Notes under the pieces: model-generated
Seen by the model: only the letters and a program-made list of their open reading frames with translations
What the model was told of the DNA's origin: nothing
Databases searched by the model: none
Made by a program: the position numbers and the translations under genes
From: Olsenella sp. oral taxon 807
GTDB taxonomy: Bacteria; Actinomycetota; Coriobacteriia; Coriobacteriales; Atopobiaceae
Reading direction: 5' to 3'
DNA length: 64,000 bases
Assembly (NCBI RefSeq): GCF_001189515.2
Contig: NZ_CP012069.2
Coordinates: 1,860,001-1,924,000, forward strand
In this document: positions 1 to 64,000 of the stretch, piece after piece
How the letters are laid out: every line of letters begins with the position of its first letter
How positions within the stretch are numbered: position 1 is the stretch's first letter

Positions 1-451
<451 letters not shown>

Positions 452-473
452 TCAAAAACCCGTGCGCCTCCTC

Positions 474-1634
474 CTAAAGCCCGGCCTCCCCTATCGCCGC
501 CACGGCCTCACGAATCCTCTCGACATCCATGACCAGGGCAAAGCGCACGTAGCCCTCACCATGGGGTCCAAAGCTCACGCCTGGGGTCACGATGACGCCG
601 CTCTTCTCCATCAGCTCCATCGCGAAGGCAGCGGAGTCACGACGCCCATGCGGCAGCTTGGCCCACACAAAGAGCGTACCGTGGCAGTTGGGGCGCTGCC
701 AGCCCAAGGCCTCGAGTCCGTCGCAGAGGGCGTCCCTACGCTCTTGGTAGGCGAGCCTCTGGCGCTCAACGCCATCGAGGGAGCCCGTCAGGCAGGCGAT
801 GGCCACGTCCTGCTCGACGAAGAACTTGCCAAAGTCGACCTGGCCCCTGAGCTTGCGGGTGGCCGCCACGATATCGGGATGCCCCACGACGAAGGACAGG
901 CGCACGCCCGTCACGTCAAAGGACTTCGAGAGCGAGAGGAACTCCACGCCCACGTCGAGGGCGCCCGGGTAGTCAAGGAAGGAGCCGCCACGCGGGCCGT
1001 CGAAGACGACGTCTGAGTAGGCGTTGTCATGGATGACCACGATGTCATGGGCCTTGGCGAAGGCGATGATCTCGCTGTAGACCTTGGGAGTGCCCACCGA
1101 TCCCACCGGGTTCGCAGGCAGCGAGACGATCATGTACTTCGCGCGATCCGCGACGTCATCGGGGATGTCCGCCACGTGTGGGAGAAAGTAGTGATCTTCC
1201 GTAAGCGGATAGTAGTGGGGAGTTGCGCCCGCAAGCAGCGTGCTTGCCCTGAAGACCGGGTAGCAGGGATCGGGTATGAGCGCGACGTCGCCCGGGTCGG
1301 CGATGGCGGCACACACGTACTGCATGCCCTCCTGGGTGCCGGCGCAGCTCATGACCATGCCCGGCGTGATGCCCAAGACGCCGTAGCGACGCTGGTAGTA
1401 GTCGCAGACAGCCTGAAGGAGCTCGTCCTTGTCGTGCAGGGAGTACTTCCAGTTGGCGTCATCTGCCGCAGAGTCCACGAGCGCCCGCTTGATGTAGTCG
1501 GGCGTCGCGAAGTCGGGCGTGCCGACGGAGAGGTCAAACACCCGCCGCCCCTCGGACTCCAGCTCACGGCGCTTCTGATTGAAGTAGGCAAAGACCTCGT
1601 CGCCGAACAGGTCGAGTCTCTTCGAGAGCTGCAT
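474..1634 (-). CDS. PLP-dependent aminotransferase, class I/II fold
   Basis: A complete 386-aa fold-type I aminotransferase, the usual family length. Seen: Asn175 in PANPVG, Asp203 in IHDNAY (pairs with the pyridine nitrogen), and the Schiff-base Lys237 in SLSKSFDVTGVR with the phosphate-binding Arg after it. The N-terminal pattern (SVGTPDFATPDYIKRAL) resembles LL-diaminopimelate/alanine-type aminotransferases, which move an amino group from an amino acid to a 2-oxo acid; the exact substrate cannot be read from sequence. The frame stays open to 2096, but the ATG at 1634 has GAGGAGA eight bases upstream and matches the family start, so the longer form is rejected. It is monocistronic, with a dispersed hairpin repeat about 250 bp upstream. 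Confidence 0.9.
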   Translation of the reverse strand: MQLSKRLDLFGDEVFAYFNQKRRELESEGRRVFDLSVGTPDFATPDYIKRALVDSAADDANWKYSLHDKDELLQAVCDYYQRRYGVLGITPGMVMSCAGTQEGMQYVCAAIADPGDVALIPDPCYPVFRASTLLAGATPHYYPLTEDHYFLPHVADIPDDVADRAKYMIVSLPANPVGSVGTPKVYSEIIAFAKAHDIVVIHDNAYSDVVFDGPRGGSFLDYPGALDVGVEFLSLSKSFDVTGVRLSFVVGHPDIVAATRKLRGQVDFGKFFVEQDVAIACLTGSLDGVERQRLAYQERRDALCDGLEALGWQRPNCHGTLFVWAKLPHGRRDSAAFAMELMEKSGVIVTPGVSFGPHGEGYVRFALVMDVERIREAVAAIGEAGL

Positions 1635-1885
1635 GGTATCGTCTCCTCTCACAGGGCCGCAGGCGCTTGCGCGCCGGGCGCGGGTCGTGTCATCTTTCGT
1701 ATTCTGGATCATCCCCGGGCGACATTGTGCCACGCAAGTTTTTCTGACGTGTGACAAAGAGTGGTAAGACTGCGTTTTGCCATGGCATCCGGACAGATGC
1801 CCTGGGCGGGGCATAGGCTGTACGGGGGTCCGCAACGGCCCGGTGTGGGAACCCGCAACGGCCCCGCAGGGGGACCCGCAACGGC

Positions 1886-1968
1886 CCCTCAGCCTGGCGG
1901 GTACCGACTTTAATCCGCCAACTGGGCAAACGTCTCTGGGAAGGTACCCGCCAGATTGGCGGGCACTA
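1886..1968. repeat. Dispersed hairpin-core-hairpin repeat, copy 1
   Basis: Within the 590-bp gap upstream of the aminotransferase. Two short palindromes of the type CAGNCTGGCGGGTACC and GGTACCCGCCAGATTGGCGGG flank a core CCAACTGGGCAAACGT. The same layout recurs at 30.66, 34.98, 35.24, 58.18 and 63.75 kb. Upstream, 1845-1890 holds a short run of ACCCGCAACGGCCC repeats. I see no gene in 1635-2224. Confidence 0.8.
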
Positions 1969-2224
1969 AGCGCCGGGCAGTGGGCACTGCGGCAGGTCCT
2001 GGGGGGCACTGCGGCAGGTCCTGGGAGCGAGACGGTGGGTCTTGGAGGCGAGGGGCGGGACGACCAGCTGGGTACGCTCGTCTGGTGGACAGCCAACCAG
2101 CAAAGTCCTATGCTGGCGTGGAGGCCAGGCGATGCCTGCGATCACTCGCCCCACCCGCCCGAGTCGGCGCATCGCACGTATCAGAGAGACCCCGGAGAAG
2201 ACCCTGAGGCAAGGAGGGCGTGAC

Positions 2225-2419
2225 ATGGCAACTATAGACGTGGACGCGCTGCGAGACTACATGAGGGACTACCTGGGAACGGCCATGTCCAACGGGCTTC
2301 CCGCTGCGATGGCCGAGTTGCCAGAGATCGACGGCATGGGTCCTCGCGAGCTGTGCGAGAGGGCCAAGAGGATGGGAGTCGATCTGGGAAGGTTCGCGAC
2401 TCGGGAAGACGTGGGGTGA
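2225..2419 (+). CDS. Small hypothetical protein, 64 aa
   Basis: The ATG at 2225 is preceded by a strong AAGGAGG site at the right spacing, and the frame runs 64 codons to a TGA. The peptide (MATIDVDALRDYMRDYLGTA...) is mixed in charge and probably helical; no signal peptide or membrane segment is seen. It contains PEIDGMGPRELCERAKRMG, which could fold as two short helices. It lies alone on the plus strand between two minus-strand genes. I do not recognise a family. The ribosome site and coding-like composition make it a likely real gene of unknown function. Confidence 0.6.
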   Translation: MATIDVDALRDYMRDYLGTAMSNGLPAAMAELPEIDGMGPRELCERAKRMGVDLGRFATREDVG

Positions 2420-2504
2420 CTCAACACCTTGCAGCCTTGTGCCGCGAGGTGTTGCTCCGTTGACGTGGCCCACCGACCAGACCGGGCGCCGGTCGCAAGG
2501 CTCC

Positions 2505-3860
2505 TCATACGGTTGGTGCCCAACTACCCATCCCCTCGTTTGCCCCTCGCCTCATGGCCACGTCATCGGCCAGACATCCCACCGCGTAGAGCGGAATGCT
2601 CTCCACATCTCCCGTACCGAAGTTACGCGCAGAAACGCGCACCACACGGTCGGGCTCGTACTTGTCCCTATACACGCCGAGACTCCTGGAACGCACATTT
2701 TTGGTGGACTTGATCTCGATGGGCACGGCCTTGGCGGAGCCGTCTTCGACGACAAGATCAATCTCTGCCCTATTGCCGCTCGTCCAATAGCGCGGCTCGA
2801 TGCCTCGGGCAACCATCTGCTGCACCACATAGTTCTCTGTAAGCCCACCTGTGTCGAGCAGCGAACGCCCGCGCTCGTCGAAGAGTGCGCTAGCCGGTAT
2901 GCCTGACATCGTGGAAAGCAGGCCGACGTCGTTCGCGTAAATCTTGAAGGAACCTCTATCCTCATGAAGTCGCAGAGGCACCTGACCGGAAGACACTCGC
3001 ATACACTTGTCGATGAGCCCTGCCGAGAGAAGCCACGAAATGGCACCCTCGTACTCGCTCGACCTGCCCCCGCTGCGCACCTGCCTGTACTGAAACTTGT
3101 GATTCTCCTTAGCAAGCTGCCCGGGCACGCTGTTCCACACGTCGCGAGCACGTGCGACGTCAGTGGGGCTTGGCGCGTACTTGACCATATCCGCCAGGTA
3201 GAGATTGAGGATGTCACGATGCACCCGCACGGCATCGCGGACGTCACCAGTGCGCGCATAGGCTGCCACGGCCTCTGGCATGCCACCCACGAGAAGGTAG
3301 GTGCGGTAGAGACCCATCGCCTGATCGTGGAGCTGGTAGGCGCGTCTATCGAAGTATGCCTCGCGTATGCCCTCAAGCATGAGGGCATGCCCTGTCGCCC
3401 CCATAAACTCGTCGAAGGTCATGGGATGTAACACCATGGTGTTGACCCTGCCCACTGGCAAGGAGTAATACCTCTGGTTGACCGCGACGCCAAGCAGGCT
3501 ACCCGCCGCGATGATGGGATGCGAAAAGTTCGCCTCTTGGAAGTACTTGAGCGCAGTTAGCGCTCGATTGGATACCTGTGCCTCGTCGAAGACATAGAGC
3601 ATGTTTTCTGTATCGAGGGTGTGACCTGTGATCTGACTAAGGTTCGATATGACAGTGCAGGGATCGAGGTTGCCATCGAAGGCCCGTGTGAGCCTCGGAT
3701 CCTCTTCCAGGTTGAACAGGGCGTACTTCTCGTAGTTCTCCCTCGCAAATTGCTCGATGAGGTAGCTTTTACCAACCTGACGAGCACCAAAGAGGAGGAG
3801 CGGCTTACGCTGGGGGCTACTCTTCCAATCGAGGAGCCGTCGCATCTCGGCACGTTCCAT
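2505..3860 (-). CDS. AAA-family ATPase with DUF4143 C-terminal domain
   Basis: A 451-aa protein of the AAA_14/DUF4143 group. Walker A is GARQVGKS (residues 25-32), Walker B is YVFDEAQ near residue 88. The C-terminal third carries a nuclease-like pattern: SGNRAEIDLVVED followed by PIEIKST, i.e. the D...E-x-K arrangement seen in many DUF4143 proteins. The length is typical. Members are common in gut bacteria, often in several copies; their cellular role is not established. It appears monocistronic, and the start at 3860 has a TGGAG ribosome site. A broken paralogue with a stop codon in Walker A lies at 37.7-38.3 kb. Confidence 0.88.
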   Translation of the reverse strand: MERAEMRRLLDWKSSPQRKPLLLFGARQVGKSYLIEQFARENYEKYALFNLEEDPRLTRAFDGNLDPCTVISNLSQITGHTLDTENMLYVFDEAQVSNRALTALKYFQEANFSHPIIAAGSLLGVAVNQRYYSLPVGRVNTMVLHPMTFDEFMGATGHALMLEGIREAYFDRRAYQLHDQAMGLYRTYLLVGGMPEAVAAYARTGDVRDAVRVHRDILNLYLADMVKYAPSPTDVARARDVWNSVPGQLAKENHKFQYRQVRSGGRSSEYEGAISWLLSAGLIDKCMRVSSGQVPLRLHEDRGSFKIYANDVGLLSTMSGIPASALFDERGRSLLDTGGLTENYVVQQMVARGIEPRYWTSGNRAEIDLVVEDGSAKAVPIEIKSTKNVRSRSLGVYRDKYEPDRVVRVSARNFGTGDVESIPLYAVGCLADDVAMRRGANEGMGSWAPTV

Positions 3861-4002
3861 GTGCTACTCCAATCTATCGATAAATGGAGAGTATCACATT
3901 TTTACGCGCTTAAAAATGTCGTTTTCCACATGTAGGGAGTTGGGAAAACCATTCCGAGGGCACGGTTGTCGCTCAGGCACACAGACGTGCTTAAGCGTAC
4001 GC

Positions 4003-5256
4003 TCACTGCCCCACGTTGATGATCCCACGGCAGTAGGGATACTCGCTGCACCCCCAGAACTTCTTGCCCGCCCGCACACCCCTCTTGGCTGTGCGCAGCA
4101 CCATCGTGGAGCCGCATACAGGACAGCGCGGGGCATCGAGATCCGTGCCGTCACCAATCGCCTGGCTCTTTGCGCGGGCAGGCGTCGTGGAGACTTGGCT
4201 CGCCGCGCTGGCGGGAGCCGCAGGACCCTGGGTCGCAGCGGGCCACTGGGCCGACACGCCGGCGGGCATCGAGCCAGCGGCTGACTCGAACCTCGCAGCA
4301 TCAACGCCAACATCCTCCGCATCCGTGAGCTTAGCCACAAGGGCGTCCCAGCTCGAATCGCCATCAGGAAACGCGCTCACCTGATCGGTGCCCGAGGCGC
4401 CTGCGGGTCTGGCCTCCATAGACCCGACGCCCCCTTGGGCCTGTGATGGCGAATCTGGCCCACCGGCCGCCACGCCGATCCCGCCGACCAGCGAGCCTGC
4501 CCTACCAGCCGATGAGCTCTCTCCCTCAAAGTATCTGGCAGTATAGTCGGTCCTCACGGGCGTATCCATGGAGAGCCACCGCTCGGCCCTCTCCATCACG
4601 TCCTTGAAGGGGATCTTCCCATCTGCGGGCCCCCGCATCGAGTTGATCGACTCGATGGTGGCCACAAGCTGATCGCCACGCACCAACTGCTGCTTGACCT
4701 CCTTCTTGGCGTTGCGGTCATGCAGGATGGTCTTTGGGTTGGCAAGGACGACAAGCCCCCTATACAGGTCATCGAAGCGCGGAGAGAGAAGGGCGCTCAT
4801 GATCGTCCCTTTCGTGCTCAGGTTGATCCGCTTCATCAGGCCAAGGTGTCGTTGGTTCTGCGTGATGGGCGAGTAGATCCCCTCTCGTCTCCTTCCCCCA
4901 AAGGAGCGCACGAAGTCCCCGCGCGCGTTGACAGAGATGTCACCATAGAGGTTCTTGCACTCGAGCACAAAGTTGCGTCGTCTCGTAAGCACCAGAAAGT
5001 CAATCTGGGCGGTGAGCCCCTCGAATTCCAGGTGGAGATCATGAATCACCACAAAGGGCAGGTGGCTGTTTCTCAGCTCAAAGAGAATGCGATCCTCCCC
5101 GACGATGCCTGCCTTGAGGGCACGGATGTCGGAGTCAAGCCCCCTCCTCTGGCTGCGAGGTACTGTCTCGCGCAGTGACTCGAGCGTGGCAAGCTGCTCC
5201 TTCGCATCGCTACCCTCCTTGAGGATCACCGGTTCCTGCGCACGGAAGAACGCCAT
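4003..5256 (-). CDS. NERD-domain protein with C-terminal topoisomerase-type zinc finger
   Basis: About 417 aa. Residues ~40-150 form a NERD (nuclease-related) domain: GIVGEDRILFEL, then AQIDFLVLTRRRNFVLECKN, which holds the D...E-x-K set of the restriction-like fold. The middle is a low-complexity Ala/Gly/Ser/Pro linker. The C-terminus is a four-cysteine finger, CPVCGSTMVLR...FWGCSEYPYC, as in topoisomerase I. NERD proteins are thought to bind or cut DNA; no substrate is known for this type. The ATG at 5256 has AAGGGG seven bases upstream, a better start than the GTG two codons earlier. It lies beside the DUF4143 ATPase but is separated from it by 140 bp. Confidence 0.85.
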   Translation of the reverse strand: MAFFRAQEPVILKEGSDAKEQLATLESLRETVPRSQRRGLDSDIRALKAGIVGEDRILFELRNSHLPFVVIHDLHLEFEGLTAQIDFLVLTRRRNFVLECKNLYGDISVNARGDFVRSFGGRRREGIYSPITQNQRHLGLMKRINLSTKGTIMSALLSPRFDDLYRGLVVLANPKTILHDRNAKKEVKQQLVRGDQLVATIESINSMRGPADGKIPFKDVMERAERWLSMDTPVRTDYTARYFEGESSSAGRAGSLVGGIGVAAGGPDSPSQAQGGVGSMEARPAGASGTDQVSAFPDGDSSWDALVAKLTDAEDVGVDAARFESAAGSMPAGVSAQWPAATQGPAAPASAASQVSTTPARAKSQAIGDGTDLDAPRCPVCGSTMVLRTAKRGVRAGKKFWGCSEYPYCRGIINVGQ

Positions 5257-5424
5257 GGTCACACCCCTTAGACATCGACCTCACTCGTTTGGTCCATAAA
5301 GGGCGAGCTGTCCGGAGACCGCCCCCTGCCCACCCCCGTCTGCCCAAGGGACAGCAGGCCGGGCGAGGCCACCGCCCACCCGAGCCCTCGTGTCAGCCCG
5401 CATGCACTGGAGTTGCCTGATATA

Positions 5425-5793
5425 TTAGATATCCAGCACTTCCACTATTTCTCCATTTTCCTCTTTTAGCATGATCTTCTTGATAATCTCTTCACCTAAG
5501 TATTTTGTAAACCCTTTCAATTCTGTTGATACTTCAAATACTATATTATGCTTTATATCGTTTGAATCAAAGCCTGAGTCATATTTTGATTTGTCTGACC
5601 AGTAGTTCCAATTTACATCTGTTCGTTCATAGTATACATAGTTATGCTTTCTTGTAACAAACACTCTTTTGTTTGTTAATTTCTTACCGTCTTTTGATTT
5701 AGTTATTTCAGAATATAGCTTCATTCCTTCAAATATTTTGTAATCGCTGATGCTATCATTCGATATGTTTACCTTAATCTCTTCATATTTCAT
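5425..5793 (-). CDS. AT-rich orphan, 122 aa, ends in E-V-L-D-I (EXLDI-like)
   Basis: A 122-aa protein rich in Lys, Asn, Ile and Tyr, with far lower GC than both neighbours. It begins MKYEEIKVNISNDSISDYKI and has the middle segment KRVFVTRKHNYVYYERTDVN. The chain ends exactly in EVLDI, the C-terminal signature by which the EXLDI family of small proteins is defined; that assignment is from memory and tentative. No signal peptide or membrane segment is seen. Composition and isolation suggest recent transfer. Its function is unknown. Confidence 0.6.
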   Translation of the reverse strand: MKYEEIKVNISNDSISDYKIFEGMKLYSEITKSKDGKKLTNKRVFVTRKHNYVYYERTDVNWNYWSDKSKYDSGFDSNDIKHNIVFEVSTELKGFTKYLGEEIIKKIMLKEENGEIVEVLDI

Positions 5794-5949
5794 GAGATAC
5801 CTTCACCTTCATAACGCATAATTTCAAGGTGCCGTCCATGCGCCCCGGACAAAAACATCCAGCACAGGACGGCACCGCCTTCTTCGGGCACGCGGATGCC
5901 CCACGGCCCAACGACTCTGCAGGGGATCCATCATCCGGCGGGTCGTGAC

Positions 5950-5974
5950 CCCGGCGGGGCAGCACCCCGCCGGG
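5950..5974. terminator. Perfect 10-bp GC hairpin downstream of the zinc-ribbon gene
   Basis: CCCGGCGGGG, five-base loop, CCCCGCCGGG. It lies 28 bp beyond the stop of the minus-strand gene at 6002 and could end that transcript. No T-run follows, so its role as a terminator is inferred. Confidence 0.5.
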
Positions 5975-6001
5975 TGACGGTTATGGCCCCGCCGGGTGAC
6001 C

Positions 6002-7441
6002 TCAGAGGAGGCCGTCGAGGATGGACCCACCGCCGGTGCCATGCAGGTTCGTGTTATTGGCGCCCTCGATGCGCGAGTTGCGCAGGCCTTTCCTGTGCTC
6101 GATGAACTCGTCTGCGGCGAGCACGTTGGACAGGCTCCGCTGCGTCTCGTTCTCGTAGGTATGCCGTGCCCCGCTGTTTCGATACCGCATGTACATGATC
6201 GCAAAGAACACGACTCCGAGAAGGAGGAGCAGCCATCTTTCCTTCTTATCCCAACCAACCAGACTGCTGCCCAAGACCAGCGCCAGAATCAAGCCAAAGA
6301 ACTCGATGGCGATCGAAACGATCCAGAGCTTGGTCATGTCGATGGGGACGCTGCCCATCGTCTCTTTGGTCCGGGCATTCACTGCCACGTAGTGCAGCAG
6401 CTTCTTGTTTCCCTTGACCTGTAGGTAGCTGTACAGCCAAACGGGGAGGTACGCCGCCAGCCAAGACTCCCCCTTTATGTCGAAGGCCTCGCCTGACCAC
6501 GCGATCCCGCGATCGTACTTCGCGAGCGTCTCGTTTGCAGCGATCCTGGCAATGTCCTGTGCCTGGGTCGCGACCAAGGGACGCACGTTGTTGACGTCAA
6601 CGTCGCGCTTTTCCGAGGTATAGCCTCTCAGGTAGTTTGCGTTGTACCTCACGCAGTTCTTCGTGTCAAAGGGCATGATGGAGTTGATGATGTTGGTGGT
6701 CTTCTCGCTTGAGCTGACGTTAAGCTTGTCGACGCTCGCCTCCACGGTCAGGTCGTTGATGGCGATGTCAAAGTCACGCTCGACATGGTAGGCATCCGCA
6801 TCGTAGCGAGTCTCGCTGCTGTCTCCCCTCTTGACGCTGTAGCTCCTGATGAGCACCTCCCCCGTGCCAGAGAGGTGATCGTGTGCGTTTATGTCCACGA
6901 TCATGTAGGGGAAATACACGCCGCAGATGTTCTTGGTCGTGAACTCCCTGGTGAAGGTAGGATGTGCAAAGAACTTGCGCTTCCCGACAAAGCGCTCTAT
7001 CTCTGCCCGCGCGTCATCCTTGGACACGCCGAAGGGCAGGACGGCGTCAGGGACGGCCCCGTTGGGCACCTGATGGTTGATGGACAGCATGTTCCTGCAC
7101 CAGTGGCAGCGGGCCTGGTTGGCAGAGGCCGTGTCGATCACCACCTCTGCGCCGCAGCTCTCGCACTTGAGCGTGATGACGTCATCGGCATCTGCGGCCC
7201 TGTCCTGCGCGCCGGAGCCCATCCTGACCCCCTCGAGGGAGGAGACATCCTCCTCGGTCTCCAGCAGCTGGGGCTCGAACTCATGCCGGCAGAAGCTACA
7301 GCGTAGCTTGCCGGTCCTGCTGTTGGTTTGGATGTCTGTAGACCCGCACTTGGGACATTTTATCTGGCCGTCCTTGGCGTCGGTGTCGGTCTGGACCACC
7401 GTGACGTCCGCTCCGGTCCACTGGCCCTCTCCCCCACCCAT
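6002..7441 (-). CDS. Membrane protein with N-terminal zinc ribbons (YdjG-like)
   Basis: A 479-aa protein. Residues ~28-55 form one zinc ribbon (CPKCGSTDI...CSFC) and ~90-115 a second (CESCGAEV...CHWC). A long soluble region follows, then near residue 390 two membrane segments (LWIVSIAIEFFGLILALVLG and WLLLLLGVVFFAIMYM), and a soluble tail. This layout matches TFIIB-type zinc-ribbon membrane proteins such as Bacillus YdjG, which works with an SPFH protein (YdjI) and PspA at the membrane (established for Bacillus; applied here by analogy). The SPFH gene ends two bases upstream of this start, so the two are almost certainly one transcript. No PspA homologue is present. Confidence 0.75.
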   Translation of the reverse strand: MGGGEGQWTGADVTVVQTDTDAKDGQIKCPKCGSTDIQTNSRTGKLRCSFCRHEFEPQLLETEEDVSSLEGVRMGSGAQDRAADADDVITLKCESCGAEVVIDTASANQARCHWCRNMLSINHQVPNGAVPDAVLPFGVSKDDARAEIERFVGKRKFFAHPTFTREFTTKNICGVYFPYMIVDINAHDHLSGTGEVLIRSYSVKRGDSSETRYDADAYHVERDFDIAINDLTVEASVDKLNVSSSEKTTNIINSIMPFDTKNCVRYNANYLRGYTSEKRDVDVNNVRPLVATQAQDIARIAANETLAKYDRGIAWSGEAFDIKGESWLAAYLPVWLYSYLQVKGNKKLLHYVAVNARTKETMGSVPIDMTKLWIVSIAIEFFGLILALVLGSSLVGWDKKERWLLLLLGVVFFAIMYMRYRNSGARHTYENETQRSLSNVLAADEFIEHRKGLRNSRIEGANNTNLHGTGGGSILDGLL

Positions 7442-7443
7442 GG

Positions 7444-8811
7444 CTAGAACCCCAAAAGGTCATGCTTGAGCCTATCAAACTCCTCCTGCGTGACCACGCC
7501 GGCATCCAGGAGCTTCTTCATGTTCAGGAGCTTGGTGGTCGGATCCTCCGCACCCTGTCCCTGGGGGGCGGGCTGCTGCTGCGGCATCGCTCCCATCGTC
7601 TGCCCCTGGGGGGCGGGTTGCTGCTGCGGCTGAGGCTGCTGTTGCTGGCCATAGTTGGACTGGTAGGAGCCCTGCGTGTAGGGTTGCTGCTGCGGTGCCC
7701 CTCCCATCGTCTGTCCCTGCGCGTAGGGTTGTTGCTGCTGAGGCTGCTGGCCAAAGTTGGGCTGGTAGGAGCCCTGCGTGTAGGGTTGCTGCATGCCCTG
7801 CGACATGCCCCCAACCGCTCCCATGCCCATGCCCATGAAGGCAAGGCCGCTACCTCCGCCGGACTCGCCCGCCGCCTGGATACCACGTGCGGCAGACTGC
7901 TGGAAGAACGAGTTGCCCCTTGCTCCCGCCAGGGCGTCTGCCTTCTTGACGTCCTCCAGCAACGCCTTGGTACCCTCGTCGTACTCGATCGCCAGGATGG
8001 CAGTCTTGACTATTTCCAAGCCCCGCGAACTGCGCCATTGGTATGCGGACTCCACCGCTTCCGACATGGACGTCGCAAAGCCGATCTGGTCGCCCTGGAT
8101 GCGCGCCATGCGGTTGCCCTTGCTCGGGTCATTGGTGTAGTTGGAGAAGGCCGCAGACAGACTGCCGACAACCTCATTAAACAGCTGCTCGCCAGCGGGG
8201 TTGTCCATGTCGGCAAAGTCGAACTCGGGCGCTCCGGCGACCAGGTACGACACCGGGACGAAGTTCTTGATGAACAGGACGGGGTCAACGATACGCAGCG
8301 TATACGTGCCGCGCGTGACTGCCCCGACCTGAGTGCCAAGATAGGCGTCATCCCAGTATATCTCCGACTGGGTGCCAAACCTGTTGTTTGGTATCTCTCT
8401 GGTGTTCACATAGAAGAGGAGCTGCTGGCTCCCCGGGATGCCACCGAACTTGAATCGCTCCCACGACTGCTTGATCAGGGAATCCATGGGGCCGTCGCCC
8501 GAGAAGATGGACTTTGCGTTGGGGTCGTCACTGGTGTACTGGTATCCGCCCACCTCGGTGATAAGGCCCGTGATGGCGCCGTCCTGCATGGTGACGAGGA
8601 CCGTACCCTCTGGCACTATCACCTTGCTCCCGTTGGTGATGATGTTGGCGCTGCCCCTCGTGTTGGACCCGCGCCCGTTATTTGTTCCCATGGGGACCCC
8701 GGGAAAGACACCTGCCGTGGGAGACACATCCTGCCCAGGACCGTAGAAGTCTCTCCACTGGTCGCCCAACGTAGACCCCACAGCCCCCTTGAATGCTTGG
8801 ATGAAACCCAT
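7444..8811 (-). CDS. SPFH-domain protein with Gln-rich repeats and C-terminal SHOCT (YdjI-like)
   Basis: A 455-aa protein starting MGFIQAFKGAVGSTLGDQWR with GGAGGTG upstream of the ATG at 8811; the open frame beyond that start is rejected. Residues ~60-300 match the SPFH/virion-core-like fold of YdjI proteins (VPEGTVLVTMQDGAITGLI and so on). A low-complexity region follows with repeats of the type QQPYTQGSYQPNFGQQPQQQ. The last ~35 residues (DPTTKLLNMKKLLDAGVVTQ) form a SHOCT domain, a short oligomerisation module. Family knowledge: YdjI needs partner membrane proteins to reach the membrane. The zinc-ribbon partner is encoded immediately downstream. Confidence 0.82.
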   Translation of the reverse strand: MGFIQAFKGAVGSTLGDQWRDFYGPGQDVSPTAGVFPGVPMGTNNGRGSNTRGSANIITNGSKVIVPEGTVLVTMQDGAITGLITEVGGYQYTSDDPNAKSIFSGDGPMDSLIKQSWERFKFGGIPGSQQLLFYVNTREIPNNRFGTQSEIYWDDAYLGTQVGAVTRGTYTLRIVDPVLFIKNFVPVSYLVAGAPEFDFADMDNPAGEQLFNEVVGSLSAAFSNYTNDPSKGNRMARIQGDQIGFATSMSEAVESAYQWRSSRGLEIVKTAILAIEYDEGTKALLEDVKKADALAGARGNSFFQQSAARGIQAAGESGGGSGLAFMGMGMGAVGGMSQGMQQPYTQGSYQPNFGQQPQQQQPYAQGQTMGGAPQQQPYTQGSYQSNYGQQQQPQPQQQPAPQGQTMGAMPQQQPAPQGQGAEDPTTKLLNMKKLLDAGVVTQEEFDRLKHDLLGF

Positions 8812-9367
8812 AGGACACCTCCATTTGATTTGGATGTTTGACTTGAACGCCAAACACAACGATGTTCAGATTTTACCATAGGCCCCCCATAAGAAAACTG
8901 GATATGTGCTGGGCGTGAGGGGCGGAGACAGGGCTTGAGCATGGAGGGGTGTCGTCGTGGGCGTGCGGATCGAGAGCTGCTCCATGCCCCGAGAGTGGGG
9001 CATGAGCCCGCTTTCGTCCCCTCGCGGGGTTGAGCTGCATAAACCTGCTATACCTCTTTATACCTTAACGCAAATCGAGCTTAAAAGTTTCCGTGAGCGG
9101 TTGGGATGGGGACGACAAGTCGAATGCGATGGTTACGCTGGGCGCGAAGGGGTGCACCTTGAGAGCGTCGCACGTGCGCCGCGCGGGCCCAGGTCATCAC
9201 CAGAGCCCTGATACTGTTGCCGCATGACTCCGACAAGACACCGGGCTCCATCGGCGGGAAGACGGGGCTATCAGCCGGCGGCATGCGCCTGTGCGTGACG
9301 AGGCGCCTCAAGAGCATTCTGGTCCAAGATTCCCACCACAGTCCCTTGCGCACAGTCGGCGAAACGA
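8812..9367. other. Gap of about 550 bp, no gene seen
   Basis: High-GC sequence with no convincing ribosome site and frame. A segment at 9320-9345 (GGTCCAAGATTCCCACCACAG) resembles 35645-35665, but I cannot assign either. Base composition falls sharply at about 9365, where the RiPP-like locus begins. Confidence 0.5.
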
Positions 9368-10189
9368 ACGATTTCGGCGACCACAAACGGCTACGAGCTA
9401 GATTTGTTTGAGGATTGTCTAGGCCGTGAAAAGATTTCGACTTTATGCATCACCGTTGATGGACCAGCGGAAATACATGACAGAAGGCGCATTACATCGA
9501 CCGGAAAAGGAACGTTTGAAAAGATTATTTCAAACATTGGCATGGCGCTAGAAAAAGGCGTTGACGTGCGCCTCAGGAGCAATGTCGATGCCACTAATAT
9601 CGACTCGTATTTACCCTTGCTAAGAAGTTTTGGTGAGCTTGGATTTCTGGATAACGAGCATTTCTCGGTTGCTTACGGCCTCGTGAAGAGTTTGCCAGGG
9701 GTAAAGCTAGCAAACGGGATTAGCGAAGTTGATTTCTTTGCATATCTACAGGAACAAACCGATAACAAGAAATTGCTTTCGATCGCCATACAAGCGGGCG
9801 AGGATGGAATGCTAACCGACCTGATCAATAATCCCGTGGCTGCGACGAAAACTAGATTCTGCGGGGCAGTGGGATCGAGCTACTTCTTCTCGCCGGATAA
9901 CAGAATCTACGTATGCAGCGAGGTCATTGGTCAAGAGATGTATTCAGTTGGTTGGTATGACGCTGAGCTGCATATAGATGAGGCGGCGATTTCTCGTTGG
10001 AGAAAAAGAAAGATGCCGCATATAAAGGAATGCCTGGATTGTCCTCTGATTTTCATTTGCTCTGGTGGCTGTGCTTTTAGGGCCATAGCCAGCGGAATAC
10101 CTGAAGGTCCGTATTGCGATGCAGTCAAAGAGTCATTTGACGCACGCTTGAAATTGGAACTTCGCCTAAAGGGAATTCTCTCTTGGTGA
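9368..10189 (+). pseudogene. Radical SAM/SPASM peptide maturase, N-terminus missing
   Basis: The frame from about 9368 reads TISATTNGYELDLFEDCLGR, then STLCITVDGPAEIHDRRR and GTFEKIISNI, typical of the back half of a radical SAM barrel in RiPP maturases. The SPASM region is intact: RFCGAVGSSYFF, YVCSEV, then CLDCPLIFICSGGCAFRA and YCDAV. The N-terminal CxxxCxxC motif that binds the catalytic 4Fe-4S cluster is absent. Upstream codons in the same frame encode unrelated high-GC sequence, so the 5' part was replaced or deleted. As it stands the protein (from TTG 9404, 261 aa) should not do radical chemistry. It could still bind the precursor. The downstream precursor gene argues that it was once functional here. 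Confidence 0.8.
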
Positions 10190-10247
10190 GGCATCAAATT
10201 CATGCGGAACAAATGTAGGGAACGAGTAAAAGGGAAGGAGGCAGATC

Positions 10248-10400
10248 ATGGAGACCAAGAAGCAGGAGAACGTCGTTTCTCTGAATGCGCCGAAATTGGA
10301 GATTCACGGCATCGAGGAATTCGAGAACAGGCTTGAGATGAAGAAGTTCAAGTGGCCGACCTCGAACATGTGCAGCTCCAGCTGGTACGGCAATTGCTAG
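10248..10400 (+). CDS. Putative RiPP precursor peptide, 50 aa
   Basis: This gene was found by reading the gap after the SPASM gene. The ATG at 10248 has AAGGAGG at optimal spacing, and the frame runs 50 codons. The N-terminal two thirds looks like a leader (METKKQENVVSLNAPKLEIH, then acidic/basic helix). The C-terminus is a distinct core, FKWPTSNMCSSSWYGNC, with two Cys and two Trp. Small size, the leader/core split, and a position between a SPASM maturase and a membrane protease are the usual marks of a ribosomally made, modified peptide. The class (thioether, cyclophane or other) cannot be read. A terminator follows at once. Confidence 0.72.
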   Translation: METKKQENVVSLNAPKLEIHGIEEFENRLEMKKFKWPTSNMCSSSWYGNC

Positions 10401-10438
10401 CAAGCATGTAGTGCAAGTGCTAGCAAGCATGTGGTTTT

Positions 10439-10478
10439 GGAGCGAGGGCCAAAGAGTACCGGGCCCTCGCTCCTTTTT
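10439..10478 (+). terminator. Rho-independent terminator/attenuator after the precursor gene
   Basis: GGAGCGAGGGCC, ten-base loop, GGGCCCTCGCTCC, then TTTTT. It lies 39 bp after the precursor stop and 13 bp before the protease start. It should end most transcripts after the small gene and allow partial read-through, giving precursor in excess. Just upstream, TGCTAGCAAGCATGT is present twice (10395-10409 and 10419-10433). Confidence 0.85.
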
Positions 10479-10490
10479 ATCGGGAGAAAA

Positions 10491-11761
10491 ATGCCTGACG
10501 GTTGTAAATATATCATTAATCCTGGCATCACCTTTGTCGATGCCCAAGAAAGGAATTCGCTGTTAAGGGTCTCGATCGGGCAGAAGCAACTTCTGATTGA
10601 TCCTTGGGTATACGAGCTAATAAATGCGCTCACAAAAAACAATGTAAGTGATCGCTTGTTCAACATGAATGATTTCGCTTACAAGCACGGCAAGAATCCT
10701 GTTGACATTGAAAGCACGATTGAATACCTCGTTGCCTATGACATCCTTATCCCCAAGGATGAGTCATCAAATAATGGAGAGCGTACATTTACTATCGAAT
10801 CTGACAGACACGTGCTGAATCAGATGGTTGCGTTGACCGCAAAGAAAGCCGTTCTCGATTCAGAAAAAGCTAGTACGCTGGGAAGAGCTTTTGCGTGGAT
10901 ATTCAGAGTGCCGCTCATAATTGCGATTAACGTGCTTTTCTTTCCCCTGCTTATTATTGCAATATTTAATTCAGTTGCACATTTCAAACTCCTGATAGAT
11001 CCCTACACTACAATTTATTATTCCGCGATTTGTATGCCAATACTCGTTTGCGTAAGTGTTGCAATCGGATTGTTGCATGAATGCGGCCACCTTGGAGCGG
11101 CAGTTTCTTGCGGGTGCAAGGTGGGCGAAGTGGGAATCGGAATTTATATTACATCAATTGCTCTATACACGAACATGAACGATTCCAACATATCAAACAA
11201 GATTGATAGGTTGAAGATTGACCTCGGCGGCATAACCGTGGAATGTTTAATACTCGACATTCTGATTATCGTAGCTTTTTTGCCAATAACGTATACCTAT
11301 ATATCGCTGTGATTACTCTTGGCATGCATAACCTCGATAATCTGAACCCATTTGAAGAGTCTGATGGCTATTGGGTTTACTCGGATTACTTTGAGATACC
11401 CAACTTGCATATCAGATTGGAGGAAATGGTAAAAAGCATTCTCGCTCGAAGGACGGATTTCCAAGATCGTAATACTTATAGTAAAAACGTAGCAATCTAC
11501 ACTACGTTATGCATCCTGTTCTTTCTCATTGCAGCTATTACAGCGATTCTTCTTGCGCCGCAGTACATAACGCAGTATCCATCAATTCTAACTGGCTTCA
11601 TTGAAAGCGCGGTCGCAAGCGTAAACTCGCTCGATATAGGAAGTACTGCCTTCAACTCATACCTACTATGTGCTGCGATTGTCCCCATAGTTGGAATAGT
11701 CTTTATGACGAAGAAAGCATTCGTCCTATTGCGTAAGAACGGTGGTGCCAAAAATGCCTGA
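10491..11761 (+). CDS. M50-type membrane metalloprotease with N-terminal PqqD-like domain, split by a -1 frameshift
   Basis: Two frames make one protein. Frame 1 (10491-11312) has a PqqD/RRE-like domain (residues 1-95, INPGITFVDAQERNSLLRVS), membrane segments, and the zinc motif LLHECGHLGAA (HExxH). Frame 2 (to 11761) supplies NLNPFEESDGYWVYSDYFEI, the conserved second motif (NPxxxxDGYW) of peptide zinc metalloproteases, and two more membrane segments. The frames join at T_TTT_TTG (11276-11282), a canonical -1 slippery heptamer; a slip there restores the whole protein of about 420 aa. The alternative is a one-base indel in the T6 run. In RiPP loci such proteases may remove leaders or give immunity (inferred). 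The ATG 10491 has GGGAG upstream. Confidence 0.75.
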
Positions 11762-12716
11762 AATTGAATGGAACGACAACAGGATTGAAGCGGTGCTGTC
11801 ACTCAGAAAATTACTAAAGGAAAAGAAAGTCGCATATAAAAGGCTTGCGATTCCACAGCCGGGAGGAAAACTCGAAGGAAGGGTTGCGCGAATTGCCGCA
11901 GCCAATGTTTGCGAACTCACTTCATATGATGCGCTACTTACAGTGTTTTGGGGAAGTCCACAGTTCGGCGGGATTCGCGATAGCTTAAATTTCCCGTTGT
12001 TCGTAGTAGCAATTGACTTGCTTAGAGTTGCCGAGCACCTAGAAGCACGGGTGACGGTTAGTGATGATGCTTCGCGATTGCGAGCGGCCACCGTCTCGCA
12101 AATTGAAGTTTTCCACAATGCCGGAATTGATGTATTGCGCAATTTTCTGAATGAAAAAGATGTTGAGAAACATTGGTCAGAAACCATAGCGAAAATCAAA
12201 GAGCACGGAACTTTTATTGAAGCAGTGAATGAGCGTCCTCACGCCTGGACACGGAGCGAGTGGGATACGTTCGTATCGACATACCCAGATGCAGCAATAC
12301 TTGACTTCGCCGTTCAAATGCTTTGGTCAATGATTGCAACGCAGTACCTTGAAGTTGGCAAATCTCAGATAGCAAGAATTACACGGCTATATTCGGAGGC
12401 ATTTCTCGCTGAGATGGAATTGGAAAACTGGAAATCGAATCTTTTGGACGGAAAAGCTAGCATCATTAACTCGATGGTGCATGAAATATTTTGCGGCGAA
12501 GCAGACTACGAGACAATATTTTGCTACGTGTACGAGAGCGGCGTGACAGGAGAGCTCATACGTCTAGTTGAAGATGATGTGCAGGAGTTAGCCGTTATGT
12601 TGAAGGAAGAATTATCGATTGACGAAGCAGCGATTGAGCTCTTCAGCTTACCCGCCATCGAAATCGTGAATCGCGCAAAAGAGTATCAACGATACGTGCG
12701 AAATCGAGATGAATGA
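11754..12716 (+). CDS. Unknown protein in the RiPP-like locus, 320 aa
   Basis: The ATG at 11754 overlaps the protease stop by 8 bp, which suggests coupled translation; the GTG at 11742 is an alternative. The protein is helical, acidic and soluble, with no membrane segment, signal or metal motif that I can see. Recognisable stretches (HNAGIDVLRNFLNEKDVEKH, LDFAVQMLWSMIATQYLEVG) do not place it in a family. GC is low, like the rest of the locus. Context suggests a role in export, immunity or maturation of the small peptide, but that is a guess. A perfect palindrome follows its stop. Confidence 0.7.
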   Translation: MPEIEWNDNRIEAVLSLRKLLKEKKVAYKRLAIPQPGGKLEGRVARIAAANVCELTSYDALLTVFWGSPQFGGIRDSLNFPLFVVAIDLLRVAEHLEARVTVSDDASRLRAATVSQIEVFHNAGIDVLRNFLNEKDVEKHWSETIAKIKEHGTFIEAVNERPHAWTRSEWDTFVSTYPDAAILDFAVQMLWSMIATQYLEVGKSQIARITRLYSEAFLAEMELENWKSNLLDGKASIINSMVHEIFCGEADYETIFCYVYESGVTGELIRLVEDDVQELAVMLKEELSIDEAAIELFSLPAIEIVNRAKEYQRYVRNRDE

Positions 12717-12720
12717 CGCT

Positions 12721-12738
12721 CAAGAATCGCGATTCTTG
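12721..12738. terminator. Perfect palindrome at the end of the RiPP-like locus
   Basis: CAAGAATCGCGATTCTTG begins four bases after the stop of the last gene. It can fold as a hairpin but has no T-run, so terminator function is uncertain. Confidence 0.4.
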
Positions 12739-12761
12739 ATCAAAGTGATGAGTAGTAGCCC

Positions 12762-12799
12762 CTCGCGGTACCAGCAGTCATCCCGACTGGTACCGCGAG
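12762..12799. repeat. Inverted GGTACCGCGAG repeats, probable end of the outer IS21
   Basis: CTCGCGGTACCAG, 12-base loop, CTGGTACCGCGAG. Two more GGTACCG copies lie at about 12813 and 12833. Several short repeats at an end are usual in IS21-family elements, where they bind the transposase. They sit just outside the istB remnant. Confidence 0.5.
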
Positions 12800-12841
12800 T
12801 AGGATAAAGGTGGTACCGGCCGTAAGCCTTGATCGGTACCG

Positions 12842-13102
12842 CTAGCCCCTTGCCCGCTGCCCGGCCATGTACTCTCGCATGTTGGGGCCGTCAAGGTCGA
12901 CGTAGCGTGCCCCGGTGGCGATGCGGTTCAGGATCGAGTCGGCCATGAGCTCGCCCTCGATGCGCAGGTACCACTCGTTGGGCTCAAGCTGGGAGGCGAC
13001 GATCGTGGCTCTCCTGCCCTCACGCGACCCCGTCACCTCGAGGAGCTCCACGGCGCTCTGCGTCGCGATCGAGGTGGTCATGAAGTCGTCATATGCGAAG
13101 CG
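12842..13102 (-). pseudogene. istB: IS21-family helper ATPase IstB, C-terminal fragment (outer element)
   Basis: The frame encodes RFAYDDFMTTSIATQSAVEL, then ATIVASQLEPNEWYLRIEGE and MADSILNRIATGARYVDLDG, the C-terminal third of an IstB protein. Walker A and B are absent because the 5' part is missing. Its strand is opposite to the intact istA at 13338. With the istA head at 19247-19543 (same strand), it could be the other end of one older IS21 split by the inner element, although the middle of that element is not present. Confidence 0.75.
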
Positions 13103-13337
13103 CGAGTTTATGCGAAGCCGACGGAGTTAATCCAGATAGACCGGGATTGCGGGCACATCGACTTCGCATAAACGATTAGGGTGAGTATTGCGCGCTCTCA
13201 GTAGCACCCGTTTCGCGCTGTCCGTATCACCTCTCGGTCTGACCGTTTCGCCGCACCCGTACCGCCCATTTCGCGCTTTTCGTATCGCCCAGTAGCCTAG
13301 ATCTCGCCATGTCATCTAGACGAAAGGAGCGAACAAC

Positions 13338-14897
13338 ATGGCGAGGAAGATCAAGGCGAAGCTGATAACGCGGCTCCGCGAACAGGGCATGTCGAGGAGG
13401 CAGATAGCCAAGACGCGCCGCATGTCGATGGGCTCGGTCTGTGAGGTGTTCCCGGTCGCGGACGAGCGCGGCATCGGGTGGAAGGACATCGAGGGCAAAT
13501 CCGACGAGGGCGCCTGCGTCCTCCTCTGTCCCGACAGGCACGTGAGGGGAAGCGTTTTCGAGGAGCCCGACTGGGGCTACGCGCACAAGGAGATGGCCAG
13601 GGTTGGCGCGAGCCTGCGCCTACCGCGCGACGGGCACGAGGACGGGCGCGGACGCACCGGCAAGGTGGCGATGGGCCACGCGAGGTTCTGTGAGAGGCGC
13701 GGCAAGCACGTCGCCGCCAACAACCTCACCAAGCGCATCGAGCACAAGGCCGGGCAGTCCTGCGAGGTCGATTGGTCCGGGCCGACTCTCGGGAGGGGCC
13801 TTGTCGATCCCACCACGGGCGAGGTCTCCAAGATCCACCTCTTCGTGGGCGTGCTGCCCTTCAGCCAGAGGGCCTACCTCGGGCCGACGCTAGACATGAG
13901 GGAGCGCACCTGGCTCAGGTGTCACGTCCACACGTGCGAGTACTGGGGAGGCGTCCCCGAGCGCACGGTCTGCGACAACCTCAAGACTGGCGTCGTGAGG
14001 CACCCACGCGAGGGCGAGGTCGTGCCCGACGACGCCTACGAGGCGCCCGGAGAGCACCACGTGACCGCGATCATGCCCGCACAGGTGAGGAAGCCCAAGC
14101 AGAAGGCGTCTGCCGAGGGCACGGTGAGAGACGCGGCCACCTGGGTAATAGCGCAGCCGCACGACGCGACGCTCGCCGACTTCGGGCAAGCCAAGGCAGC
14201 GGTTCGCGAAAAGCTCGACGAGCGCGACGCCCACCCGTTCCAGAAGAGGCAGGGCAGCCGCGACCCGGTCTTCGCCGAGGCCGAGGCCGCCGAGCTCAGT
14301 CCCCTTCCCGACGTCCGCTACGATGTCGCCGAATGGGTCCACGGCCGCTCGGTCGCCCTCGACTCCCGCGTCGCCCACGAGCGCAACCGCTACTCCGTTC
14401 CCCACCGCTACGTCGGTCGGAAGGTGGACCTGCGCGTAGGCGAGTCGACAGTCTCAATCTACCACGCCGGAGAGCGCATAGCGACGCACAGCCTCCTGCC
14501 CGAGTACGCGGGGAACGGATACTCCACCGACAGGTCCCACATGCCGGAGGCCTTTCTGAAACCGGAATGGGACGACGCGCGCATCAGGGGCTGGGCCAAG
14601 AGGATCGGACCCTCCTGCTTCGAGGTCATCGGCAGGATCTTCGCGCGCGTCAAGGTCAAGGAGCAGGCCTACAACCCGGCGCTCTCCGTCCCCGACCTGT
14701 CGAAGAAGTATGGAGACGAGAGGCTCGAGGTCGCCTGCGCCTACGCGCTGCCTAAGCTCACCTCGCCCAGGTACAAGCACCTGAAGGCGATCCTGGACGC
14801 GAACCTCGACCAGGAGGGGCCGGCCGAGGACGGCCCCGGCGAGACGCGGGACGCGCCCAAGGGCCACGTGCGCGGCGCGGACTACTACAGAGACTAG
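13338..14897 (+). CDS. istA: IS21-family transposase IstA (inner element)
   Basis: A complete 519-aa transposase with AAAGGAG before the ATG. The N-terminal helix-turn-helix is LITRLREQGMSRRQIAKTRR. The DDE core is present: EVDWSGPTLG (first Asp), VCDNLKTGV (second Asp) and KASAEGTVRDAATWVI (Glu). A C-terminal Mu-type beta-barrel region follows. IstA cuts and joins the element ends with help from IstB, whose gene starts 10 bp downstream but is interrupted. Upstream, 13200-13300 holds three related GTTTCGC...CGTATC repeats, probable IstA binding sites at the left end. IstA looks intact, but the element is unlikely to move without IstB. Confidence 0.9.
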   Translation: MARKIKAKLITRLREQGMSRRQIAKTRRMSMGSVCEVFPVADERGIGWKDIEGKSDEGACVLLCPDRHVRGSVFEEPDWGYAHKEMARVGASLRLPRDGHEDGRGRTGKVAMGHARFCERRGKHVAANNLTKRIEHKAGQSCEVDWSGPTLGRGLVDPTTGEVSKIHLFVGVLPFSQRAYLGPTLDMRERTWLRCHVHTCEYWGGVPERTVCDNLKTGVVRHPREGEVVPDDAYEAPGEHHVTAIMPAQVRKPKQKASAEGTVRDAATWVIAQPHDATLADFGQAKAAVREKLDERDAHPFQKRQGSRDPVFAEAEAAELSPLPDVRYDVAEWVHGRSVALDSRVAHERNRYSVPHRYVGRKVDLRVGESTVSIYHAGERIATHSLLPEYAGNGYSTDRSHMPEAFLKPEWDDARIRGWAKRIGPSCFEVIGRIFARVKVKEQAYNPALSVPDLSKKYGDERLEVACAYALPKLTSPRYKHLKAILDANLDQEGPAEDGPGETRDAPKGHVRGADYYRD

Positions 14898-14907
14898 TGA
14901 GGAAGCC

Positions 14908-15239
14908 ATGATAGACGACGAGACCAGGCGCAAGCTCCGCGAGACGAGCATGTCCGAGATGGTCGACGCCCTCGACCTGCAGGAAGGGGATCGCACCATC
15001 ATGTCGGTGCCCTTCGACGAGCGCGTGAGGATGGTGGTGGACCACGCCTGGGAGGCCAAGCGCGCCTCGAGCGCGAGGCGGCTCACTCAGAGGGCCAGGC
15101 TGCGCTTCCCGGACGCCGAGCCCGGCGAGATGATCTACGACGGCCGCGGCATCGACGGCGTGCTCATACGCGAGGCGATGGCCTGCCAGTTCATGTCGCG
15201 GGCCGCCAACGTGGTGATCGAGGGCTGCACTGGAACGGG
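14908..15239 (+). pseudogene. istB: IstB helper ATPase, 5' part up to Walker A
   Basis: The ATG at 14908 has GTGAGGA upstream. The N-terminal domain is normal (MSEMVDALDLQEGDRTIMSV). The frame reaches VVIEGCTGTG, the first half of Walker A, where the RIT element begins. The second half (GKTHLAQAYGRE) resumes at 18683. Joining 15239 to 18689 restores an unbroken Walker A, G-C-T-G-T-G-K-T-H-L-A, showing that the gene was intact before insertion. Confidence 0.85.
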
Positions 15240-15240
15240 C

Positions 15241-15323
15241 AATTATGCTGAGAAACGGATTATGTCGGGGAACGGGCTGCCGCCGCAGGTCATTTGCTCG
15301 CGGCGGCCGCGTCCCCTTGCATA
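15241..15323 (+). repeat. Left terminal inverted repeat of the RIT element
   Basis: About 82 bp starting AATTATGCTGAGAAACGG; it is the near-perfect reverse complement of 18578-18660, with only a few mismatches. Confidence 0.9.
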
Positions 15324-15381
15324 GTCGAAGAGTCCCCCTGGCGTCGCGTCACCTGCTTTTTCGACAATGATAGGAGGACTT

Positions 15382-16625
15382 ATGGCAGATCACACCAACT
15401 TGGAGGCCCTGATCTCCGATACCCTGGTCGAGATGGGGAGGCTCGGCTATTCCGAGAACACCATGACCGGGCTCGGGAGGATGTTCGCGGCGCTCTCGAG
15501 GTACGCCGTCTCGCAGGGACGCAAAGAGTCCGGCGAAGAGCTCGCGATTCGGTTCCCCGATGCGAAGTTCGGCGTCGAACTCACCCAGCCCTGCCAGGCA
15601 AACCCCGGCGGGGGCCACCCCAGGGCCTGGCTACGGGCGATGCGCGTTCTGCTCGAGATGGGAGAATGCGGCCGCGTCTGCAAGCGCATGCCCGGCGATC
15701 TCGCCTGAGCCGAGCTGCCTGCGGAATCGCGGTCGCTGCCGGGCCCGTCCGACGATGCCAGCCGGCGGGCTGGGCACCCCGGGTCGACCGCCTGCTCGCG
15801 CAACGGCCGCATCAAGCACTTCTTGATCTTTCTGGCAGGCAACGGCGGGACCGACGCCTCGTGCATTACCGAGAGCTCGGCGCACGACTACATCCTCACG
15901 AAGTCGTCTAACCACGCCAAGTCGGTGAGGGCGATCCCCGCCGCGCCCCGGTGCCTCCCGCGCCACCCGCGCCCGGGGGCATGGCGGGACGCGACCTCTC
16001 GCCGAGCGTGCCGAATCCCAAGCCCTGCTATGCCCCCGAGCTTCCCTCCACCTGGACGGCGGACGAGGTGTCGAGGCTGATGAACGGCATCGATCGCGGC
16101 AATCCCACGGGGAAGCGCGACTACGCCATGCCGCTCATGGTCGCGAGGCTGGGGCCTCGGGCCTCAGACATAAAGTCGACGCCCGTCTCCGACGTCGGCT
16201 GGTCGGCGAGGACGATATCGATCACACGGCACAAGACTGGCGTGGCGCCGGGGCTACCGCCGCCCGGCGACATCGGCTGGGCGGTGATCGACTACCTGCG
16301 GGAAGGGCGCCCGAAGGCTGCCACGTGCCCGCGGCCGCTCGTTCGCCAGGTGGCGCCCTTCGACGCGTTCGGCGCAACCGCCAACCTCACCGACATACCC
16401 ATAGGGCGTGCGCGCGGCGCCGGCATCAGGGCCCCGCGCGACCACAAGACGCCCCGCCCCCTGCGCCATGCGTTGGCCAGGCGGCTCCCGGGGCAGGAGG
16501 TCCCGACAGGGGACATATCCCGCACGCTCGGGCACGTCGACAGGCGCACCACCAGCACCTGCCCCCGCACGGGCGTCGACTCCCCGTCCGCATGCGCGCC
16601 CGGCCCGGCGCCGGTCGCATGGCCT
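15382..16625 (+). pseudogene. RIT recombinase A, broken
   Basis: The start at 15382 has GGAGG upstream. The frame gives an N-terminal SAM-like domain but hits TGA at 15706; the same frame continues (RIKHFLIFLAGNGGTDASCI) and then shifts near 15950 into WTADEVSRLMNGIDRGNPTG and the catalytic domain. Seen: LGPRASD (Arg I), RPLRHALARRL (HxxR region, altered) and LGHVDRRTTSTCPRTG. The last should read T-S-T-Y, so the nucleophilic Tyr is Cys (TGC). With the stop, the frameshift and the lost Tyr it cannot be active. Confidence 0.8.
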
Positions 16626-17566
16626 TCGCCAAGATCACGTCCGCCTATGTCGCGGAGAGGAGGGCGGTGGGCCCCAGGTGCGAGAGGGACGACAGGGTCA
16701 TGGCGAGGATCGCCGCCTCGCGCGGCGAGCTCGGCTGCCCCGAGGACGAGTTGCCGAGGGCGCTCGTCGAGGCCCGGGCCGCGAGGCGCCCCGGGGAGTC
16801 GGAGACGACCGGGCCGTGCCGGGCCGGACGGGCGCGCGGGCCCGCCGACCGCATGATGCGCGCAGGCTACGACGCCTACGTCGCACCCGGGAGGCGGGGC
16901 CGTGCCGACCGCGGCGCCCACGGGCCGCACATCTTCACAGACGCCGAGCTCGCATCGCCGTCCCCCGCAGCCGGGGCTATCGCGGGCGGCGATCCGGCCA
17001 GCCGGCGCGCGCAGGCCGCGAGGCCGCCCGGACTGCCCTGTTCCTCCGGCCTCCGATGCGGGGAGGCATGCTCGCTGGCCAAGGGCGACGTCGCCCCGGA
17101 GGCGGGCATCCCGGCGATCCGCCACGCCAAGAACGGCAAGGGCCGGCTCGTCCCACCGCGTCCCTCCATGACCCATATGCTTCGCATATTCCACGACACG
17201 GCCGCTTTGCGGCATCCCCAATACGGGGGTCATGGGCTGTTCTGGTCCCTGCCCGAGGGCAGGCCGACGGCCACGGGCTTCGCGTGCCGTTTCTTCAGGA
17301 AGGCGCTGTGGGCGGCGGGCATATCGCATGGTGGCCGGGGCAGGGGGCCGCGCGTCCGTGACCTCCGCCTCGCGTTCGCTTGCCATAGGCTGAGGAACTG
17401 GGTCAGGGAAGGGGCCGACGCCGATGCCATGATGCCGCCGCTCGCCGCCCACGTGGGCCACGCCGACATCCGCCGCGCAGAATACTACCTCCGCCCCGCC
17501 GCGGGGACCTGTCCGGGCATGGTCGCGCGGGCCGGGCGCGAGTGCGGATGGGTGGTGCCGTCATGA
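16619..17566 (+). CDS. RIT recombinase B, open frame but altered active site
   Basis: The ATG at 16619 opens a 315-aa frame without stops. Tyrosine-recombinase landmarks: SGLRCGEACSLAKGDV (Arg I with GE), AKNGKGRLVPP (Lys loop), RVRDLRLAFACHRLRNW (HxxR box, where the first His is Arg and the second His is Leu), and HVGHADIRRAEYYLR (GH and Tyr). Arg, GH and Tyr remain, but the box-II His residues are lost, so activity is doubtful. It overlaps the end of recombinase A and the start of C (ATGA), as expected of a co-translated trio. Confidence 0.7.
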   Translation: MAFAKITSAYVAERRAVGPRCERDDRVMARIAASRGELGCPEDELPRALVEARAARRPGESETTGPCRAGRARGPADRMMRAGYDAYVAPGRRGRADRGAHGPHIFTDAELASPSPAAGAIAGGDPASRRAQAARPPGLPCSSGLRCGEACSLAKGDVAPEAGIPAIRHAKNGKGRLVPPRPSMTHMLRIFHDTAALRHPQYGGHGLFWSLPEGRPTATGFACRFFRKALWAAGISHGGRGRGPRVRDLRLAFACHRLRNWVREGADADAMMPPLAAHVGHADIRRAEYYLRPAAGTCPGMVARAGRECGWVVPS

Positions 17567-18569
17567 CCGACGCCGACCTCGCATGCCACGCCACCGACTG
17601 TCTGGGACGCCACCCGGCCGGCGCGACCCCGGTCCCAACACGATAGCCTCGTACCGCGACGCGTCCGGGCCGCCCGTCGACTACTTCGGCGATCATGGCA
17701 AGGAGCCGGAGTCGATGTCGACGCCCGATCCGGGCGGACACGCGGTCAGGGGGTCCCCGGGTGGCCTGCGGCGCGCGGAAATTCCGACAGCACGGCCGAC
17801 CGGCGCCTTTGCGCGACAGAGGCGTTCGTAGGATACGTGAAGGGAGAGGACCCCGCCCGGCTCCCGCAGTACCAGCAGGTCCTCGCCATGAGGCAGCGGA
17901 AGGGGAAGCCTGGCGCGATGGCCGCGCCCGGCAGGGACGGGCTTGCCGCCATCCTCAGGGACCCTGGGATGTCGACCCCCGGGGGACGCCGCGACACGGC
18001 GCCGCCCGCCGTGCCGTGCGACGGCGCCGCGCGCGTGTCCGAGCTCTGCGGGATCACCCCTCGAGACCTGAGGTCAGGCGACCCCGCCGTCGTGACGCCG
18101 CGCGGCAGGGGCCGCAAGGCCGGGACCGTGCCGCTGATGCATGCGACTGCCGGCTTGCCAAGGGGATGCGTATCGGAGGCCTATCCCGGCCTCGGTCCCA
18201 GGGACCTCGACAAACCGCTCTTCCCGAACCCAAGAGGCGACCATCCGGCCAGGGCCGGTGTCGCCGACATCCTAGCCAGGCATGCGGACGGGGCGAGGAA
18301 GTCCGGTGCCGACATCCCCGAGGGTGTGTCGCCCCACTCGTTCCGGCATCAGAGGGCGACCGGCCTGCCGGGGTCGGGGCGCGAGCCTCGTCCACATGAG
18401 GGATCTTCTCGGCCACAGGAGCGTCACGACCACCGAGATCTACGCGACCGCGGGCACGGCGAGGAAGCGCGAACTGCCGGGGAGGGCCGCAACGGCACCC
18501 AGGGTCGGGGAATACCCCGACCGGACAGCCGACAAAGACCTCATGGCCTGGCCCAAGGCCCTCTGCTGA
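17563..18569 (+). pseudogene. RIT recombinase C, frameshifted
   Basis: It starts as ATGA overlapping recombinase B but stops after 27 codons. Homology continues in other frames: NTIASYRDASGPPVDYFGD (~17640), then MKGEDPARLPQYQQVLAMRQ (17837) with GAARVSELCGIT, then VSPHSFRHQRATG (HxxR), and after another shift DLLGHRSVTTTEIYATAG with the GH and catalytic Tyr. At least three lesions make it a pseudogene. Confidence 0.75.
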
Positions 18570-18577
18570 TATGGGGT

Positions 18578-18660
18578 TATGCAAAGGGACGCGGCTGCCG
18601 CGAGCGAATGACCTGCGGCGGCAGCCCGTTCCCCGACATAATCCGTTTCTCAGCATAATT
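18578..18660 (-). repeat. Right terminal inverted repeat of the RIT element
   Basis: Reverse complement of 15241-15323 with a few mismatches. Confidence 0.9.
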
Positions 18661-18688
18661 CCCGTTATGGAAAACTTTCCATAACGGG
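18661..18688. repeat. 28-bp palindrome at the right RIT junction
   Basis: CCCGTTATGGAAA, two bases, TTTCCATAACGGG: perfect 13-bp arms around AC. It is present only at the right end, overlaps the resumed istB, and looks like a tyrosine-recombinase crossover site (two binding arms around a short core). Confidence 0.65.
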
Positions 18689-19159
18689 AAGACCCACCTG
18701 GCCCAGGCGTACGGTCGCGAGTGCTGTGTGAGAGGACCGAGGACGTACTACATGAAGGCCAGCGAGCCCGGGGACAGGTTCCAGAGGGCGGCGGAGCGCG
18801 GGAGCGCCCAGCGCGCGGTGGCGACGCTGGCGAGGCCGTCCTGCCTGATCGTGGACGAGGTCGGGAGGTGCGTGTTCGACAGGGCGTGCACCGACCTCTT
18901 CTTCGACGCGGTCGACCGTCGCTACGAGAAGGAGGGGCCCAACACCATGATCCTCACGAGCAACATGGCGCCGAGCTCCTGGGACGAGTTCCTCGCGGGG
19001 GACGAGGCCCTGCTCTGTGCGCTCGACAGGGCATTCGACAAGGCATCGGTCTTCATGATGCGCGGCCCGAGCTACCGCGGCCGCGGGCTCGACACCTACT
19101 CGGTCGAGGCGGTGCCGCAGGCGACGAAGGTCAGGAGGATGCAGCCCAAGGGAGTGTAG
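18683..19159 (+). pseudogene. istB: IstB helper ATPase, 3' part
   Basis: It resumes at GKTHLAQAYGRE (rest of Walker A), then CLIVDEVGRCVFD (Walker B) and TMILTSNMAPSSWDEFLAGD, and ends at 19159. An internal ATG at 18752 could give a shorter product lacking the P-loop start. It is otherwise undamaged, so excision of the RIT element would restore istB. Confidence 0.85.
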
Positions 19160-19246
19160 CCACTACATAAGTTAGGCAACCGGCTGCCGGCGCATTGGCC
19201 AGAATCGGCTGACTGGGATTGGCGATTGTCGCCTGACTGGATGTGG

Positions 19247-19543
19247 CTAAACTCTTCCGGCGCTAACAAGGGTCATCGTCACGCCCCTGCGGCCCATCTC
19301 CCTCCGGGCCCACTCGTGGTCGATCTCCGCCTTGCTGGCGTCGGAGCGGTCCTGAGGCGGGCAGGGCCTGGCACGGATGGCCTCGTCCCCCATCTCGTCG
19401 GACAGCGGCCACTCGAGGCGCCGCGTCGCCGCCTTACGCTGCACCTCCTGCACCGTCGTCTTCGAGCATCCCACGGAGCCGGCTATGCTCCGCTGGCTTA
19501 TCCCCAGGGCCGTGAGCCTGAGGATCTCCCCGTGCCTGATCAT
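19247..19543 (-). pseudogene. istA: IS21-family IstA, N-terminal fragment (outer element)
   Basis: The frame starts MIRHGEILRLTALGISQRSI, the DNA-binding helix-turn-helix of an IstA, and continues with DHEWARREMGRRGVTMTL before meeting the inner IS21 near 19268. The DDE domain is missing. Upstream, 19571-19593 is a perfect hairpin (GACCCAGTG, five bases, CACTGGGTC), probably this element's left end. Confidence 0.7.
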
Positions 19544-19688
19544 GTCTTCCCCTCTCTCGGGAGACGGGGCGACCCAGTGCGCCCCACTGGGTCAATCATG
19601 GTCGGTGATGCGTGCAGCGGCGGTCGGCGGAGCCTGGAACTGCGGTCAGTGGGAGATGGAATGCCGGTCGCTAGGGCCTGCTGTACGC

Positions 19689-19873
19689 AGACGAGGAGGG
19701 GCTCATCCTTATTGCCACACGCACGGGAAGCCACAGCGAGCTGCTGGGGCCATGAACGTCGCCAGCGTTCATAACGAGGCCTCGTTATGCCCTACCGTCA
19801 CAGGACGTAGCGCCGAGGCGCAGCGCAACGAGCCCGAGCGGTCGCGACGAAGAGCGAGGTCTACTCGCATCCC
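19689..19873 (+). repeat. 185-bp direct repeat, left copy (with yafQ 3' tail)
   Basis: Differs from 28879-29063 at about five positions. The first ~65 bp encode the end of a YafQ-type toxin (DEEGLILIATRTGSHSELLG), out of context here. The rest is non-coding, with GAGGCCTC and GAACGT/GCGTTC short palindromes. The pair bounds the 9-kb island. Confidence 0.85.
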
Positions 19874-20402
19874 CGTGGAGTAGCGCACCGGTGATGCGTG
19901 GAATCAATCATGCACCGATTGGCGCATAATATTCATTACTTGGGCGCGAGTCGGTCGAGCCGGGAGGCTTCGAGGAGGCCACGGGTCCCGCCGACGCGTC
20001 GCCACGCGCCGGCGTCCGTGCCGGCACGAATCCCGCGCGGCCGCCCTCGCACGCGCCGTGGAGCGGCTGCGGGAAGTCGGCCGCCCGCTCGGCCATCTCG
20101 CCGTGGTCGCTTCCCCCAGGCATGCAAGTCCCCGGCTCACCGTCCTTGGGCGCCGGCGCGCATGTCGTCGTGGCTCACGAGTGGCTGTCGGTTCCGAAAT
20201 ATGCACGATAAATGGCTATGGGGCTATAATCACCCGACGCTAACACCTCCCGTTGATCGTGGCACCCCGGTGCCGTCCTGCTGCGACGAAACCATTCCGG
20301 CTCACTCACTTCACGGGAGGTCCTCTTGGGACCCCGGCCCAGAAATAAGTTCCGCTCCCTCAGCTCGGGTCATATCGTCTAGAGAGTGTCATACGCAGTC
20401 GT
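19874..20402. other. Gap of about 530 bp, no gene recognised
   Basis: High-GC sequence with several overlapping open frames and no convincing ribosome site. 19915-19935 is AT-rich (GCGCATAATATTCAT) and might hold a promoter. Confidence 0.4.
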
Positions 20403-21578
20403 CTACGAATTAAGCAGTTGGGAAACTTGGTCCATGCCACAGCACCTATGGTGAGCCAAGTGGTTGCGACACTTCCGGAGGAGAAATATCCTATCCCGCA
20501 GGCCCTTCTCCTTCACATCAAGTACCCGTACCCCATCTTGGTCACAGTTCATGAGGTAGACGAGTGTTCCTAGTTCGACATCCTCCAAGGAGGTCAGCTT
20601 ATCCCCATGTTGCTCAATTCGACCTCCGTCTATTAGAGGCGAGATGGAATCACTGAGCTTCTCGACAATCAGCAGCCTTTCCCTCTCAATCATCGGAAAA
20701 AGAACCTCCAGTTGGGCGGCCCAGATCCTCTCGTCGATTGTTGCCTTGTCGCCTCGTCTTGCTACGTTCAAAACATGTCCGAAGCTTCCATGTCCGCGTG
20801 AATCAAATATGCCTGAATCAACCATCGTCGTTATCGCAACGTAGGCATCTTCTTTCCTTAGATCATGGCTCCAGACAAGCTCATGTGCGACCTCCACATC
20901 AGACCCGCAAAGGCTTGTCATCAACGCAGCAACATAACGCTTCCATACCATCTTATAGGAGTCGAATTCCTGAGAATTAAGAGTAAGACCATTGAACAAC
21001 TGGACACTGTACTCATCCACACACTCTGCATAGTCTATGATTGTGAGGTTTTGTGGAACACTGGTCTCACTGGTTCGGTCCTCAATCACGAACAATCCCT
21101 CATCAAGTGTAGAGATGTTCCATCCAGCACAGAATCGTTCCCACACCTGGGCGTCATCCACTCCCAAGCCCTTTATCCAAACAATTTTGTTGCGGAGAAC
21201 ACCTCTTCTGAGGAGATACCCCTGTCCCGACCCTCTGCTAGAGCGATAGTGTAGCGAGTCATCGCGCAAACCGAACTTATCTACCAGATACTTTCCTGGT
21301 TCATATTCACCTGGCAGATCTTCCTCAGCATCCAAAAAGGTGATAGCAAGACTCTCGGTCCCAGACGTCGACTGCAGCTCCTCGCGCAGCATGTCTCTCA
21401 TCTTGTGTCGCCAAGGAAGGTCCTGCGGTACCTTCAAGACGACGGACCGCTTGCCTTGAAGCGACGATACGGTCTTCTTGACAACTTCGTATGGTCCGAC
21501 AACACGCTGCCACCAGAATTCTGGCCAATCCTCTTCTGTGGGACTATCCCTCCTAGGCATCATTGTTAGCGATGTCAT
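20403..21578 (-). CDS. Island gene 3: 391-aa protein with C-terminal HEPN-like motif
   Basis: A soluble 391-aa protein. The start (MTSLTMMPRRDSPTEEDWPE) overlaps the 3' end of the giant ATPase gene by 26 bp, so the two are co-translated. N-terminal half: WWQRVVGPYEVVKKTVSSLQ and VVLKVPQDLPWRHKMRDML, which look like an alpha/beta fold without a P-loop. The C-terminus has DRIFLLRKCRNHLAHHRCC; RNHLAH fits the R-N-x3-H motif of HEPN domains, many of which are RNases in defence and toxin systems (established for the superfamily). I do not recognise the family. In context it could be the effector and the ATPase the sensor, an inference. Confidence 0.75.
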   Translation of the reverse strand: MTSLTMMPRRDSPTEEDWPEFWWQRVVGPYEVVKKTVSSLQGKRSVVLKVPQDLPWRHKMRDMLREELQSTSGTESLAITFLDAEEDLPGEYEPGKYLVDKFGLRDDSLHYRSSRGSGQGYLLRRGVLRNKIVWIKGLGVDDAQVWERFCAGWNISTLDEGLFVIEDRTSETSVPQNLTIIDYAECVDEYSVQLFNGLTLNSQEFDSYKMVWKRYVAALMTSLCGSDVEVAHELVWSHDLRKEDAYVAITTMVDSGIFDSRGHGSFGHVLNVARRGDKATIDERIWAAQLEVLFPMIERERLLIVEKLSDSISPLIDGGRIEQHGDKLTSLEDVELGTLVYLMNCDQDGVRVLDVKEKGLRDRIFLLRKCRNHLAHHRCCGMDQVSQLLNS

Positions 21579-24500
21579 CGAGGATCATATCTGCATCCTT
21601 GCCAATGATACTGAGAAAAGCATGTCTACGGAGTCTGTACCTCTGTGTGTCTTGATCAGGCTTGGCAAGTATGTACATGTCTACCATCTCGTCCATCAGG
21701 TTTCCGAAGGAGGAAGCGCTCTCATCTGCAAGTGTCTTGATATCCCACTCATCTGCGGTGTGTTTGACCTCAGTGGGCGAGTATCCGGCCAATGTGCCTT
21801 CCCCACCGCTCTCTTCCGCCTCATAATATAGAAGCGCGATGCAGCGCGCGATCATAAAATATCGGGGGTCAAGTTCGAGGGATAGCCTGAATTTTTCCTT
21901 AATACTGTTATTAAGGTCGGTCCTGCTCATGATTGCCCCGAGCTGTTCTTTCGTAAGTGAATAAGGAGGATTTCCATCTTGGGCACGATAGTATTCGGAG
22001 TACTGACTGGACATTGTCTCCACAAGAATGTTCCCGAAGAACTGGAGAATGCCGGGGTAATAGTTCGTGCTCGTAAGGATGGTCTCCAAGTGTGGATACC
22101 TGTCCACCTGGAACCCAAGGAACATAAGTGGACGGGAGATTAACCTCAGCGCCTCTGCGGGAGAAAGAGGCCTGATACACAAAGGTGATCCGAGCTGACC
22201 AAAAATACCATTCTTGGTAGTGGCGTTCTTCGCTCGGGAGACGTTATGGAGGCCAGCTAAGACAAATTTGAACTTGTTTTCCGACTCGCGTCGTAGCTCG
22301 ACAAGCGGTTGCAAGGGTAGATAGCCTTCGGAGCTGATAGAAGCAAGATAATTGTCTGCCTCGTCAATTAGAAGGAGGACTTTAGATACGGCTCTATCCG
22401 CCAAGATCTCTCTTATTCGGTCGCACAAATCTACGATTGAATGAACGCCGTTGAAGTCAAGCCCCGCTCTGGATGCGGCAGAGGCAAGGGTGCTGATAAG
22501 ATCTTGTTCAGTGTCGCACTGAAGAATACTCACGTACACCGCATACTCACCCTTATCGGGCTTGTTACAGAGGCTTCGCGCTCTCTGGAGGAGCGCCGTC
22601 TTACCGAGCTGTCTACCGCCGTAGACCACTCCCGCACCACTAGGATTCGTTATTGCCCTGAGCTCCTCCTCCCTACCACAGAACATCTCGTCCGCTGTGG
22701 CGCCGCCATCCCGAACAAATGGTTGATAACTAGTGAAGGGCAGGGTACACTTGAGCATCACCGAAAGTCTTGTCGCACTTTCATTCAAAGCGAGAAAAAG
22801 AATCAAGACCTGATCGATTACGAGAAAGGAAGGCATTGATGCCTGCCGCTTGTGATACAGCTCCGCAAGGGTACGCCTATCCGAGAGACTGATCGAATAA
22901 TTTACGAGAACAAAGGAGCAATTGCTGAGACCCGAATCAACGACAGCCCTAATGATATCCTGCGGCGTCTGGTTACCATAAAGTACTAGAACTTCGATCT
23001 TCTTGTTCATCTGAGTACCAAACGCCGAAATCGGGTGATCGTATGACTCACGATCACGCGAAACGGGCCGGACTTCGAGCCTATATATCTCGCGACCGAT
23101 AGAATCAGGCTTAGCAACGCCTTTGATGCTAAATCCCAATCCCTTGAATAGCTCACCGATGTTCTGGGACCAATCCTTCACCTGCCGTTTCTGACTCACG
23201 GGCCAATTCTGCACCAGTGACTCACTGTTCTTCTTCTGCCGCTCGGTCCAACTCTTTGGATACCGCTTTCTGGTAAAGTCGATGCCGTAACTAGCGAGGG
23301 GGCGGCCCTTGTACTTTCGGCAAACGTCAAATATTGTCTGATAGAACTCGCCCGAAATGAAACGGGCAAAGTCATCCTGCTCACTCATCCCAGATCTGAG
23401 CTTTTCTGTAAGTTGACGCTCACCCGATTCAAACCGGTTGAGATACTCCTCGACAACGGTGAGGTTCTTGTCTTCTCTCAGTAGCTTTTCCGCCTCATCG
23501 AGCAAGGTGGAATCGCCCCCAGATATTGAGCCCCTGCACGACGCGAGCCTTTCTTCGAGCAAAAAAGAGTGATCTGCAGAGAGGTCATCAACCTGCTTAA
23601 AAAGAGCCCTGAGAAACTCCCTCCAACAGCCATACTCCTTGACCGAGTAAAAGAGATTCTTGAATTCTCTCGCGTAAGAGGCAAGGTCCTCCTTCTGCAC
23701 CTCATTGATTCGGTTGTACGTGAAGGCAATCTCTAATTGGTCGTTGAACTTCGCCAGCTCTGCCTCTGCAGACTGTAATGCAATTGTCTTTATGTCCTTG
23801 CTCGGCTCGACAGCTTCAGCCTTATCAACCATCTTACTAATTGCAAAAAGTTGACTTAGATTGTCGAACATCGGGGAATCATCGTCACCAATTTGGTTTT
23901 TCACGTCAGTAAAGGATGGTTTATCGGCTATGTAGTGCCTCAGAACCGCTTTCCACGGCTCGCAATGGCTCACATTGCAAAGAGATCCCTCGACGACAGG
24001 CAACCCATCAACACCGGTTGGCAACAGGCCCGTTCGTAGGAAATCGCTGAAGGTTAGAACTCGACCGCAGCTACCGCTAAGTCTAGTTTTTATTTCACGG
24101 ACCGCTGTGTGTAGTGCAGTACCGCCACCTTGCTGACCGATAAACAAGTTCATGGATATGATTTCGTCGGATAGGGTGAGAAGGCTGTCCCTTATTTCAC
24201 GGATCTCCTCGATTTCACTCTCATTAACACTGCCTCTTACATGCTCAAGCCATTCTTCCATCAGCCCAAGTCGGTCATAGATTTCGTCGGAGGCTTTGCG
24301 TCGAGACTCCATGGCCAGTCTTCGAGGACCCTTGTTCCCTTTGGCGTTTATCGCCTTGCTCCATGCGTTATCAATCAGGCTCTCGATTAATCTGTCAGAA
24401 AGCTTTCCATCCACGCAGTACGCTTCAAAAACCTTTTCGACAAGAAAAGCTTTATCCTCACGTCCACGAACGATTATATCCAAACAGGGAGACAGATCAC

Positions 24501-26409
24501 TATTACTACCAAAGCATATCTGAGAGAACACTGGCAGATGACTCATCTTGGCGTTAAATTTCGGAGGCCTAAGCAGCGTTTTCGCCTTAGCCCTGATTCT
24601 ATCCATAGCTCTGCGCCTCTCAACGTCACCACCAATCCCAGCAAGGACGCTGGACGTAAAGCCACCCTCTGGAAGAATGTCACAAACATTTATTAGCTCA
24701 CTAAACAGAGGCTTTGCCCTCGAAAACGAGGGAAAAACCGTATCAAATGAGTTGAGGTAACTCTCACAGGTCTTGTACAGTTCATGGTCATAGCTGTGCT
24801 TTGGAGCAAGCAATGCCAAGCAATACGCGGCTAGCACAAACCCTTCATTTTCCTTGCTATACGTTGGAAAAGTAGATTTTATGTTAGCTCCTGTGTATTC
24901 TTCGCATTCCAAAGGCGAGTTGACTGCCAGAGAGACTTGCTCATAGAGCGCTGAGGAGTGGCCGAATTTTACCTGTCCATGTACGCTTTTTAGAAGCGTC
25001 AAAGCAGTTTCAAGGTTAACAAGGCTATCAGCACCATCATCTGATGGAATTTCTTCCATTAACCTCGTGGCGAATTTGGTAACGATTTCGTCGCTAATTT
25101 CCAAGTTTCCTCTAAGGATGCTTTCTGCCATTGCACTTAGAGATATCCTCTCCGTAGAAGGATCAGAACTGTTGTCCCTCCGACTGCCATCGGAGTCGTC
25201 GGCACGTTGCTCGATCTGCGCAACACCCGCAGACAGCTGTTCATTCCCATGAGCCTCTTTGGCAGAAATTGTCTGATCAGTTTCTGAATTGATACTTCCA
25301 CTTTCTTCGACAGACAAGTTCGGAGTACCTTTATCGTTCGATAACAACCTCTCTTGAGAACTTGCTGACTCGTTCTTTGCAACCTCCTGAATTCCGCTGT
25401 CCGTAATTACAAACAGATGAGTGACTCCACAAGCAAAGCGCTCTTCGTCTGATGGAACATCGAGAACAAAGGCATTTGTTGCACCCTCGGGAACAGAGGC
25501 TGTCCTCCTCGCAAGAATTCCCTCTACCCTAGAACCCCCAACCTCACACTGTATGACATAGTGATTGCCATCCCAGTAGCATCCTTGAAGCCGCCTGTAC
25601 AGCATCAACTTGTGTCCGGAACCCATAGATGACTCCAGAAATGAGAGAAGTACATCATTCTGCGCCAACATCTCCATGGAAGACGCCGAGGGATCACAGC
25701 CAGGTATGTTTCTCTTCGCATCTACATAGGGAAAAAACCAAGTCGACCGTGAGTGGCTGTTCATCATATTGATAACAGAGTCTTTCCTTGCAAGCTGACA
25801 GCCATCTTCACTCAGAACAAAAGCATCCGAGTTCTCAAATTCGAAGCCTGCCTTCTCAATGATTCCTTTTTGGGCTAGGTACGACGCAGAAAGTGTGACC
25901 GCATCGGGCGACAGCGATTCGTCTTTTCCGAAAACTACAACTGCAAGCCTCTGCAATGCCTCTATGGTCATACAGCGAAAGCGCGCCAGCGCGGCAAATG
26001 TAAGAGCAACGACAAGATTGGGCGATTTCAAAAGAAGTTTCTTGAAAGAACTCGAGCCAGTCCGCTTCGGTCGATTCAGATGGGGATAGGGCGCATGGAA
26101 CTCTTCCTTTACAGTGGAGACCGCGTCTTGCTCTGCATGCCCATTTGTCTCAGTAGGCACTACACTTGCACCGTCTCGTATGTTTCCTTTTTTCCCCTCA
26201 AGCCCCGCGTCACAATACTCACCGAACCGGTATATTCTTAGCGCTACTCCTTGCTGCACTCTCGTCGGATAGCTCTGCGTAATCATGTCAAGCAAATCGA
26301 TCCCCACAGTAGTCGACAAGTTATCGCACTCCAGTGCTTGGACAAATACTCTCTGCGGCTTGTATTGATCATCAATATCACCAAGGTCTTCAAGTTCCCC
26401 TGCGCTCAA
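21553..26409 (-). CDS. Island gene 2: giant P-loop ATPase, 1618 aa
   Basis: One unbroken 1618-codon frame. Residues ~130-215 look like a winged helix (MTIEALQRLAVVVFGKD ... YLAQKGIIEKAG). A low-complexity Ser/Asp/Glu linker (~345-425) and a long helical middle follow. Around 1080-1200 lies an alpha/beta domain (IGELFKGLGFSIKG ... KIEVLVLYG). The ATPase starts near 1250: Walker A GGRQLGKT (~1265) after MFCGREEELRAI, and Walker B VLLLIDEAD (~1345). The C-terminus is helical. The GREEEL-before-P-loop arrangement recalls STAND/AAA_16 NTPases used as sensors. The start is TTG 26409 (AGGG upstream); an in-frame TAG two codons earlier excludes a longer form. GC is lower than in the flanks. Confidence 0.8.
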   Translation of the reverse strand: MSAGELEDLGDIDDQYKPQRVFVQALECDNLSTTVGIDLLDMITQSYPTRVQQGVALRIYRFGEYCDAGLEGKKGNIRDGASVVPTETNGHAEQDAVSTVKEEFHAPYPHLNRPKRTGSSSFKKLLLKSPNLVVALTFAALARFRCMTIEALQRLAVVVFGKDESLSPDAVTLSASYLAQKGIIEKAGFEFENSDAFVLSEDGCQLARKDSVINMMNSHSRSTWFFPYVDAKRNIPGCDPSASSMEMLAQNDVLLSFLESSMGSGHKLMLYRRLQGCYWDGNHYVIQCEVGGSRVEGILARRTASVPEGATNAFVLDVPSDEERFACGVTHLFVITDSGIQEVAKNESASSQERLLSNDKGTPNLSVEESGSINSETDQTISAKEAHGNEQLSAGVAQIEQRADDSDGSRRDNSSDPSTERISLSAMAESILRGNLEISDEIVTKFATRLMEEIPSDDGADSLVNLETALTLLKSVHGQVKFGHSSALYEQVSLAVNSPLECEEYTGANIKSTFPTYSKENEGFVLAAYCLALLAPKHSYDHELYKTCESYLNSFDTVFPSFSRAKPLFSELINVCDILPEGGFTSSVLAGIGGDVERRRAMDRIRAKAKTLLRPPKFNAKMSHLPVFSQICFGSNSDLSPCLDIIVRGREDKAFLVEKVFEAYCVDGKLSDRLIESLIDNAWSKAINAKGNKGPRRLAMESRRKASDEIYDRLGLMEEWLEHVRGSVNESEIEEIREIRDSLLTLSDEIISMNLFIGQQGGGTALHTAVREIKTRLSGSCGRVLTFSDFLRTGLLPTGVDGLPVVEGSLCNVSHCEPWKAVLRHYIADKPSFTDVKNQIGDDDSPMFDNLSQLFAISKMVDKAEAVEPSKDIKTIALQSAEAELAKFNDQLEIAFTYNRINEVQKEDLASYAREFKNLFYSVKEYGCWREFLRALFKQVDDLSADHSFLLEERLASCRGSISGGDSTLLDEAEKLLREDKNLTVVEEYLNRFESGERQLTEKLRSGMSEQDDFARFISGEFYQTIFDVCRKYKGRPLASYGIDFTRKRYPKSWTERQKKNSESLVQNWPVSQKRQVKDWSQNIGELFKGLGFSIKGVAKPDSIGREIYRLEVRPVSRDRESYDHPISAFGTQMNKKIEVLVLYGNQTPQDIIRAVVDSGLSNCSFVLVNYSISLSDRRTLAELYHKRQASMPSFLVIDQVLILFLALNESATRLSVMLKCTLPFTSYQPFVRDGGATADEMFCGREEELRAITNPSGAGVVYGGRQLGKTALLQRARSLCNKPDKGEYAVYVSILQCDTEQDLISTLASAASRAGLDFNGVHSIVDLCDRIREILADRAVSKVLLLIDEADNYLASISSEGYLPLQPLVELRRESENKFKFVLAGLHNVSRAKNATTKNGIFGQLGSPLCIRPLSPAEALRLISRPLMFLGFQVDRYPHLETILTSTNYYPGILQFFGNILVETMSSQYSEYYRAQDGNPPYSLTKEQLGAIMSRTDLNNSIKEKFRLSLELDPRYFMIARCIALLYYEAEESGGEGTLAGYSPTEVKHTADEWDIKTLADESASSFGNLMDEMVDMYILAKPDQDTQRYRLRRHAFLSIIGKDADMILDDIANNDA

Positions 26410-26482
26410 TGATCCCTAGTTCTTTCTGATTGTAGAACTACCGCCTGATCAAACCAAAGAAAATCGAGAAAATCGCAGGTCG

Positions 26483-26500
26483 AGGCCCCAAGGGGCCTCT
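26483..26500 (+). terminator. Hairpin guarding the transposase gene
   Basis: GAGGCCCC, AA, GGGGCCTC, then TCTTG, 63 bp before the transposase start. It could block read-through from outside promoters, a common device in insertion sequences. Confidence 0.5.
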
Positions 26501-26562
26501 CTTGTGCTATATTATATGTAGTGCTACTTACTACTTCCTGTGTGGCACGGGAGGCGACCGGG

Positions 26563-28179
26563 ATGCCGTTCATAAAGGTGCAGAAGCTGGTCAGGGACGA
26601 GTCCGGCGCAATCAGGAGCGGGTCCGCCGCCGTGGTCGACACGTCGTACGTGCGCGGCGCCAAGTACCACTCGGCGCAGGCGGTGCGCGAGAGGCTGGGC
26701 AAGGTCGTCTGGCTCGCGGACGACAGGCGCTCGGGCGTGTTCGCGTCACCGACGCGCGGCCTGGTGGAGTACGACGCGGACGCCGACGGATTCGCGCCGG
26801 TGGCCAAGGGCGACGAGCGGCTGGCGAACACGGGCGCGTTCCCCGAGCCGCCGCGGCACCTGGAGCTCGGCCCCGAGCACCTGCTGCTGTCGTTCCTGGG
26901 CGCCGATGGGGTCGCGGGGTGCCTCAGGGAGGCGCTCCCCGACGACCGGTCCTACCAGCGCGCCCTCGCCCACGTCACGCACGGCGTGGTGCGGGACGGG
27001 AGCCGCGAGACCTGCGACAACATGGTGGCCAGGTCCTTCGCGGCTCTGGCGCTGCCGGGCGTGCCGCCCGCGTCGCTGAGATCGGACACGGCGTTCTTCT
27101 CGGCGATGGGCGCCGACGGGGCGAAGGTCGCGTTCTTCAGGGCGTTCGCCAGGCTCATGAGGAGGACGAAGCCCGGCTTCGGCCGCGCATGCTACGTGGA
27201 CTCCACCCCGCTCCCGAACGACGCGGTCGACAACCCGCTCAACGCCCTCTGCAGCCACGGGCTGAGGGGCGCGGCGGTCCAGATGCGCCTCGCGCTCGTG
27301 CTCGACGAGACGACGGGGCTGCCCGTCTGGTACGAGGTCGTGCCCGGCAACGTACTTGACCTCTCGACCATAAAGACCGTGATGGGCGACGTCCTCGCCA
27401 CGCTCGGCATCGAGGTCGTAACCGCGGTCCTCGACGCGGGCTACGCGTCGCGCGAGCTGCTCGAGGCCTTCTCCGAGGGCGAGAGGGACGTGCTGGTCAG
27501 GATGCCGGCGAGGAGGGGGTACCCGTACCGCGAGCTCTGGCGGGGCGTCCGCTCTCTGATCGGCAAGGGCAAGTACGCGATCACGCGCTCCGGCCACCTC
27601 TACTTCGCCAGGAGGCGCGACGTCGAGGTGCAGGGCGTGAGGCTGCACTGCTACGTCTACGTGGACCAGACCAACGCCACGCCGCGCTTCGCCAGGTGGC
27701 TGGACAAGAACCAGGAGAGGTTCGACGGGATGTCGCTCGCCGAGAAGGACTGGGAGACCGTGCGGCAGGGCTACTTCGTGCTGATGTCCACCAAGGTCGC
27801 GACGCCCCGCGAGATCCTGGACGAGTACTTCTGCCGCACCGAGATCGAGGGCGTCTTCAAGACCAGCAAGGACTACCTGGGCCTGCTGCCGCTGCGCAAG
27901 TGGAGCGACCTCACCGTGCGCGGCAAGATCCTCGCCGACATCATCGGCACCATCGTGGTGCTCAGGATGCGCAAGGCGCTCGCCGGGGCCGACGTCTCCC
28001 TCACCGAGGTATGGGGCAAGGCCAGGTCGCTGTCCTGCTACACCAACGCCGACGGCAGGGTCGTGGTCGAGACGCCGTCGAGGCAGGTCCGCGAGTACTA
28101 CAAGGCGCTCGGGGTGAAGGTGCCCTCGTCAATCGACGTCAGGGAATTCGACCGTGACGTCCTCGGCCTGGAGCTGTAG
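26563..28179 (+). CDS. IS1634-type DDE transposase
   Basis: 538 aa from the ATG at 26563, with GGGAGG eight bases upstream; the earlier in-frame start at 26521 has no such site. DDE residues are visible: CYVDSTPLPNDAVDNP (Asp), VTAVLDAGYASRELLEAF (Asp) and YFCRTEIEGVFKTSKDYLGL (Glu in the YREKDXIE-like helix). The length and the LPVWYEVVPGN motif fit IS1634 within the IS4 superfamily. The frame is intact and ends inside the right inverted repeat, so this copy may still be active and is much younger than the IS21/RIT wreckage. Confidence 0.88.
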   Translation: MPFIKVQKLVRDESGAIRSGSAAVVDTSYVRGAKYHSAQAVRERLGKVVWLADDRRSGVFASPTRGLVEYDADADGFAPVAKGDERLANTGAFPEPPRHLELGPEHLLLSFLGADGVAGCLREALPDDRSYQRALAHVTHGVVRDGSRETCDNMVARSFAALALPGVPPASLRSDTAFFSAMGADGAKVAFFRAFARLMRRTKPGFGRACYVDSTPLPNDAVDNPLNALCSHGLRGAAVQMRLALVLDETTGLPVWYEVVPGNVLDLSTIKTVMGDVLATLGIEVVTAVLDAGYASRELLEAFSEGERDVLVRMPARRGYPYRELWRGVRSLIGKGKYAITRSGHLYFARRRDVEVQGVRLHCYVYVDQTNATPRFARWLDKNQERFDGMSLAEKDWETVRQGYFVLMSTKVATPREILDEYFCRTEIEGVFKTSKDYLGLLPLRKWSDLTVRGKILADIIGTIVVLRMRKALAGADVSLTEVWGKARSLSCYTNADGRVVVETPSRQVREYYKALGVKVPSSIDVREFDRDVLGLEL

Positions 28180-28188
28180 TTCTACAAT

Positions 28189-28612
28189 TAGCGTCATCTA
28201 GGGATGATCTAAGCGCCTGAAGCGATTCCGACGCTGTCTTCTTGAAGGGCTTAAGGGCCTCCTCGAATGCTTCGGTGTCGGATGTAACCGAGCAGAACTT
28301 GCGTAGCATTTCAATTATCGGAGCAATTCGCTCGAAAAGCCTCTCCCTCTCAATCGTGACCGCAGCATCTCTGTACACCTGAATTGGAAGGCCATCTTCC
28401 ATAATGCCATCTGGACTAGCATCAGAAATCGCAAAAGAGCGTGCCTCGTCATAAGCAATTCTCAGCTCTTGCATGTCGGAATACAGATTATCGATATCCT
28501 CGCTCATCGGAGCGATTCCGGAACCGACCATTCGCATCGCTGTCTCAAGGGCGTCTTTAATGGACGTGGCAAGAGCCTCGAAGCGTGCGAACGTTTTGTC
28601 GTAATCAGCCAT
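28189..28612 (-). pseudogene. Island gene 1: small helical protein, 3' end cut by the IS
   Basis: The ATG at 28612 opens MADYDKTFARFEALATSIKD; 141 residues remain before the insertion sequence, after which 17 foreign residues are added. The protein is almost all helix, with likely coiled coils (VTIERERLFERIAPIIEMLR). It has no known motif. Beyond the IS, the sequence leading to the giant gene carries open frames that would have ended over its TTG start, so genes 1, 2 and 3 probably formed one operon. Whether the shortened protein works is unknown. The IS also separates genes 2 and 3 from the promoter upstream of gene 1. Confidence 0.65.
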
Positions 28613-28754
28613 CAATATCCCCCAAGAACAATCAAATAAACCTATTTTAAGTATATCGTAATTATTTTGCAACAACAGCCACACCGTTCCATAGACCACT
28701 GCCACGCAGCTCCACATAGCACTGCCACACCATTGCAGCCACAGCAAGCAGTTA

Positions 28755-28944
28755 CTTCAAGGCGCTCCAGCGAAGGGAAAGCCTTCCCGAGGTGGCGCGC
28801 GACCATTCCCTGGGCGGAGCGTATCGAGGACATCGCGAATGCCATATCGAACCCGATTGGCTCCTCATTTATCGTATCGACGAGGAGGGGCTCATCCTTA
28901 TTGCCACACGCACGGGAAGCCACAGCGAGCTGCTGGGGCTATGA
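28755..28944 (+). pseudogene. YafQ-type mRNA-interferase toxin, C-terminal fragment
   Basis: The frame reads SLPEVARDHSLGGAYRGHRE, then CHIEPDWLLIYRIDEEGLIL and IATRTGSHSELLGL, stop at 28942. This is the conserved back of YafQ/RelE toxins, including the catalytic His (CHIEPDW) and the terminal GSHSELL. About 30 N-terminal residues and the antitoxin gene are missing. The last 22 codons are duplicated at 19689. No other frame in the track shows it. Confidence 0.8.
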
Positions 28945-29063
28945 ACGTCGCCAGCGTTCATGGCGAGGCCTCGTTATGCCCTACTGTCACAGGTCGTAGC
29001 GCCGAGGCGCAGCGCAACGAGCCCGAGCGGTCGCGACGAAGAGCGAGGTCTACTCGCATCCCC
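28879..29063 (+). repeat. 185-bp direct repeat, right copy
   Basis: Same orientation as 19689-19873, about 97% identical. It starts inside the toxin fragment and ends in the non-coding DNA after it. Confidence 0.85.
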
Positions 29064-29537
29064 ACCGGGTGCGCCCGTGTATGTTGATGTACAGCGGTCC
29101 AGCTGCCAGTGCCACCCACCCTCGTCAGGTCGCAACGCCTCACGAAGAGCCACAGCCACTCGCACAACCCACAGGCTCATCAGGCGAGGAGGGACACTGT
29201 CTGACACCCCGGCCACAAGGTGCATACCGACGCCAACGCAAGGACAGAGCTCACGCGAGGGATCAGCTCAATGTGCTAGACGGTATGCAGCATATTGAGC
29301 TGGGCGAGTAGATACCACGGACTCGGTTCGCCAAGCGTGCCGGCGCCTTACCGTCAAGTACCTTGGAACCTCACCCTCCGTCCTGGGTTTTCTCCTTCCC
29401 ATGATACAGCCCAGCCTCTGGCACTGCATCTTGCGATGATCTGTCACGCCTGGGGTCGGAAGCCTCACATGTTGTTGCCTCGCACATCGCCATGGGTCAT
29501 AACATCGGGGTGCGTCACTCGACCGGCAGGTGCCTCT
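29064..29537. other. Gap of about 470 bp, no gene recognised
   Basis: Open frames on both strands lack ribosome sites and recognisable motifs. Nothing else was seen. Confidence 0.4.
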
Positions 29538-29861
29538 CTACCTATGACGCTCGCCCGATGCGGTTGCCAGCTGGCTCCAGGGCCTTATCTTGTCGAGCTC
29601 TTCGCTCATCCTCATACGCGCGAGGTCGGTGTCATACGCGGCCTGGACACGTAGCCAGTAGCCATCGCTGAGTCCGAAGAACCTGCAGAGCCTGAGGTCC
29701 GTGTCCGCAGTCACGGAGCGCTTGCCCGACACGATCTCGCCGATGCGCGTCGCCGGTACGCCGATTTCCTTCGCCAGACGGTACTTCGTTATGCCCATCG
29801 GCTCAAGGAACTCCTCCTCGAGCAGTTCACCGGGCGCCACGGGATCGATCGCCTCGTCCAT
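29538..29861 (-). CDS. higA: HigA-type antitoxin
   Basis: A 107-aa XRE-family protein. PGELLEEEFLEPMGITKYRL and GVPATRIGEIVSGKRSVTAD form the helix-turn-helix typical of HigA/VapI antitoxins, which neutralise the toxin and repress their own operon. The gene follows higB by 17 bp with GGAGG plus GAGGGGG before its ATG. This toxin-first order is the usual one for hig loci. The C-terminal tail (SEELDKIRPWSQLATASGER) is slightly longer than in short HigA forms. Confidence 0.92.
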   Translation of the reverse strand: MDEAIDPVAPGELLEEEFLEPMGITKYRLAKEIGVPATRIGEIVSGKRSVTADTDLRLCRFFGLSDGYWLRVQAAYDTDLARMRMSEELDKIRPWSQLATASGERHR

Positions 29862-29878
29862 TCCCCCTCACCTCCCGT

Positions 29879-30157
29879 TTAGTGGTAATCCACGATCTCT
29901 ACGTCTTTCGGACCCGCATCGCTCCACACGAAGCAGATGCGGCATTGGTCGCTTATCCGGATGCTGTGCCGCCCTTTCCTGTCGCCTCTCAGAGCCTCGA
30001 GTCGGTTCCCCGGAGGAACTCTCAGATCGTTGATAGTTCCGGCGGCCTGAAGTTGGCGGAGCCTCCTCAGGGCGATACGCTCGAACGCCTCGAAGCGCTT
30101 TACGCGCGTGTTGGAGGCGAGCCGCTCCGTATCCGAATCTTTGAACGAAACTATCAT
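29879..30157 (-). CDS. higB: HigB-type toxin (RelE/ParE fold)
   Basis: 92 aa starting MIVSFKDSDTERLASN. Conserved parts: ERIALRRLRQLQAAGTINDL, PPGNRLEALRGDRKGRHSIR and QCRICFVWSDAGPKDVEIVD, with the RxSIRISxxxRICF core of HigB. HigB cuts mRNA on the ribosome (established for the family). An in-frame ATG lies two codons upstream, but the promoter's -10 box ends right before it, so transcription should start at about 30157, the A of the inner ATG. I therefore chose 30157; the mRNA would be leaderless. Confidence 0.9.
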   Translation of the reverse strand: MIVSFKDSDTERLASNTRVKRFEAFERIALRRLRQLQAAGTINDLRVPPGNRLEALRGDRKGRHSIRISDQCRICFVWSDAGPKDVEIVDYH

Positions 30158-30163
30158 GAACAT

Positions 30164-30201
30164 ATGATATCGTATCGCGTTATTAACGTCAAGCGTTATT
30201 A
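30164..30201 (-). promoter_or_regulatory. higBA promoter with direct-repeat operator
   Basis: On the minus strand TTGACG, 17 bases, TATCAT: a near-consensus sigma-70-type promoter. GCGTTATTA occurs twice on the plus strand (30177-30185 and 30193-30201), overlapping and flanking the -35 box, a fitting site for HigA autorepression. Confidence 0.7.
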
Positions 30202-30298
30202 GTGCTAGGGCATGCGTGTATCTGCCTGGATACAGAGCGAATACCTTCTCGCTGGCTACGTACGTCTCCCGATTCCAGTGAGGGCCCGCTGTCCCTCA

Positions 30299-30890
30299 AC
30301 CTGACATCCCGACGCTTCCTTAGCCCGCTGGACACAGGCCCGATCCGTCGCCTGCCCGAGGGCCTGCGCCCGGCTGCGGGGACCCATGGGCCGCCGCCCG
30401 CGCGCGGCGGCCGTCTCCGGCGACATGCGGCATGATGCCCTCACCCACGGGGGCGGGGACGCGCGTCAGCCGCGACGTCGCGGTCGCCAGGCCCGCAGGG
30501 GACGGCGCCGGGACCGCGAGGAGGACGCGCGTACGGCCCCACGGAGGGGCGTAGCCTGACCCGACGCCTCACGGAAAGGCGCAGTCTGCGGCCCCCGCGT
30601 CGCGCAGAATGCGCTTTTCCGTCACATCACCGCCCGGGAGACGTAGGACCAAACCGCCCGCCAGCCTGCGGGGCACTATGGAAAATGGCCCAACTGGGCA
30701 AACGCGCTCGAGCAACCCCCCGCCAGGCTGCGGGGGGGGTTGCGCCAGGGACACGCAGGCCTTGGCCTGGGGCCTAGCCGCACGGAAAGGCGCAGTCTGG
30801 GCAGAGGGCCTCGCTGAGGGCGCTCCCTGGGCCAAACCGGGACACCATCAGGCTGCCAGTCGTAGCTAAGGAGGTGCCGGGAACTCAGAC
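30299..30890. repeat. MITE-like element, left copy (592 bp)
   Basis: The outer end CCTGACATCCCGACGCTTCC-TTAG and the inner end (reverse complement CTGAGTTCCCGGCACCTCC-TTAG) form imperfect ~24-bp terminal inverted repeats. The interior has palindromes CACGGAAAGGCGCAGTCTG / CAGAATGCGCTTTTCCGT and one hairpin-core-hairpin unit (30660-30738). The whole element is the reverse complement, with small changes, of 34829-35593. No coding sequence is credible. Confidence 0.85.
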
Positions 30891-31213
30891 TCAATCAACT
30901 TGTAGATTGACGATGGCGAAGTGCGCAAGCACCCCGCAACCTGCAATACATCGAGCGGGATATCCTCCTAGGCGCTCGCTCCTAGGGTTGAGGAGGTTGT
31001 AAATCCCTATTTCCCCGCCCCGGAATCCTTGCGGTTTATCACCCCAAATGCCCCCAATGTACCTCATAGTCGCAGTTGGCATCTGCCCTGAAGCCCAACC
31101 GTTCGCGGCAGATTTCACATATTCCAGGACTTCTGACAAAGGGCCCTTGTCTCTCGTGTAAGATAAGCGTGTGCAAGGCAGATAATATGTAGACGCGCAC
31201 GTTCGGAGGTGTC

Positions 31214-32716
31214 ATGCTTCCCTTTGGCCGCAAGCCCCATCAGAATGACGCCGGCACGTCGCCCGATGACAATGAGTCGGCGCGCAACGGACGGCACATG
31301 GCCCCTGTCCCCGGGACTCCTGCGACCCCCGACAAGACGGAGGTCTTCGAGTCGCGCATAGGGGTCATAGGCCCGGCCGATGCCGACGAGGACGCCGAGG
31401 CCCGCGAGGCCTATGAGAGCCTCATGCGCCACCGCAGGGTCCGCAGAAGAAAGAAGCGCATAAAGGTGGGCGTCATCCTTGGCGTCGTGGCGATCATCGG
31501 CATCACCATCGCCCAAGTCATCCAGGGCGGCGCGCAATCCGAGAGCCCCGCCATAAGCACCGCGTTCGTCACGCGCGGGGAGTTCAGCGACTCCGTGTCC
31601 GCCTCGGGCTCCATCAAGCCCGTCTCCTCGACGGTGGTGACGCCCGAGGTCGACGGCATCATCCAGGACGTGCGGGTCGCGGAGGGCTCCGCCGTCGACA
31701 AGGGCGACAGGCTCTTCAGCGTCAAGAACGATGAGCTTGACAAGGCCGTCCGCAAGGCGGCCCAGCAGGTCAAGACGGCAAAGAACGAGGTCGGCAAGGC
31801 CCAGGCCGCCCTGGAGACCGCCCGCAAAGGTGCCGCAGCCGTTGCCGAGGGCGGCCAGAGGGGCGACACCTCGTCGGTCGAGATGGCAAAGACGGATCTC
31901 GAGAGCGCCAAGATCTCCCTCGAGGAGGCCCGCTCGGCCTATGACGACGCGGTCGCCCAGGCGGACAAGCGCACTGTCACCGCCCCGTGCGACGGCACGG
32001 TCATCGTCATGAACGCCGTGAACGGCGCGTCGGTCGGCTCGCCTGGGGGCGCGGGCGCAGGCGCAGGCTCGAGTGCGGGCGCGGGCTCGGCCGGGGCGCT
32101 GATGACCATCGCCGACCTCTCGAGGATGAAGGTGACCGTGCAGATAAACGAGGTGGACGTCTCTCGGGTCGCCGTCGGCCAGAGGGCGAGGGTGACGTTT
32201 TCCGCCCTCCGCCAGCTCGTCTGCGAGGCGCAGGTCACGCACGTCTCCACGGTCTCCTCCTCGGAGGCGGGAGGCTCGGGCGCGGGCAGCGGCGGCCCGG
32301 GCGCGGGCTATGACGGCGGGGGGCGCGCCATCGTCACCTACGCCGTCGAGCTCCTCATCGACAGCCCCGACGCCTCCATCAAGCCCGGCATGACCGCCAA
32401 CGCGGACATCATGATCCAGCAGATAGGCAACGCGCTCAACGTGCCCCTCTCCGCGCTCACGGAGGACGGCGCGCAGGCATACGTGAGCGTCGTCACCGCG
32501 CGTGACGAGAGCGGCGACCCCCAGACCAGCCGGGTGCCCGTCACAGTCAGGGCAAGGAGCTCCACCACCGCAGCCATCGAGGGCGACGGCATCGAGGAGG
32601 GCACCGAGGTGCTCCTTGCCGGCGGGACGGGAGGCTCGGGTAACGGCGGCGGCCCGGGCGGCGGCCCTGACGGCTCTGGCGACGGGGCGACGGCGTATGG
32701 CGGGGGCGGTGTGTGA
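31214..32716 (+). CDS. MacA/HlyD-type membrane-fusion adaptor
   Basis: 500 aa with GGAGGTG before the ATG at 31214. A cytoplasmic head (~75 residues) precedes one membrane segment, VGVILGVVAIIGITIAQVIQ. The barrel-sandwich hybrid follows (GSIKPVSSTVVTPEVDGIIQ, VRVAEGSAVDKGDRLFSV), then a helical hairpin and a beta-barrel (LSRMKVTVQINEVDVSRVAV). Gly/Ala/Ser-rich insertions (~275-295, ~355-370, C-terminus) are unusual. In Gram-positives such proteins link the ABC permease to the outside; the substrate may be a peptide or drug (inferred). It is first of three tightly packed genes. Confidence 0.88.
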   Translation: MLPFGRKPHQNDAGTSPDDNESARNGRHMAPVPGTPATPDKTEVFESRIGVIGPADADEDAEAREAYESLMRHRRVRRRKKRIKVGVILGVVAIIGITIAQVIQGGAQSESPAISTAFVTRGEFSDSVSASGSIKPVSSTVVTPEVDGIIQDVRVAEGSAVDKGDRLFSVKNDELDKAVRKAAQQVKTAKNEVGKAQAALETARKGAAAVAEGGQRGDTSSVEMAKTDLESAKISLEEARSAYDDAVAQADKRTVTAPCDGTVIVMNAVNGASVGSPGGAGAGAGSSAGAGSAGALMTIADLSRMKVTVQINEVDVSRVAVGQRARVTFSALRQLVCEAQVTHVSTVSSSEAGGSGAGSGGPGAGYDGGGRAIVTYAVELLIDSPDASIKPGMTANADIMIQQIGNALNVPLSALTEDGAQAYVSVVTARDESGDPQTSRVPVTVRARSSTTAAIEGDGIEEGTEVLLAGGTGGSGNGGGPGGGPDGSGDGATAYGGGGV

Positions 32717-32717
32717 G

Positions 32718-33458
32718 ATGCCCAACGTGATCGAGGCGCATGGGCTGCATCGCATATATGAGACGGCGGCGGGCCTCACGCATGCCCTGCGCGGCGTCTC
32801 CCTGAGCGTCGGGAAGGGCGAGTTCCTCTGCATCATGGGGCCCTCAGGCTCGGGGAAGTCTACCCTCATGAACATACTGGGCTGCCTGGACACGCCTACC
32901 ACGGGCTCCTACAAGCTCGAGGGGCTCGAGGTCGCCGACCTCTTTGACGACGATCTTGCCGAGATCCGCGCCACGCGCCTCGGCTTCGTCTTCCAGTCGT
33001 TCAACCTGCTGCCCCGCACCACGGTGCTGCGCAACGTCATGCTGCCGCTCGTCTACTCCGACATCCCCGTCTCCGAGCGCGAGCTGCGCGCCTGGAGGGC
33101 GCTGAGGTCGGTGGGCCTGCCCGAGGACTACTACGACCACCGGTCAAACGAGCTCTCCGGCGGGCAGATCCAGCGCGTGGCCATAGCGCGGGCGCTGGTC
33201 AACGACCCGGCCGTGATCCTGGCCGACGAGCCGACGGGCAACCTCGACTCCGCGACGGGCGAGATGGTGCTCAGGACGTTTCGCGCCATGCAGGATCGCG
33301 GCAAGACCATCGTGCTCATCACCCATGACCCCGAGATCGCCGCGTGGGCGGACCGCACCGTGCACATACGTGACGGCCGCCTGCTCACGGACGAGCAGGA
33401 GCGCGCGTTTGTCCTGCAGCATGGCGCGCAGGAGGCCGCGGGGGGTGGGGGCGCATGA
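32718..33458 (+). CDS. MacB-type ABC transporter ATP-binding protein
   Basis: 246 aa. Walker A is GPSGSGKS (41-48), signature NELSGGQIQRVAIARAL, Walker B VILADEPTGNLDS, and H-loop LITHDPE. It belongs to the LolD/MacB class. It starts one base after the adaptor stop; the next gene starts inside its stop codon. It powers the FtsX-type permease encoded downstream. The C-terminal tail is Gly/Ala-rich. Confidence 0.93.
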   Translation: MPNVIEAHGLHRIYETAAGLTHALRGVSLSVGKGEFLCIMGPSGSGKSTLMNILGCLDTPTTGSYKLEGLEVADLFDDDLAEIRATRLGFVFQSFNLLPRTTVLRNVMLPLVYSDIPVSERELRAWRALRSVGLPEDYYDHRSNELSGGQIQRVAIARALVNDPAVILADEPTGNLDSATGEMVLRTFRAMQDRGKTIVLITHDPEIAAWADRTVHIRDGRLLTDEQERAFVLQHGAQEAAGGGGA

Positions 33459-34666
33459 GGCTTCGCGACCTGTTTCTGGAGACCCTCTCGGCGTTTAACG
33501 CCAACCGCGGCCGCAGCCTCCTGACGATACTGGGCATCGTCATCGGCATCAGCGCCGTCATCGCCATGACCTCCCTCATCGACGGGATCAAGTACTCCCT
33601 GCTGGGTTCCCTGGGCCTCAACCAGTCCCGCATGGTCACCATATATGCGGCGCCCGATCGCGGGGTGACCGAGCAGGACCTGGAGCAGCTGGCGATGGGC
33701 ATCCCCGACTACGAGTTCGTCACCGGCATCGACTCGGCCTCGGAGCGCCTCGGCTCGGCTGAGAAGCAGTTTGACGCGCGCATCACCGGGTGCAGGCCTG
33801 AGTACTTTACCGTCATGGGGTTTGCGGCCTCAACGGGATCGCTCCTCTCGCAATCCGACGTGAGCGGCGAGGCAAGGAACGTCGTGCTCGACCGCGTGGC
33901 CGCCGAGAAGGTCTTCGGGAGCGAGAGGGACGCCGTGGGCAAGACGGTGCGCATCAACAACGGCGACTATACCGTGGTCGGCACCTGTGACAGCGGCCAG
34001 GGGGCGAGTGGGGGCGAGAGGTCCCTCCTGTCGTGCTACATGCCCTACTCGACATTCACGACGCGCGTCTCGGGCAGCAAGGCCATCAGCGAGATCTATG
34101 GGTACGCGCGCGAGGGCGCCAACATGAAAACCCTTGCCGAGCGGACGAAGGCCTGGCTCATCGACTGGTTCTCGATCCCCGAGAGCGAGGCGGAGGGCCG
34201 GATCAGCGTCATGACACTCTCCTCCATCATCGAGCGGCTCGATGCCACCATGGCGTCGTTCCAGGTGCTTGTGACGGCCATCGCGGGCATCTCGCTTCTG
34301 GTCGGCGGCATCGGCATCATGAACATGATGCTCACCAACGTGACGGAGCGCATCCGGGAGATCGGCCTTCGCAAGGCCCTGGGCGCACGGGCCGCCGACA
34401 TCACGAGGCAGTTCCTGTTCGAGTCGATACTGCTGTGCGTCACGGGTGGCGTCATCGGGGTCGCCCTCGGGTATGCCGCTGCGTGGGGCCTGGCAGGCTC
34501 GGCCTCGGCCTTCCTGCACATGGAGACGTCGGTCACGCCCATCATCACCCCGTCGGTCGTGCTGATGACCTCGGGGACCTGCATTGGGATCGGGCTCGTG
34601 TTTGGCTACTGGCCCGCGCGCCGGGCGGCGAGGCTCAACCCCGTGGAGTCGCTCCGCTACCAGTAG
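33455..34666 (+). CDS. MacB/FtsX-type ABC transporter permease
   Basis: 403 aa, starting in the ATGA overlap. The N-terminal membrane helix (SLLTILGIVIGISAVIAMTS) is followed by the MacB periplasmic-core domain (~50-240). Three C-terminal helices come from ~265 on: VLVTAIAGISLLVGGIGIMN with the conserved NVTERIREIGLRKALGARA, then IGVALGYAAAWGLAG and VLMTSGTCIGIGLVFGYWPA. It ends PVESLRYQ, typical of the family. With the two preceding genes it forms an efflux or export complex. Confidence 0.92.
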   Translation: MRLRDLFLETLSAFNANRGRSLLTILGIVIGISAVIAMTSLIDGIKYSLLGSLGLNQSRMVTIYAAPDRGVTEQDLEQLAMGIPDYEFVTGIDSASERLGSAEKQFDARITGCRPEYFTVMGFAASTGSLLSQSDVSGEARNVVLDRVAAEKVFGSERDAVGKTVRINNGDYTVVGTCDSGQGASGGERSLLSCYMPYSTFTTRVSGSKAISEIYGYAREGANMKTLAERTKAWLIDWFSIPESEAEGRISVMTLSSIIERLDATMASFQVLVTAIAGISLLVGGIGIMNMMLTNVTERIREIGLRKALGARAADITRQFLFESILLCVTGGVIGVALGYAAAWGLAGSASAFLHMETSVTPIITPSVVLMTSGTCIGIGLVFGYWPARRAARLNPVESLRYQ

Positions 34667-34828
34667 GTGGTGGGTCCGGCAGAGGGCGTGCCCCGCTGAG
34701 GATGTGCCCACAGGGGGCGACTCCCTCTGAGGGCGACCGCCTGTCGAAGGGCGTCAGGTTGGGGGATGCTCGATACCCCACGGTAGACCGGGAGATGGAG
34801 CCCAGGTGTTAACGGCAAGCGAAATCAA

Positions 34829-35593
34829 CCCTGAGTTCCCGGCACCTCCTTAGCCCACGACTGGCAGTCTGATGGCGTCCCGGTCTGACCCAGGGTGTGC
34901 CATCAGCGAGGCCCTCTGCCCAGACTGCGTCTTTCCGTGAGGTCAGACTCCAAACCGAGATCTGCGGGTCTTGGCGCAACCCCCCCGCAGCCTGGCGGGG
35001 GGTTGCTTGGACGCATTTGCCCAGTTGAGCCACTTCCCATAGTGCCCCGCAGCCTGGCGGGGGGTTTGGTCCCACGCCTCCACGGGCGCCGCGACGTGAC
35101 GGAAAAGCGCATTCTGGGCCGCCGCCTTACACACTCTGCCCCGCCGCCTCACGGAAAGGCGCAGTCTGCAGCCCGCAGGTTGGGCAGAGTGCGTCTTTCC
35201 GTGAGATCAGACTCCAAACCGAGATCTGCGGGTCCCGGTACAACCCCCCCCGCAGCCTGGCGGGGGGTTGCTCGAACGCATTTGCCCAGTTGAGCCATTT
35301 TCCATAGTGCCCCGCAGGCTGGCGGGGGGTTGCGCCCCGCGTCTCCCGGGCGGCAACGTGACGGAAAAGCGCACTCTGCGCGACGTGGGAGTCGCAGACT
35401 GCGCCTTTCCGTGAGGCGCCGAGCCGGGATGCGCCTCGCCGTGAGGCCGCACGCGTGTTCCCCCTCGCGGTCCCGGCGCCGTCCCCTGCGGGTCTGGCGG
35501 CCGCCACGCGCCCGTCGCCGGACGCGGGTCCTCAGGGCAGGCGACGGCTCGGGCCTGTGTCCAGCGAACTAAGGATGTGTTGGGAAGTCAGGG
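34829..35593. repeat. MITE-like element, right copy (765 bp), inverted relative to the left copy
   Basis: Terminal repeats: 34829-34853 (CCCTGAGTTCCCGGCACCTC-CTTAG) and the reverse complement of 35569-35593 (CCCTGACTTCCCAACACATC-CTTAG). Matches the left copy along its length but has an extra tandem duplication of 264 bp (34927 onward repeats from 35191), so it carries two hairpin-core-hairpin units (34979-35064 and 35243-35331). No coding sequence is credible. The surrounding gap 34667-35732 holds nothing else but the stem-loop at 35600. Confidence 0.85.
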
Positions 35594-35599
35594 TAACCA

Positions 35600-35673
35600 C
35601 ATGGGGGCTGCGGTGGGGATCCTGGTCCTCCTGATCCTGCCTCGGTCCCAAGATTCCCACGCAGTCCCCCATG
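35600..35673. repeat. Large imperfect stem-loop
   Basis: CATGGGGGCTGCGGTGGGGA pairs with TTCCCACGCAGTCCCCCATG across a ~30-bp loop. It begins 7 bp outside the right MITE-like element. It may be a terminator for the lipoprotein gene or the efflux operon; there is no T-run. Confidence 0.5.
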
Positions 35674-35732
35674 GTCACATCAGCCTAGCTTGAGCAGCTC
35701 CTCGCCTCTCTCCTCTCACGTCCCTCCTGAAA

Positions 35733-36752
35733 TTAGGAACGGGAGATCGAGCCGCCGTTTTGCCCGTCTGACACCTTATCCCAGGGGTTCTCGGCCTTTG
35801 GCGGGTACTTGGTGTAAGACCAGTTGTCCGGGTTGTGCGTCGTATGAACAAACTTGATCGTATACTGAGGAACCTTCAGGATAACGATTCTCTCGTTTTC
35901 AGGATCAATGGAGATGGTCCCCTCGTCGGAAAGCTTGCCGTTGGTTCCTTGAATATAGACTGGGTAGGTTCTGCCATCTGCAGAGGGGTTTTCGACAGCA
36001 ACCTGCATGCCATACACGTACTCGAGCGCAAAGAGCGCGGAGTCCCCATTGGTGCGGATGGACATGTTATAGCTGAGGCCAGAGTCAGCGCCCGCTGCAG
36101 CGACGCCCTTCTCATCCAGATCGGTTTGGCTTGGATCGCTGTAGTCGATGCTGACAATGGCGTAGCTGCCAGGAAGCCAGACTCCAACGTTATTGAGCTT
36201 CCCCTTGACGTAGGTCAGGTTAGAGAGGTCGGACGGATCGTCTGAGACCTTCCTCATGTGAGTCGTGACCTCGTCCGCGAGGGACAGCAGGTGGGTGGCC
36301 CTGTCATAGCTGTACTCATGCTCGTTGCCGTCCGCGCCGACAAACGAGATGGTATTCTCGTCCTTGGCTTTCCACTTGAAACTGGTTTGTTTCCCAAAGT
36401 TATCAATCTCAAGCGTGCCATCATCCTTGAAAGTCCATGTCAGAGTGCCTGTCTTGTTTTCGGTAAGATCAAGATAATCTCCGCGCGTCATGGTTTTTGA
36501 CCCACTCGCGCTGTCCATGTCCCAGACACCGACAACGACGCGAGAGAGGTCCCCATCAAGGGTAACCGCTTTGGTTGGGGCGTCGAGCATCGCCTTCTTC
36601 GAGCCCTGACCACCCTTCTGGTCCTGGCTCTCAGTGGTCTGAGATTGACCAAGTTTGGGCAAACGGCTACTATCGCAGCCAGACAGCGAGATAGTAAGTG
36701 CCAGCGCCACAAGGCCGGCGAACGCGCATGCAAAGAACTTGTGGTTCCTCAT
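35733..36752 (-). CDS. Secreted lipoprotein, unknown function
   Basis: 339 aa from the ATG at 36752 with AGAGGAGC upstream; the frame open to 37733 is rejected because it lacks a start signal and crosses an IS200. Lipoprotein signal: a short basic start, AFAGLVALALTISLSG and the lipobox Cys (LSGC). A Ser/Gln-rich linker follows, then beta-strand repeats including VVVGVWDMDSASGSKTMTRG and TWTFKDDGTLEIDNFGKQTS, similar to the lipocalin-like DUF5640-type repeats of gut actinobacterial and clostridial lipoproteins. It is anchored outside the membrane. Function unknown. Confidence 0.8.
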   Translation of the reverse strand: MRNHKFFACAFAGLVALALTISLSGCDSSRLPKLGQSQTTESQDQKGGQGSKKAMLDAPTKAVTLDGDLSRVVVGVWDMDSASGSKTMTRGDYLDLTENKTGTLTWTFKDDGTLEIDNFGKQTSFKWKAKDENTISFVGADGNEHEYSYDRATHLLSLADEVTTHMRKVSDDPSDLSNLTYVKGKLNNVGVWLPGSYAIVSIDYSDPSQTDLDEKGVAAAGADSGLSYNMSIRTNGDSALFALEYVYGMQVAVENPSADGRTYPVYIQGTNGKLSDEGTISIDPENERIVILKVPQYTIKFVHTTHNPDNWSYTKYPPKAENPWDKVSDGQNGGSISRS

Positions 36753-37074
36753 AAGCTCCTCTTTCTCCGTGGACTCTTTTCTCTCGAACGTCCCTTGAAC
36801 GTGTCTCGAACGTATGCAATTACGATAACAATACCGTATTTTTCGGGCGATGTCGTCACAGGCAGGCAACGTCGTCACGGAACGTGGAGCCAAGGTGGAG
36901 CGCAACGGGAGCAAACCTGAAATCGGTCGCATCGTCTTTTTTCTTTCGGCCAGCTCAGCGAGGCAAAACGGCATGTATAGGGGTAGGTACGTGAGCCTCC
37001 CGTCCCTCGAGACGTTTTTGCGCGAGAGCACGAACGCCTCAAAGATCGCGCTTCCACTTATCGACAGTAAAGAT
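36753..37074. other. Gap of about 320 bp upstream of the lipoprotein gene
   Basis: No complete gene. A minus-strand frame without a start (about 36,930-37,060, LYMPFCLAELAERKKTMRP) may be a remnant, unrecognised. Confidence 0.35.
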
Positions 37075-37735
37075 CCCCCGGCGTAGCCGGGGGCTTTAGT
37101 AACGCCCCATAGGGGCCCGTCACGACAGCGGCATCGCCGCGACGGGCCGGTGGCCGCTGCCGTCAGGCCCCCGTCGGGGGCATTCCCGCTACCCTGTGCG
37201 ACTCCCGTCAGACTGCCGCTGGACGTGCCTCCTGATGACCGACTTGTCAGGGCCGACGGTGCCCGCGCGGTAGCCCCTCGCCCACATCGTCCGGTCCCTG
37301 CCCGTAAGGGCCCCCCGCTCATGGTGCCGCTCGCGCGGTATGATCGCGCTCTTACCCCTCGACCTACCCACCACGTCGCCCGCGCCGCGCCTGGGTGCGA
37401 TCCGGAGGCAGATGCGCGTGTGGTCGGGGCGGGCGCTCCCCTCCACCATCCCGGCGCCGCCCGTCCTGCCGGCCAGCATCCCGGGCGTCTCGCCGACCTC
37501 CCTTTCGGTCTCGCCGCACGGCACCTTCCTGCGACGCCTCGGTACCCGCGCCACGTGGCACGCGCGATACCGGCTCGTGTGCGATGGGCTATCCTTGTCC
37601 ATAGTTCCCGCCCCTCCCGGACGGCGCAGCCGCCCCTCCGCGCCTCCATGGTAGGGCGGGAGCTGCTATTACGGAAAGACGATAGGGGTGGAACCACCGC
37701 TGGCACCACTGGCATAGCCAGTGGTTTTCTCACCA
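37075..37735 (-). mobile_element. IS200-type element, decayed
   Basis: About 660 bp with a subterminal hairpin at each end instead of inverted repeats: CCCCCGGCGTAGCCGGGGG (37075-37093) and CCACTGGCATAGCCAGTGG followed by TTTTCT (37710-37733). This is how IS200/IS605 elements mark their ends. It lies within the DUF4143 pseudogene. Confidence 0.75.
37189..37602 (-). pseudogene. IS200-family transposase TnpA, HUH motif lost
   Basis: A 137-aa frame, close to the usual ~140. It starts MDKDSPSHTSRYRACHVARV and has RPDHTRICLRI where active enzymes read PDHVHM, so the second His of the HUH metal site is Arg. The catalytic Tyr region RTMWARGYRAGTVG is kept. The composition is strongly shifted to Arg/Gly, as expected of GC-biased decay. 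Probably inactive. Confidence 0.7.
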
Positions 37736-38256
37736 GAATAAGTTGTCGAAGACGGCATGGGAACGTACCTTCATCCCCAACTTGACCTCGACACGCCGAT
37801 AGCCCAGCAATACTCCTCGAAATCCATGAGCCGCATGATGATTCGCTCGATGAAGCCCACAGGAAACGATGAGATGCCCTTGAACCCGGTCCCCAGCACG
37901 GAACTCACAAGACGAACGAGAAACGACCGTCCTCCACAAGGCCTTTCACGAGAGTGACGATCTCCGGATATTCTTGGACCTCGTCTACAAAAATGAGTGT
38001 GTAGCCCTCGACCAAGGTGCGCTCCGAGAGCATGGTAACACGCAAGATGAAGTCCCCCGCATTCCGTGCCCCTGTAAAAGTCTCGCGCGCATCTACATCA
38101 AGCAGTAAGTTGGTCTCATGATAGACGGTATAGTTCGCTTTACTAAACTCACGGATGGCATAGCTCTTGTCAGCCTAGCGGGCACCTGTCACAAGAAGGG
38201 CCTGCGTTGAAGTCCATCTCCAACGCAGCAGGCGCTCAGTGAGCTTTCTTCTCAGA
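37736..38256 (-). pseudogene. AAA/DUF4143 ATPase, 5' half, broken
   Basis: Reading down from 38256: LRRKLTERLLRWRW, then TQALLVTGAR-stop-ADKSYAI, where the Gln of Walker A (GARQxGKS) is now TAG. Then YTLIFVDEVQEYPEIVTLVK (Walker B) and FSFVL-stop, a frameshift, and GTGFKGISSFPVGFIERIIM with LMDFEEYCWAIG. The C-terminal half is absent, cut by the IS200 element. It is a dead paralogue of the gene at 2505-3860. Confidence 0.75.
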
Positions 38257-38539
38257 ACATCGTCTCTCTGTACGCATTAAAAGATCGATACGTACAGATA
38301 GTACATGAATTGGAAGATAGAACGCAGCTGTAGCTACATTAACTCAGGAATAGCTGTAAGGTGCCTTGCACCGGCGTCCCCGTGATCAAAGGCGAGAGGA
38401 CCGCTGCGCGGACTGGGCGGCCGTAGGGCCTTTCGGACCTTTTGGGGCGGCTCCCTGCCTCGCCGGGCGTGACCCATCCGGCGCTTTCCGAAGCGCATGA
38501 CCTACGAGAGGGTCGGCGAGGGGCGTATCTCCATGAACT

Positions 38540-38561
38540 TGTAAGAACGCTTGTTCTTACA
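38540..38561. promoter_or_regulatory. Perfect inverted repeat before the Rpn gene
   Basis: TGTAAGAAC, GCTT, GTTCTTACA, followed eight bases later by a TATACT -10-like box. It looks like an operator or early hairpin. The rest of 38257-38614 holds nothing recognised. Confidence 0.45.
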
Positions 38562-38614
38562 CCGTGCTATACTATTTAGTGGGACAGGGTAGTTGGAAGA
38601 GAGGCGGTGGCCGG

Positions 38615-39481
38615 ATGGCACAGGCGAGGTGGGACATGGGCGCGCTGAGGCCCATAGACGACCTGATGTTTCGGGTGATGGCGAGGGACAAGGCCTTCTG
38701 CGGGGAGCTCCTGGGGGTGCTGCTCCAGGACAGGGGGCTCGAAGTGGTGGAGTGCAAGCCGCAGTCCGCCGTCACGAATCCGCAGGGGCGCTCGGCGGTC
38801 CTCGACGCCCTCTGCGAGCTCTCCGACGGCAGGTTCGTGGACGTGGAGGTGCAGCGCGCCGACGATGACGACCTCCAGAGGAGGGTGCGCTACTACGCCT
38901 CGCTCGTGACGGCGGACAGGACGCGTCCGGGAGGGCGCTTCGCCGACGTCCCGGACGTCTGCGTGGCGCTCGTCTGCGAGTTCGACCCCCTCGGGGAGGG
39001 CTGCTCGCTGTATCATGTGGACAGGGTCGTGAGGGAGAGCGGGCGGACCTTGGAGAACGGCCTCTCGGAGCTCTACGTGAACGCCCTGGCGAGGGACGGC
39101 GGCGAGGTCTCGGCCCTCATGAGGGTGTTCACGGAGGCCGAGGCGTACGATGAGGAGCGCTTTCCGGAGACCTCGAGGGTGAAGAGAAGGCTCAGGGAGA
39201 CGGAGGAGGGGCGAAAGGACATGGGCAGCGTCATAGAGGAGATTCGAGAGGAGATCCGCGCGGAGTGCATCGCGGAGGGCATCGCGGAGGGCATCGAGAC
39301 GGGCAGGGCCGAGGGCATCGCCGAGGGCGAGGCGAGAGGCGAGGCGAGAGGCGAGGTCAGGGGGACGCTCAAGACGCTCGTCCGGCTCGTGCGTGACGGG
39401 CTCGTGAGCGTGCAGGACGCCGCCGCATCGGCGGGGGTGGACGCCGACGAGATCAGGCGCACGCTCGCTGCGGAGGGGTGA
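38615..39481 (+). CDS. Rpn-family PD-(D/E)XK nuclease/transposase-like protein
   Basis: 288 aa from the ATG at 38615. The start is typical: MGALRPIDDLMFRVMARDKA and FCGELLGVLLQDRGLEVVEC. The nuclease core is VLDALCELSDGRFVDVEVQR (D...E-x-Q in place of E-x-K). RVRYYASLVTADRT follows. The C-terminus has the low-complexity Glu/Gly/Ala tail IAEGIAEGIETGRAEGIAEG common to these proteins. Relatives promote RecA-independent recombination or serve as phage-defence nucleases. The 3' half is duplicated just downstream. Confidence 0.85.
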   Translation: MAQARWDMGALRPIDDLMFRVMARDKAFCGELLGVLLQDRGLEVVECKPQSAVTNPQGRSAVLDALCELSDGRFVDVEVQRADDDDLQRRVRYYASLVTADRTRPGGRFADVPDVCVALVCEFDPLGEGCSLYHVDRVVRESGRTLENGLSELYVNALARDGGEVSALMRVFTEAEAYDEERFPETSRVKRRLRETEEGRKDMGSVIEEIREEIRAECIAEGIAEGIETGRAEGIAEGEARGEARGEVRGTLKTLVRLVRDGLVSVQDAAASAGVDADEIRRTLAAEG

Positions 39482-39570
39482 GGCCGGCCGCAGGGGGTGA
39501 CGTGTCCCGCCCGTCGGTGGCCGGAGGCTGTCGGGGCCTCGGCAAGGCCCGTCCGCACGAGCGCGCGGAC

Positions 39571-40039
39571 GCTCGACAACGGCCTCGAGGAGCTCTACGT
39601 GAACGCCCTGGCGAGGGACGGCGGCGAGGTCTCGGCCCTCATGAGGGTGTTCACGGAGGCCGAGGCGTACGATGAGGAGCGCTTTCCGGAGACCTCGAGG
39701 GTGAAGAGAAGGCTCAGGGAGACGGAGGAGGGGCGAAAGGACATGGGCAGCGTCATAGAGGAGATCCGAGAGGAGATCCGCGCGGAGTGCATCGCGGAGG
39801 GCATCGCGGAGGGCATCGAGACGGGCAGGGCCGAGGGCATCGCCGAGGGCGAGGCGAGAGGCGAGGCGAGAGGCGAGGTCAGGGGGACGCTCAAGACGCT
39901 CGTCCGGCTCGTGCGTGACGGGCTCGTGAGCGTGCAGGACGCCGCCGCATCGGCGGGGGTGGACGCCGACGAGATCAGGCGCACGCTCGCTGCGGGAGAC
40001 GGCACACAGACCAGTTCGGGTGCCTCCTTGCGGCGGTAG
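39571..40039 (+). pseudogene. Tandem duplicate of the Rpn gene 3' half
   Basis: 39571-39995 repeats 39049-39473 almost exactly (offset 522 bp; e.g. GAGATTCGAG vs GAGATCCGAG). The duplicated frame stays open and encodes ENGLSELY-like to LAAG, lacking the nuclease core. The upstream joint (39482-39570) is unique. It is either a fragment or a source of C-terminal variation; I call it a pseudogene. 40040-40208 holds nothing seen. Confidence 0.75.
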
Positions 40040-40208
40040 TCGCCCGGCACTTGGCAGGGTCCGACCTGAAAAGAGGCGCCCCTGCGCCGAGGTCGCGCAG
40101 GCACTTTGCAACGTCCGGCAAGACGCCGCATGGACGCCAGCGCCTGCTTGGCTTTCGCGCCATTCTCGCCGACAGGACGGGCGACGCGGCCAGGATGATC
40201 CTGCCGCC

Positions 40209-42633
<2,425 letters not shown>

Positions 42634-42640
42634 GACCCTA

Positions 42641-44182
<1,542 letters not shown>

Positions 44183-44261
44183 TCACCTATGACTGCGCCG
44201 CCTGAGCTTCCTTGGCCGATTCGTTCTTAGCCTCGCGGTTTGCAATGAGGACAAAGGGCAC

Positions 44262-45539
44262 TCACACGGCCGTGCATATCACAAGGGTGACCAGCTGAAC
44301 GACGATACCTTGCCAGCCGAAGCTCATGAACGCATTGAGCAGCACGGGCACACCAAAGGGCACGTCGAAGGTATTGCAGGACAAGAAGCCAACATTCATG
44401 GCGACCATTGCTATGGCAGCCGATATCGACGAGTTGAGGATGAAGGGAATCGCGAACGTGGGGTTAAGCACCAAAGGGTAACCAAAGACGACTGGCTCCG
44501 AGATGCCCATGATCCCGGGGAAGAGGGCAAGCTTTGCCACGCCACGGTGGTCATCGCGCTTGGAGAACAGAAAGGTGGCAAACAGCAGGCAGAGCGTCAT
44601 GCCGGCACCTCCCTGGACGACGAAGCACATCCAGAACCCCTGGGTAAAGATGCGGTCGGGCGCACCTCCGGCCGCAAGGGCAGCGGTGTTGGCGGCTATG
44701 GCCGTTGCCCAGATGGCATTGCGCACGGGACTTACGACAAGACCGCCATGGATGCCCAAGAACCAGAAGAGCTGAGAGAGCATGATGGCAACGAGAATGC
44801 CGGGCATCGTCTGGAAGAGGCCTTCCATGGGTGCCTGCAAGATGGCATACACGAGCTCGTTGATGTACTGACCAGAGACAAGCTTGACAAGCAGGCCCAC
44901 GATGCATGTCACGAGTAGGGTAACGGCAACGGGAAGCATGACGTTGAAGGACTTGGTGATGCCCGCAGGCACCGAGGGAGGCATCTTGATCTTGATGGCC
45001 TCAACCGTGCAGAGCCAGTCAAAGAACTCTGCCACGAAGATAGCCGTCAACATGCCCACAAAGAGTCCCTGCGCGCCAAAGATCGTCTGACCCATGGCAG
45101 CAAGACCGGTTGCCTTGGTGGTCCCGTCAGCCAGGGTCTGTCCCGCACCAAGAAGCTTCGTGAGGTCCGCCGTGAACGTCGAGGGAACCATCGAGACGTA
45201 GGCGGCAATACAGATGACGCCGGTCACAACAGGGTCGGCATCATTGTGCTTGGCTATGTTATGAGCAATGAGATACATGACGGGAATCGTCATGAACGAC
45301 AGGCAGCAGAAGTTGAGGGCCGAAAACGCGGGACCCAGCTGAGCCGCTGCGGGGACGACCTGCGCGAGACCGGTTGTCTTGGATGCGATAAGCGAGTTGA
45401 GCAGCGAGCCAAACGAGCCGACGATGACGAAGGGCATGAACACCGTGAAGGCGTCCTTGATAGAGTTGAGGTACTTGTTACTGTCAACCCATTCCGCGAT
45501 GTCGAGAAGCTTGTCCTCGAAACCTTGGCTAAATGCCAT
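44262..45539 (-). CDS. PTS EIIC, cellobiose/diacetylchitobiose type, C-terminus cut by a UGA
   Basis: 425 aa with AGGAGG before the ATG. The membrane domain is complete: AFTVFMPFVIVGSFGSLLNS, MLSQLFWFLGIHGGLVVSPV, and the sugar-site stretch GIMGISEPVVFGYPLVLNP. The frame stops at TGA (44262), yet the same frame continues 24 sense codons (VPFVLIANREAKNESAKEAQ...) to a TAG, like normal EIIC tails. A TGG-to-TGA change is the simple reading. Most of the final helix is kept, so function may survive. It imports and, with EIIA/EIIB, phosphorylates beta-glucosides. Confidence 0.9.
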   Translation of the reverse strand: MAFSQGFEDKLLDIAEWVDSNKYLNSIKDAFTVFMPFVIVGSFGSLLNSLIASKTTGLAQVVPAAAQLGPAFSALNFCCLSFMTIPVMYLIAHNIAKHNDADPVVTGVICIAAYVSMVPSTFTADLTKLLGAGQTLADGTTKATGLAAMGQTIFGAQGLFVGMLTAIFVAEFFDWLCTVEAIKIKMPPSVPAGITKSFNVMLPVAVTLLVTCIVGLLVKLVSGQYINELVYAILQAPMEGLFQTMPGILVAIMLSQLFWFLGIHGGLVVSPVRNAIWATAIAANTAALAAGGAPDRIFTQGFWMCFVVQGGAGMTLCLLFATFLFSKRDDHRGVAKLALFPGIMGISEPVVFGYPLVLNPTFAIPFILNSSISAAIAMVAMNVGFLSCNTFDVPFGVPVLLNAFMSFGWQGIVVQLVTLVICTAV

Positions 45540-45655
45540 GAAAGCCTCCTATCCCTATATGTGTAGTATGGGTTCAATACGATGATGGGCTGAGGGAAGC
45601 CGGCGCACGACCGCAGTCGGGCGCCGATGCTTAAGCGACCCCCCTTGCGCAGATG

Positions 45656-45967
45656 CTACTTCTTGAATCCGGCAGCCAGCTTGTCTGCCTGCGCCAAAAC
45701 GGCAGCACCATCTCCGCGCCCATATGCGGTGGCCTCGATGACATCCACCGGTGCGGCACCATTGACGATCTTGTCGACCTTGCGCCTGATGTGGCGAACC
45801 TGCGGACCCAGAAGGAGGACGTCGAAGTTACCGATCTCGGACTCGATGGATCCCTGCTCGACCGCCCAGATCCTGTCATCGCGACCAGCAGCCTTCGAGG
45901 CCTCCTCCATCTTTGCGACCAAGATCGAGGTGGACATTCCGGCGGCGCAGGCAAGCATGATTCTCAT
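45656..45967 (-). CDS. PTS EIIB, lactose/cellobiose type
   Basis: 103 aa: MRIMLACAAGMSTSILVAKM places the phospho-Cys at residue 7, followed by the usual GMST loop. LLLGPQVRHIRRKVDKIV and the C-terminal AVLAQADKLAAGFKK are typical. It takes phosphate from EIIA and passes it to the sugar on EIIC, encoded 116 bp downstream. The start is the only ATG in frame near AAGGTAGGG. Confidence 0.93.
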   Translation of the reverse strand: MRIMLACAAGMSTSILVAKMEEASKAAGRDDRIWAVEQGSIESEIGNFDVLLLGPQVRHIRRKVDKIVNGAAPVDVIEATAYGRGDGAAVLAQADKLAAGFKK

Positions 45968-46117
45968 GATTCCCTACCTTTCCGCAGGCATGATAGCCTG
46001 CAACCATGCGGGGTCCCTCTGACCCCGACATCCTTACGTCAGCTGACGGGCACCCTCCGTGTCAGTGGAGGCAAACTGGCCTTTCCTTGAGCAAGGACCA
46101 ACCTTTATGGCGCGTCG

Positions 46118-46140
46118 CCTCGTCTTGATGCAAGACGAGG
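46118..46140 (-). promoter_or_regulatory. Hairpin between the EIIA and EIIB genes
   Basis: CCTCGTCTTG, three bases, CAAGACGAGG: a perfect 10-bp stem. No T-run on the coding strand. It may stabilise or process the mRNA between two PTS genes, or act as a partial attenuator. Confidence 0.45.
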
Positions 46141-46159
46141 CCTCCCCCATCGATGGCAC

Positions 46160-46480
46160 CTAGCCCTTCTCGGCGAGCCGCCGATAGAGGTTTATGAAGC
46201 GCTCGGCAAGGTCGATGCACATGATGGCCATCGTGAGGTGGTCCTCGGCGTGAAGCAGGATGAGATGCACCTCGACAGGCTTGCCCTGTGCCTCTTGCTG
46301 AATCATCGAGAACTGGACGTCATGCGACCCCTTCATCTCATGACGAGCCTCTGCGAGGCTGCGCTCGGCACCCTCGAAGTCACCCTCATCCGCCAGATCA
46401 ATGGCCTCCAGCGCGCAAGACTTCGCGATGCCTGCATGCGAGATGATCTCCATGGCCAGTTCGTACTTGTCTTCCTCCAT
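46160..46480 (-). CDS. PTS EIIA, lactose/cellobiose type
   Basis: 106 aa, an all-helical trimer subunit. The start is MEEDKYELAMEIISHAGIAK; the phosphorylated His is in VHLILLHAEDHLTMAIMC (first H of HAEDHL). It hands phosphate from HPr to EIIB. It starts 12 bp after the regulator stop, so one transcript is likely. Confidence 0.93.
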   Translation of the reverse strand: MEEDKYELAMEIISHAGIAKSCALEAIDLADEGDFEGAERSLAEARHEMKGSHDVQFSMIQQEAQGKPVEVHLILLHAEDHLTMAIMCIDLAERFINLYRRLAEKG

Positions 46481-46492
46481 TACCGCTCCTAT

Positions 46493-48391
46493 CTACGTGG
46501 GGTTTTTGCACTCAATGAGGGACACGAAACCATCGTGCCTCTGCTCCCGTATAACCTGCGCAACCCTCGTGGCATCTGTGACGAAGCGAGCCGTAGCACG
46601 GTAGAATCCCTGCAGCTCCCTACCCTTCTCTCGCGCGACCGATGTCAACAGCACCAAACGCACGGGCTTACCTCCCCAATCAACAGGCCATTCATTGATG
46701 CCCACACAGACGACGGTCTCGTTACCCATGGCCTCCATGGGGTGGGGGATCGCGACCTGATTTCCAAACGACGTCTGCGCGACCTCCTCGCGACGCCAGA
46801 CGAGATCGCGAAAGCCCGTTGGAAGCCTTCTCCTCTCGCACAGCTGGTCAATGAGGTAGTCGAGCAGCGACTCCTTGCTATCGAACTCGAGGTGCGCGAG
46901 AAACAGGTCTGGGGGGAAGCAGGCTGACACATCATCTGCCTGACCCCTACCAAGAAGGCTTCGCACGTTAGAGATATCCACGTCCTCCAGAAAGTTGCTC
47001 ACTACGAGCGTGGGTCGGGAAAGCCTCTTGCCCAAAGGGACCGTGGAAATCACGTAGTCAATGCCCGTGAGGTCGATGTCTTTGATGCACGAGGCATCAC
47101 AGGTGACAATCCTATCGATGTACGTCCCAAACTCCTGGCGAAGCCGACACTCGAGCAACCGGGCGCTCCCCTCGCCAGTCGCGCAGACGACGAGCAAACT
47201 TTTCTTGTCGAGGGCGGTCCGCGCGCGCTCAAGGGCCAAGGCGAAGGACAGGGCAATGTAGCCCACCTCGTCCTCGGTCAGATCAAACCCCCATGCATCG
47301 ACCAGCAATGGTGCGCAGTCCAGCGCCATGTGATAGGCAAGCGGATAGTGCTGCTTGATGTCCTGCAGGATAGGGTTCGCGACGGACATGTGATGCCTCA
47401 TCCTCACGGACAAGGGGACAATGTGACGAGCGAGGTTCATCCTCAGCTCAAGATCGCCACCAAGGTCAAAACGGAAGTCCAGCCGCACGAGCTCGATCAT
47501 GCGCGCGACAAGTTCCCATACCTCATCGGAGATGACTGGTTGCCCGTCCTCATCCTCACCATCAATCATCTGCTTACCTCCCAGGTGGATGGCAATGTAG
47601 GCCACTTCCTCCTCTGGGAGCTCGATGTCGAAGCACTTCTCGATGGAACGAGCGACGCTCTGGGCGACATCGTAACTTCGCTCTGACCGCAGCCGCTCCA
47701 TCTCGACGGCATCCATGGGCACATAGCAGTGCTTCCTGATACGCATGATCGCTATGGCTATGTGGACGAGGAGATTGCGGTACACAAAGTCCTGCATCCC
47801 AGAGGCGACCGAAGAGATGCACTGGTCTATCTGGCCAAGCATCAGGGAACTACCGCTTGCTTCGATGAGATCAGATGCCTCGGAATCAACCACGAGGGAG
47901 GCAAGGCAGAGCCTGCGGTCAACCTCTGATCCCACAACCCGTATCCCATGGTGAGGACGCCTCTCGAGTGAGAGATCGAACTTCTTTAGGGCGGACTCCA
48001 CGTGACGCAGGTCTCCCGAGATGGTAGTGCGCGACACATAGAGCAACTCGGACAGCTCATCCAAGGTTATCCAGTCGCTGCGGGAAAGGAGGTCATCGGC
48101 CAGGTAGGCAACGCGCTCCCTAGGCATGGAGGGCAGCCTGACACGGCCGGACCCCTCTACGAGGCGATCGAGGGCAGTCCCGTCCTCCACCACCAGGCGA
48201 TAGCCCCTGCCGCGCTCCGCCTTGACGTGCGCAACACCCCTCAGCGCCATGTTAGCCCTCTTCACATACGTGCGCACGGTTCGCGTACTCACCGAGAACG
48301 ACTCGGCGAGCTCCTCCGCAGGTGTGGTCTCCCTCTTACGAAGCCGGTCTATGAGTTCACGCAGCCTTGCCTCCACGACGCCTCTCCCCAT
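46493..48391 (-). CDS. PRD-containing transcription activator with EIIB- and EIIA-like domains (LicR/ManR type)
   Basis: 632 aa. N-terminal helix-turn-helix (TTPAEELAESFSVSTRTVRT, ~20-45), a second HTH (WITLDELSELLYVSRTTISG, ~105-130), PRD1 (~190-290, with EEEVAYIAIHLGGK) and PRD2 (~300-400, with EDEVGYIALSFAL). Then an EIIB-like domain (LLVVCATGEGSARLLECRLR) and a C-terminal EIIA of the fructose/mannitol type (GNQVAIPHPMEAM, active-site His). Such proteins activate PTS operons and are tuned by phosphorylation of PRD and EII residues. First gene of the operon, so probably self-regulating. DNA-binding activator rather than RNA antiterminator is inferred from the HTHs. Confidence 0.92.
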   Translation of the reverse strand: MGRGVVEARLRELIDRLRKRETTPAEELAESFSVSTRTVRTYVKRANMALRGVAHVKAERGRGYRLVVEDGTALDRLVEGSGRVRLPSMPRERVAYLADDLLSRSDWITLDELSELLYVSRTTISGDLRHVESALKKFDLSLERRPHHGIRVVGSEVDRRLCLASLVVDSEASDLIEASGSSLMLGQIDQCISSVASGMQDFVYRNLLVHIAIAIMRIRKHCYVPMDAVEMERLRSERSYDVAQSVARSIEKCFDIELPEEEVAYIAIHLGGKQMIDGEDEDGQPVISDEVWELVARMIELVRLDFRFDLGGDLELRMNLARHIVPLSVRMRHHMSVANPILQDIKQHYPLAYHMALDCAPLLVDAWGFDLTEDEVGYIALSFALALERARTALDKKSLLVVCATGEGSARLLECRLRQEFGTYIDRIVTCDASCIKDIDLTGIDYVISTVPLGKRLSRPTLVVSNFLEDVDISNVRSLLGRGQADDVSACFPPDLFLAHLEFDSKESLLDYLIDQLCERRRLPTGFRDLVWRREEVAQTSFGNQVAIPHPMEAMGNETVVCVGINEWPVDWGGKPVRLVLLTSVAREKGRELQGFYRATARFVTDATRVAQVIREQRHDGFVSLIECKNPT

Positions 48392-48633
48392 ACGCAGAAT
48401 CTAGGCGAATCGAGAGCGCGACTCCATAGCAAAAACTTCCAACGGTACAGGAAGAGGACTTGTGCAATGCCAGGGCACCCCCACACAGAGCCCTTTCACC
48501 CGGGTTATTTCCTCTCCTCCAGCAAGACAATCCTCCAGCGAGACAAGCTGCCCTGTACCGCATCGCGGTAAACAGCCGTGGGGCGCTTGCTCTGGAAGAA
48601 AACCGTACATTATGTGTGAACTGGGGACGCAGG

Positions 48634-48977
48634 AGTGTACACAGATTGGTCGCGAGGGCCTCTCGGCATCGTTTTGGGCCATTTGTGTACACTGTTGTGG
48701 CGCGAGGGTGGTGGGCAGCCTCGGGCCGCAATAGTGTACACAAATCAGTTGTGAGGACCTCTTGGCATCGTTTTGGGCCATTTGTGTACACTGTTGCGGC
48801 GACCAGCAACCGTGGGGACGCAATAGTGTACACAGATTGGTGATAAGAGCCGTGGGGCGCCGGTTTGGGGCATTTGTGTACACTATCGCGCTGTCGTAAT
48901 GGCCGCAGAGACGCAATAGTGTACACAAATTGGTCGCGAAGGCCTCTCGGCGCCGAATTGGGCCATTTGTGTACACT
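48634..48977. repeat. Array of four inverted-repeat units with GTGTACAC ends
   Basis: Eight GTGTACAC octamers at 48635, 48685, 48734, 48784, 48826, 48876, 48919 and 48969. Each unit opens AGTGTACACA-A/G-AT and closes GCCATTTGTGTACACT, with starts exactly 50 bp apart within each unit. Units are separated by 34-42 bp spacers that also share an ...ACGCAAT end. It lies in the 870-bp gap (48392-49261) between the PTS regulator and the broken ATPase. Overlapping minus-strand frames read as repeats of VYTNGPK and LCTLLR, which I take as a by-product. Not CRISPR: units are palindromic and spacers are related. Confidence 0.85.
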
Positions 48978-49261
48978 GTTTAGATACGAGTTACAGCGAG
49001 TGATACGAGTGACTCAACCACCCATGATCTGCCCGTGGCGCCGATGAGACCTGCGCTAGCAGGGCACCCACAGCGCACGGGAGAGTAGACCAGCTATACG
49101 TAGATGCGCTCACCCGGCGTAGCATGCGCCTACCCAGCCCCCTTACGCGGGGACAATGCTCCTTCAGGCGCATGCTCTCTCGTGCAACAGAGTGCCAGCT
49201 CAGGATAGAATAGAAAAGAAAGGAAAACTTAGGAAAAAAAGGAAAGGACACGACTCGCGTC

Positions 49262-50361
49262 ATGAGAGACACGGTATTCTCCCCCTCCTTTGGCAACCGT
49301 CCCAGCCAGCTGGTCGGGCGGGACCAAGTGCTCACGGCCCTCCTCGACGGCCTGCTCACGAAGCCGGGAAGCCGAGAGCGGGCAAGCCTCCTCTTGGGCC
49401 AAAGAGGGTCTGGGAAGACGGTCCTCCTCCTTGAACTTGGTGACTGTGCTCGAAAGCGGGGCCTTGCCGTGGCAACGCCGACCATCGTCTCGTCCGACAT
49501 GCTGGAGCGCATCCTCGAGAAGCTGTGGGTCGAATGCGACCGCATGCTCGGCACACGGGGACCGCACGTCATAGGTGGGGGCATCTCTGCGCTGGGGTTC
49601 TCTGCCAACCTGCAGTTTGCTGCGCAACAAGAGGCGACGGGAAGCTTTTAGAGGCAGCTCGCAGGACTTGTCGACAGGTTCAACCAGCACGGCATACCCG
49701 TGCTCATCCTCACTGACGAGGTGCAGGCGAACAGCGAGCACATACGACAGCTTGTCATTGCCTATCAGGAGCTGATCGGGCAGGGGGCAGACCTTGCACT
49801 GTCCATGGCAGGACTTCCGGGTGCCATCTCCGCCACCCTCAACGATCACGTGCTCACGTTTCTCAACAGGGCCACGAAGGTCAGACTGGCCCCATCCCCA
49901 TCGGGGAGATAGACGCCTTCTTTGAGGACTCCTTTCGCAAGCTGGGACTCAGCATATCTCCCGCCCTCAGGAGAGTGGCTGCCGAGAGTACCCTGGGATC
50001 TCCCTACCTGCTGCAGCTGGTTGGCCATTACCTCTGCCTGAGGGGTCAGCCTGGCACAGAGCTTGGGAGGGTGGAAGTCGATGCCGCACTTGCCTTATCA
50101 CGAAGCGACTTCGAGACGGACGTATGCAGGACGACGCTCAACGCGCTCTCGGAGGTGGACGTCAACTTCTTGGTATCCATGTCCGAGGATCAGGGCAGCA
50201 GCAGGATCTCTGACATCGCCGCACGGCTCGGCGTCAGCCGGGACTACGCACAGAAGTACCGCAAGCGGCTCATTGACGCGGGCGTCATCCAGCCTGCAGG
50301 ACGTGGTCGCCTGAGTTTCTCGGTGCCCTACCTCGCACACTACCTGCGAACCTCCCGGTAA
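49262..50361 (+). pseudogene. AAA-type ATPase with C-terminal winged helix, broken by amber and frameshift
   Basis: The frame starts MRDTVFSPSFGNRPSQLVGR and has Walker A LLGQRGSGKTVLL. It meets TAG at 49649 but goes on in frame with RQLAGLVDRFNQHGIPVLIL and TDEVQANSEH (Walker B), then shifts one base near 49890 (a C-run) to PIPIGEIDAFFEDSFRKLGL. The end is a winged helix, SDIAARLGVSRDYAQKYRKR. All parts of a ~365-aa AAA_16-type protein are present, so damage is recent. An A/G-rich stretch (49210-49250) precedes it. Function unknown; similar proteins sit near toxin or defence genes. Confidence 0.8.
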
Positions 50362-50433
50362 CGCGCCCGTCGGCCCGCACGAACGAGTGCCTGACCTACC
50401 GATTGCTGTAGGCAGACCCATGCCCACGTCCCC

Positions 50434-50796
50434 CTAAAGACCGAGCGCCTCAGCCCACGTCCCTTCCCTGAAGCCGGGGATGGCAAAGTCCTCACCCACG
50501 AGCAGCGGGCGCTTGACGAGCATGCCATCGGTGGCGAGCAGGTCATAGCACTCGGCATCGGTCATTCCGGCATCGAGCTTGGTCTTGACGTCCAGCTCAC
50601 GGTACCGCATGCATGAGGTGTTGAACAGGCGGCGCACGGGTAGGCCCGAGCGCTCGTGCCAAAGGGCGAGCTCCTTTGCCGTGGGGTTGTCGGCCACTAT
50701 GTCGCGGTCGACATAGCCAACACCGTGCGCATCCAGCCATTTCTTGGCCTTCCTACAGGTAGAGCACGTAGGGTATTCCAGAAGCAGTACGCTCAT
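50434..50796 (-). CDS. ArsC/Spx-family reductase
   Basis: 120 aa from the ATG at 50796 with AGGAG upstream; the open frame to 50847 is rejected. The active site is EYPTCSTCRKAKKWL (CxxC at residues 11 and 14, thioredoxin fold). Then LPVRRLFNTSCMRYRELDVK and DGMLVKRPLLVGEDF, the ArsC/YffB pattern around the family's conserved cis-Pro and RP motif. Members reduce arsenate or act like Spx regulators; the short form here resembles YffB/YusI types of uncertain substrate. Monocistronic. Confidence 0.9.
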   Translation of the reverse strand: MSVLLLEYPTCSTCRKAKKWLDAHGVGYVDRDIVADNPTAKELALWHERSGLPVRRLFNTSCMRYRELDVKTKLDAGMTDAECYDLLATDGMLVKRPLLVGEDFAIPGFREGTWAEALGL

Positions 50797-51156
50797 TGCA
50801 TCTCCTATCCACGAACGGGGCTGAGTGACCCGTCGATGGGCATCCACTCCCCCTCATATGAGGAAGAGCGAACGATGATCCTGTTCGCACGAATCGATCC
50901 TCGACTTTGACCAACCTCATCATCGCAGCCTACCTCACACGCAAGCTCGACATCGTGAGAGAGCTGCGAAAGAGCACACCCCTGCCTGACTCGTGTGACC
51001 GAAGCGCCGAAACGTCCCGAGACCTGGATGCTCGAGTAGGATCACTACGCGTCTGTCTCGACTGACCACCCTGGATCCGTTCGATCGTGGCCACCATCAT
51101 GACCTGCCATCTGCCGCCATAGGCTTTTGCTCCTTGTCAAAGCAGCTAGCGACACA

Positions 51157-51401
51157 CACTGCCACTCGGCAGTGAACGTACGGGTGCTTCACGTTCAGGG
51201 GCGAGTGGCAGTGTATCCTACACTGCCACTCGACGGTGAGCGTACCGCATCGGTACGATCGAGGCCGAGTGGCAGTGCGGAGGGTACGATCGAGGGCGAG
51301 TGGCAGTGCGACTCTTACTGCCACTTGGCGGTGAACGTACCGAGCAGCACGTTCAGAGCCGAGTGGCAGTGCGGAGGGTACGTTCAGGGGCGAGTGGCAG
51401 T
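51157..51401. repeat. Array of CACTGCCACTC inverted repeats
   Basis: Units open ACTGCCACT (51157, 51221, 51317) and close GAGTGGCAGTG (51203, 51267, 51298, 51361, 51391). Inner arms carry GTGAACGTACCG and GTACGTTCAGGGGC, so each unit is a long hairpin with a nested GTACGTTC/GTACGATC palindrome. The last closing half is repeated without its partner, as is the one at 51298. It lies in the 730-bp gap 50797-51527, otherwise empty. Unlike the 48.6-kb array in sequence, like it in design. Confidence 0.8.
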
Positions 51402-51527
51402 GCGGTTCATACCACCAAGTCCAATCCGCCACCGCGCCCGACCTCGCCAAGGCCCTGGCATCTCTCCAATGGTTGTGTCTGGCCATTCTCTGGTGAGAAG
51501 CACGCTCGCCCACCCCGTCCCCAGGCG

Positions 51528-52949
51528 TCAGGCCGCCCCGCCCGCCGCCTCGGGTCCCGCCCCGCCGGCCGTCGCAGGCGCCAGCCATCCCAGGACACTG
51601 CGCTTGCAGCCACGATAGGTCACAAGCAGGTAGGCGACAAACACCACCATTACCACTGCGAGGACGAGCGTGAAGTTGACGTTCTCGACGGGTATGCCCA
51701 GCATATCTAACATCCCCGCGGCCACCATGAAGCCAAATGCGTCGTGCACGACAGCCATCGTCCCCGGGAACAGGAAGTAGACGGCCACCTGCGCCAGAAG
51801 CGCCCGCGAGAGGGCGTCCCTCTCGGCCCCAAGCTGCGTCAGCTCAACGAAGCGCTCACGGCTCTCGGAGGCCTCGCTCATCTGCTGCAGGGCAAGCACC
51901 GCCGCAGCAGAGACCATGAACGTCACGCCAAAGAACAGTACGATGTAGACGAGGGTCCCCGTTCCCGCCAGCATCTCAAGATCACCACCTGCCTGCTCGA
52001 CGTCCACGACAGAGCGTATGCCAACGGCAAGCGAGAGGGCGCACACACCCACCGAGAGAAGCGCACTCGCGCAGGTGAGGGCGGCGCAACTGCTTTCCAC
52101 GTGGGCCTCGACCTGACGGGTCACGAAGCAGGTGAGACCCTTGAGGTACACGCCGCGACGGCTCCTGACCACTGCGGGGATGAGGGCGGCAAGTGCGCGA
52201 AGCAACCAGAACGTCCCCATGCAGGCGAGGATGGACGCAGGTATCATGAGCCCCAGGAACCCGACCACGGTCCAGCAGAGGAAGTACACGATAGAAAGAC
52301 AGACAAGACCCTTGACCACGTCGCGCCCAATCGAGTGATGCCGTCGCGCACGAGCCACCTCAGGCACATGGCGCGCTTGCATGAGATCGAGCAGCGACGT
52401 CCTCCCAAGCTCACGGAGAGCCCCGATCGCCGAGGCGACCAGGACTGCGGCAAAGCCCGCAGCCGTAAAGGTCATGCCGACCGTCGACACCACCACGACC
52501 GGCCGCCACGTGAGCCTGAAGGCCCATGCGGCAAGCATCGCGAAGACGGGAGAGAGCACGATACCGACAGCGATGCCACCCGCCAGGGCAGCGAGGGCGA
52601 CCGCTCCGCACTCCATGAGCAGCACGCGCGCCACGGCCGCCTTGCCCATGCCCGCAAGCTGGAGCGTGGCAAGCTCCGCCTTGCGACGACGCACCAAAAA
52701 GCGGTTGGCGTAGCGGGCCAAAAAGCAGAACACCACGATCGAAAAGACCCCCACAGGGATGATATACTCCATCACCCGGGCGAAGACGTCAAGCGAGAAC
52801 TGGCCCGTGTCCAGTACAAGCAGGTAGTCTCGGCAGGATGCAAAGGTGTAGAGCAGACAGGCGCAGAAGGCGAAGGTGGCAAAGTAGACCGAGTAGTCTC
52901 CCACGCTCCTGCGGATGCTCCCCACCGCGAGCTTTCTCTCCAACGACAT
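51528..52949 (-). CDS. FtsX-type ABC permease of the Bce-like module (second permease)
   Basis: 473 aa with about eight membrane helices. The start is MSLERKLAVGSIRRSVGDYS; helices include YIIPVGVFSIVVFCFLARYA with the following RRRKAELATLQLAGMGKAAV, the FtsX-type coupling segment, and VYIVLFFGVTFMVSAAAVLA later. The C-terminus is Ala/Gly-rich. It lacks the large extracellular domain of BceB, so it is about half that size. It follows the larger permease by 9 bp. Two unequal permeases with one ATPase suggest a heteromeric transporter. Confidence 0.85.
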   Translation of the reverse strand: MSLERKLAVGSIRRSVGDYSVYFATFAFCACLLYTFASCRDYLLVLDTGQFSLDVFARVMEYIIPVGVFSIVVFCFLARYANRFLVRRRKAELATLQLAGMGKAAVARVLLMECGAVALAALAGGIAVGIVLSPVFAMLAAWAFRLTWRPVVVVSTVGMTFTAAGFAAVLVASAIGALRELGRTSLLDLMQARHVPEVARARRHHSIGRDVVKGLVCLSIVYFLCWTVVGFLGLMIPASILACMGTFWLLRALAALIPAVVRSRRGVYLKGLTCFVTRQVEAHVESSCAALTCASALLSVGVCALSLAVGIRSVVDVEQAGGDLEMLAGTGTLVYIVLFFGVTFMVSAAAVLALQQMSEASESRERFVELTQLGAERDALSRALLAQVAVYFLFPGTMAVVHDAFGFMVAAGMLDMLGIPVENVNFTLVLAVVMVVFVAYLLVTYRGCKRSVLGWLAPATAGGAGPEAAGGAA

Positions 52950-52958
52950 GATCTCCCC

Positions 52959-55046
52959 CTATCCTCGTGCCTTGGACGTACGGTAAGACACGATGCCACG
53001 CGCCATGAAGTAGGTCACCATGAGGTACGTGCCATAGACGGCCACGAAGGCAACGGCCGTGATGAGGATGGGAATGGCCCAGTTGCTGCCTTGACCGATG
53101 AGGCTCACGACCGTCATCACCTGGGAGAGCGCAACCGCGCTGTGCGCCAAGGCCACCACAAGCGGCAGCAGGAAGAAGGTGAGGGTCTGCGCGAGGAGCG
53201 ATCCCATGGACATCTTTGTGGGGCAGCCGAGCTCGGACAGGAGCAGGTAGCTGGGTGCCGCGTCCGAGGCGCTGGAGAGCTGCTGGATGGCGAGGATGGC
53301 CGCGCAGGCGATCACGAGCACGAATCCGATGTAGATGGCAAGATAGGAGATGATGGCGCTCGAGCCCCGGGAGGTGGTCTCGGCCTCAGTACGCGTAGTG
53401 CCCAGGACTATCCCCACATCATCCTTTGCGCTACTGAGGGTTTCCAGGGCTTGCGACATGAACCTATCGCCCTCGGCCTTGGGCACGGAGTAGTTGAGAT
53501 TCACGTAGATGATGGTAGGCTTGATATCCGCGAGTAGGTCATCGGGCACGACAAAGACGCCTGAGGAACTATACGAGTTTGAGAGCGTGGACGCCGAACT
53601 CTCGTCCACCACGTTCGAGACAGGCTTGAGCGCGCGCCCTCTCAGGCTGACGGTGGGACGTGCAGCCAGCAGGTCGTTGTATACCCTCACGAGCGCACCG
53701 CCGGCGTTGCTGGCAACCATGTAGCCGTCACTGCCCATGTCCACTGCATCGAGCCCACCCATCCTGCGTAAGCTGTTGTAGTCCGATGCCGAGATCAGTG
53801 ACAGGGGGATGTCACGGTAGGTGTTAGTAAGGGGACTATCCGGAAGGCTCACCCCCGCCCTCCTGGACAGGGTGTCGATGGTGAGAGGGTCGCTATCATC
53901 GACGTCGTTCGCATAGTGGCTTGACACCTTCACCACCTGACTGGAGATGGCAGAGAGATCGATGCCGTGGGCCGCAAGCAACGCATCGGCGTCATACTGG
54001 TACGTCACGCCCCTGCCCCCCTTGTCGTCCGCATGCCCGTAGCGCAGCGAGAGCGAGGCGTCATAGGGCGTCTGGCGCCGTATGCTATCGCTGATTCCCG
54101 CGCAGATGCCCAGACCACTCGAGACGCTCGTGATGGCCAAGAAGAGGATGAGCGAGATGACGCCCATCGAGAGGGAGACCGTGTTTATCCTCGAGGAGAG
54201 CTGGCGCACCGTGAACATGTTGAGGCCTCGGTAGTAGCTGCCCTTGAACGCGTGCGCGACATGCAGCAGGACACCCGAAAGCGCATAGAAGAGCACGAGC
54301 GTCCCCACAGTGACGATGCCCGTGGTGAGGAAGAACCCGCCGAACTGCTCAGCCGAGTTGATGGGCAGGCCGTCTTTGAGCAAGCGGGCGTAGGACCAGA
54401 TGATGAGCGCAAGCCCCAGCATGATGCCCACCACACTGACGGGGAGGCTGCGCACGCGCGTACGCTCGTTGACGCGCGACGCCCCCATGAGCTCGACAAG
54501 CCTGACCTTGTGCAACGTGCGCAGGTTAAAGACGAGCATCACGACGAACACAAGCGAGAAGCAGATGAGGGTGAAGAGGGCCGCCTCGGGCGAGAAGCGA
54601 AAGCTGAAGTTGGTGACCGTCTCGTTGAAGAGGGCCGCCGTCACAAACACCAGGATCTGAGAGAAGAGCACACCCATGGCGAGCCCCACCAGAAGCGAGG
54701 CAATGGACGCAAGGAGCGTCTCGAGCACGAGGATCAGCGAGACCTGACCCTGCCTCATACCCAGCAGCTGGTAGAGGCCAAACTCCCTCTTGCGACGCTT
54801 GACCAGGTAGTTGTTGGCATAGACCATGAGGAAGCCCAACACGAAGGCTAAAAACACCGTGACGAAGCCCATGAGCATCGCGACGGTCTTCACCATCTGA
54901 CGCGTGTCCTCAGAGAGGAAGTCCGCCTGTCCGGAAATGGTATTGAACGCGTAGAACACCGTCACGCCCAGCACGAGCGTGACAAAGTAGACCGTGTAGT
55001 CGCGCAAGGACTTGCGCACATTGCCCAAGGCCAGCCTAAAGAACAT
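52959..55046 (-). CDS. BceB/FtsX-type ABC permease
   Basis: 695 aa from the ATG at 55046, overlapping the ATPase stop by 11 bp; the longer frame is rejected. It begins MFFRLALGNVRKSLRDYTVY. About ten helices: one, then three around FVTVFLAFVLGFLMVYANNY with the RRKREFGLYQLLGMRQG coupling segment, then a large extracellular domain (~340-570) between helices 7 and 8, and three at the end. This is the layout of bacitracin-type (BceB) exporters and sensors. BceAB systems detect and resist cell-wall-active peptides and signal to a partner kinase (established). Confidence 0.92.
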   Translation of the reverse strand: MFFRLALGNVRKSLRDYTVYFVTLVLGVTVFYAFNTISGQADFLSEDTRQMVKTVAMLMGFVTVFLAFVLGFLMVYANNYLVKRRKREFGLYQLLGMRQGQVSLILVLETLLASIASLLVGLAMGVLFSQILVFVTAALFNETVTNFSFRFSPEAALFTLICFSLVFVVMLVFNLRTLHKVRLVELMGASRVNERTRVRSLPVSVVGIMLGLALIIWSYARLLKDGLPINSAEQFGGFFLTTGIVTVGTLVLFYALSGVLLHVAHAFKGSYYRGLNMFTVRQLSSRINTVSLSMGVISLILFLAITSVSSGLGICAGISDSIRRQTPYDASLSLRYGHADDKGGRGVTYQYDADALLAAHGIDLSAISSQVVKVSSHYANDVDDSDPLTIDTLSRRAGVSLPDSPLTNTYRDIPLSLISASDYNSLRRMGGLDAVDMGSDGYMVASNAGGALVRVYNDLLAARPTVSLRGRALKPVSNVVDESSASTLSNSYSSSGVFVVPDDLLADIKPTIIYVNLNYSVPKAEGDRFMSQALETLSSAKDDVGIVLGTTRTEAETTSRGSSAIISYLAIYIGFVLVIACAAILAIQQLSSASDAAPSYLLLSELGCPTKMSMGSLLAQTLTFFLLPLVVALAHSAVALSQVMTVVSLIGQGSNWAIPILITAVAFVAVYGTYLMVTYFMARGIVSYRTSKARG

Positions 55047-55806
55047 CGGACTGCCCACCCCCCATCGTCGCGACGACCTCCATGATGCGATCGAAGAAGG
55101 TGCGCCGAGGCAGGTCGCCACGGTGGAGCTCCGTGAAGATCTTCCCGTCGCGGATGAAGAGCACACGCCTGCAGTAGCTTGCCGCGAACGTGTCGTGCGT
55201 AACCATGAGGATCGTGGCCCTGAACTGCGTGTTCAGGGCATCGAAACGCTCAAGGAGGAGCTTGGAGTTCTTGGAGTCAAGGGCGCCCGTCGGCTCATCG
55301 GCGAGCACGAGCGTGGGGTCGTTGATCATGGCCCTACAGGCTGCCACGCGTTGGCGCTGGCCACCTGAGGCCTGGTAGGGAAACTTGTCGAGCACCTCAC
55401 GGACCCCCAGGGTCGCAGAGATACGCTCTACGCGCTCGTCTATCTGGGCCGGCGCGACGCGGGCGATGGTGAGGGGCAGCGCCACGTTCTCGCGACAGGT
55501 CAGCGTGTCGAGGAGGTTGGAGTCCTGGAAGATGAAGCCCAGCTGCTCACGCCTGAACGTGGACAGCTGCTTGGCGCGCATGTGCGTCACGTTCGTGCCG
55601 TCGATGAGGACGCTGCCCGCCGTAGGACGATCGATGGTGGCAATGCAGTTGAGCAGCGTCGTCTTGCCAGAACCCGAGGGTCCCATGATAGCGACGTACT
55701 CACCGCGATCGATGGAGAAGGACACGCCATCGAGCGCACGGGTGGCGTTGCCAAACATCCCGCCATAGACCTTCTCGACGTTCGTAACCTCTAGTGCCTT
55801 GCTCAT
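55036..55806 (-). CDS. BceA-type ABC ATPase
   Basis: 256 aa from the ATG at 55806 (AAGGGA upstream). Walker A is GPSGSGKT (42-49), signature YQASGGQRQRVAACRAM, Walker B LVLADEPTGALDS, H-loop MVTHDTF. The C-terminal tail has DRIMEVVATMG, typical of BceA. It pairs with the downstream permeases. Confidence 0.94.
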   Translation of the reverse strand: MSKALEVTNVEKVYGGMFGNATRALDGVSFSIDRGEYVAIMGPSGSGKTTLLNCIATIDRPTAGSVLIDGTNVTHMRAKQLSTFRREQLGFIFQDSNLLDTLTCRENVALPLTIARVAPAQIDERVERISATLGVREVLDKFPYQASGGQRQRVAACRAMINDPTLVLADEPTGALDSKNSKLLLERFDALNTQFRATILMVTHDTFAASYCRRVLFIRDGKIFTELHRGDLPRRTFFDRIMEVVATMGGGQSDVL

Positions 55807-55834
55807 ATTAAGTCCCTTTCCTTTGTTGCGAAGA

Positions 55835-55990
55835 CTAGCGAGGTGATACCCAGAGGAGCACCACGATGCCGACGCATATGCCAACGTAGCAGATGGACCA
55901 GGCGATCCACTCGAAGGGTGACAGGTTGCCCGCAAGCAGGCGCTCGTTGGCCTCCCAGAGCCTCTGTGCCTTGGGGTTCATTCGCCTCAT
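55835..55990 (-). CDS. Small membrane protein, 51 aa, in the Bce-like operon
   Basis: A gene shorter than usual annotation cut-offs. The ATG at 55990 has AAGGAGG at ideal spacing. It encodes MRRMNPKAQRLWEANERLLA, GNLSPFEWI, then the single membrane helix WSICYVGICVGIVVLLWV, and ends SPR. Positive N-terminus and one C-terminal helix suggest a tail-anchored or small regulatory subunit. It lies between the kinase and ATPase genes (270 bp after the kinase stop, 28 bp before the ATPase start). Its role may be to assist the transporter or kinase; that is inference. Confidence 0.75.
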   Translation of the reverse strand: MRRMNPKAQRLWEANERLLAGNLSPFEWIAWSICYVGICVGIVVLLWVSPR

Positions 55991-56149
55991 GATGTCCTCC
56001 TTGTCTTGTGTGCCAAGCTATACCATCATCTTGGCGCGAGACGGGTTGGCATGCCATCGAAGCCGCTTACGAAAGGGTGACACTTTCGTAAGCTTGCACG
56101 GCGTCGTGGGCAGGAGGCGGGGTGAGGTCGCGGGGCGGCGTAGACGGAA

Positions 56150-56262
56150 GGCGAAGCTCGGGCGGGGCGGGTGGCGACGGGTCGGGGCGGGTGGCATGGC
56201 GGGCCAAGTGACGGCGGGGCGGGTGGCGACGGGTCGGGGCGGGTGGCGACGGGGCGAAGCTA
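56150..56262. repeat. G-rich tandem repeats
   Basis: Imperfect repeats of GGCGGGTGGCGACGGGTCGG with many GGG/GGGG runs on the plus strand, just after the kinase stop. The run may form G-quadruplexes or pause RNA polymerase on the operon mRNA. Confidence 0.55.
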
Positions 56263-57324
56263 GTCTAGGCGGTCCACATAGTGCATGCGGTTGGTGGGAA
56301 ACGTGATGCTCACGCGCGTCCAGCTCCCCTCAACGGACTCCATGCCCACGGAGAGGCCCATCTTGTCGCAGAGCCGCTTGACCAAAAACAGCCCGATGCC
56401 CGTAGACTTGCCCAGGCTCGTTAGCCTGCCGTTCTCCCCCACGAAGCCTTTGTCGAAGACGCGAGGCAGGTCCGAGGCCGGGATACCCCGGCCGTTGTCC
56501 GTCACCTTGAGCACGACGCGCTCGTTTGCGAGACCCTCGTCATAGCGCACTGCGGCAAAGCACAGAAGCGCCTCGTCGCGACCCCACTCCCTGGGCGCAC
56601 GGTACTTTGCCGCGTTCTCTATGAGCTGACCCAGCACGAAAGCGACCCACTTCACGTCGGCGAAGACCATCATGTCCAGACCGTCTGTCCTGACGCTCAC
56701 CTGCTGGTCGATGAGGGAGCGCGCGTGCGCCCTTACCGCACCATGCACGAGGGCCGAGACCTCCACCCTCCGGATCACGTAGTCGCGGTCGAGGCTGCCG
56801 GAGCGGGCATAGTAGAGGGCCTGCTCCACGTAGCCGTCTATGCGCCCCAGCTCTCGCGAGACTGTGGAGGAGGCCTGACCCGGGTTGTTATCGCACACCA
56901 GACGTGCGGCAGCGATGGGGGTCTTCACCTCGTGCACCCACGCCTCGACGAAGTCGCGGTAGTCAGCGCCCTCCGCGCGTATGGCATCGACCCGTGCACG
57001 ATAGTCCTGCGCGAGGGCATCCATGACCTCCCACGCGAGCTGGCCCTCGAGGAAGCGCGGCTCATCGACGAGGTCGGCCACGGCAAGGGGACTCGCCTCG
57101 TGCGGGACCAAGGCAGAGGCCACCAAAAGATTCCAGAACTCGCTCCGGGGCACGTAGCCCACGAGCAGCCTCAGGACGGCGGCCACAAGCAGGATGCCCG
57201 AGACGAGCGCGACGATGGAGTCTTCCGTACCCACACCGCGTAGCACCAAGACCACAATAAGCAGCGAGAGCGCGGTGATGTAGATGGCGACGGCACGGTC
57301 CCTGAGGTAGCGAAAAAAGCTCAT
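56260..57324 (-). CDS. Bce-type sensor histidine kinase
   Basis: 354 aa from the ATG at 57324; a GTG two codons earlier is an alternative. Two membrane helices (~12-29 and ~36-57) are joined by a very short loop, the intramembrane-sensing type that depends on a BceAB transporter for input. The phospho-His is H131 in WVHEVKTPIAAARL. The ATPase has QLIENAAKYR (N-box), VTDNGRGIPASDLPRVFDKG (G1) and GKSTGIGLFLVKRLCDKMG (G2). It is encoded 9 bp after the response regulator. Confidence 0.92.
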   Translation of the reverse strand: MSFFRYLRDRAVAIYITALSLLIVVLVLRGVGTEDSIVALVSGILLVAAVLRLLVGYVPRSEFWNLLVASALVPHEASPLAVADLVDEPRFLEGQLAWEVMDALAQDYRARVDAIRAEGADYRDFVEAWVHEVKTPIAAARLVCDNNPGQASSTVSRELGRIDGYVEQALYYARSGSLDRDYVIRRVEVSALVHGAVRAHARSLIDQQVSVRTDGLDMMVFADVKWVAFVLGQLIENAAKYRAPREWGRDEALLCFAAVRYDEGLANERVVLKVTDNGRGIPASDLPRVFDKGFVGENGRLTSLGKSTGIGLFLVKRLCDKMGLSVGMESVEGSWTRVSITFPTNRMHYVDRLD

Positions 57325-57333
57325 GCCCACGGC

Positions 57334-57996
57334 CTATACCGAGTACCCCTGCCCGCGTCGCGTCACGAGCAGATCGCCCTTGCCAATCTTGGCGAGCGTC
57401 TGGCGCAGGCGGTTCACATTCACGGTAAGTGTGTTGTCGTCCACGAACGCGTCGGAATCCCACAGCTCGCACATGATGGTCTCGCGCGGGACGATGGTAC
57501 CCGCATTGCGCATGAGAAGCGACAGTATGCGAAGCTCGTTCTTGGTGAGCTCGACCGTCTTCCCATCGGCAGAGGCGACGGAGCGCGACGCGTCCAAGCT
57601 GAGGCCCTTGTGCGTGAGAATGGCGCTGGTGGCGCCCCCGACGCGTCGGAGCAGCGCCTCCACGTGGGCGAGCAGGACATAGCTGCTGTAGGGCTTTGGC
57701 ACGAAGTCGTCGGCACCAAGCGTCATGCACATGACCTCGTCCATCTCTGTCGAGCGACTCGTAACGACAATTATGGGCACGCTCGCCCGCGAGCGCAGCT
57801 CTCGGCAGACAGCCGTGCCGTCAAGGCCCGGAAGGCCAAGGTCGAGCAGGACCAGATCGGGAGAGCTTGCGAGCACGTCCTCGACCACGTTGCCAAACGA
57901 GTGAAGCACAAGGGGCTCGTGTCCGTTCTTGCTGAGCAGCTCAGAAAGGGAGCTGCGGATGGCCTCGTCGTCCTCGATGACCGCTATCCTTGCCAT
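57334..57996 (-). CDS. OmpR-family response regulator of the Bce-like module
   Basis: 220 aa from the ATG at 57996 with GAGGCAAG upstream. Receiver domain: IEDDEAIR (acidic pair), the phospho-acceptor D52 in LVLLDLGLPG, and Lys in FVPKPYSS. The C-terminal winged helix has KTVELTKNELRILSLLMRNA, and ends VNRLRQTLAKIG...GQGYSV. It probably drives the ATPase and permease genes. First of six genes on the minus strand. Confidence 0.94.
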   Translation of the reverse strand: MARIAVIEDDEAIRSSLSELLSKNGHEPLVLHSFGNVVEDVLASSPDLVLLDLGLPGLDGTAVCRELRSRASVPIIVVTSRSTEMDEVMCMTLGADDFVPKPYSSYVLLAHVEALLRRVGGATSAILTHKGLSLDASRSVASADGKTVELTKNELRILSLLMRNAGTIVPRETIMCELWDSDAFVDDNTLTVNVNRLRQTLAKIGKGDLLVTRRGQGYSV

Positions 57997-58182
57997 ACGT
58001 CTTGCCTCACCTGTCCTGCGACACCTTCGCCGCCCCCGTCTGCCTCGTCCACCCGTGCGCGCTCGTGCAGCCCCACGCCTTGTTACGCTAGCGTGTGGCC
58101 TCTCACTATAGCCGATTTCGCCATCTGTTAGGTAAGTGGGCAGGGGGTGTAAGTGGCGGAGGACGGCGGGGGCGGAAAGTGC

Positions 58183-58262
58183 CCCGCAGACTGGCGGGTA
58201 CCGAAAAAAATTTGCCAACTGGGCAAACGTCTTGGGGAAGGTACCCGCCAGATTGGCGGGTG
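58183..58262. repeat. Dispersed hairpin-core-hairpin repeat, copy 5
   Basis: CCCCGCAGACTGGCGGGTACC, an A7 tract, the core TTGCCAACTGGGCAAACGT, then GGTACCCGCCAGATTGGCGGG. It lies between the response-regulator gene and the ABC exporter, in both cases outside coding DNA. Confidence 0.85.
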
Positions 58263-58375
58263 GTTCTGCCTCGATGGGCGGGTCGCCCTCGCCGGGTGGG
58301 GTTGCTGGCAGGCGGGTCACCCTCGCCGGGGTGTGGCCGCCGGCGAGGGCACCAGTGCTCGCCCTGCTCGCCTGC

Positions 58376-60139
58376 CTACGCCTTGGCGAGCTTCCAGCCT
58401 ATGGAGCGCTCGCGCATGTCCACGAAGCTGCGGTAGAGTCCATCTTTTGCCATGAGCTGCTCGTGAGTCCCCTGCTGGACGATGCTCCCACCATCGAGCA
58501 CGACTATCTGGTCCGCGTCGCGTACGGTCTTGAGGCGGTGCGCGATCATGATGACCGTCTTGCCTCGCTCCAGCTCGGCGATGGCCCCCTGCAGATCCTG
58601 CTCGTTCTCGGGATCGACGTTGGCCGTGGCCTCATCCAGGATCACGATGGGCGCGTCCTTGAGGATGGCCCGAGCGATGGAGAGCCGCTGCCGCTCGCCA
58701 CCAGAGAGCATGTCTCCCCCCTCGCCGATGACGGTGTCATAGCCCTTCTCCAGAGAATCGATGAAGTCCGCGCAGCAGGCACGGCGTGCCGCCGCGACCA
58801 CCTCCTCGTGCGTGGCGTCAGGATGGCCGAACTTGATGTTGTTCTCGATGGTGTCGTCGAAGAGGTAGACCCCCTGAAACACCATGGAGAAGTTCGAGAG
58901 CAGGGCGTCGACCTTCCAGTCGCGCACGTCGCGTCCGCCCACGCTCACCCTGCCCTCGCTGACGTCCCAGAACCTCGCCATGAGGTGCGCGAGGGTCGTC
59001 TTGCCGCCACCGCTCGGGCCGACGATGGCACAGGAGCTTCCCTGGGGTATCGAGAGCGACACGTGCCTGATGACGTCCCTCTCGCCGTACGAGAAGGACA
59101 CATCGTCCAGCTCGATGTCGAAGCTTCCGGTGCCCTCGATGCCCGCCCCCTCGCCCATCTTTGGGGTCGCGATCAGGTCGTTGACCTTGTCCATGCAGAT
59201 GTCTATCTGACGCAGGAGACTCGCATAGGACCCGGCAAGCTCGAGCTTCGTGTAGACCATGAACGCAGCGACTATCATCAACAGGCAGGTGCCCGTCTCC
59301 ATGGTCTGGCTGACCCAGCTGAAGACGGCGAGCAGGCAGAGGGCAATCGAGGCGAACTTGGTCACGAGCGTCTCGACGATCATGTAGCCGATGAAGTGCA
59401 GCTCCATCGACAGGTTCATGCGCTCACATTCGTCGATGGCCCGCGAGAGCCTGCCCTCAGCGCTGTCCACGAGGTTGAAGGCGCGCACGACGGCGATGCC
59501 CTGCACGTACTCGAGGATCGCCCCCACGATGGCGCGCTGTGCGGCAACACGATGGCTCGAGATGGCATGGGAGCTGTGCTGCATGAGGGCGTTGATGGCG
59601 AGCACGCAGACAATGGCCGCCACGACGACGAGACCGCAGCGCCAGTCCATCACGCTGAGCATGACGGCGACGATGGCGGAGAAGACCAGGCCCGAGATGA
59701 CGTTGGAGTACACGAGGCCTCCGACGTTCTGCACGTCATCGAGAGTATTGGTCATGGTGCTCGATATCTCGCCCAGGCTGTTCTTGTTAAAGTAGCCCAT
59801 GGGCAGGTAGCGCATGTTGTCACCGATGCGCGTGCGCTTCTCGGCGGTCATGGAGAAGTTGCCGTCGCAGAAACATGCACTCCTAAAGTGGGACGCCACG
59901 AAGGTTCCTGCGATGGAGACAAGCATGATGACCAGGGCGGGAAGCGCCGTCTGGCCCATGTCCGCATTTCCGGCGGGGCCTGCGCTTACGTTCGCGGCGA
60001 GCGACGAGAGCACGACGGCCAACGCCATCATCTGCCATGACTCGAAGAAGGAGGTGAGCAGGGTCCAGCCCATGCCACGCATGAGCTTGGGTGCATTCGT
60101 GCCGCCAAAGCGAAAGTACTTGATGATGGTGGAGATCAT
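58376..60139 (-). CDS. ABC exporter half, fused membrane and ATPase domains
   Basis: 587 aa. Six-helix exporter membrane domain (~1-310), then an ATPase: Walker A GPSGGGKT, signature DMLSGGERQRLSIARAI, Walker B IVILDEATANVD, H-loop IAHRLKT. It starts two bases after the other half, so they form a heterodimer. Both nucleotide sites keep the catalytic Glu. Such TetR-linked pairs in actinobacteria and clostridia export drugs, peptides or siderophore-type compounds. Substrate unknown. Confidence 0.92.
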   Translation of the reverse strand: MISTIIKYFRFGGTNAPKLMRGMGWTLLTSFFESWQMMALAVVLSSLAANVSAGPAGNADMGQTALPALVIMLVSIAGTFVASHFRSACFCDGNFSMTAEKRTRIGDNMRYLPMGYFNKNSLGEISSTMTNTLDDVQNVGGLVYSNVISGLVFSAIVAVMLSVMDWRCGLVVVAAIVCVLAINALMQHSSHAISSHRVAAQRAIVGAILEYVQGIAVVRAFNLVDSAEGRLSRAIDECERMNLSMELHFIGYMIVETLVTKFASIALCLLAVFSWVSQTMETGTCLLMIVAAFMVYTKLELAGSYASLLRQIDICMDKVNDLIATPKMGEGAGIEGTGSFDIELDDVSFSYGERDVIRHVSLSIPQGSSCAIVGPSGGGKTTLAHLMARFWDVSEGRVSVGGRDVRDWKVDALLSNFSMVFQGVYLFDDTIENNIKFGHPDATHEEVVAAARRACCADFIDSLEKGYDTVIGEGGDMLSGGERQRLSIARAILKDAPIVILDEATANVDPENEQDLQGAIAELERGKTVIMIAHRLKTVRDADQIVVLDGGSIVQQGTHEQLMAKDGLYRSFVDMRERSIGWKLAKA

Positions 60140-60141
60140 GG

Positions 60142-62064
60142 CTACTCCTCACCGCTCGTCGAGTTGGGGTCAGATGAGAGAACACGGGCGTCGGAAGCGT
60201 CACGGGCGCGGGCCTCGTCGGCCCCGTCGCGGACGCCGGACTCGTCGCGGGTGCCGGACCTGTCGGCCGTGTCGACCGCATCGCGAGCACCTATGTGAGC
60301 CAGGTACATCGCGCGATAGAGCCCACAGCCCTCCATGAGCTCGCCGTGGGTCCCCGCTGCCTCGATGCGACCGTCGCTGACCACGACTATCCTGTCGGCG
60401 TCCGTCACGGTGGAGAGGCGGTGTGCGATCACGATGAGGGTCCTGCCTGCCACCAGCTTCGAGACGGCAGCTTCTACCTGCGCCTCGCTCTCGGGGTCCG
60501 TATAGGCCGTGGCCTCGTCCAGGATCACGATGGGTGCGTCGTGCAGCATGGCGCGCGCGATGGCGATACGCTGGCGCTCGCCGCCAGAGAGGTGACCGCC
60601 GCCTCCCCCGACCACCGTCTGGTACCCATGATCAAGCCCCTCGATGAACTCGTGACAGCCGCTCTGACGCGCGGCCTCGATGACCTCCTCGTCGCTCGCC
60701 TGGGGACGTCCCATGCGGATGTTCTCCATAACCGTCTCGTCAAAGAGGTAGTTGTCTTGGGACACGTAGGCAACAAGATCGCTCAGCTGCCCGGCAGACA
60801 TGCGTTTGAGCGGCACGCCACCTAAGCGGACCTCTCCCTCATCGGGGTCCCAGAAGCCCGCCATGAGCCTGGCCAAAGTTGACTTGCCTGAGCCAGAGGG
60901 TCCCACGAGCGCGGTCACCGTCCCCGGCCTCACAGAGAGGTCGATGCCGTGGATGACCTCGCCGTGCCCGTAGGAGAAGTGCACGCCCGCAAGCTCGATG
61001 CCCGGGACCTCTCCCTCTGGTGCAGCTAGGGTCGTGGCACCCTCGGCGCGCGTCTGCTCCCTCTGGTCGAGCACCTCGGAGATCTGGTCAACGGTGGTGC
61101 CCACCTGAGCGAGCGCATCAAGGAAACTGATGGCAGCGTACAACGGCGGGAACACGCCTACCGAGAGTATGGACACGAGCACGAAGGTCGCAGGGTCTAT
61201 CCAACCCTGGGCAAGCATGAGGCAGCCCACGGGAAGCACCGCGACAAGGGTTGCCGGCGCGACGGAGAGCGCAAGGTCCTGCCAGACCTGGCAATGAGCC
61301 ATCCAGTCGATGAAGGAGTGGGCGTAGTTGTCAACCGCGCGGGCGAATCTCTCGTAGGAGCTCGCCGAGCGACCGAAGGCCTTGATGACCTCGATGCCGT
61401 TCACGTATTCGACCGAGGTCTGCGCCATGTCGTTGGAGGACGTGATCGTGCGGCCGTACCACTGCTCAAAGTCCCTCATCATCTGGCTGTAGGCGAGCAC
61501 CGCGACCGGGATGGTAACGAGGGAGACGAGCGTGAGTGCCCAGTTGAGCGTCAGCATGTACACGACGACGACCACGGGCACGAGCAGATCGCTCGTCATC
61601 TCGGGAACGACATGAGCCAGGGTCGTCTCGATGCTGTCGGCCTTCTCGACCATGATGTTCTTGAGCGTGCCCGACGGCGTGTCGAGCACGTAGCCCATGG
61701 GCACGCGGGTGAGCTTGCGCGCCAAGAGGCGACGTATCTCGGAGATGGTCCTGAACGTTGCTATGTGCGAGATGGACGTGGACACGTAGTGAAAGACGAT
61801 GTAGACGGCATAGCACGCCGCGGCAAAGGAACACCAGCCCACATAGAACGAGAAGTCGCGGTTGTTAGAGAGCACGCCCACGACCATCTGCCCGGCCGCG
61901 TAATAGGGCAGGACGTTTCCCGCGACACCGATGACGGCACATATGACCGAGACGACGTAGAGCCCCCTACTCGGACCAGCCCACTCGAAGAGGCGTCCTG
62001 CGGGGTTCCTCCGCTTGGCCTTTTGCGACCCATTCGGCGCATTCGTGTTGACAGACGCTTCCAT
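60142..62064 (-). CDS. ABC exporter half, fused membrane and ATPase domains
   Basis: 640 aa from the ATG at 62064, with GGGAGG six bases upstream (the ATG at 62076 lacks a site). Six membrane helices precede an ATPase with Walker A GPSGSGKS, signature GHLSGGERQRIAIARAM, Walker B IVILDEATAYTD and H-loop IAHRLST. The tail after residue ~600 is a low-complexity Asp/Arg/Ala run (DTADRSGTRDESGVRDGADE). Tyr-Thr in place of Asn-Val after the Walker B Glu separates it from its partner. Confidence 0.92.
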   Translation of the reverse strand: MEASVNTNAPNGSQKAKRRNPAGRLFEWAGPSRGLYVVSVICAVIGVAGNVLPYYAAGQMVVGVLSNNRDFSFYVGWCSFAAACYAVYIVFHYVSTSISHIATFRTISEIRRLLARKLTRVPMGYVLDTPSGTLKNIMVEKADSIETTLAHVVPEMTSDLLVPVVVVVYMLTLNWALTLVSLVTIPVAVLAYSQMMRDFEQWYGRTITSSNDMAQTSVEYVNGIEVIKAFGRSASSYERFARAVDNYAHSFIDWMAHCQVWQDLALSVAPATLVAVLPVGCLMLAQGWIDPATFVLVSILSVGVFPPLYAAISFLDALAQVGTTVDQISEVLDQREQTRAEGATTLAAPEGEVPGIELAGVHFSYGHGEVIHGIDLSVRPGTVTALVGPSGSGKSTLARLMAGFWDPDEGEVRLGGVPLKRMSAGQLSDLVAYVSQDNYLFDETVMENIRMGRPQASDEEVIEAARQSGCHEFIEGLDHGYQTVVGGGGGHLSGGERQRIAIARAMLHDAPIVILDEATAYTDPESEAQVEAAVSKLVAGRTLIVIAHRLSTVTDADRIVVVSDGRIEAAGTHGELMEGCGLYRAMYLAHIGARDAVDTADRSGTRDESGVRDGADEARARDASDARVLSSDPNSTSGEE

Positions 62065-62290
62065 GAAGCCTCCCATAAGTTAGTTACGGGTAATATCACT
62101 TAGCAATATAACAGTGTTACACCAGAAGGCAAGGGTGCGTGGGGATGTTTTTTTGCGCTCGCGATATTTTCGGTCTTGGGTGGGTGGCGCAAAGAGGCAC
62201 GTGGGGGCCGCACGTGGACAGCGAGGCGCTGCAAAAGTGGCTTGTGGCGAGGGGTAGCAACTGGACGGATGCGGCCGCGCCTACCGCAGG

Positions 62291-62324
62291 GGCAAAAAGA
62301 GACTCTCACGAGTCTTGTGACGCC
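62291..62324. repeat. Direct repeat of the tetR 3' end, left copy
   Basis: GGCAAAA-A-GAGACTCTCACGAGTC... matches 62995-63027 with one extra A and two changes. The right copy contains the tetR stop. Otherwise 62065-62489 shows nothing. Confidence 0.7.
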
Positions 62325-62489
62325 CATCCGACATTACCTGTCAGACGAGTGGCGCAAAGGCCAAAAAATCAGGGGCACCCCCTCTCGAAGGCGTCCCTGC
62401 AAAACGGAGACCGTTTTTCGTAGCAAGGTTATTCTCGCCCGATCAAACGTCATCGGTCAACAACTCCTAAGACAAATCATACGTAATCC

Positions 62490-62943
62490 TCAAAGAACCG
62501 CTTGGGCCTCCTTCGGATACCACGCTCTAATGAGCTGGATAACGTAGGTCAACCCCGTCCTTATCTGGTCACACTTCTTATAATACTCAGAGTGGCGCAT
62601 GATTCGCTCTGCCAGCTGATTCATTTCGCATGCCCTCAGACAGTGAATCTCCGATGAGGCAACACAATGATGAAGGTAAAGCGCCGTCGTCAGCTGAATA
62701 AGACGGTCGTTACTGAGCTTCGACTTTGCTGTTTGCCGCGAAGTCAAGATTGACGTACCTGCCCTTGCTTGGCCCGTCAGAGACGCGTTCGAACCCATGT
62801 CGGTAGGACCGCAGCCGGTAATAGTTGTTATTCCGGCGCAAGTAGTCAGCTGCCTCATCGGCATGCATGATCTCGAATTGCACGCCATTGTTGCGCATAT
62901 GTTCGATCTGTTCCTCAACTTTGAGCAGCGGATGGCTTTTCAT
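62490..62943 (-). pseudogene. Abi_2-like abortive-infection protein, frameshifted remnant
   Basis: The ATG at 62943 has AAGGAG upstream. The frame MKSHPLLKVEEQIEHMRNNG, IMHADEAADYLRRNNNYYRL and GRYVNLDF matches the start of Abi_2 (AbiD/F) proteins, then ends at SKVEAQ-stop. A second frame overlapping it continues with SNDRLIQLTTALYLHHCVAS and RIMRHSEYYKKCDQIRTG, like the family's C-terminus. The middle (~150 residues) is missing. GC is lower than the flanks. Abi proteins stop phage growth by killing or halting the host cell; this copy looks dead. Confidence 0.6.
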
Positions 62944-62994
62944 GACCGTAATATCTCCTTCATGATTATGCCTCGGGATTGTACCGATGGACGA

Positions 62995-63027
62995 GGCAAA
63001 AGAGGCTCTCACGAGTCTTGCGACGCC
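62995..63027. repeat. Direct repeat of the tetR 3' end, right copy
   Basis: Second copy of 62291-62324; the TetR stop codon lies inside it. Confidence 0.7.
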
Positions 63028-63689
63028 TGCACGCCACCAGCTGCCGATCCCTGCGGCTCCATCAGCGCACGAGCCCCCTCATAGTAGAAGCGACCGTACT
63101 CCATAATGAAGGCGCGCGCCTCCTCTCGCCCCACACCCCGCACGATAGGTTGGAGGAGCGCTTGAAAAAACTGACGCGCAATGACCTCCAGCACGAGGGG
63201 GTTTGGATCTCGTACGTCCCAGCCCGCCGCGCGCAGCTCAGATCCGTATGCCCGCGTACTCCTTACCTCAAGCTCGACAAGGCAATCGAGGTCGCGCTCC
63301 CACCTGGTCGCGACGGGATGTTGGGCTATGAGGGAGAACTCGTCGTGATGGTCATAAATGTAATCGATGATACGCAGCTGGACGTGTTCCTCGTAGGCAC
63401 CCATGTTGGAAAAGCTGCGCTCCTCTATGGAGCGTGACTCGAACTCGACGAAGGCCCGCTGGCACAGCTTGCAAAGTCCCTCGCCCACGTTGCCGACCGC
63501 CGCGCCAAGAAGGGCCTCCTTACTGGAGAAGTACCCGTAGATGGCGCCGGTCGTGACACCCGCCTCTGAGGCGATGGACCTCAGCGACGCCTCATGGAAT
63601 CCCTTGGAGAGAAACTCTCGCCGCGCGGCGGCGACGATGGCATCTCGCGTGTTCGCGACGCCCCGTCCGCCACCCCCTATGCCGACCAT
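63009..63689 (-). CDS. TetR-family transcription regulator
   Basis: 226 aa from the ATG at 63689 with GGAGGAG upstream; the frame open to 63887 crosses a repeat and is rejected. The HTH is NTRDAIVAAARREFLSKGFH then ASLRSIASEAGVTTGAIYGY and FSSKEALLG. The ligand domain is helical, with RIIDYIYDHHDEFSLIAQHP, similar to regulators beside ABC exporter pairs. It probably controls the exporter genes downstream. A broken Abi gene now lies between it and them. Confidence 0.92.
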   Translation of the reverse strand: MVGIGGGGRGVANTRDAIVAAARREFLSKGFHEASLRSIASEAGVTTGAIYGYFSSKEALLGAAVGNVGEGLCKLCQRAFVEFESRSIEERSFSNMGAYEEHVQLRIIDYIYDHHDEFSLIAQHPVATRWERDLDCLVELEVRSTRAYGSELRAAGWDVRDPNPLVLEVIARQFFQALLQPIVRGVGREEARAFIMEYGRFYYEGARALMEPQGSAAGGVQASQDS

Positions 63690-63752
63690 CCGCTCCTCCG
63701 CACCTCCCATGCGACACCGATCTCGCAGCCAGCCCTGCTGGCAGTCTACCAT

Positions 63753-63846
63753 GCCGTTAGTGCCCCGCAGGCTGCGAGGCACTAACGGCATGGGCTCAAC
63801 TGGGCAAACGTCCAAAGGATAGTGCCCCGCAGATTGCGGGGCACTT
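63753..63846. repeat. Dispersed hairpin-core-hairpin repeat, copy 6
   Basis: ATGCCGTTAGTGCCCCGCAG...CACTAACGGCAT (12-bp outer stem), core CTCAACTGGGCAAACGT, then AGTGCCCCGCAGATTGCGGGGCACT. It lies between the TetR gene and its upstream neighbour, so it would be in the tetR leader or promoter region. Confidence 0.85.
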
Positions 63847-63941
63847 AGCGCCAAGTCCGCGCACAACGCTACTCCGCCACCCGGCAACGTCAGGTGGCGG
63901 GACGACGTATGACCAGGCAGAGGGGCGGGGCCAGGGCATCC

Positions 63942-64000
63942 TCAGCGCGGGTGCGCGATGTCCAGCACCTCGTCACAGCGCCGCGCTATCTCCAGGTCAT
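63942..64000 (-). CDS. ABC transporter ATP-binding protein, C-terminal end
   Basis: Only the last 19 codons: DLEIARRCDEVLDIAHPR, stop. The D-L-E-x-A...D-E-V-L pattern follows the H-loop of ABC ATPases. The rest is outside the window. Confidence 0.55.
   Translation of the reverse strand, partial: DLEIARRCDEVLDIAHPR

Follow-up and report, generated by a model that had tools for sequence, protein, structure and literature searches.

A probable decayed radical-SAM/SPASM RiPP cluster with an M50 protease gene in an oral Olsenella genome, and its relatives in Rhodococcus and Bacteroidales

Epipeptide clusters (epeXEPAB / yydFGHIJ) combine, within a single operon, a precursor of about 50 residues, a radical-SAM enzyme, and a membrane protease of the M50 type. 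Maturation of epipeptides involves the M50 protease EpeP, which is sufficient for production and is believed to cleave the peptide and export it (PMC10885120). The other described systems closest to the locus reported here are the SPASM thioether maturases (Clo7bot, CefB, TIGR04463, and PapB of the ranthipeptides), the daptide clusters with their HExxH protease MpaP, and the graspetide clusters with their ATP-grasp ligases. We compared these systems with a locus in a 64,000-nucleotide stretch of the genome of Olsenella sp. oral taxon 807 (contig NZ_CP012069.2, positions 1,860,001 to 1,924,000), and we refer to this whole stretch as the window.

The locus occupies positions 9371-12716 of the window, where a maturase fragment, a precursor gene, a hairpin with T5, an M50 protease gene, and a gene for a predicted helical protein follow one another on the forward strand. 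The four genes lie in AT-rich DNA, with a GC content of 0.41-0.48 versus 0.6-0.7 around them. A sequence-only reading had already described an AT-rich, RiPP-like locus with this gene order on a single strand; composition and order were as it had them, and its RiPP-like interpretation is supported by a small frame that is conserved in relatives and by a maturase that falls among peptide-modifying radical-SAM/SPASM enzymes. We consider it probable that this is a decayed RiPP cluster, which in its intact form would place a Cys-anchored thioether in the precursor tail and then remove the leader with its M50 protease.

The maturase gene is a pseudogene (9371-10189, forward strand) in which 273 C-terminal residues of a peptide maturase of the radical-SAM/SPASM type remain, as judged by model matches, alignment with full-length relatives, and a tree. 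It matches the SPASM domain model TIGR04085 above its cut-off (E=5e-12), and the SPASM protein proposed earlier is thus present, although not as a whole gene: homology to full-length relatives, which have roughly 460 residues, begins only at ATTNGY (9377), near residue 190. For this reason the radical-SAM cluster motif CxxxCxxC, which is present in relatives (e.g., CNLSCSYC in the Rhodococcus rhodochrous locus, L002), is absent from the fragment. Neither a second copy of the locus nor the missing N-terminal half of the maturase was found elsewhere in this genome. Since the half with CxxxCxxC is missing, the window locus is, judging by its sequence, a broken member of the radical-SAM/SPASM RiPP clusters, and enzyme activity cannot be argued from a window that holds no full maturase N-terminus.

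The best models for the fragment are all peptide maturases (Clo7bot at E=9e-23, CefB, TIGR04463, and PapB), which agrees with the expectation of a maturase type linked to peptides. The likeness to the SPASM thioether systems extends to Cys in the precursor tail, but the differences are considerable. Peptide-maturase models score 59-145 bits in this group versus curated cut-offs of 340-600; PapB, for example, gives 58.8 bits for the window and 98-116 for L002 and the Bacteroidales loci L004 and L017 against a cut-off of 340, and the SCIFF model gives 49 bits against 425. The window precursor core has neither six Cys in 45 residues nor CX3D repeats, and the maturase has an M50 partner. Because no NCBIfam maturase or precursor model at the family level reaches its cut-off for the group's maturases or precursors, the earlier remark that the core matches no class known to the reader stands at the level of NCBIfam.

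The precursor gene is intact (10248-10400, forward strand) and encodes the 50-residue peptide METKKQENVVSLNAPKLEIHGIEEFENRLEMKKFKWPTSNMCSSSWYGNC. We recognize it by its open frame, by a leader and tail shared with relatives, and by the ribosome-binding site AAGGAGG (10235-10241, forward strand) 6 nt before the ATG; its GC3 of 0.84, versus 0.46-0.56 in the neighbor genes, likewise upholds the 50-residue frame of the sequence-only reading. Residues 9-30 (10272-10337) carry the leader motif VVSLN...IEEFENRLE, which is common to Bacteroidales precursors, and residues 40-50 (10365-10397) form the tail NMCSSSWYGNC, with two Cys and no Asp, in which MCxxxx[YF]G[NG] is common to Rhodococcus precursors; both are on the forward strand. 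At the stop codon, the same strand carries a 15-bp direct repeat, TGCTAGCAAGCATGT (10395-10409 and 10418-10432, spanning 10395-10432), followed by a 12-bp GC-rich hairpin and T5 (10439-10478). The 96-nt stretch with this hairpin folds at -43.7 kcal/mol (z=-5.0, no shuffle as good), and a strong hairpin sits in the same place in the R. rhodochrous and R. phenolicus loci (L002 and L007). The hairpin, which the sequence-only reading had not recorded between the precursor and M50 genes, is likely a leaky terminator or an mRNA end. A strong ribosome site together with a hairpin after the gene is a usual layout for a RiPP precursor made in excess over its enzymes.

A tblastn search of plasmids returned three loci, which are therefore plasmid-borne: those of R. 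rhodochrous (32%), R. qingshengii, and a Muribaculaceae strain. Among the matches listed, a genome scan added R. phenolicus, Phocaeicola sartorii, and Tannerella, and a Bacteroidales search yielded one further locus. The R. rhodochrous and R. phenolicus loci have a maturase, a frame of 36-38 residues, a hairpin, an M50 gene, and a 281-aa protein in the window's order; the R. rhodochrous precursor is MDHNTRDDIIDLIEEIEVREEMKGLPTMCSCFSFGG, and that of R. phenolicus differs from it by one silent and one Thr/Ser codon. The Bacteroidales loci have a maturase, a frame of 47-86 residues, and an M50 gene, with TonB-type receptor genes between precursor and M50 in three of four (L004, L017, and L127), while the fourth, L126, runs radical-SAM gene, precursor, M50. 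In R. qingshengii (L003:2365-8007), a precursor upstream is followed by an IS481 insertion, a 283-aa protein, an ATP-grasp-like gene, the maturase, and the M50 gene. This ATP-grasp-like gene, weakly matched by the peptide ligase model TIGR04187 (E=2e-7), makes a hybrid graspetide/radical-SAM cluster possible there and is a point of likeness to graspetides; no ATP-grasp gene was seen in the window or the other loci.

The group is rare. The locus was found in 1 of 140 genomes of the family (the window's own), in 2 of 393 Bacteroidales genomes, and in 2 of 18 genomes of the R. phenolicus genus. A class search gave two distant matches among 398 genomes, and no relative closer than the Rhodococcus and Bacteroidales loci appeared in the family, class, or phylum sets, although closer ones may exist beyond the matches listed in the genome scan. 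A second decaying copy is that of L126 (3561-4979, in genome G1067), where a TGA interrupts the maturase gene while the precursor and M50 gene are intact, and because this Bacteroidales copy also has a stop inside the maturase gene, the group seems to come and go.

Matches from a phylum search (396 genomes) fall in a different, M56-associated branch. In environmental Actinomycetota (Aquicultor-like and others; L018, L020, L105, L106, L107, L110, L112, and L118), related maturases stand beside a peptide of 34-40 residues ending in a Cys/Trp-rich tail, e.g., SCCWWISCWL or MCCWVWCFWWWG. Most of these loci adjoin an HExxH protein resembling M56/BlaR1 and a BlaI-like regulator, and they are perhaps another unnamed RiPP group. 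In four loci from Bacteroidota and Spirochaetota (L022, L025, L026, and L027), a peptide of 31-34 residues ending ...VAQCCAKxSKxVAGCHD precedes the maturase; the flanking genes are methyltransferase-like upstream and thioredoxin-like downstream.

In a maturase tree of 68 rows, in whose building M50 sequence played no part, the window joins the R. rhodochrous, R. phenolicus, and R. qingshengii loci (98/93), beside the Bacteroidales set. The seven loci with an M50 gene all belong to a single set of nine tips (94/60), and none of 500 label shuffles clustered the six M50-labelled tips equally well. The Tannerella locus fell in this set without an M50 label, and an M50 gene was then found about 5 kb downstream of it.

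The sequence-only reading had named a lack of conservation of the small frame in related loci as an outcome that would refute it, and the frame proved to be conserved. When a profile built from four Bacteroidales precursors was searched against the small frames of all fetched loci (8,792 distinct ones), the best match outside the profile's own members was the window frame (E=0.021, versus 6.4 for the next), over VVSLN...IEEFENRLE; an E value of this size makes the leader similarity to Bacteroidales only modest. Local alignments of the window frame to the L126 and L002 precursors were better than all 5,000 shuffles in each case. At the other end, the tails MCSSSWYGN (window), MCSCFSFGG (R. rhodochrous), and MCKYKSYGN (R. 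qingshengii, in an upstream frame of 48 aa) give the gap-free alignment MCxxxx[YF]G[NG]. In a set of 9,565 small frames, no unrelated frame has such an ending, a count that measures rarity and is no blind test, because the motif was derived from these very sequences. Two separate comparisons, of leader and of tail, therefore pick out the window frame, which is more than chance, and its precursor appears to bridge both groups, with a leader like that of the Bacteroidales and a tail like that of Rhodococcus.

A motif conserved at the extreme C terminus in the window and Rhodococcus loci could also point to a precursor that serves as scaffold for a small molecule, as pearlin or mycofactocin-like precursors do. 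In that case the maturase would alter the final residues ([YF]G[NG]), and the M50 protease would cut off the modified residue or residues instead of trimming a leader from a mature peptide. In pearlin pathways, modified residues at the C terminus are cut by the M50 proteases TglG and TmoG (PMC10885120). However, Bacteroidales precursor tails are longer and multi-Cys and have no common C-terminal end, the M50 proteins score best with epipeptide and daptide protease models, and for these maturases the mycofactocin model ranks far down the list; we regard a scaffold as unlikely.

The M50 gene (10491-11761, forward strand) encodes an M50-type membrane metalloprotease with HECGH at 11076-11090, but its frame is broken at a T6 run (11276-11281), beyond which the conserved LNPFEESDGYW half continues in another frame. 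Because this second half is otherwise well kept, the break reflects either decay that set in recently or an error in sequencing. The earlier description of a PqqD-like plus M50 protein is borne out for its protease part, split as it is, whereas a Pfam search recovers no PqqD-like N terminus. Among protease models, Pfam M50 gives E=3e-4, under its gathering score, and a daptide HExxH protease model gives E=2e-4 for the window protein. The daptide protease model NF041824 reaches E=1e-29 for L004 and 3e-6 for the second window fragment, far under its cut-off, and the window cluster differs further from daptide clusters in its radical-SAM maturase and Cys tail.

The YydH/LiaK protease model NF058609 also matches (E=2e-6 for the window and 2e-16 for L017, under its cut-off of 225 bits), and the precursor is of similar length to those of epipeptides, which would suit a system in which the radical-SAM enzyme epimerizes residues, makes no thioether, and works with an M50 analogue of EpeP/YydH. 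Yet no EpeE/YydG-type epimerase model appears in the best 25 matches of any maturase tested or reaches an equivalog cut-off. The window maturase instead belongs with Cys-directed SPASM peptide maturases, the tail keeps Cys and offers no Val/Ile acceptors, and the cluster has a fourth gene, so that an epipeptide-type system seems improbable. That chance alone placed a radical-SAM remnant, a small frame without meaning, and an M50 gene side by side, with no relation among them, is hardly credible: the copy is damaged and 50-residue open frames are common, but the same gene order in two phyla, the common leader and tail, the ribosome site, the codon bias, and the hairpin all speak against it, as does the leader comparison above.

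The last gene (11754-12716, forward strand), whose start overlaps the M50 stop codon, encodes a predicted helical protein of 320 residues. As first read, it belongs to no recognized family: sequence searches give no match, no relatives turned up in plasmids or viral contigs, and no similarity was detected between the fourth protein of the window and those of the Rhodococcus loci. The structure model of the window protein is unusable (pLDDT 37.5). The weak model for L007 (pLDDT 53) has many isoprenoid synthases among its fold matches (Z <=8.7, Foldseek E >=0.3). We considered a ComQ-like prenyltransferase and rejected it, as there is no DDxxD and sequence profiles give nothing beyond shuffled controls.

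A decayed thioether RiPP cluster remains our preferred reading, and an intact counterpart might work as follows. The precursor would be made in excess, given its strong ribosome site and the hairpin behind the gene, and the radical-SAM/SPASM maturase would recognize its leader (VSLN...EExExRLE). The enzyme would then generate a radical on a tail residue and modify the short C-terminal tail around the conserved Cys, most likely through a thioether between the sulfur of this Cys and a residue close to it within MCxxxx[YF]G[NG]; we propose this step because the nearest models are thioether or Cys-directed maturases. The M50 protease, a membrane protein, would then remove the leader there and may assist product release, as EpeP/YydH does for epipeptides, a step we propose given the role of EpeP and the matches to YydH/LiaK and daptide protease models. 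The fourth protein would be a putative accessory factor, for immunity or a second modification. The window copy itself is almost certainly dead, judging by its genes: with a maturase that has lost its catalytic half, the strain should not make a product from this locus.

A literature search, whose partial coverage makes it weak evidence, found no open paper describing this cluster; in a Bacteroidales survey, BGCs 3 and 5 are without PCAT transporters and no M50 is mentioned (PMC10352776). It is conceivable, although doubtful, that these loci form a RiPP class so far without a name, which plasmids have helped to spread through Actinomycetota and Bacteroidota and which combines a radical-SAM/SPASM maturase with an M50 protease, bears the tail MCxxxx[YF]G[NG] in its actinobacterial branch, and carries an undescribed crosslink (e.g., from Cys to an aromatic residue or to Asn/Gly). 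A new crosslink in this group is possible.

The surroundings of the locus are rearranged. A repeat copy (9317-9348, forward strand), also present at several other places in the genome, marks its rearranged left edge, and before it lies a stretch resembling a second site of this one-contig genome, perhaps a transposase remnant. The element, TGGTCCAAGATTCCCACCGCAGTCCC, is often followed by TTGAACCAAAAC and is scattered through the genome in about eight copies; its palindrome-like ends suggest a MITE or REP-type repeat. To the right is a broken IS21 element, with split IstB pieces at 12842-13081 and 14908-15321 and a Mu/IstA-type transposase (13338-14897) between them. Together with a phage-type integrase, the IS21 remains at 12842-17566 are in line with a rearranged mobile region. 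Farther on, at 20403-26409, an AT-rich gene pair encodes a 1618-aa AAA protein and a 391-aa partner, with a DDE transposase alongside at 26521; a PADLOC search gave no match, for this pair included, and the pair is possibly an undescribed mobile or defense island.

These loci suggest a rare RiPP group that has no name in curated family models. Apparently intact members exist in cultured strains, namely Rhodococcus rhodochrous BX2, R. phenolicus DSM 44812, Phocaeicola sartorii, and Tannerella forsythia, and the product can be sought in them, with the conserved tail telling which residues to watch. In Olsenella, the locus appears to show such a cluster arriving in a Coriobacteriia genome and decaying there.

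Follow-up and report, generated by a model that had tools for sequence, protein, structure and literature searches.

Structure of the locus

The window, a 64,000-nucleotide stretch of the genome of Olsenella sp. oral taxon 807, contains an effector gene and a giant ATPase gene on the minus strand. The giant gene is interrupted by an insertion sequence (IS), and direct repeats enclose the whole segment. The features, in window coordinates, are as follows:

19690..19874: 185-bp direct repeat, left copy (repeat comparison, 97% identity to the right copy)
20403..21578 (-): effector gene, 391 aa (ORF list; domains by predicted fold and homology)
20451..20468 (-): RNHLAH motif of the effector, aa 371-376 (R and H invariant in 17/17 homologues)
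21553..26413 (-): main part of the giant ATPase gene, downstream of the IS (ORF 21553..26409 plus one copy of the duplication)
21556..23229 (-): conserved C-terminal module of the giant, comprising an alpha/beta region, a STAND/ORC AAA+ ATPase and a winged-helix region (ORF aa 1061-1618)
22354..22377 (-): Walker B motif of the giant, LLIDEADN
22597..22620 (-): Walker A motif of the giant, GGRQLGKT
26409..26413: target-site duplication ATGAT, left copy, flanking the IS
26414..28203 (+): IS1634-like element, 1,790 bp, interrupting the giant gene (transposase models, ends, copies in the genome)
26521..28179 (+): transposase ORF inside the IS (DDE_Tnp_1, 1.5e-12)
28204..28208: target-site duplication ATGAT, right copy, flanking the IS
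28204..28612 (-): coding part for the N-terminus of the giant, ~135 codons (the ATG has GGGGG upstream)
28879..29063: 185-bp direct repeat, right copy (97% identity to the left copy)

The original prediction had described three packed genes of low GC content, the first of them a separate small helical gene. The 391-aa ORF (20403..21578, minus strand) and the 1618-aa ORF (21553..26409, minus strand) are indeed present on one strand, their coordinates give the predicted 26-bp overlap, and their GC contents (0.50 and 0.49, respectively) are lower than those of the flanks (0.69 and 0.64). All three are packed, however, only if the IS is discounted; this element lies on the opposite strand between the small gene and the giant, and had been overlooked. 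When the IS was removed in silico, the two giant pieces joined into one ORF of 1,754 codons, and hence there are two genes rather than three. In two relatives the small gene forms the N-terminus of the giant, in a single ORF of 1,886 or 1,813 codons. A three-gene operon was ruled out by the IS between the pieces, the 5-bp duplication and these single-ORF relatives: the small gene is the N-terminus of a giant of ~1,750 aa when whole, severed by the IS. Two adjacent or overlapping genes are found in the window (after allowing for the IS), in Faecalibacterium sp. An121 and in RUG12341.

The direct repeats that had been predicted to bound the segment were recovered, and the genome search found only two copies of them; a third row in that search was a 40-bp stretch just outside the repeat. 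Between the repeats, the ORF list and model scan revealed nothing recognized beyond the IS, the giant and the effector. Toxin-antitoxin-like ORFs, judged by eye, flank the segment.

The inserted element

The transposase matched the NCBIfam model NF033559 with an E-value of 3.4e-24, but its 85.7 bits fall under the cut-off of 100. The element ends in the inverted sequences CCCTAG...CTAGGG, with ATGAT on either side. A genome search revealed 10 copies at 99-100% identity, nine of 1,790 bp and one of 1,781 bp, and a perfect 5-bp duplication flanks nine of the ten. An alternative boundary, placed at an inner repeat and giving a 2-bp duplication, was dismissed because all 10 copies read end in CCCTAG/CTAGGG. 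Judged by transposase kinship, inverted ends and short target duplications, the element is classed as IS1634-like. Since its copies are nearly identical, the insertion is considered recent, and the frames that remain open around it may merely reflect its youth.

The giant ATPase

The predicted P-loop ATPase of STAND-like type was confirmed. The C-terminal end of the giant is a STAND/ORC-type AAA+ ATPase, both by profile (AAA_22, 1.1e-10) and by predicted fold, for which matches included an archaeal STAND-type ATPase (2qen, Z 17.5), plant NLR resistosomes (Z ~15) and BREX BrxC (9zdx, Z 12.6). The ATPase alignment contains an invariant arginine after an LHNV-like segment. Conservation of the N-terminal part is weak, at 24-30% identity.

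None of the giants scanned gave a match to a Pfam nSTAND model, and the PADLOC model PDC-S27 (E 0.018) was too weak to be accepted. The window giant had no match in phages at E 1e-3, nor did the giant pair profile match viral contigs. The weak matches that the phylum search gave (31 of 39 genomes) align only over short stretches around the P-loop and were not taken as family members.

The effector partner

The effector consists of an inactive STAND/ORC-like domain (~aa 15-260), which the original prediction had overlooked, followed by a HEPN-type domain (~aa 278-390). Its predicted structure resembles ORC1, CED-4 and NLR proteins, with a best Z of 10.3 and a best Foldseek E-value of only 1.6e-3. 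In 20/20 partners no P-loop occurs ahead of the HEPN motif. The RNHLAH motif lies near the end of the gene, as predicted, within a helical domain modeled at a pLDDT of ~80-95; the motif scan across loci caught it as the overlapping RKCRNH. HEPN_Swt1 of Pfam matched 8 of the 17 homologous domains (best E 0.0026). In the same scan, eight unrelated families also matched one member each. The helical domain with its R-x4-6-H motif suggests a partner of Swt1-like HEPN type, a predicted RNase. The window's own domain had no Pfam match at E 10, and its putative HEPN-type assignment is by homology only. For giant and partner taken together, the domain types follow from profile, motif and predicted fold.

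No PADLOC model matched the window effector; for one partner, PD-T4-5 (E 0.008) and PD-T4-2_B (E 0.018) were too weak. Matches of the HEPN profile in the PDB to a designed protein (E 0.011) and Cas13a (E ~0.9), and of the window HEPN domain to internalin J (E 0.012), were judged to be due to chance. HEPN chains were absent from the effector fold lists, which is uninformative because the STAND part fills these lists. The window effector had no match in plasmids at E 1e-5 and none in viral contigs.

Recurrence of the pair

The original prediction could be checked by co-occurrence across 36 loci. Thirty have full-length giants; in the other six (L070, L071, L072, L080, L086 and L089) a truncation or frame break affects the module or the ORF. 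L011 and L029 represent one and the same contig and were counted once. A HEPN-type partner lies immediately downstream of the giant in 20 of the 30 (17 homologous by profile, three by position and motif only), while ten giants have no recognized HEPN partner. The pairs occur across phyla, and the other giants read are single ORFs. Sixteen partners used to build the profile were picked by position and motif, so that their own matches are circular; the test consisted of leave-out runs and four untrained matches. The leave-out runs failed to recover the partners of L012-L014, which were rejected as relatives of the window effector by profile (hhalign probability 0.2%) and counted by position and motif only. 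Among the 2,485 ORFs of the 36 loci the profile had no other match.

Homologues also occur on plasmids, where 19 of 27 records were read, the remaining eight being from the same species or genera. The Salinibacter partner adjoins a giant in all five plasmid records carrying it, in two of them only at E 2e-3.

A search for nearby defense genes had been proposed as a check, and several copies do lie near restriction or other defense genes, as read by locus with no control set: an Eco57I/ResIII gene near the RUG12341 locus, and elsewhere DUF3320, UvrD with PD-(D/E)XK, ThiF with patatin, and an N-6 DNA methylase. In the gene tables read, neither a transposase nor a replication gene is found repeatedly next to the pairs. 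Pfam scans detected no GT4 effector in five non-HEPN neighbors (L030, L036, L037, L078 and L088; those of L034, L074, L082, L084 and L087 were left out) or in seven HEPN-type partners (window, L013, L031, L032, L079, L081 and L085).

The same ATPase module is fused elsewhere to pPIWI_RE (4 loci) or sigma-70 (1 locus), and DrmE_C genes follow the gene encoding it at 2 loci.

Comparison with known systems

The closest published description is nSTAND2, a two-gene system predicted by Kaur et al. 2021 (PMC8195603), to which the window pair, judged on that description, likely belongs. As described in its section 15 and Fig. 6C legend, nSTAND2 comprises two STAND proteins encoded by adjacent genes, one active and one inactive, with an arginine finger in both; the inactive protein is fused to HEPN or GT4, the HEPN RNase fusion being one of its two commonest forms. 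The present pair shares the two-gene arrangement, the active STAND NTPase of the giant (with both Walker motifs) and the inactive STAND module of the partner, as well as its fusion to a HEPN-type domain, which in the window copy is putative and assigned by homology. Unlike nSTAND2 as described there, no GT4 effector was seen among the neighbors and partners scanned. The nSTAND2 text gives no protein sizes, and its section 15 does not mention pPIWI_RE or sigma-70 fusions.

Two further systems are outlined in a second paper (PMC12839542). Type-1 BR / DUF499 systems, also known as Hma, likewise link an ORC/STAND-type AAA+ ATPase to a HEPN endoRNase (here predicted), but there the active ATPase itself carries the HEPN fusion and a helicase and methylase belong to the core, whereas here HEPN resides on a second STAND protein, an inactive one, and neither methylase nor helicase lies between the 185-bp repeats. 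In BREX, the inactive STAND protein BrxB stands beside the active ORC-type ATPase BrxC, an arrangement resembling ours, as does the BrxC fold; BrxB, however, is described without HEPN, and BREX core genes, among which PglZ and a methylase would be expected, were not seen between the repeats. NLR-like STAND immune proteins (resistosomes, CED-4, Avs) share the STAND fold of the giant, but here the effector is carried by a separate, inactive STAND protein.

Proposed function

With moderate confidence, we interpret the locus as a horizontally spread two-gene immune pair, in which a giant ATPase switch and a HEPN RNase effector would act against phage, and which is probably inactive in this strain. 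The predicted pairing of giant ATPase and HEPN protein stood, as an adjacent pair recurring across phyla; its role in defense is probable. Immunity of abortive-infection type would be the best reading of the sequences. The giant would act as an NTP-dependent switch, whose variable N-terminal and helical regions may sense an invader-linked signal and whose C-terminal STAND/ORC ATPase would then assemble. The inactive STAND domain of the effector may join this assembly and hold the HEPN domain off until activation, whereupon RNHLAH-dependent RNA cleavage would lead to growth stop or cell death and limit the phage.

Many toxin-antitoxin pairs use a HEPN toxin. The locus could accordingly encode a toxin-antitoxin-type RNase switch, in which the ATPase restrains the HEPN protein and releases it upon general stress or plasmid loss rather than phage specifically. 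The plasmid-borne homologues and the toxin-antitoxin-like ORFs on either side of the segment fit such a switch, but a giant whose N-terminal region is large and variable makes an uneconomical antitoxin, pPIWI_RE fusions occur among the giants, and restriction or other defense genes lie near several copies. We regard this explanation as unlikely.

In this strain the giant has lost its first ~135 residues, so that the pair probably no longer works or works differently. It seems improbable that the split giant still works here, with its main part translated from a TTG at the IS junction and its N-terminal piece dispensable or acting in trans. The reading frame remains open on the downstream side of the IS, the TTG is preceded by AGGG, and the severed part belongs to the weakly conserved region; nevertheless, in so recent an insertion the open frames may only reflect youth, and giants elsewhere are single ORFs.

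A DNA-handling system of mobile elements, in which an ORC-/TnsC-/MuB-like AAA+ protein picks target or replication sites and the HEPN-like domain is structural, is very improbable: although ORC, TnsC and MuB are among the fold matches of giant and partner, a winged-helix region follows the ATPase and the copies are mobile and plasmid-borne, the fold matches do not discriminate because these folds belong to one broad AAA+ clade, the HEPN-motif R and H are invariant, and the gene tables read contain no recurrent transposase or replication gene beside the pairs.

Implications

The case demonstrates how an insertion sequence can make a locus seem to have more gene structure than it has. It also ties an unannotated pair of giant ATPase and HEPN protein, which escaped the PADLOC models applied, to a design predicted once before; no experimental test of an nSTAND2-type design was found in the literature searched. 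Intact pairs, as in Faecalibacterium sp. An121 and on the Salinibacter ruber plasmid pSR118, would allow a direct test against phage.

Tentatively, the alpha/beta-STAND-winged-helix module may be a general immune platform on which N-terminal sensors are swapped while executors are encoded next door; literature searches found no paper on such a modular platform. The sensors could be uncharacterized regions, as here, pPIWI_RE nucleases or a sigma factor, and the executors might be inactive STAND-HEPN proteins with or without a kinase-like domain, DrmE-like proteins, or PLD-/DinG-type helicases. Relatives fused to pPIWI_RE point to the possibility of coupling a nucleic-acid-binding sensor to this switch. 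If true, one switch would be common to pPIWI_RE, DISARM-like and HEPN systems.

An insertion sequence interrupts the giant gene

The segment had been predicted to hold a three-gene operon, consisting of a small helical gene, a giant ATPase gene and a gene for a 391-aa effector. The ORFs of the last two are:

20403..21578, minus strand: effector ORF, 391 aa
21553..26409, minus strand: giant ORF, 1618 aa

They overlap by 26 bp on the same strand, as had been described. The lower GC content also stands, with 0.50 in the 391-aa ORF and 0.49 in the 1618-aa ORF, versus 0.69 at 13.0-19.6 kb and 0.64 at 29.1-39.0 kb. The segment is indeed bounded by direct repeats: the two 185-bp copies share 97% identity and lie 9,189 bp from each other. 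No third copy was found when the 3.21-Mb genome was searched with the repeat region.

Overlooked until now, an IS1634-like element on the plus strand separates the small helical gene from the giant. It has a transposase ORF of 552 aa with matches to DDE_Tnp_1 (1.5e-12) and the IS1634 model NF033559 (3.4e-24, yet at 85.7 bits, under the cut-off of 100). A genome search found 10 copies at 99-100% identity; aligned on their ends, nine are 1,790 bp long and one is 1,781 bp. A perfect 5-bp duplication, ATGAT at the giant, flanks 9 of the 10. These ten near-identical copies are a recent burst, and because they are near-identical, the break of the giant is recent too. When the element is removed, the empty site reads as a single ORF of 1,754 codons. 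Sequence comparison gives independent evidence: in RUG12341 and Faecalibacterium sp. An121 the giant is an intact single ORF, of 1,886 and 1,813 codons respectively, and its N-terminus matches the small ORF (E 6e-12 and 2e-9; the best score, 55.8 bits, compares with at most 31.2 in 60 shuffles). Thus, the small gene is the N-terminus of the giant rather than a separate gene; the operon is retained, with two genes instead of three, the first of them broken by the element. Two giants of Streptomyces plasmids also occur in overlapping-frame fragments (L080:8995-11866 and L086:7599-10063), and therefore the giant gene may have been lost repeatedly.

Other mobile-element and toxin-like remnants were noted by eye around the segment. 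IS21-like IstA/IstB ORFs (13338-15324) and an IstB-like remnant (18728-19159) lie to its left. A RelE/YafQ-type toxin-like remnant (28750-28944; ...HIEPDWLLIYRI...) is overlapped at its 3' end by the right repeat, and the left repeat contains its last codons. Just past the right repeat are two minus-strand ORFs resembling HigA-HigB antitoxin-toxin (29538-30163). The 40 bp directly left of the left repeat (19650-19689) recur once in the genome, on the opposite strand (G000:C1:1955807-1955846).

The giant is widespread and often paired with a homologous partner

Among 396 genomes of the class, own genome included, the effector matched in two and the giant in seven, of which only one of the same family (G353) matched the giant along most of its length (residues 466-1606). 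A profile of the giant's C-terminal ATPase module matched in 39 of 396 genomes in the phylum search, 8 of them strongly (E <1e-100, own included), and six new loci were added from it. One pattern-based scan of a species-genome collection gave two loci, An121 and RUG12341 (uncultured Coriobacteriaceae), whose giants are 36% and 33%, and effectors 37% and 30%, identical to those of the window; at each locus, the giant is directly followed by an effector gene that carries RNKLAH or RNSLAH. The An121 giant, compared by tblastn with 72,556 plasmid records, matched 27, none covered over more than 80%; a second plasmid search with a Salinibacter giant again gave 27 records, with the same genus tallies among the matches listed. 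Nineteen of the 27 records were examined. Two of five viral-labelled contigs carried a full-length giant (L068, L069). The resulting set comprised 36 loci, 30 with a full-length giant.

For 16 of the 30, the giant is immediately followed downstream by a gene with an R-x4-H motif close to its end. From these 16 partners a profile was built and, at maximum sensitivity, searched against the 2,485 ORFs that the 36 loci contain. It gained four more genes (E 8e-47 to 3e-28), all of them directly following a giant and bearing the motif (RRGMAH in one); there were no further matches at E 0.01. Leave-one-out recovered 16/16 partners at 1.5e-20 or better, with those of L012-L014, three related loci, supporting one another. 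When whole groups were left out, recovery was 3/3 for the window, An121 and RUG12341 (1.8e-20 to 3.7e-14), 5/5 for actinobacterial partners (8.8e-23 to 1.4e-5) and 0/3 for L012-L014. Strictly tallied, the 30 giants have 17 homologous pairs, 3 look-alikes and 10 without a recognised HEPN partner. The two-gene pairing recurs across phyla (17/30 homologous by profile). The Salinibacter partner matched five plasmid records by tblastn, own included, all beside a giant match (two only at E 2e-3).

In the Coriobacteriia cluster L013:747-15994, transglutaminase, PP2C, FHA and RyR-domain genes precede a related giant and a gene with RNNVSH; L012 and L014 are similar, the motif being RNAVVH in L014.

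Domains of the giant and the effector

The STAND-like ATPase originally proposed for the giant is borne out by a C-terminal AAA_22 match (1.1e-10) and by its fold. The predicted structure of residues 560-1618 is poor on average (mean pLDDT 61.8), mostly 70-90 from about residue 1080, and resembles the archaeal ATPase 2qen (Foldseek 1.3e-7; Z 17.5, 312 residues, 4.3 A) and plant resistosomes (Z about 15). A strict Walker A pattern is present in 27 of 30 giants, and both strict patterns in 20.

The effector was modelled from five sequences (mean pLDDT 79.6). Roughly residues 11-279 of this model resemble chains of ORC1, CED-4 and NLR proteins (best Z 10.3, 211 residues, 5.3 A); Foldseek gave no match at E 0.001 (best 1.6e-3). 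None of 20 partners has a P-loop ahead of the motif. The effector is thus predicted to carry an inactive STAND domain, on fold class, absent P-loop and published precedent jointly. All 17 partner HEPN-type domains conserve R, H and one E without exception. At a permissive limit, 8/17 matched HEPN_Swt1 (best E 0.0026), with other HEPN-type hits to DUF4145 (2), HepT-like, Abi_2 and HEPN_MAE_28990 (1 each); the same scan hit eight unrelated families, one member each, and matched no model to the window's own domain.

Modularity of the family

Four giants (L033, L069, L081, L085) have N-terminal pPIWI_RE domains, and each is directly followed by a HEPN-motif partner of the inactive-STAND/HEPN type. 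An AAA_33 kinase-like domain lies C-terminal to HEPN in the L081 and L085 partners (4.4e-14, 3.2e-11), and a P-loop follows HEPN in that of L033. The L079 partner has a weak AAA_33 match; the domain scan gave no pPIWI_RE hit in its giant. One giant, on a cyanobacterial plasmid (L030:7741-14610), opens with sigma-70 regions 1.2 to 4; the gene after it encodes a PLD-SNF2 helicase. In Burkholderia and Cupriavidus, the post-giant genes (L037:14415-17249, L088:11415-14234) carry DrmE_C, a DISARM protein domain (2.5e-11, 1.5e-12), and a DinG- and DEAD-type helicase gene follows another giant. The pPIWI_RE, sigma-70 and varied-partner giants are what looks new, and a platform common to these ATPase-module systems is plausible. 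In the literature searched, no paper joining "pPIWI-RE" with "STAND NTPase" was found, and the original pPIWI-RE paper (PMC3702460) mentions no HEPN, AAA or ATPase in its main text.

Relation to known systems and probable role

Restriction- or defence-type genes lie beside the RUG12341 pair and near several plasmid copies, in neighbourhoods read without a control set. The gene adjoining the RUG12341 pair encodes 1,377 aa and has Eco57I and ResIII domains, and ORFs around the An121 pair are, by eye, type I specificity- and methylase-like. Individual plasmid copies lie near DUF3320, UvrD and PD-(D/E)XK genes, ThiF and patatin genes, or an N-6 DNA methylase. This uncontrolled gene context suggests a defence role.

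STAND proteins are switches. By analogy, the giant would act as the sensor: on meeting its trigger it would bind ATP and form an assembly, which the effector would enter through its inactive STAND part. The HEPN domains would thereby be released or clustered, and would cut RNA.

Kaur et al. 2021 (PMC8195603) predict nSTAND2, a mobile two-gene operon that pairs an active STAND protein with an inactive one; GT4 and HEPN are the commonest fusion partners of the inactive protein. The window pair shares the two-gene layout, the active STAND protein and the predicted inactive STAND-HEPN fusion, and probably belongs to nSTAND2. A literature search for that name found, besides this paper, one unrelated chemistry paper, and no experimental test of the two-gene plan was found in the literature searched. 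As excerpted, BREX (PMC12839542) and Dnd (PMC10853773) have related logic with other components, and PMC7159879 describes other inactive-STAND systems. Excerpts of a HEPN survey (PMC3710099) include HEPN-STAND fusions; the giant-effector pair is absent from the 12 of 17 matches listed there.

In conclusion, the two-gene system of which the window contains a broken copy is real, widespread and probably immune. This copy is itself of moderate interest, and the modularity of the family is of more.
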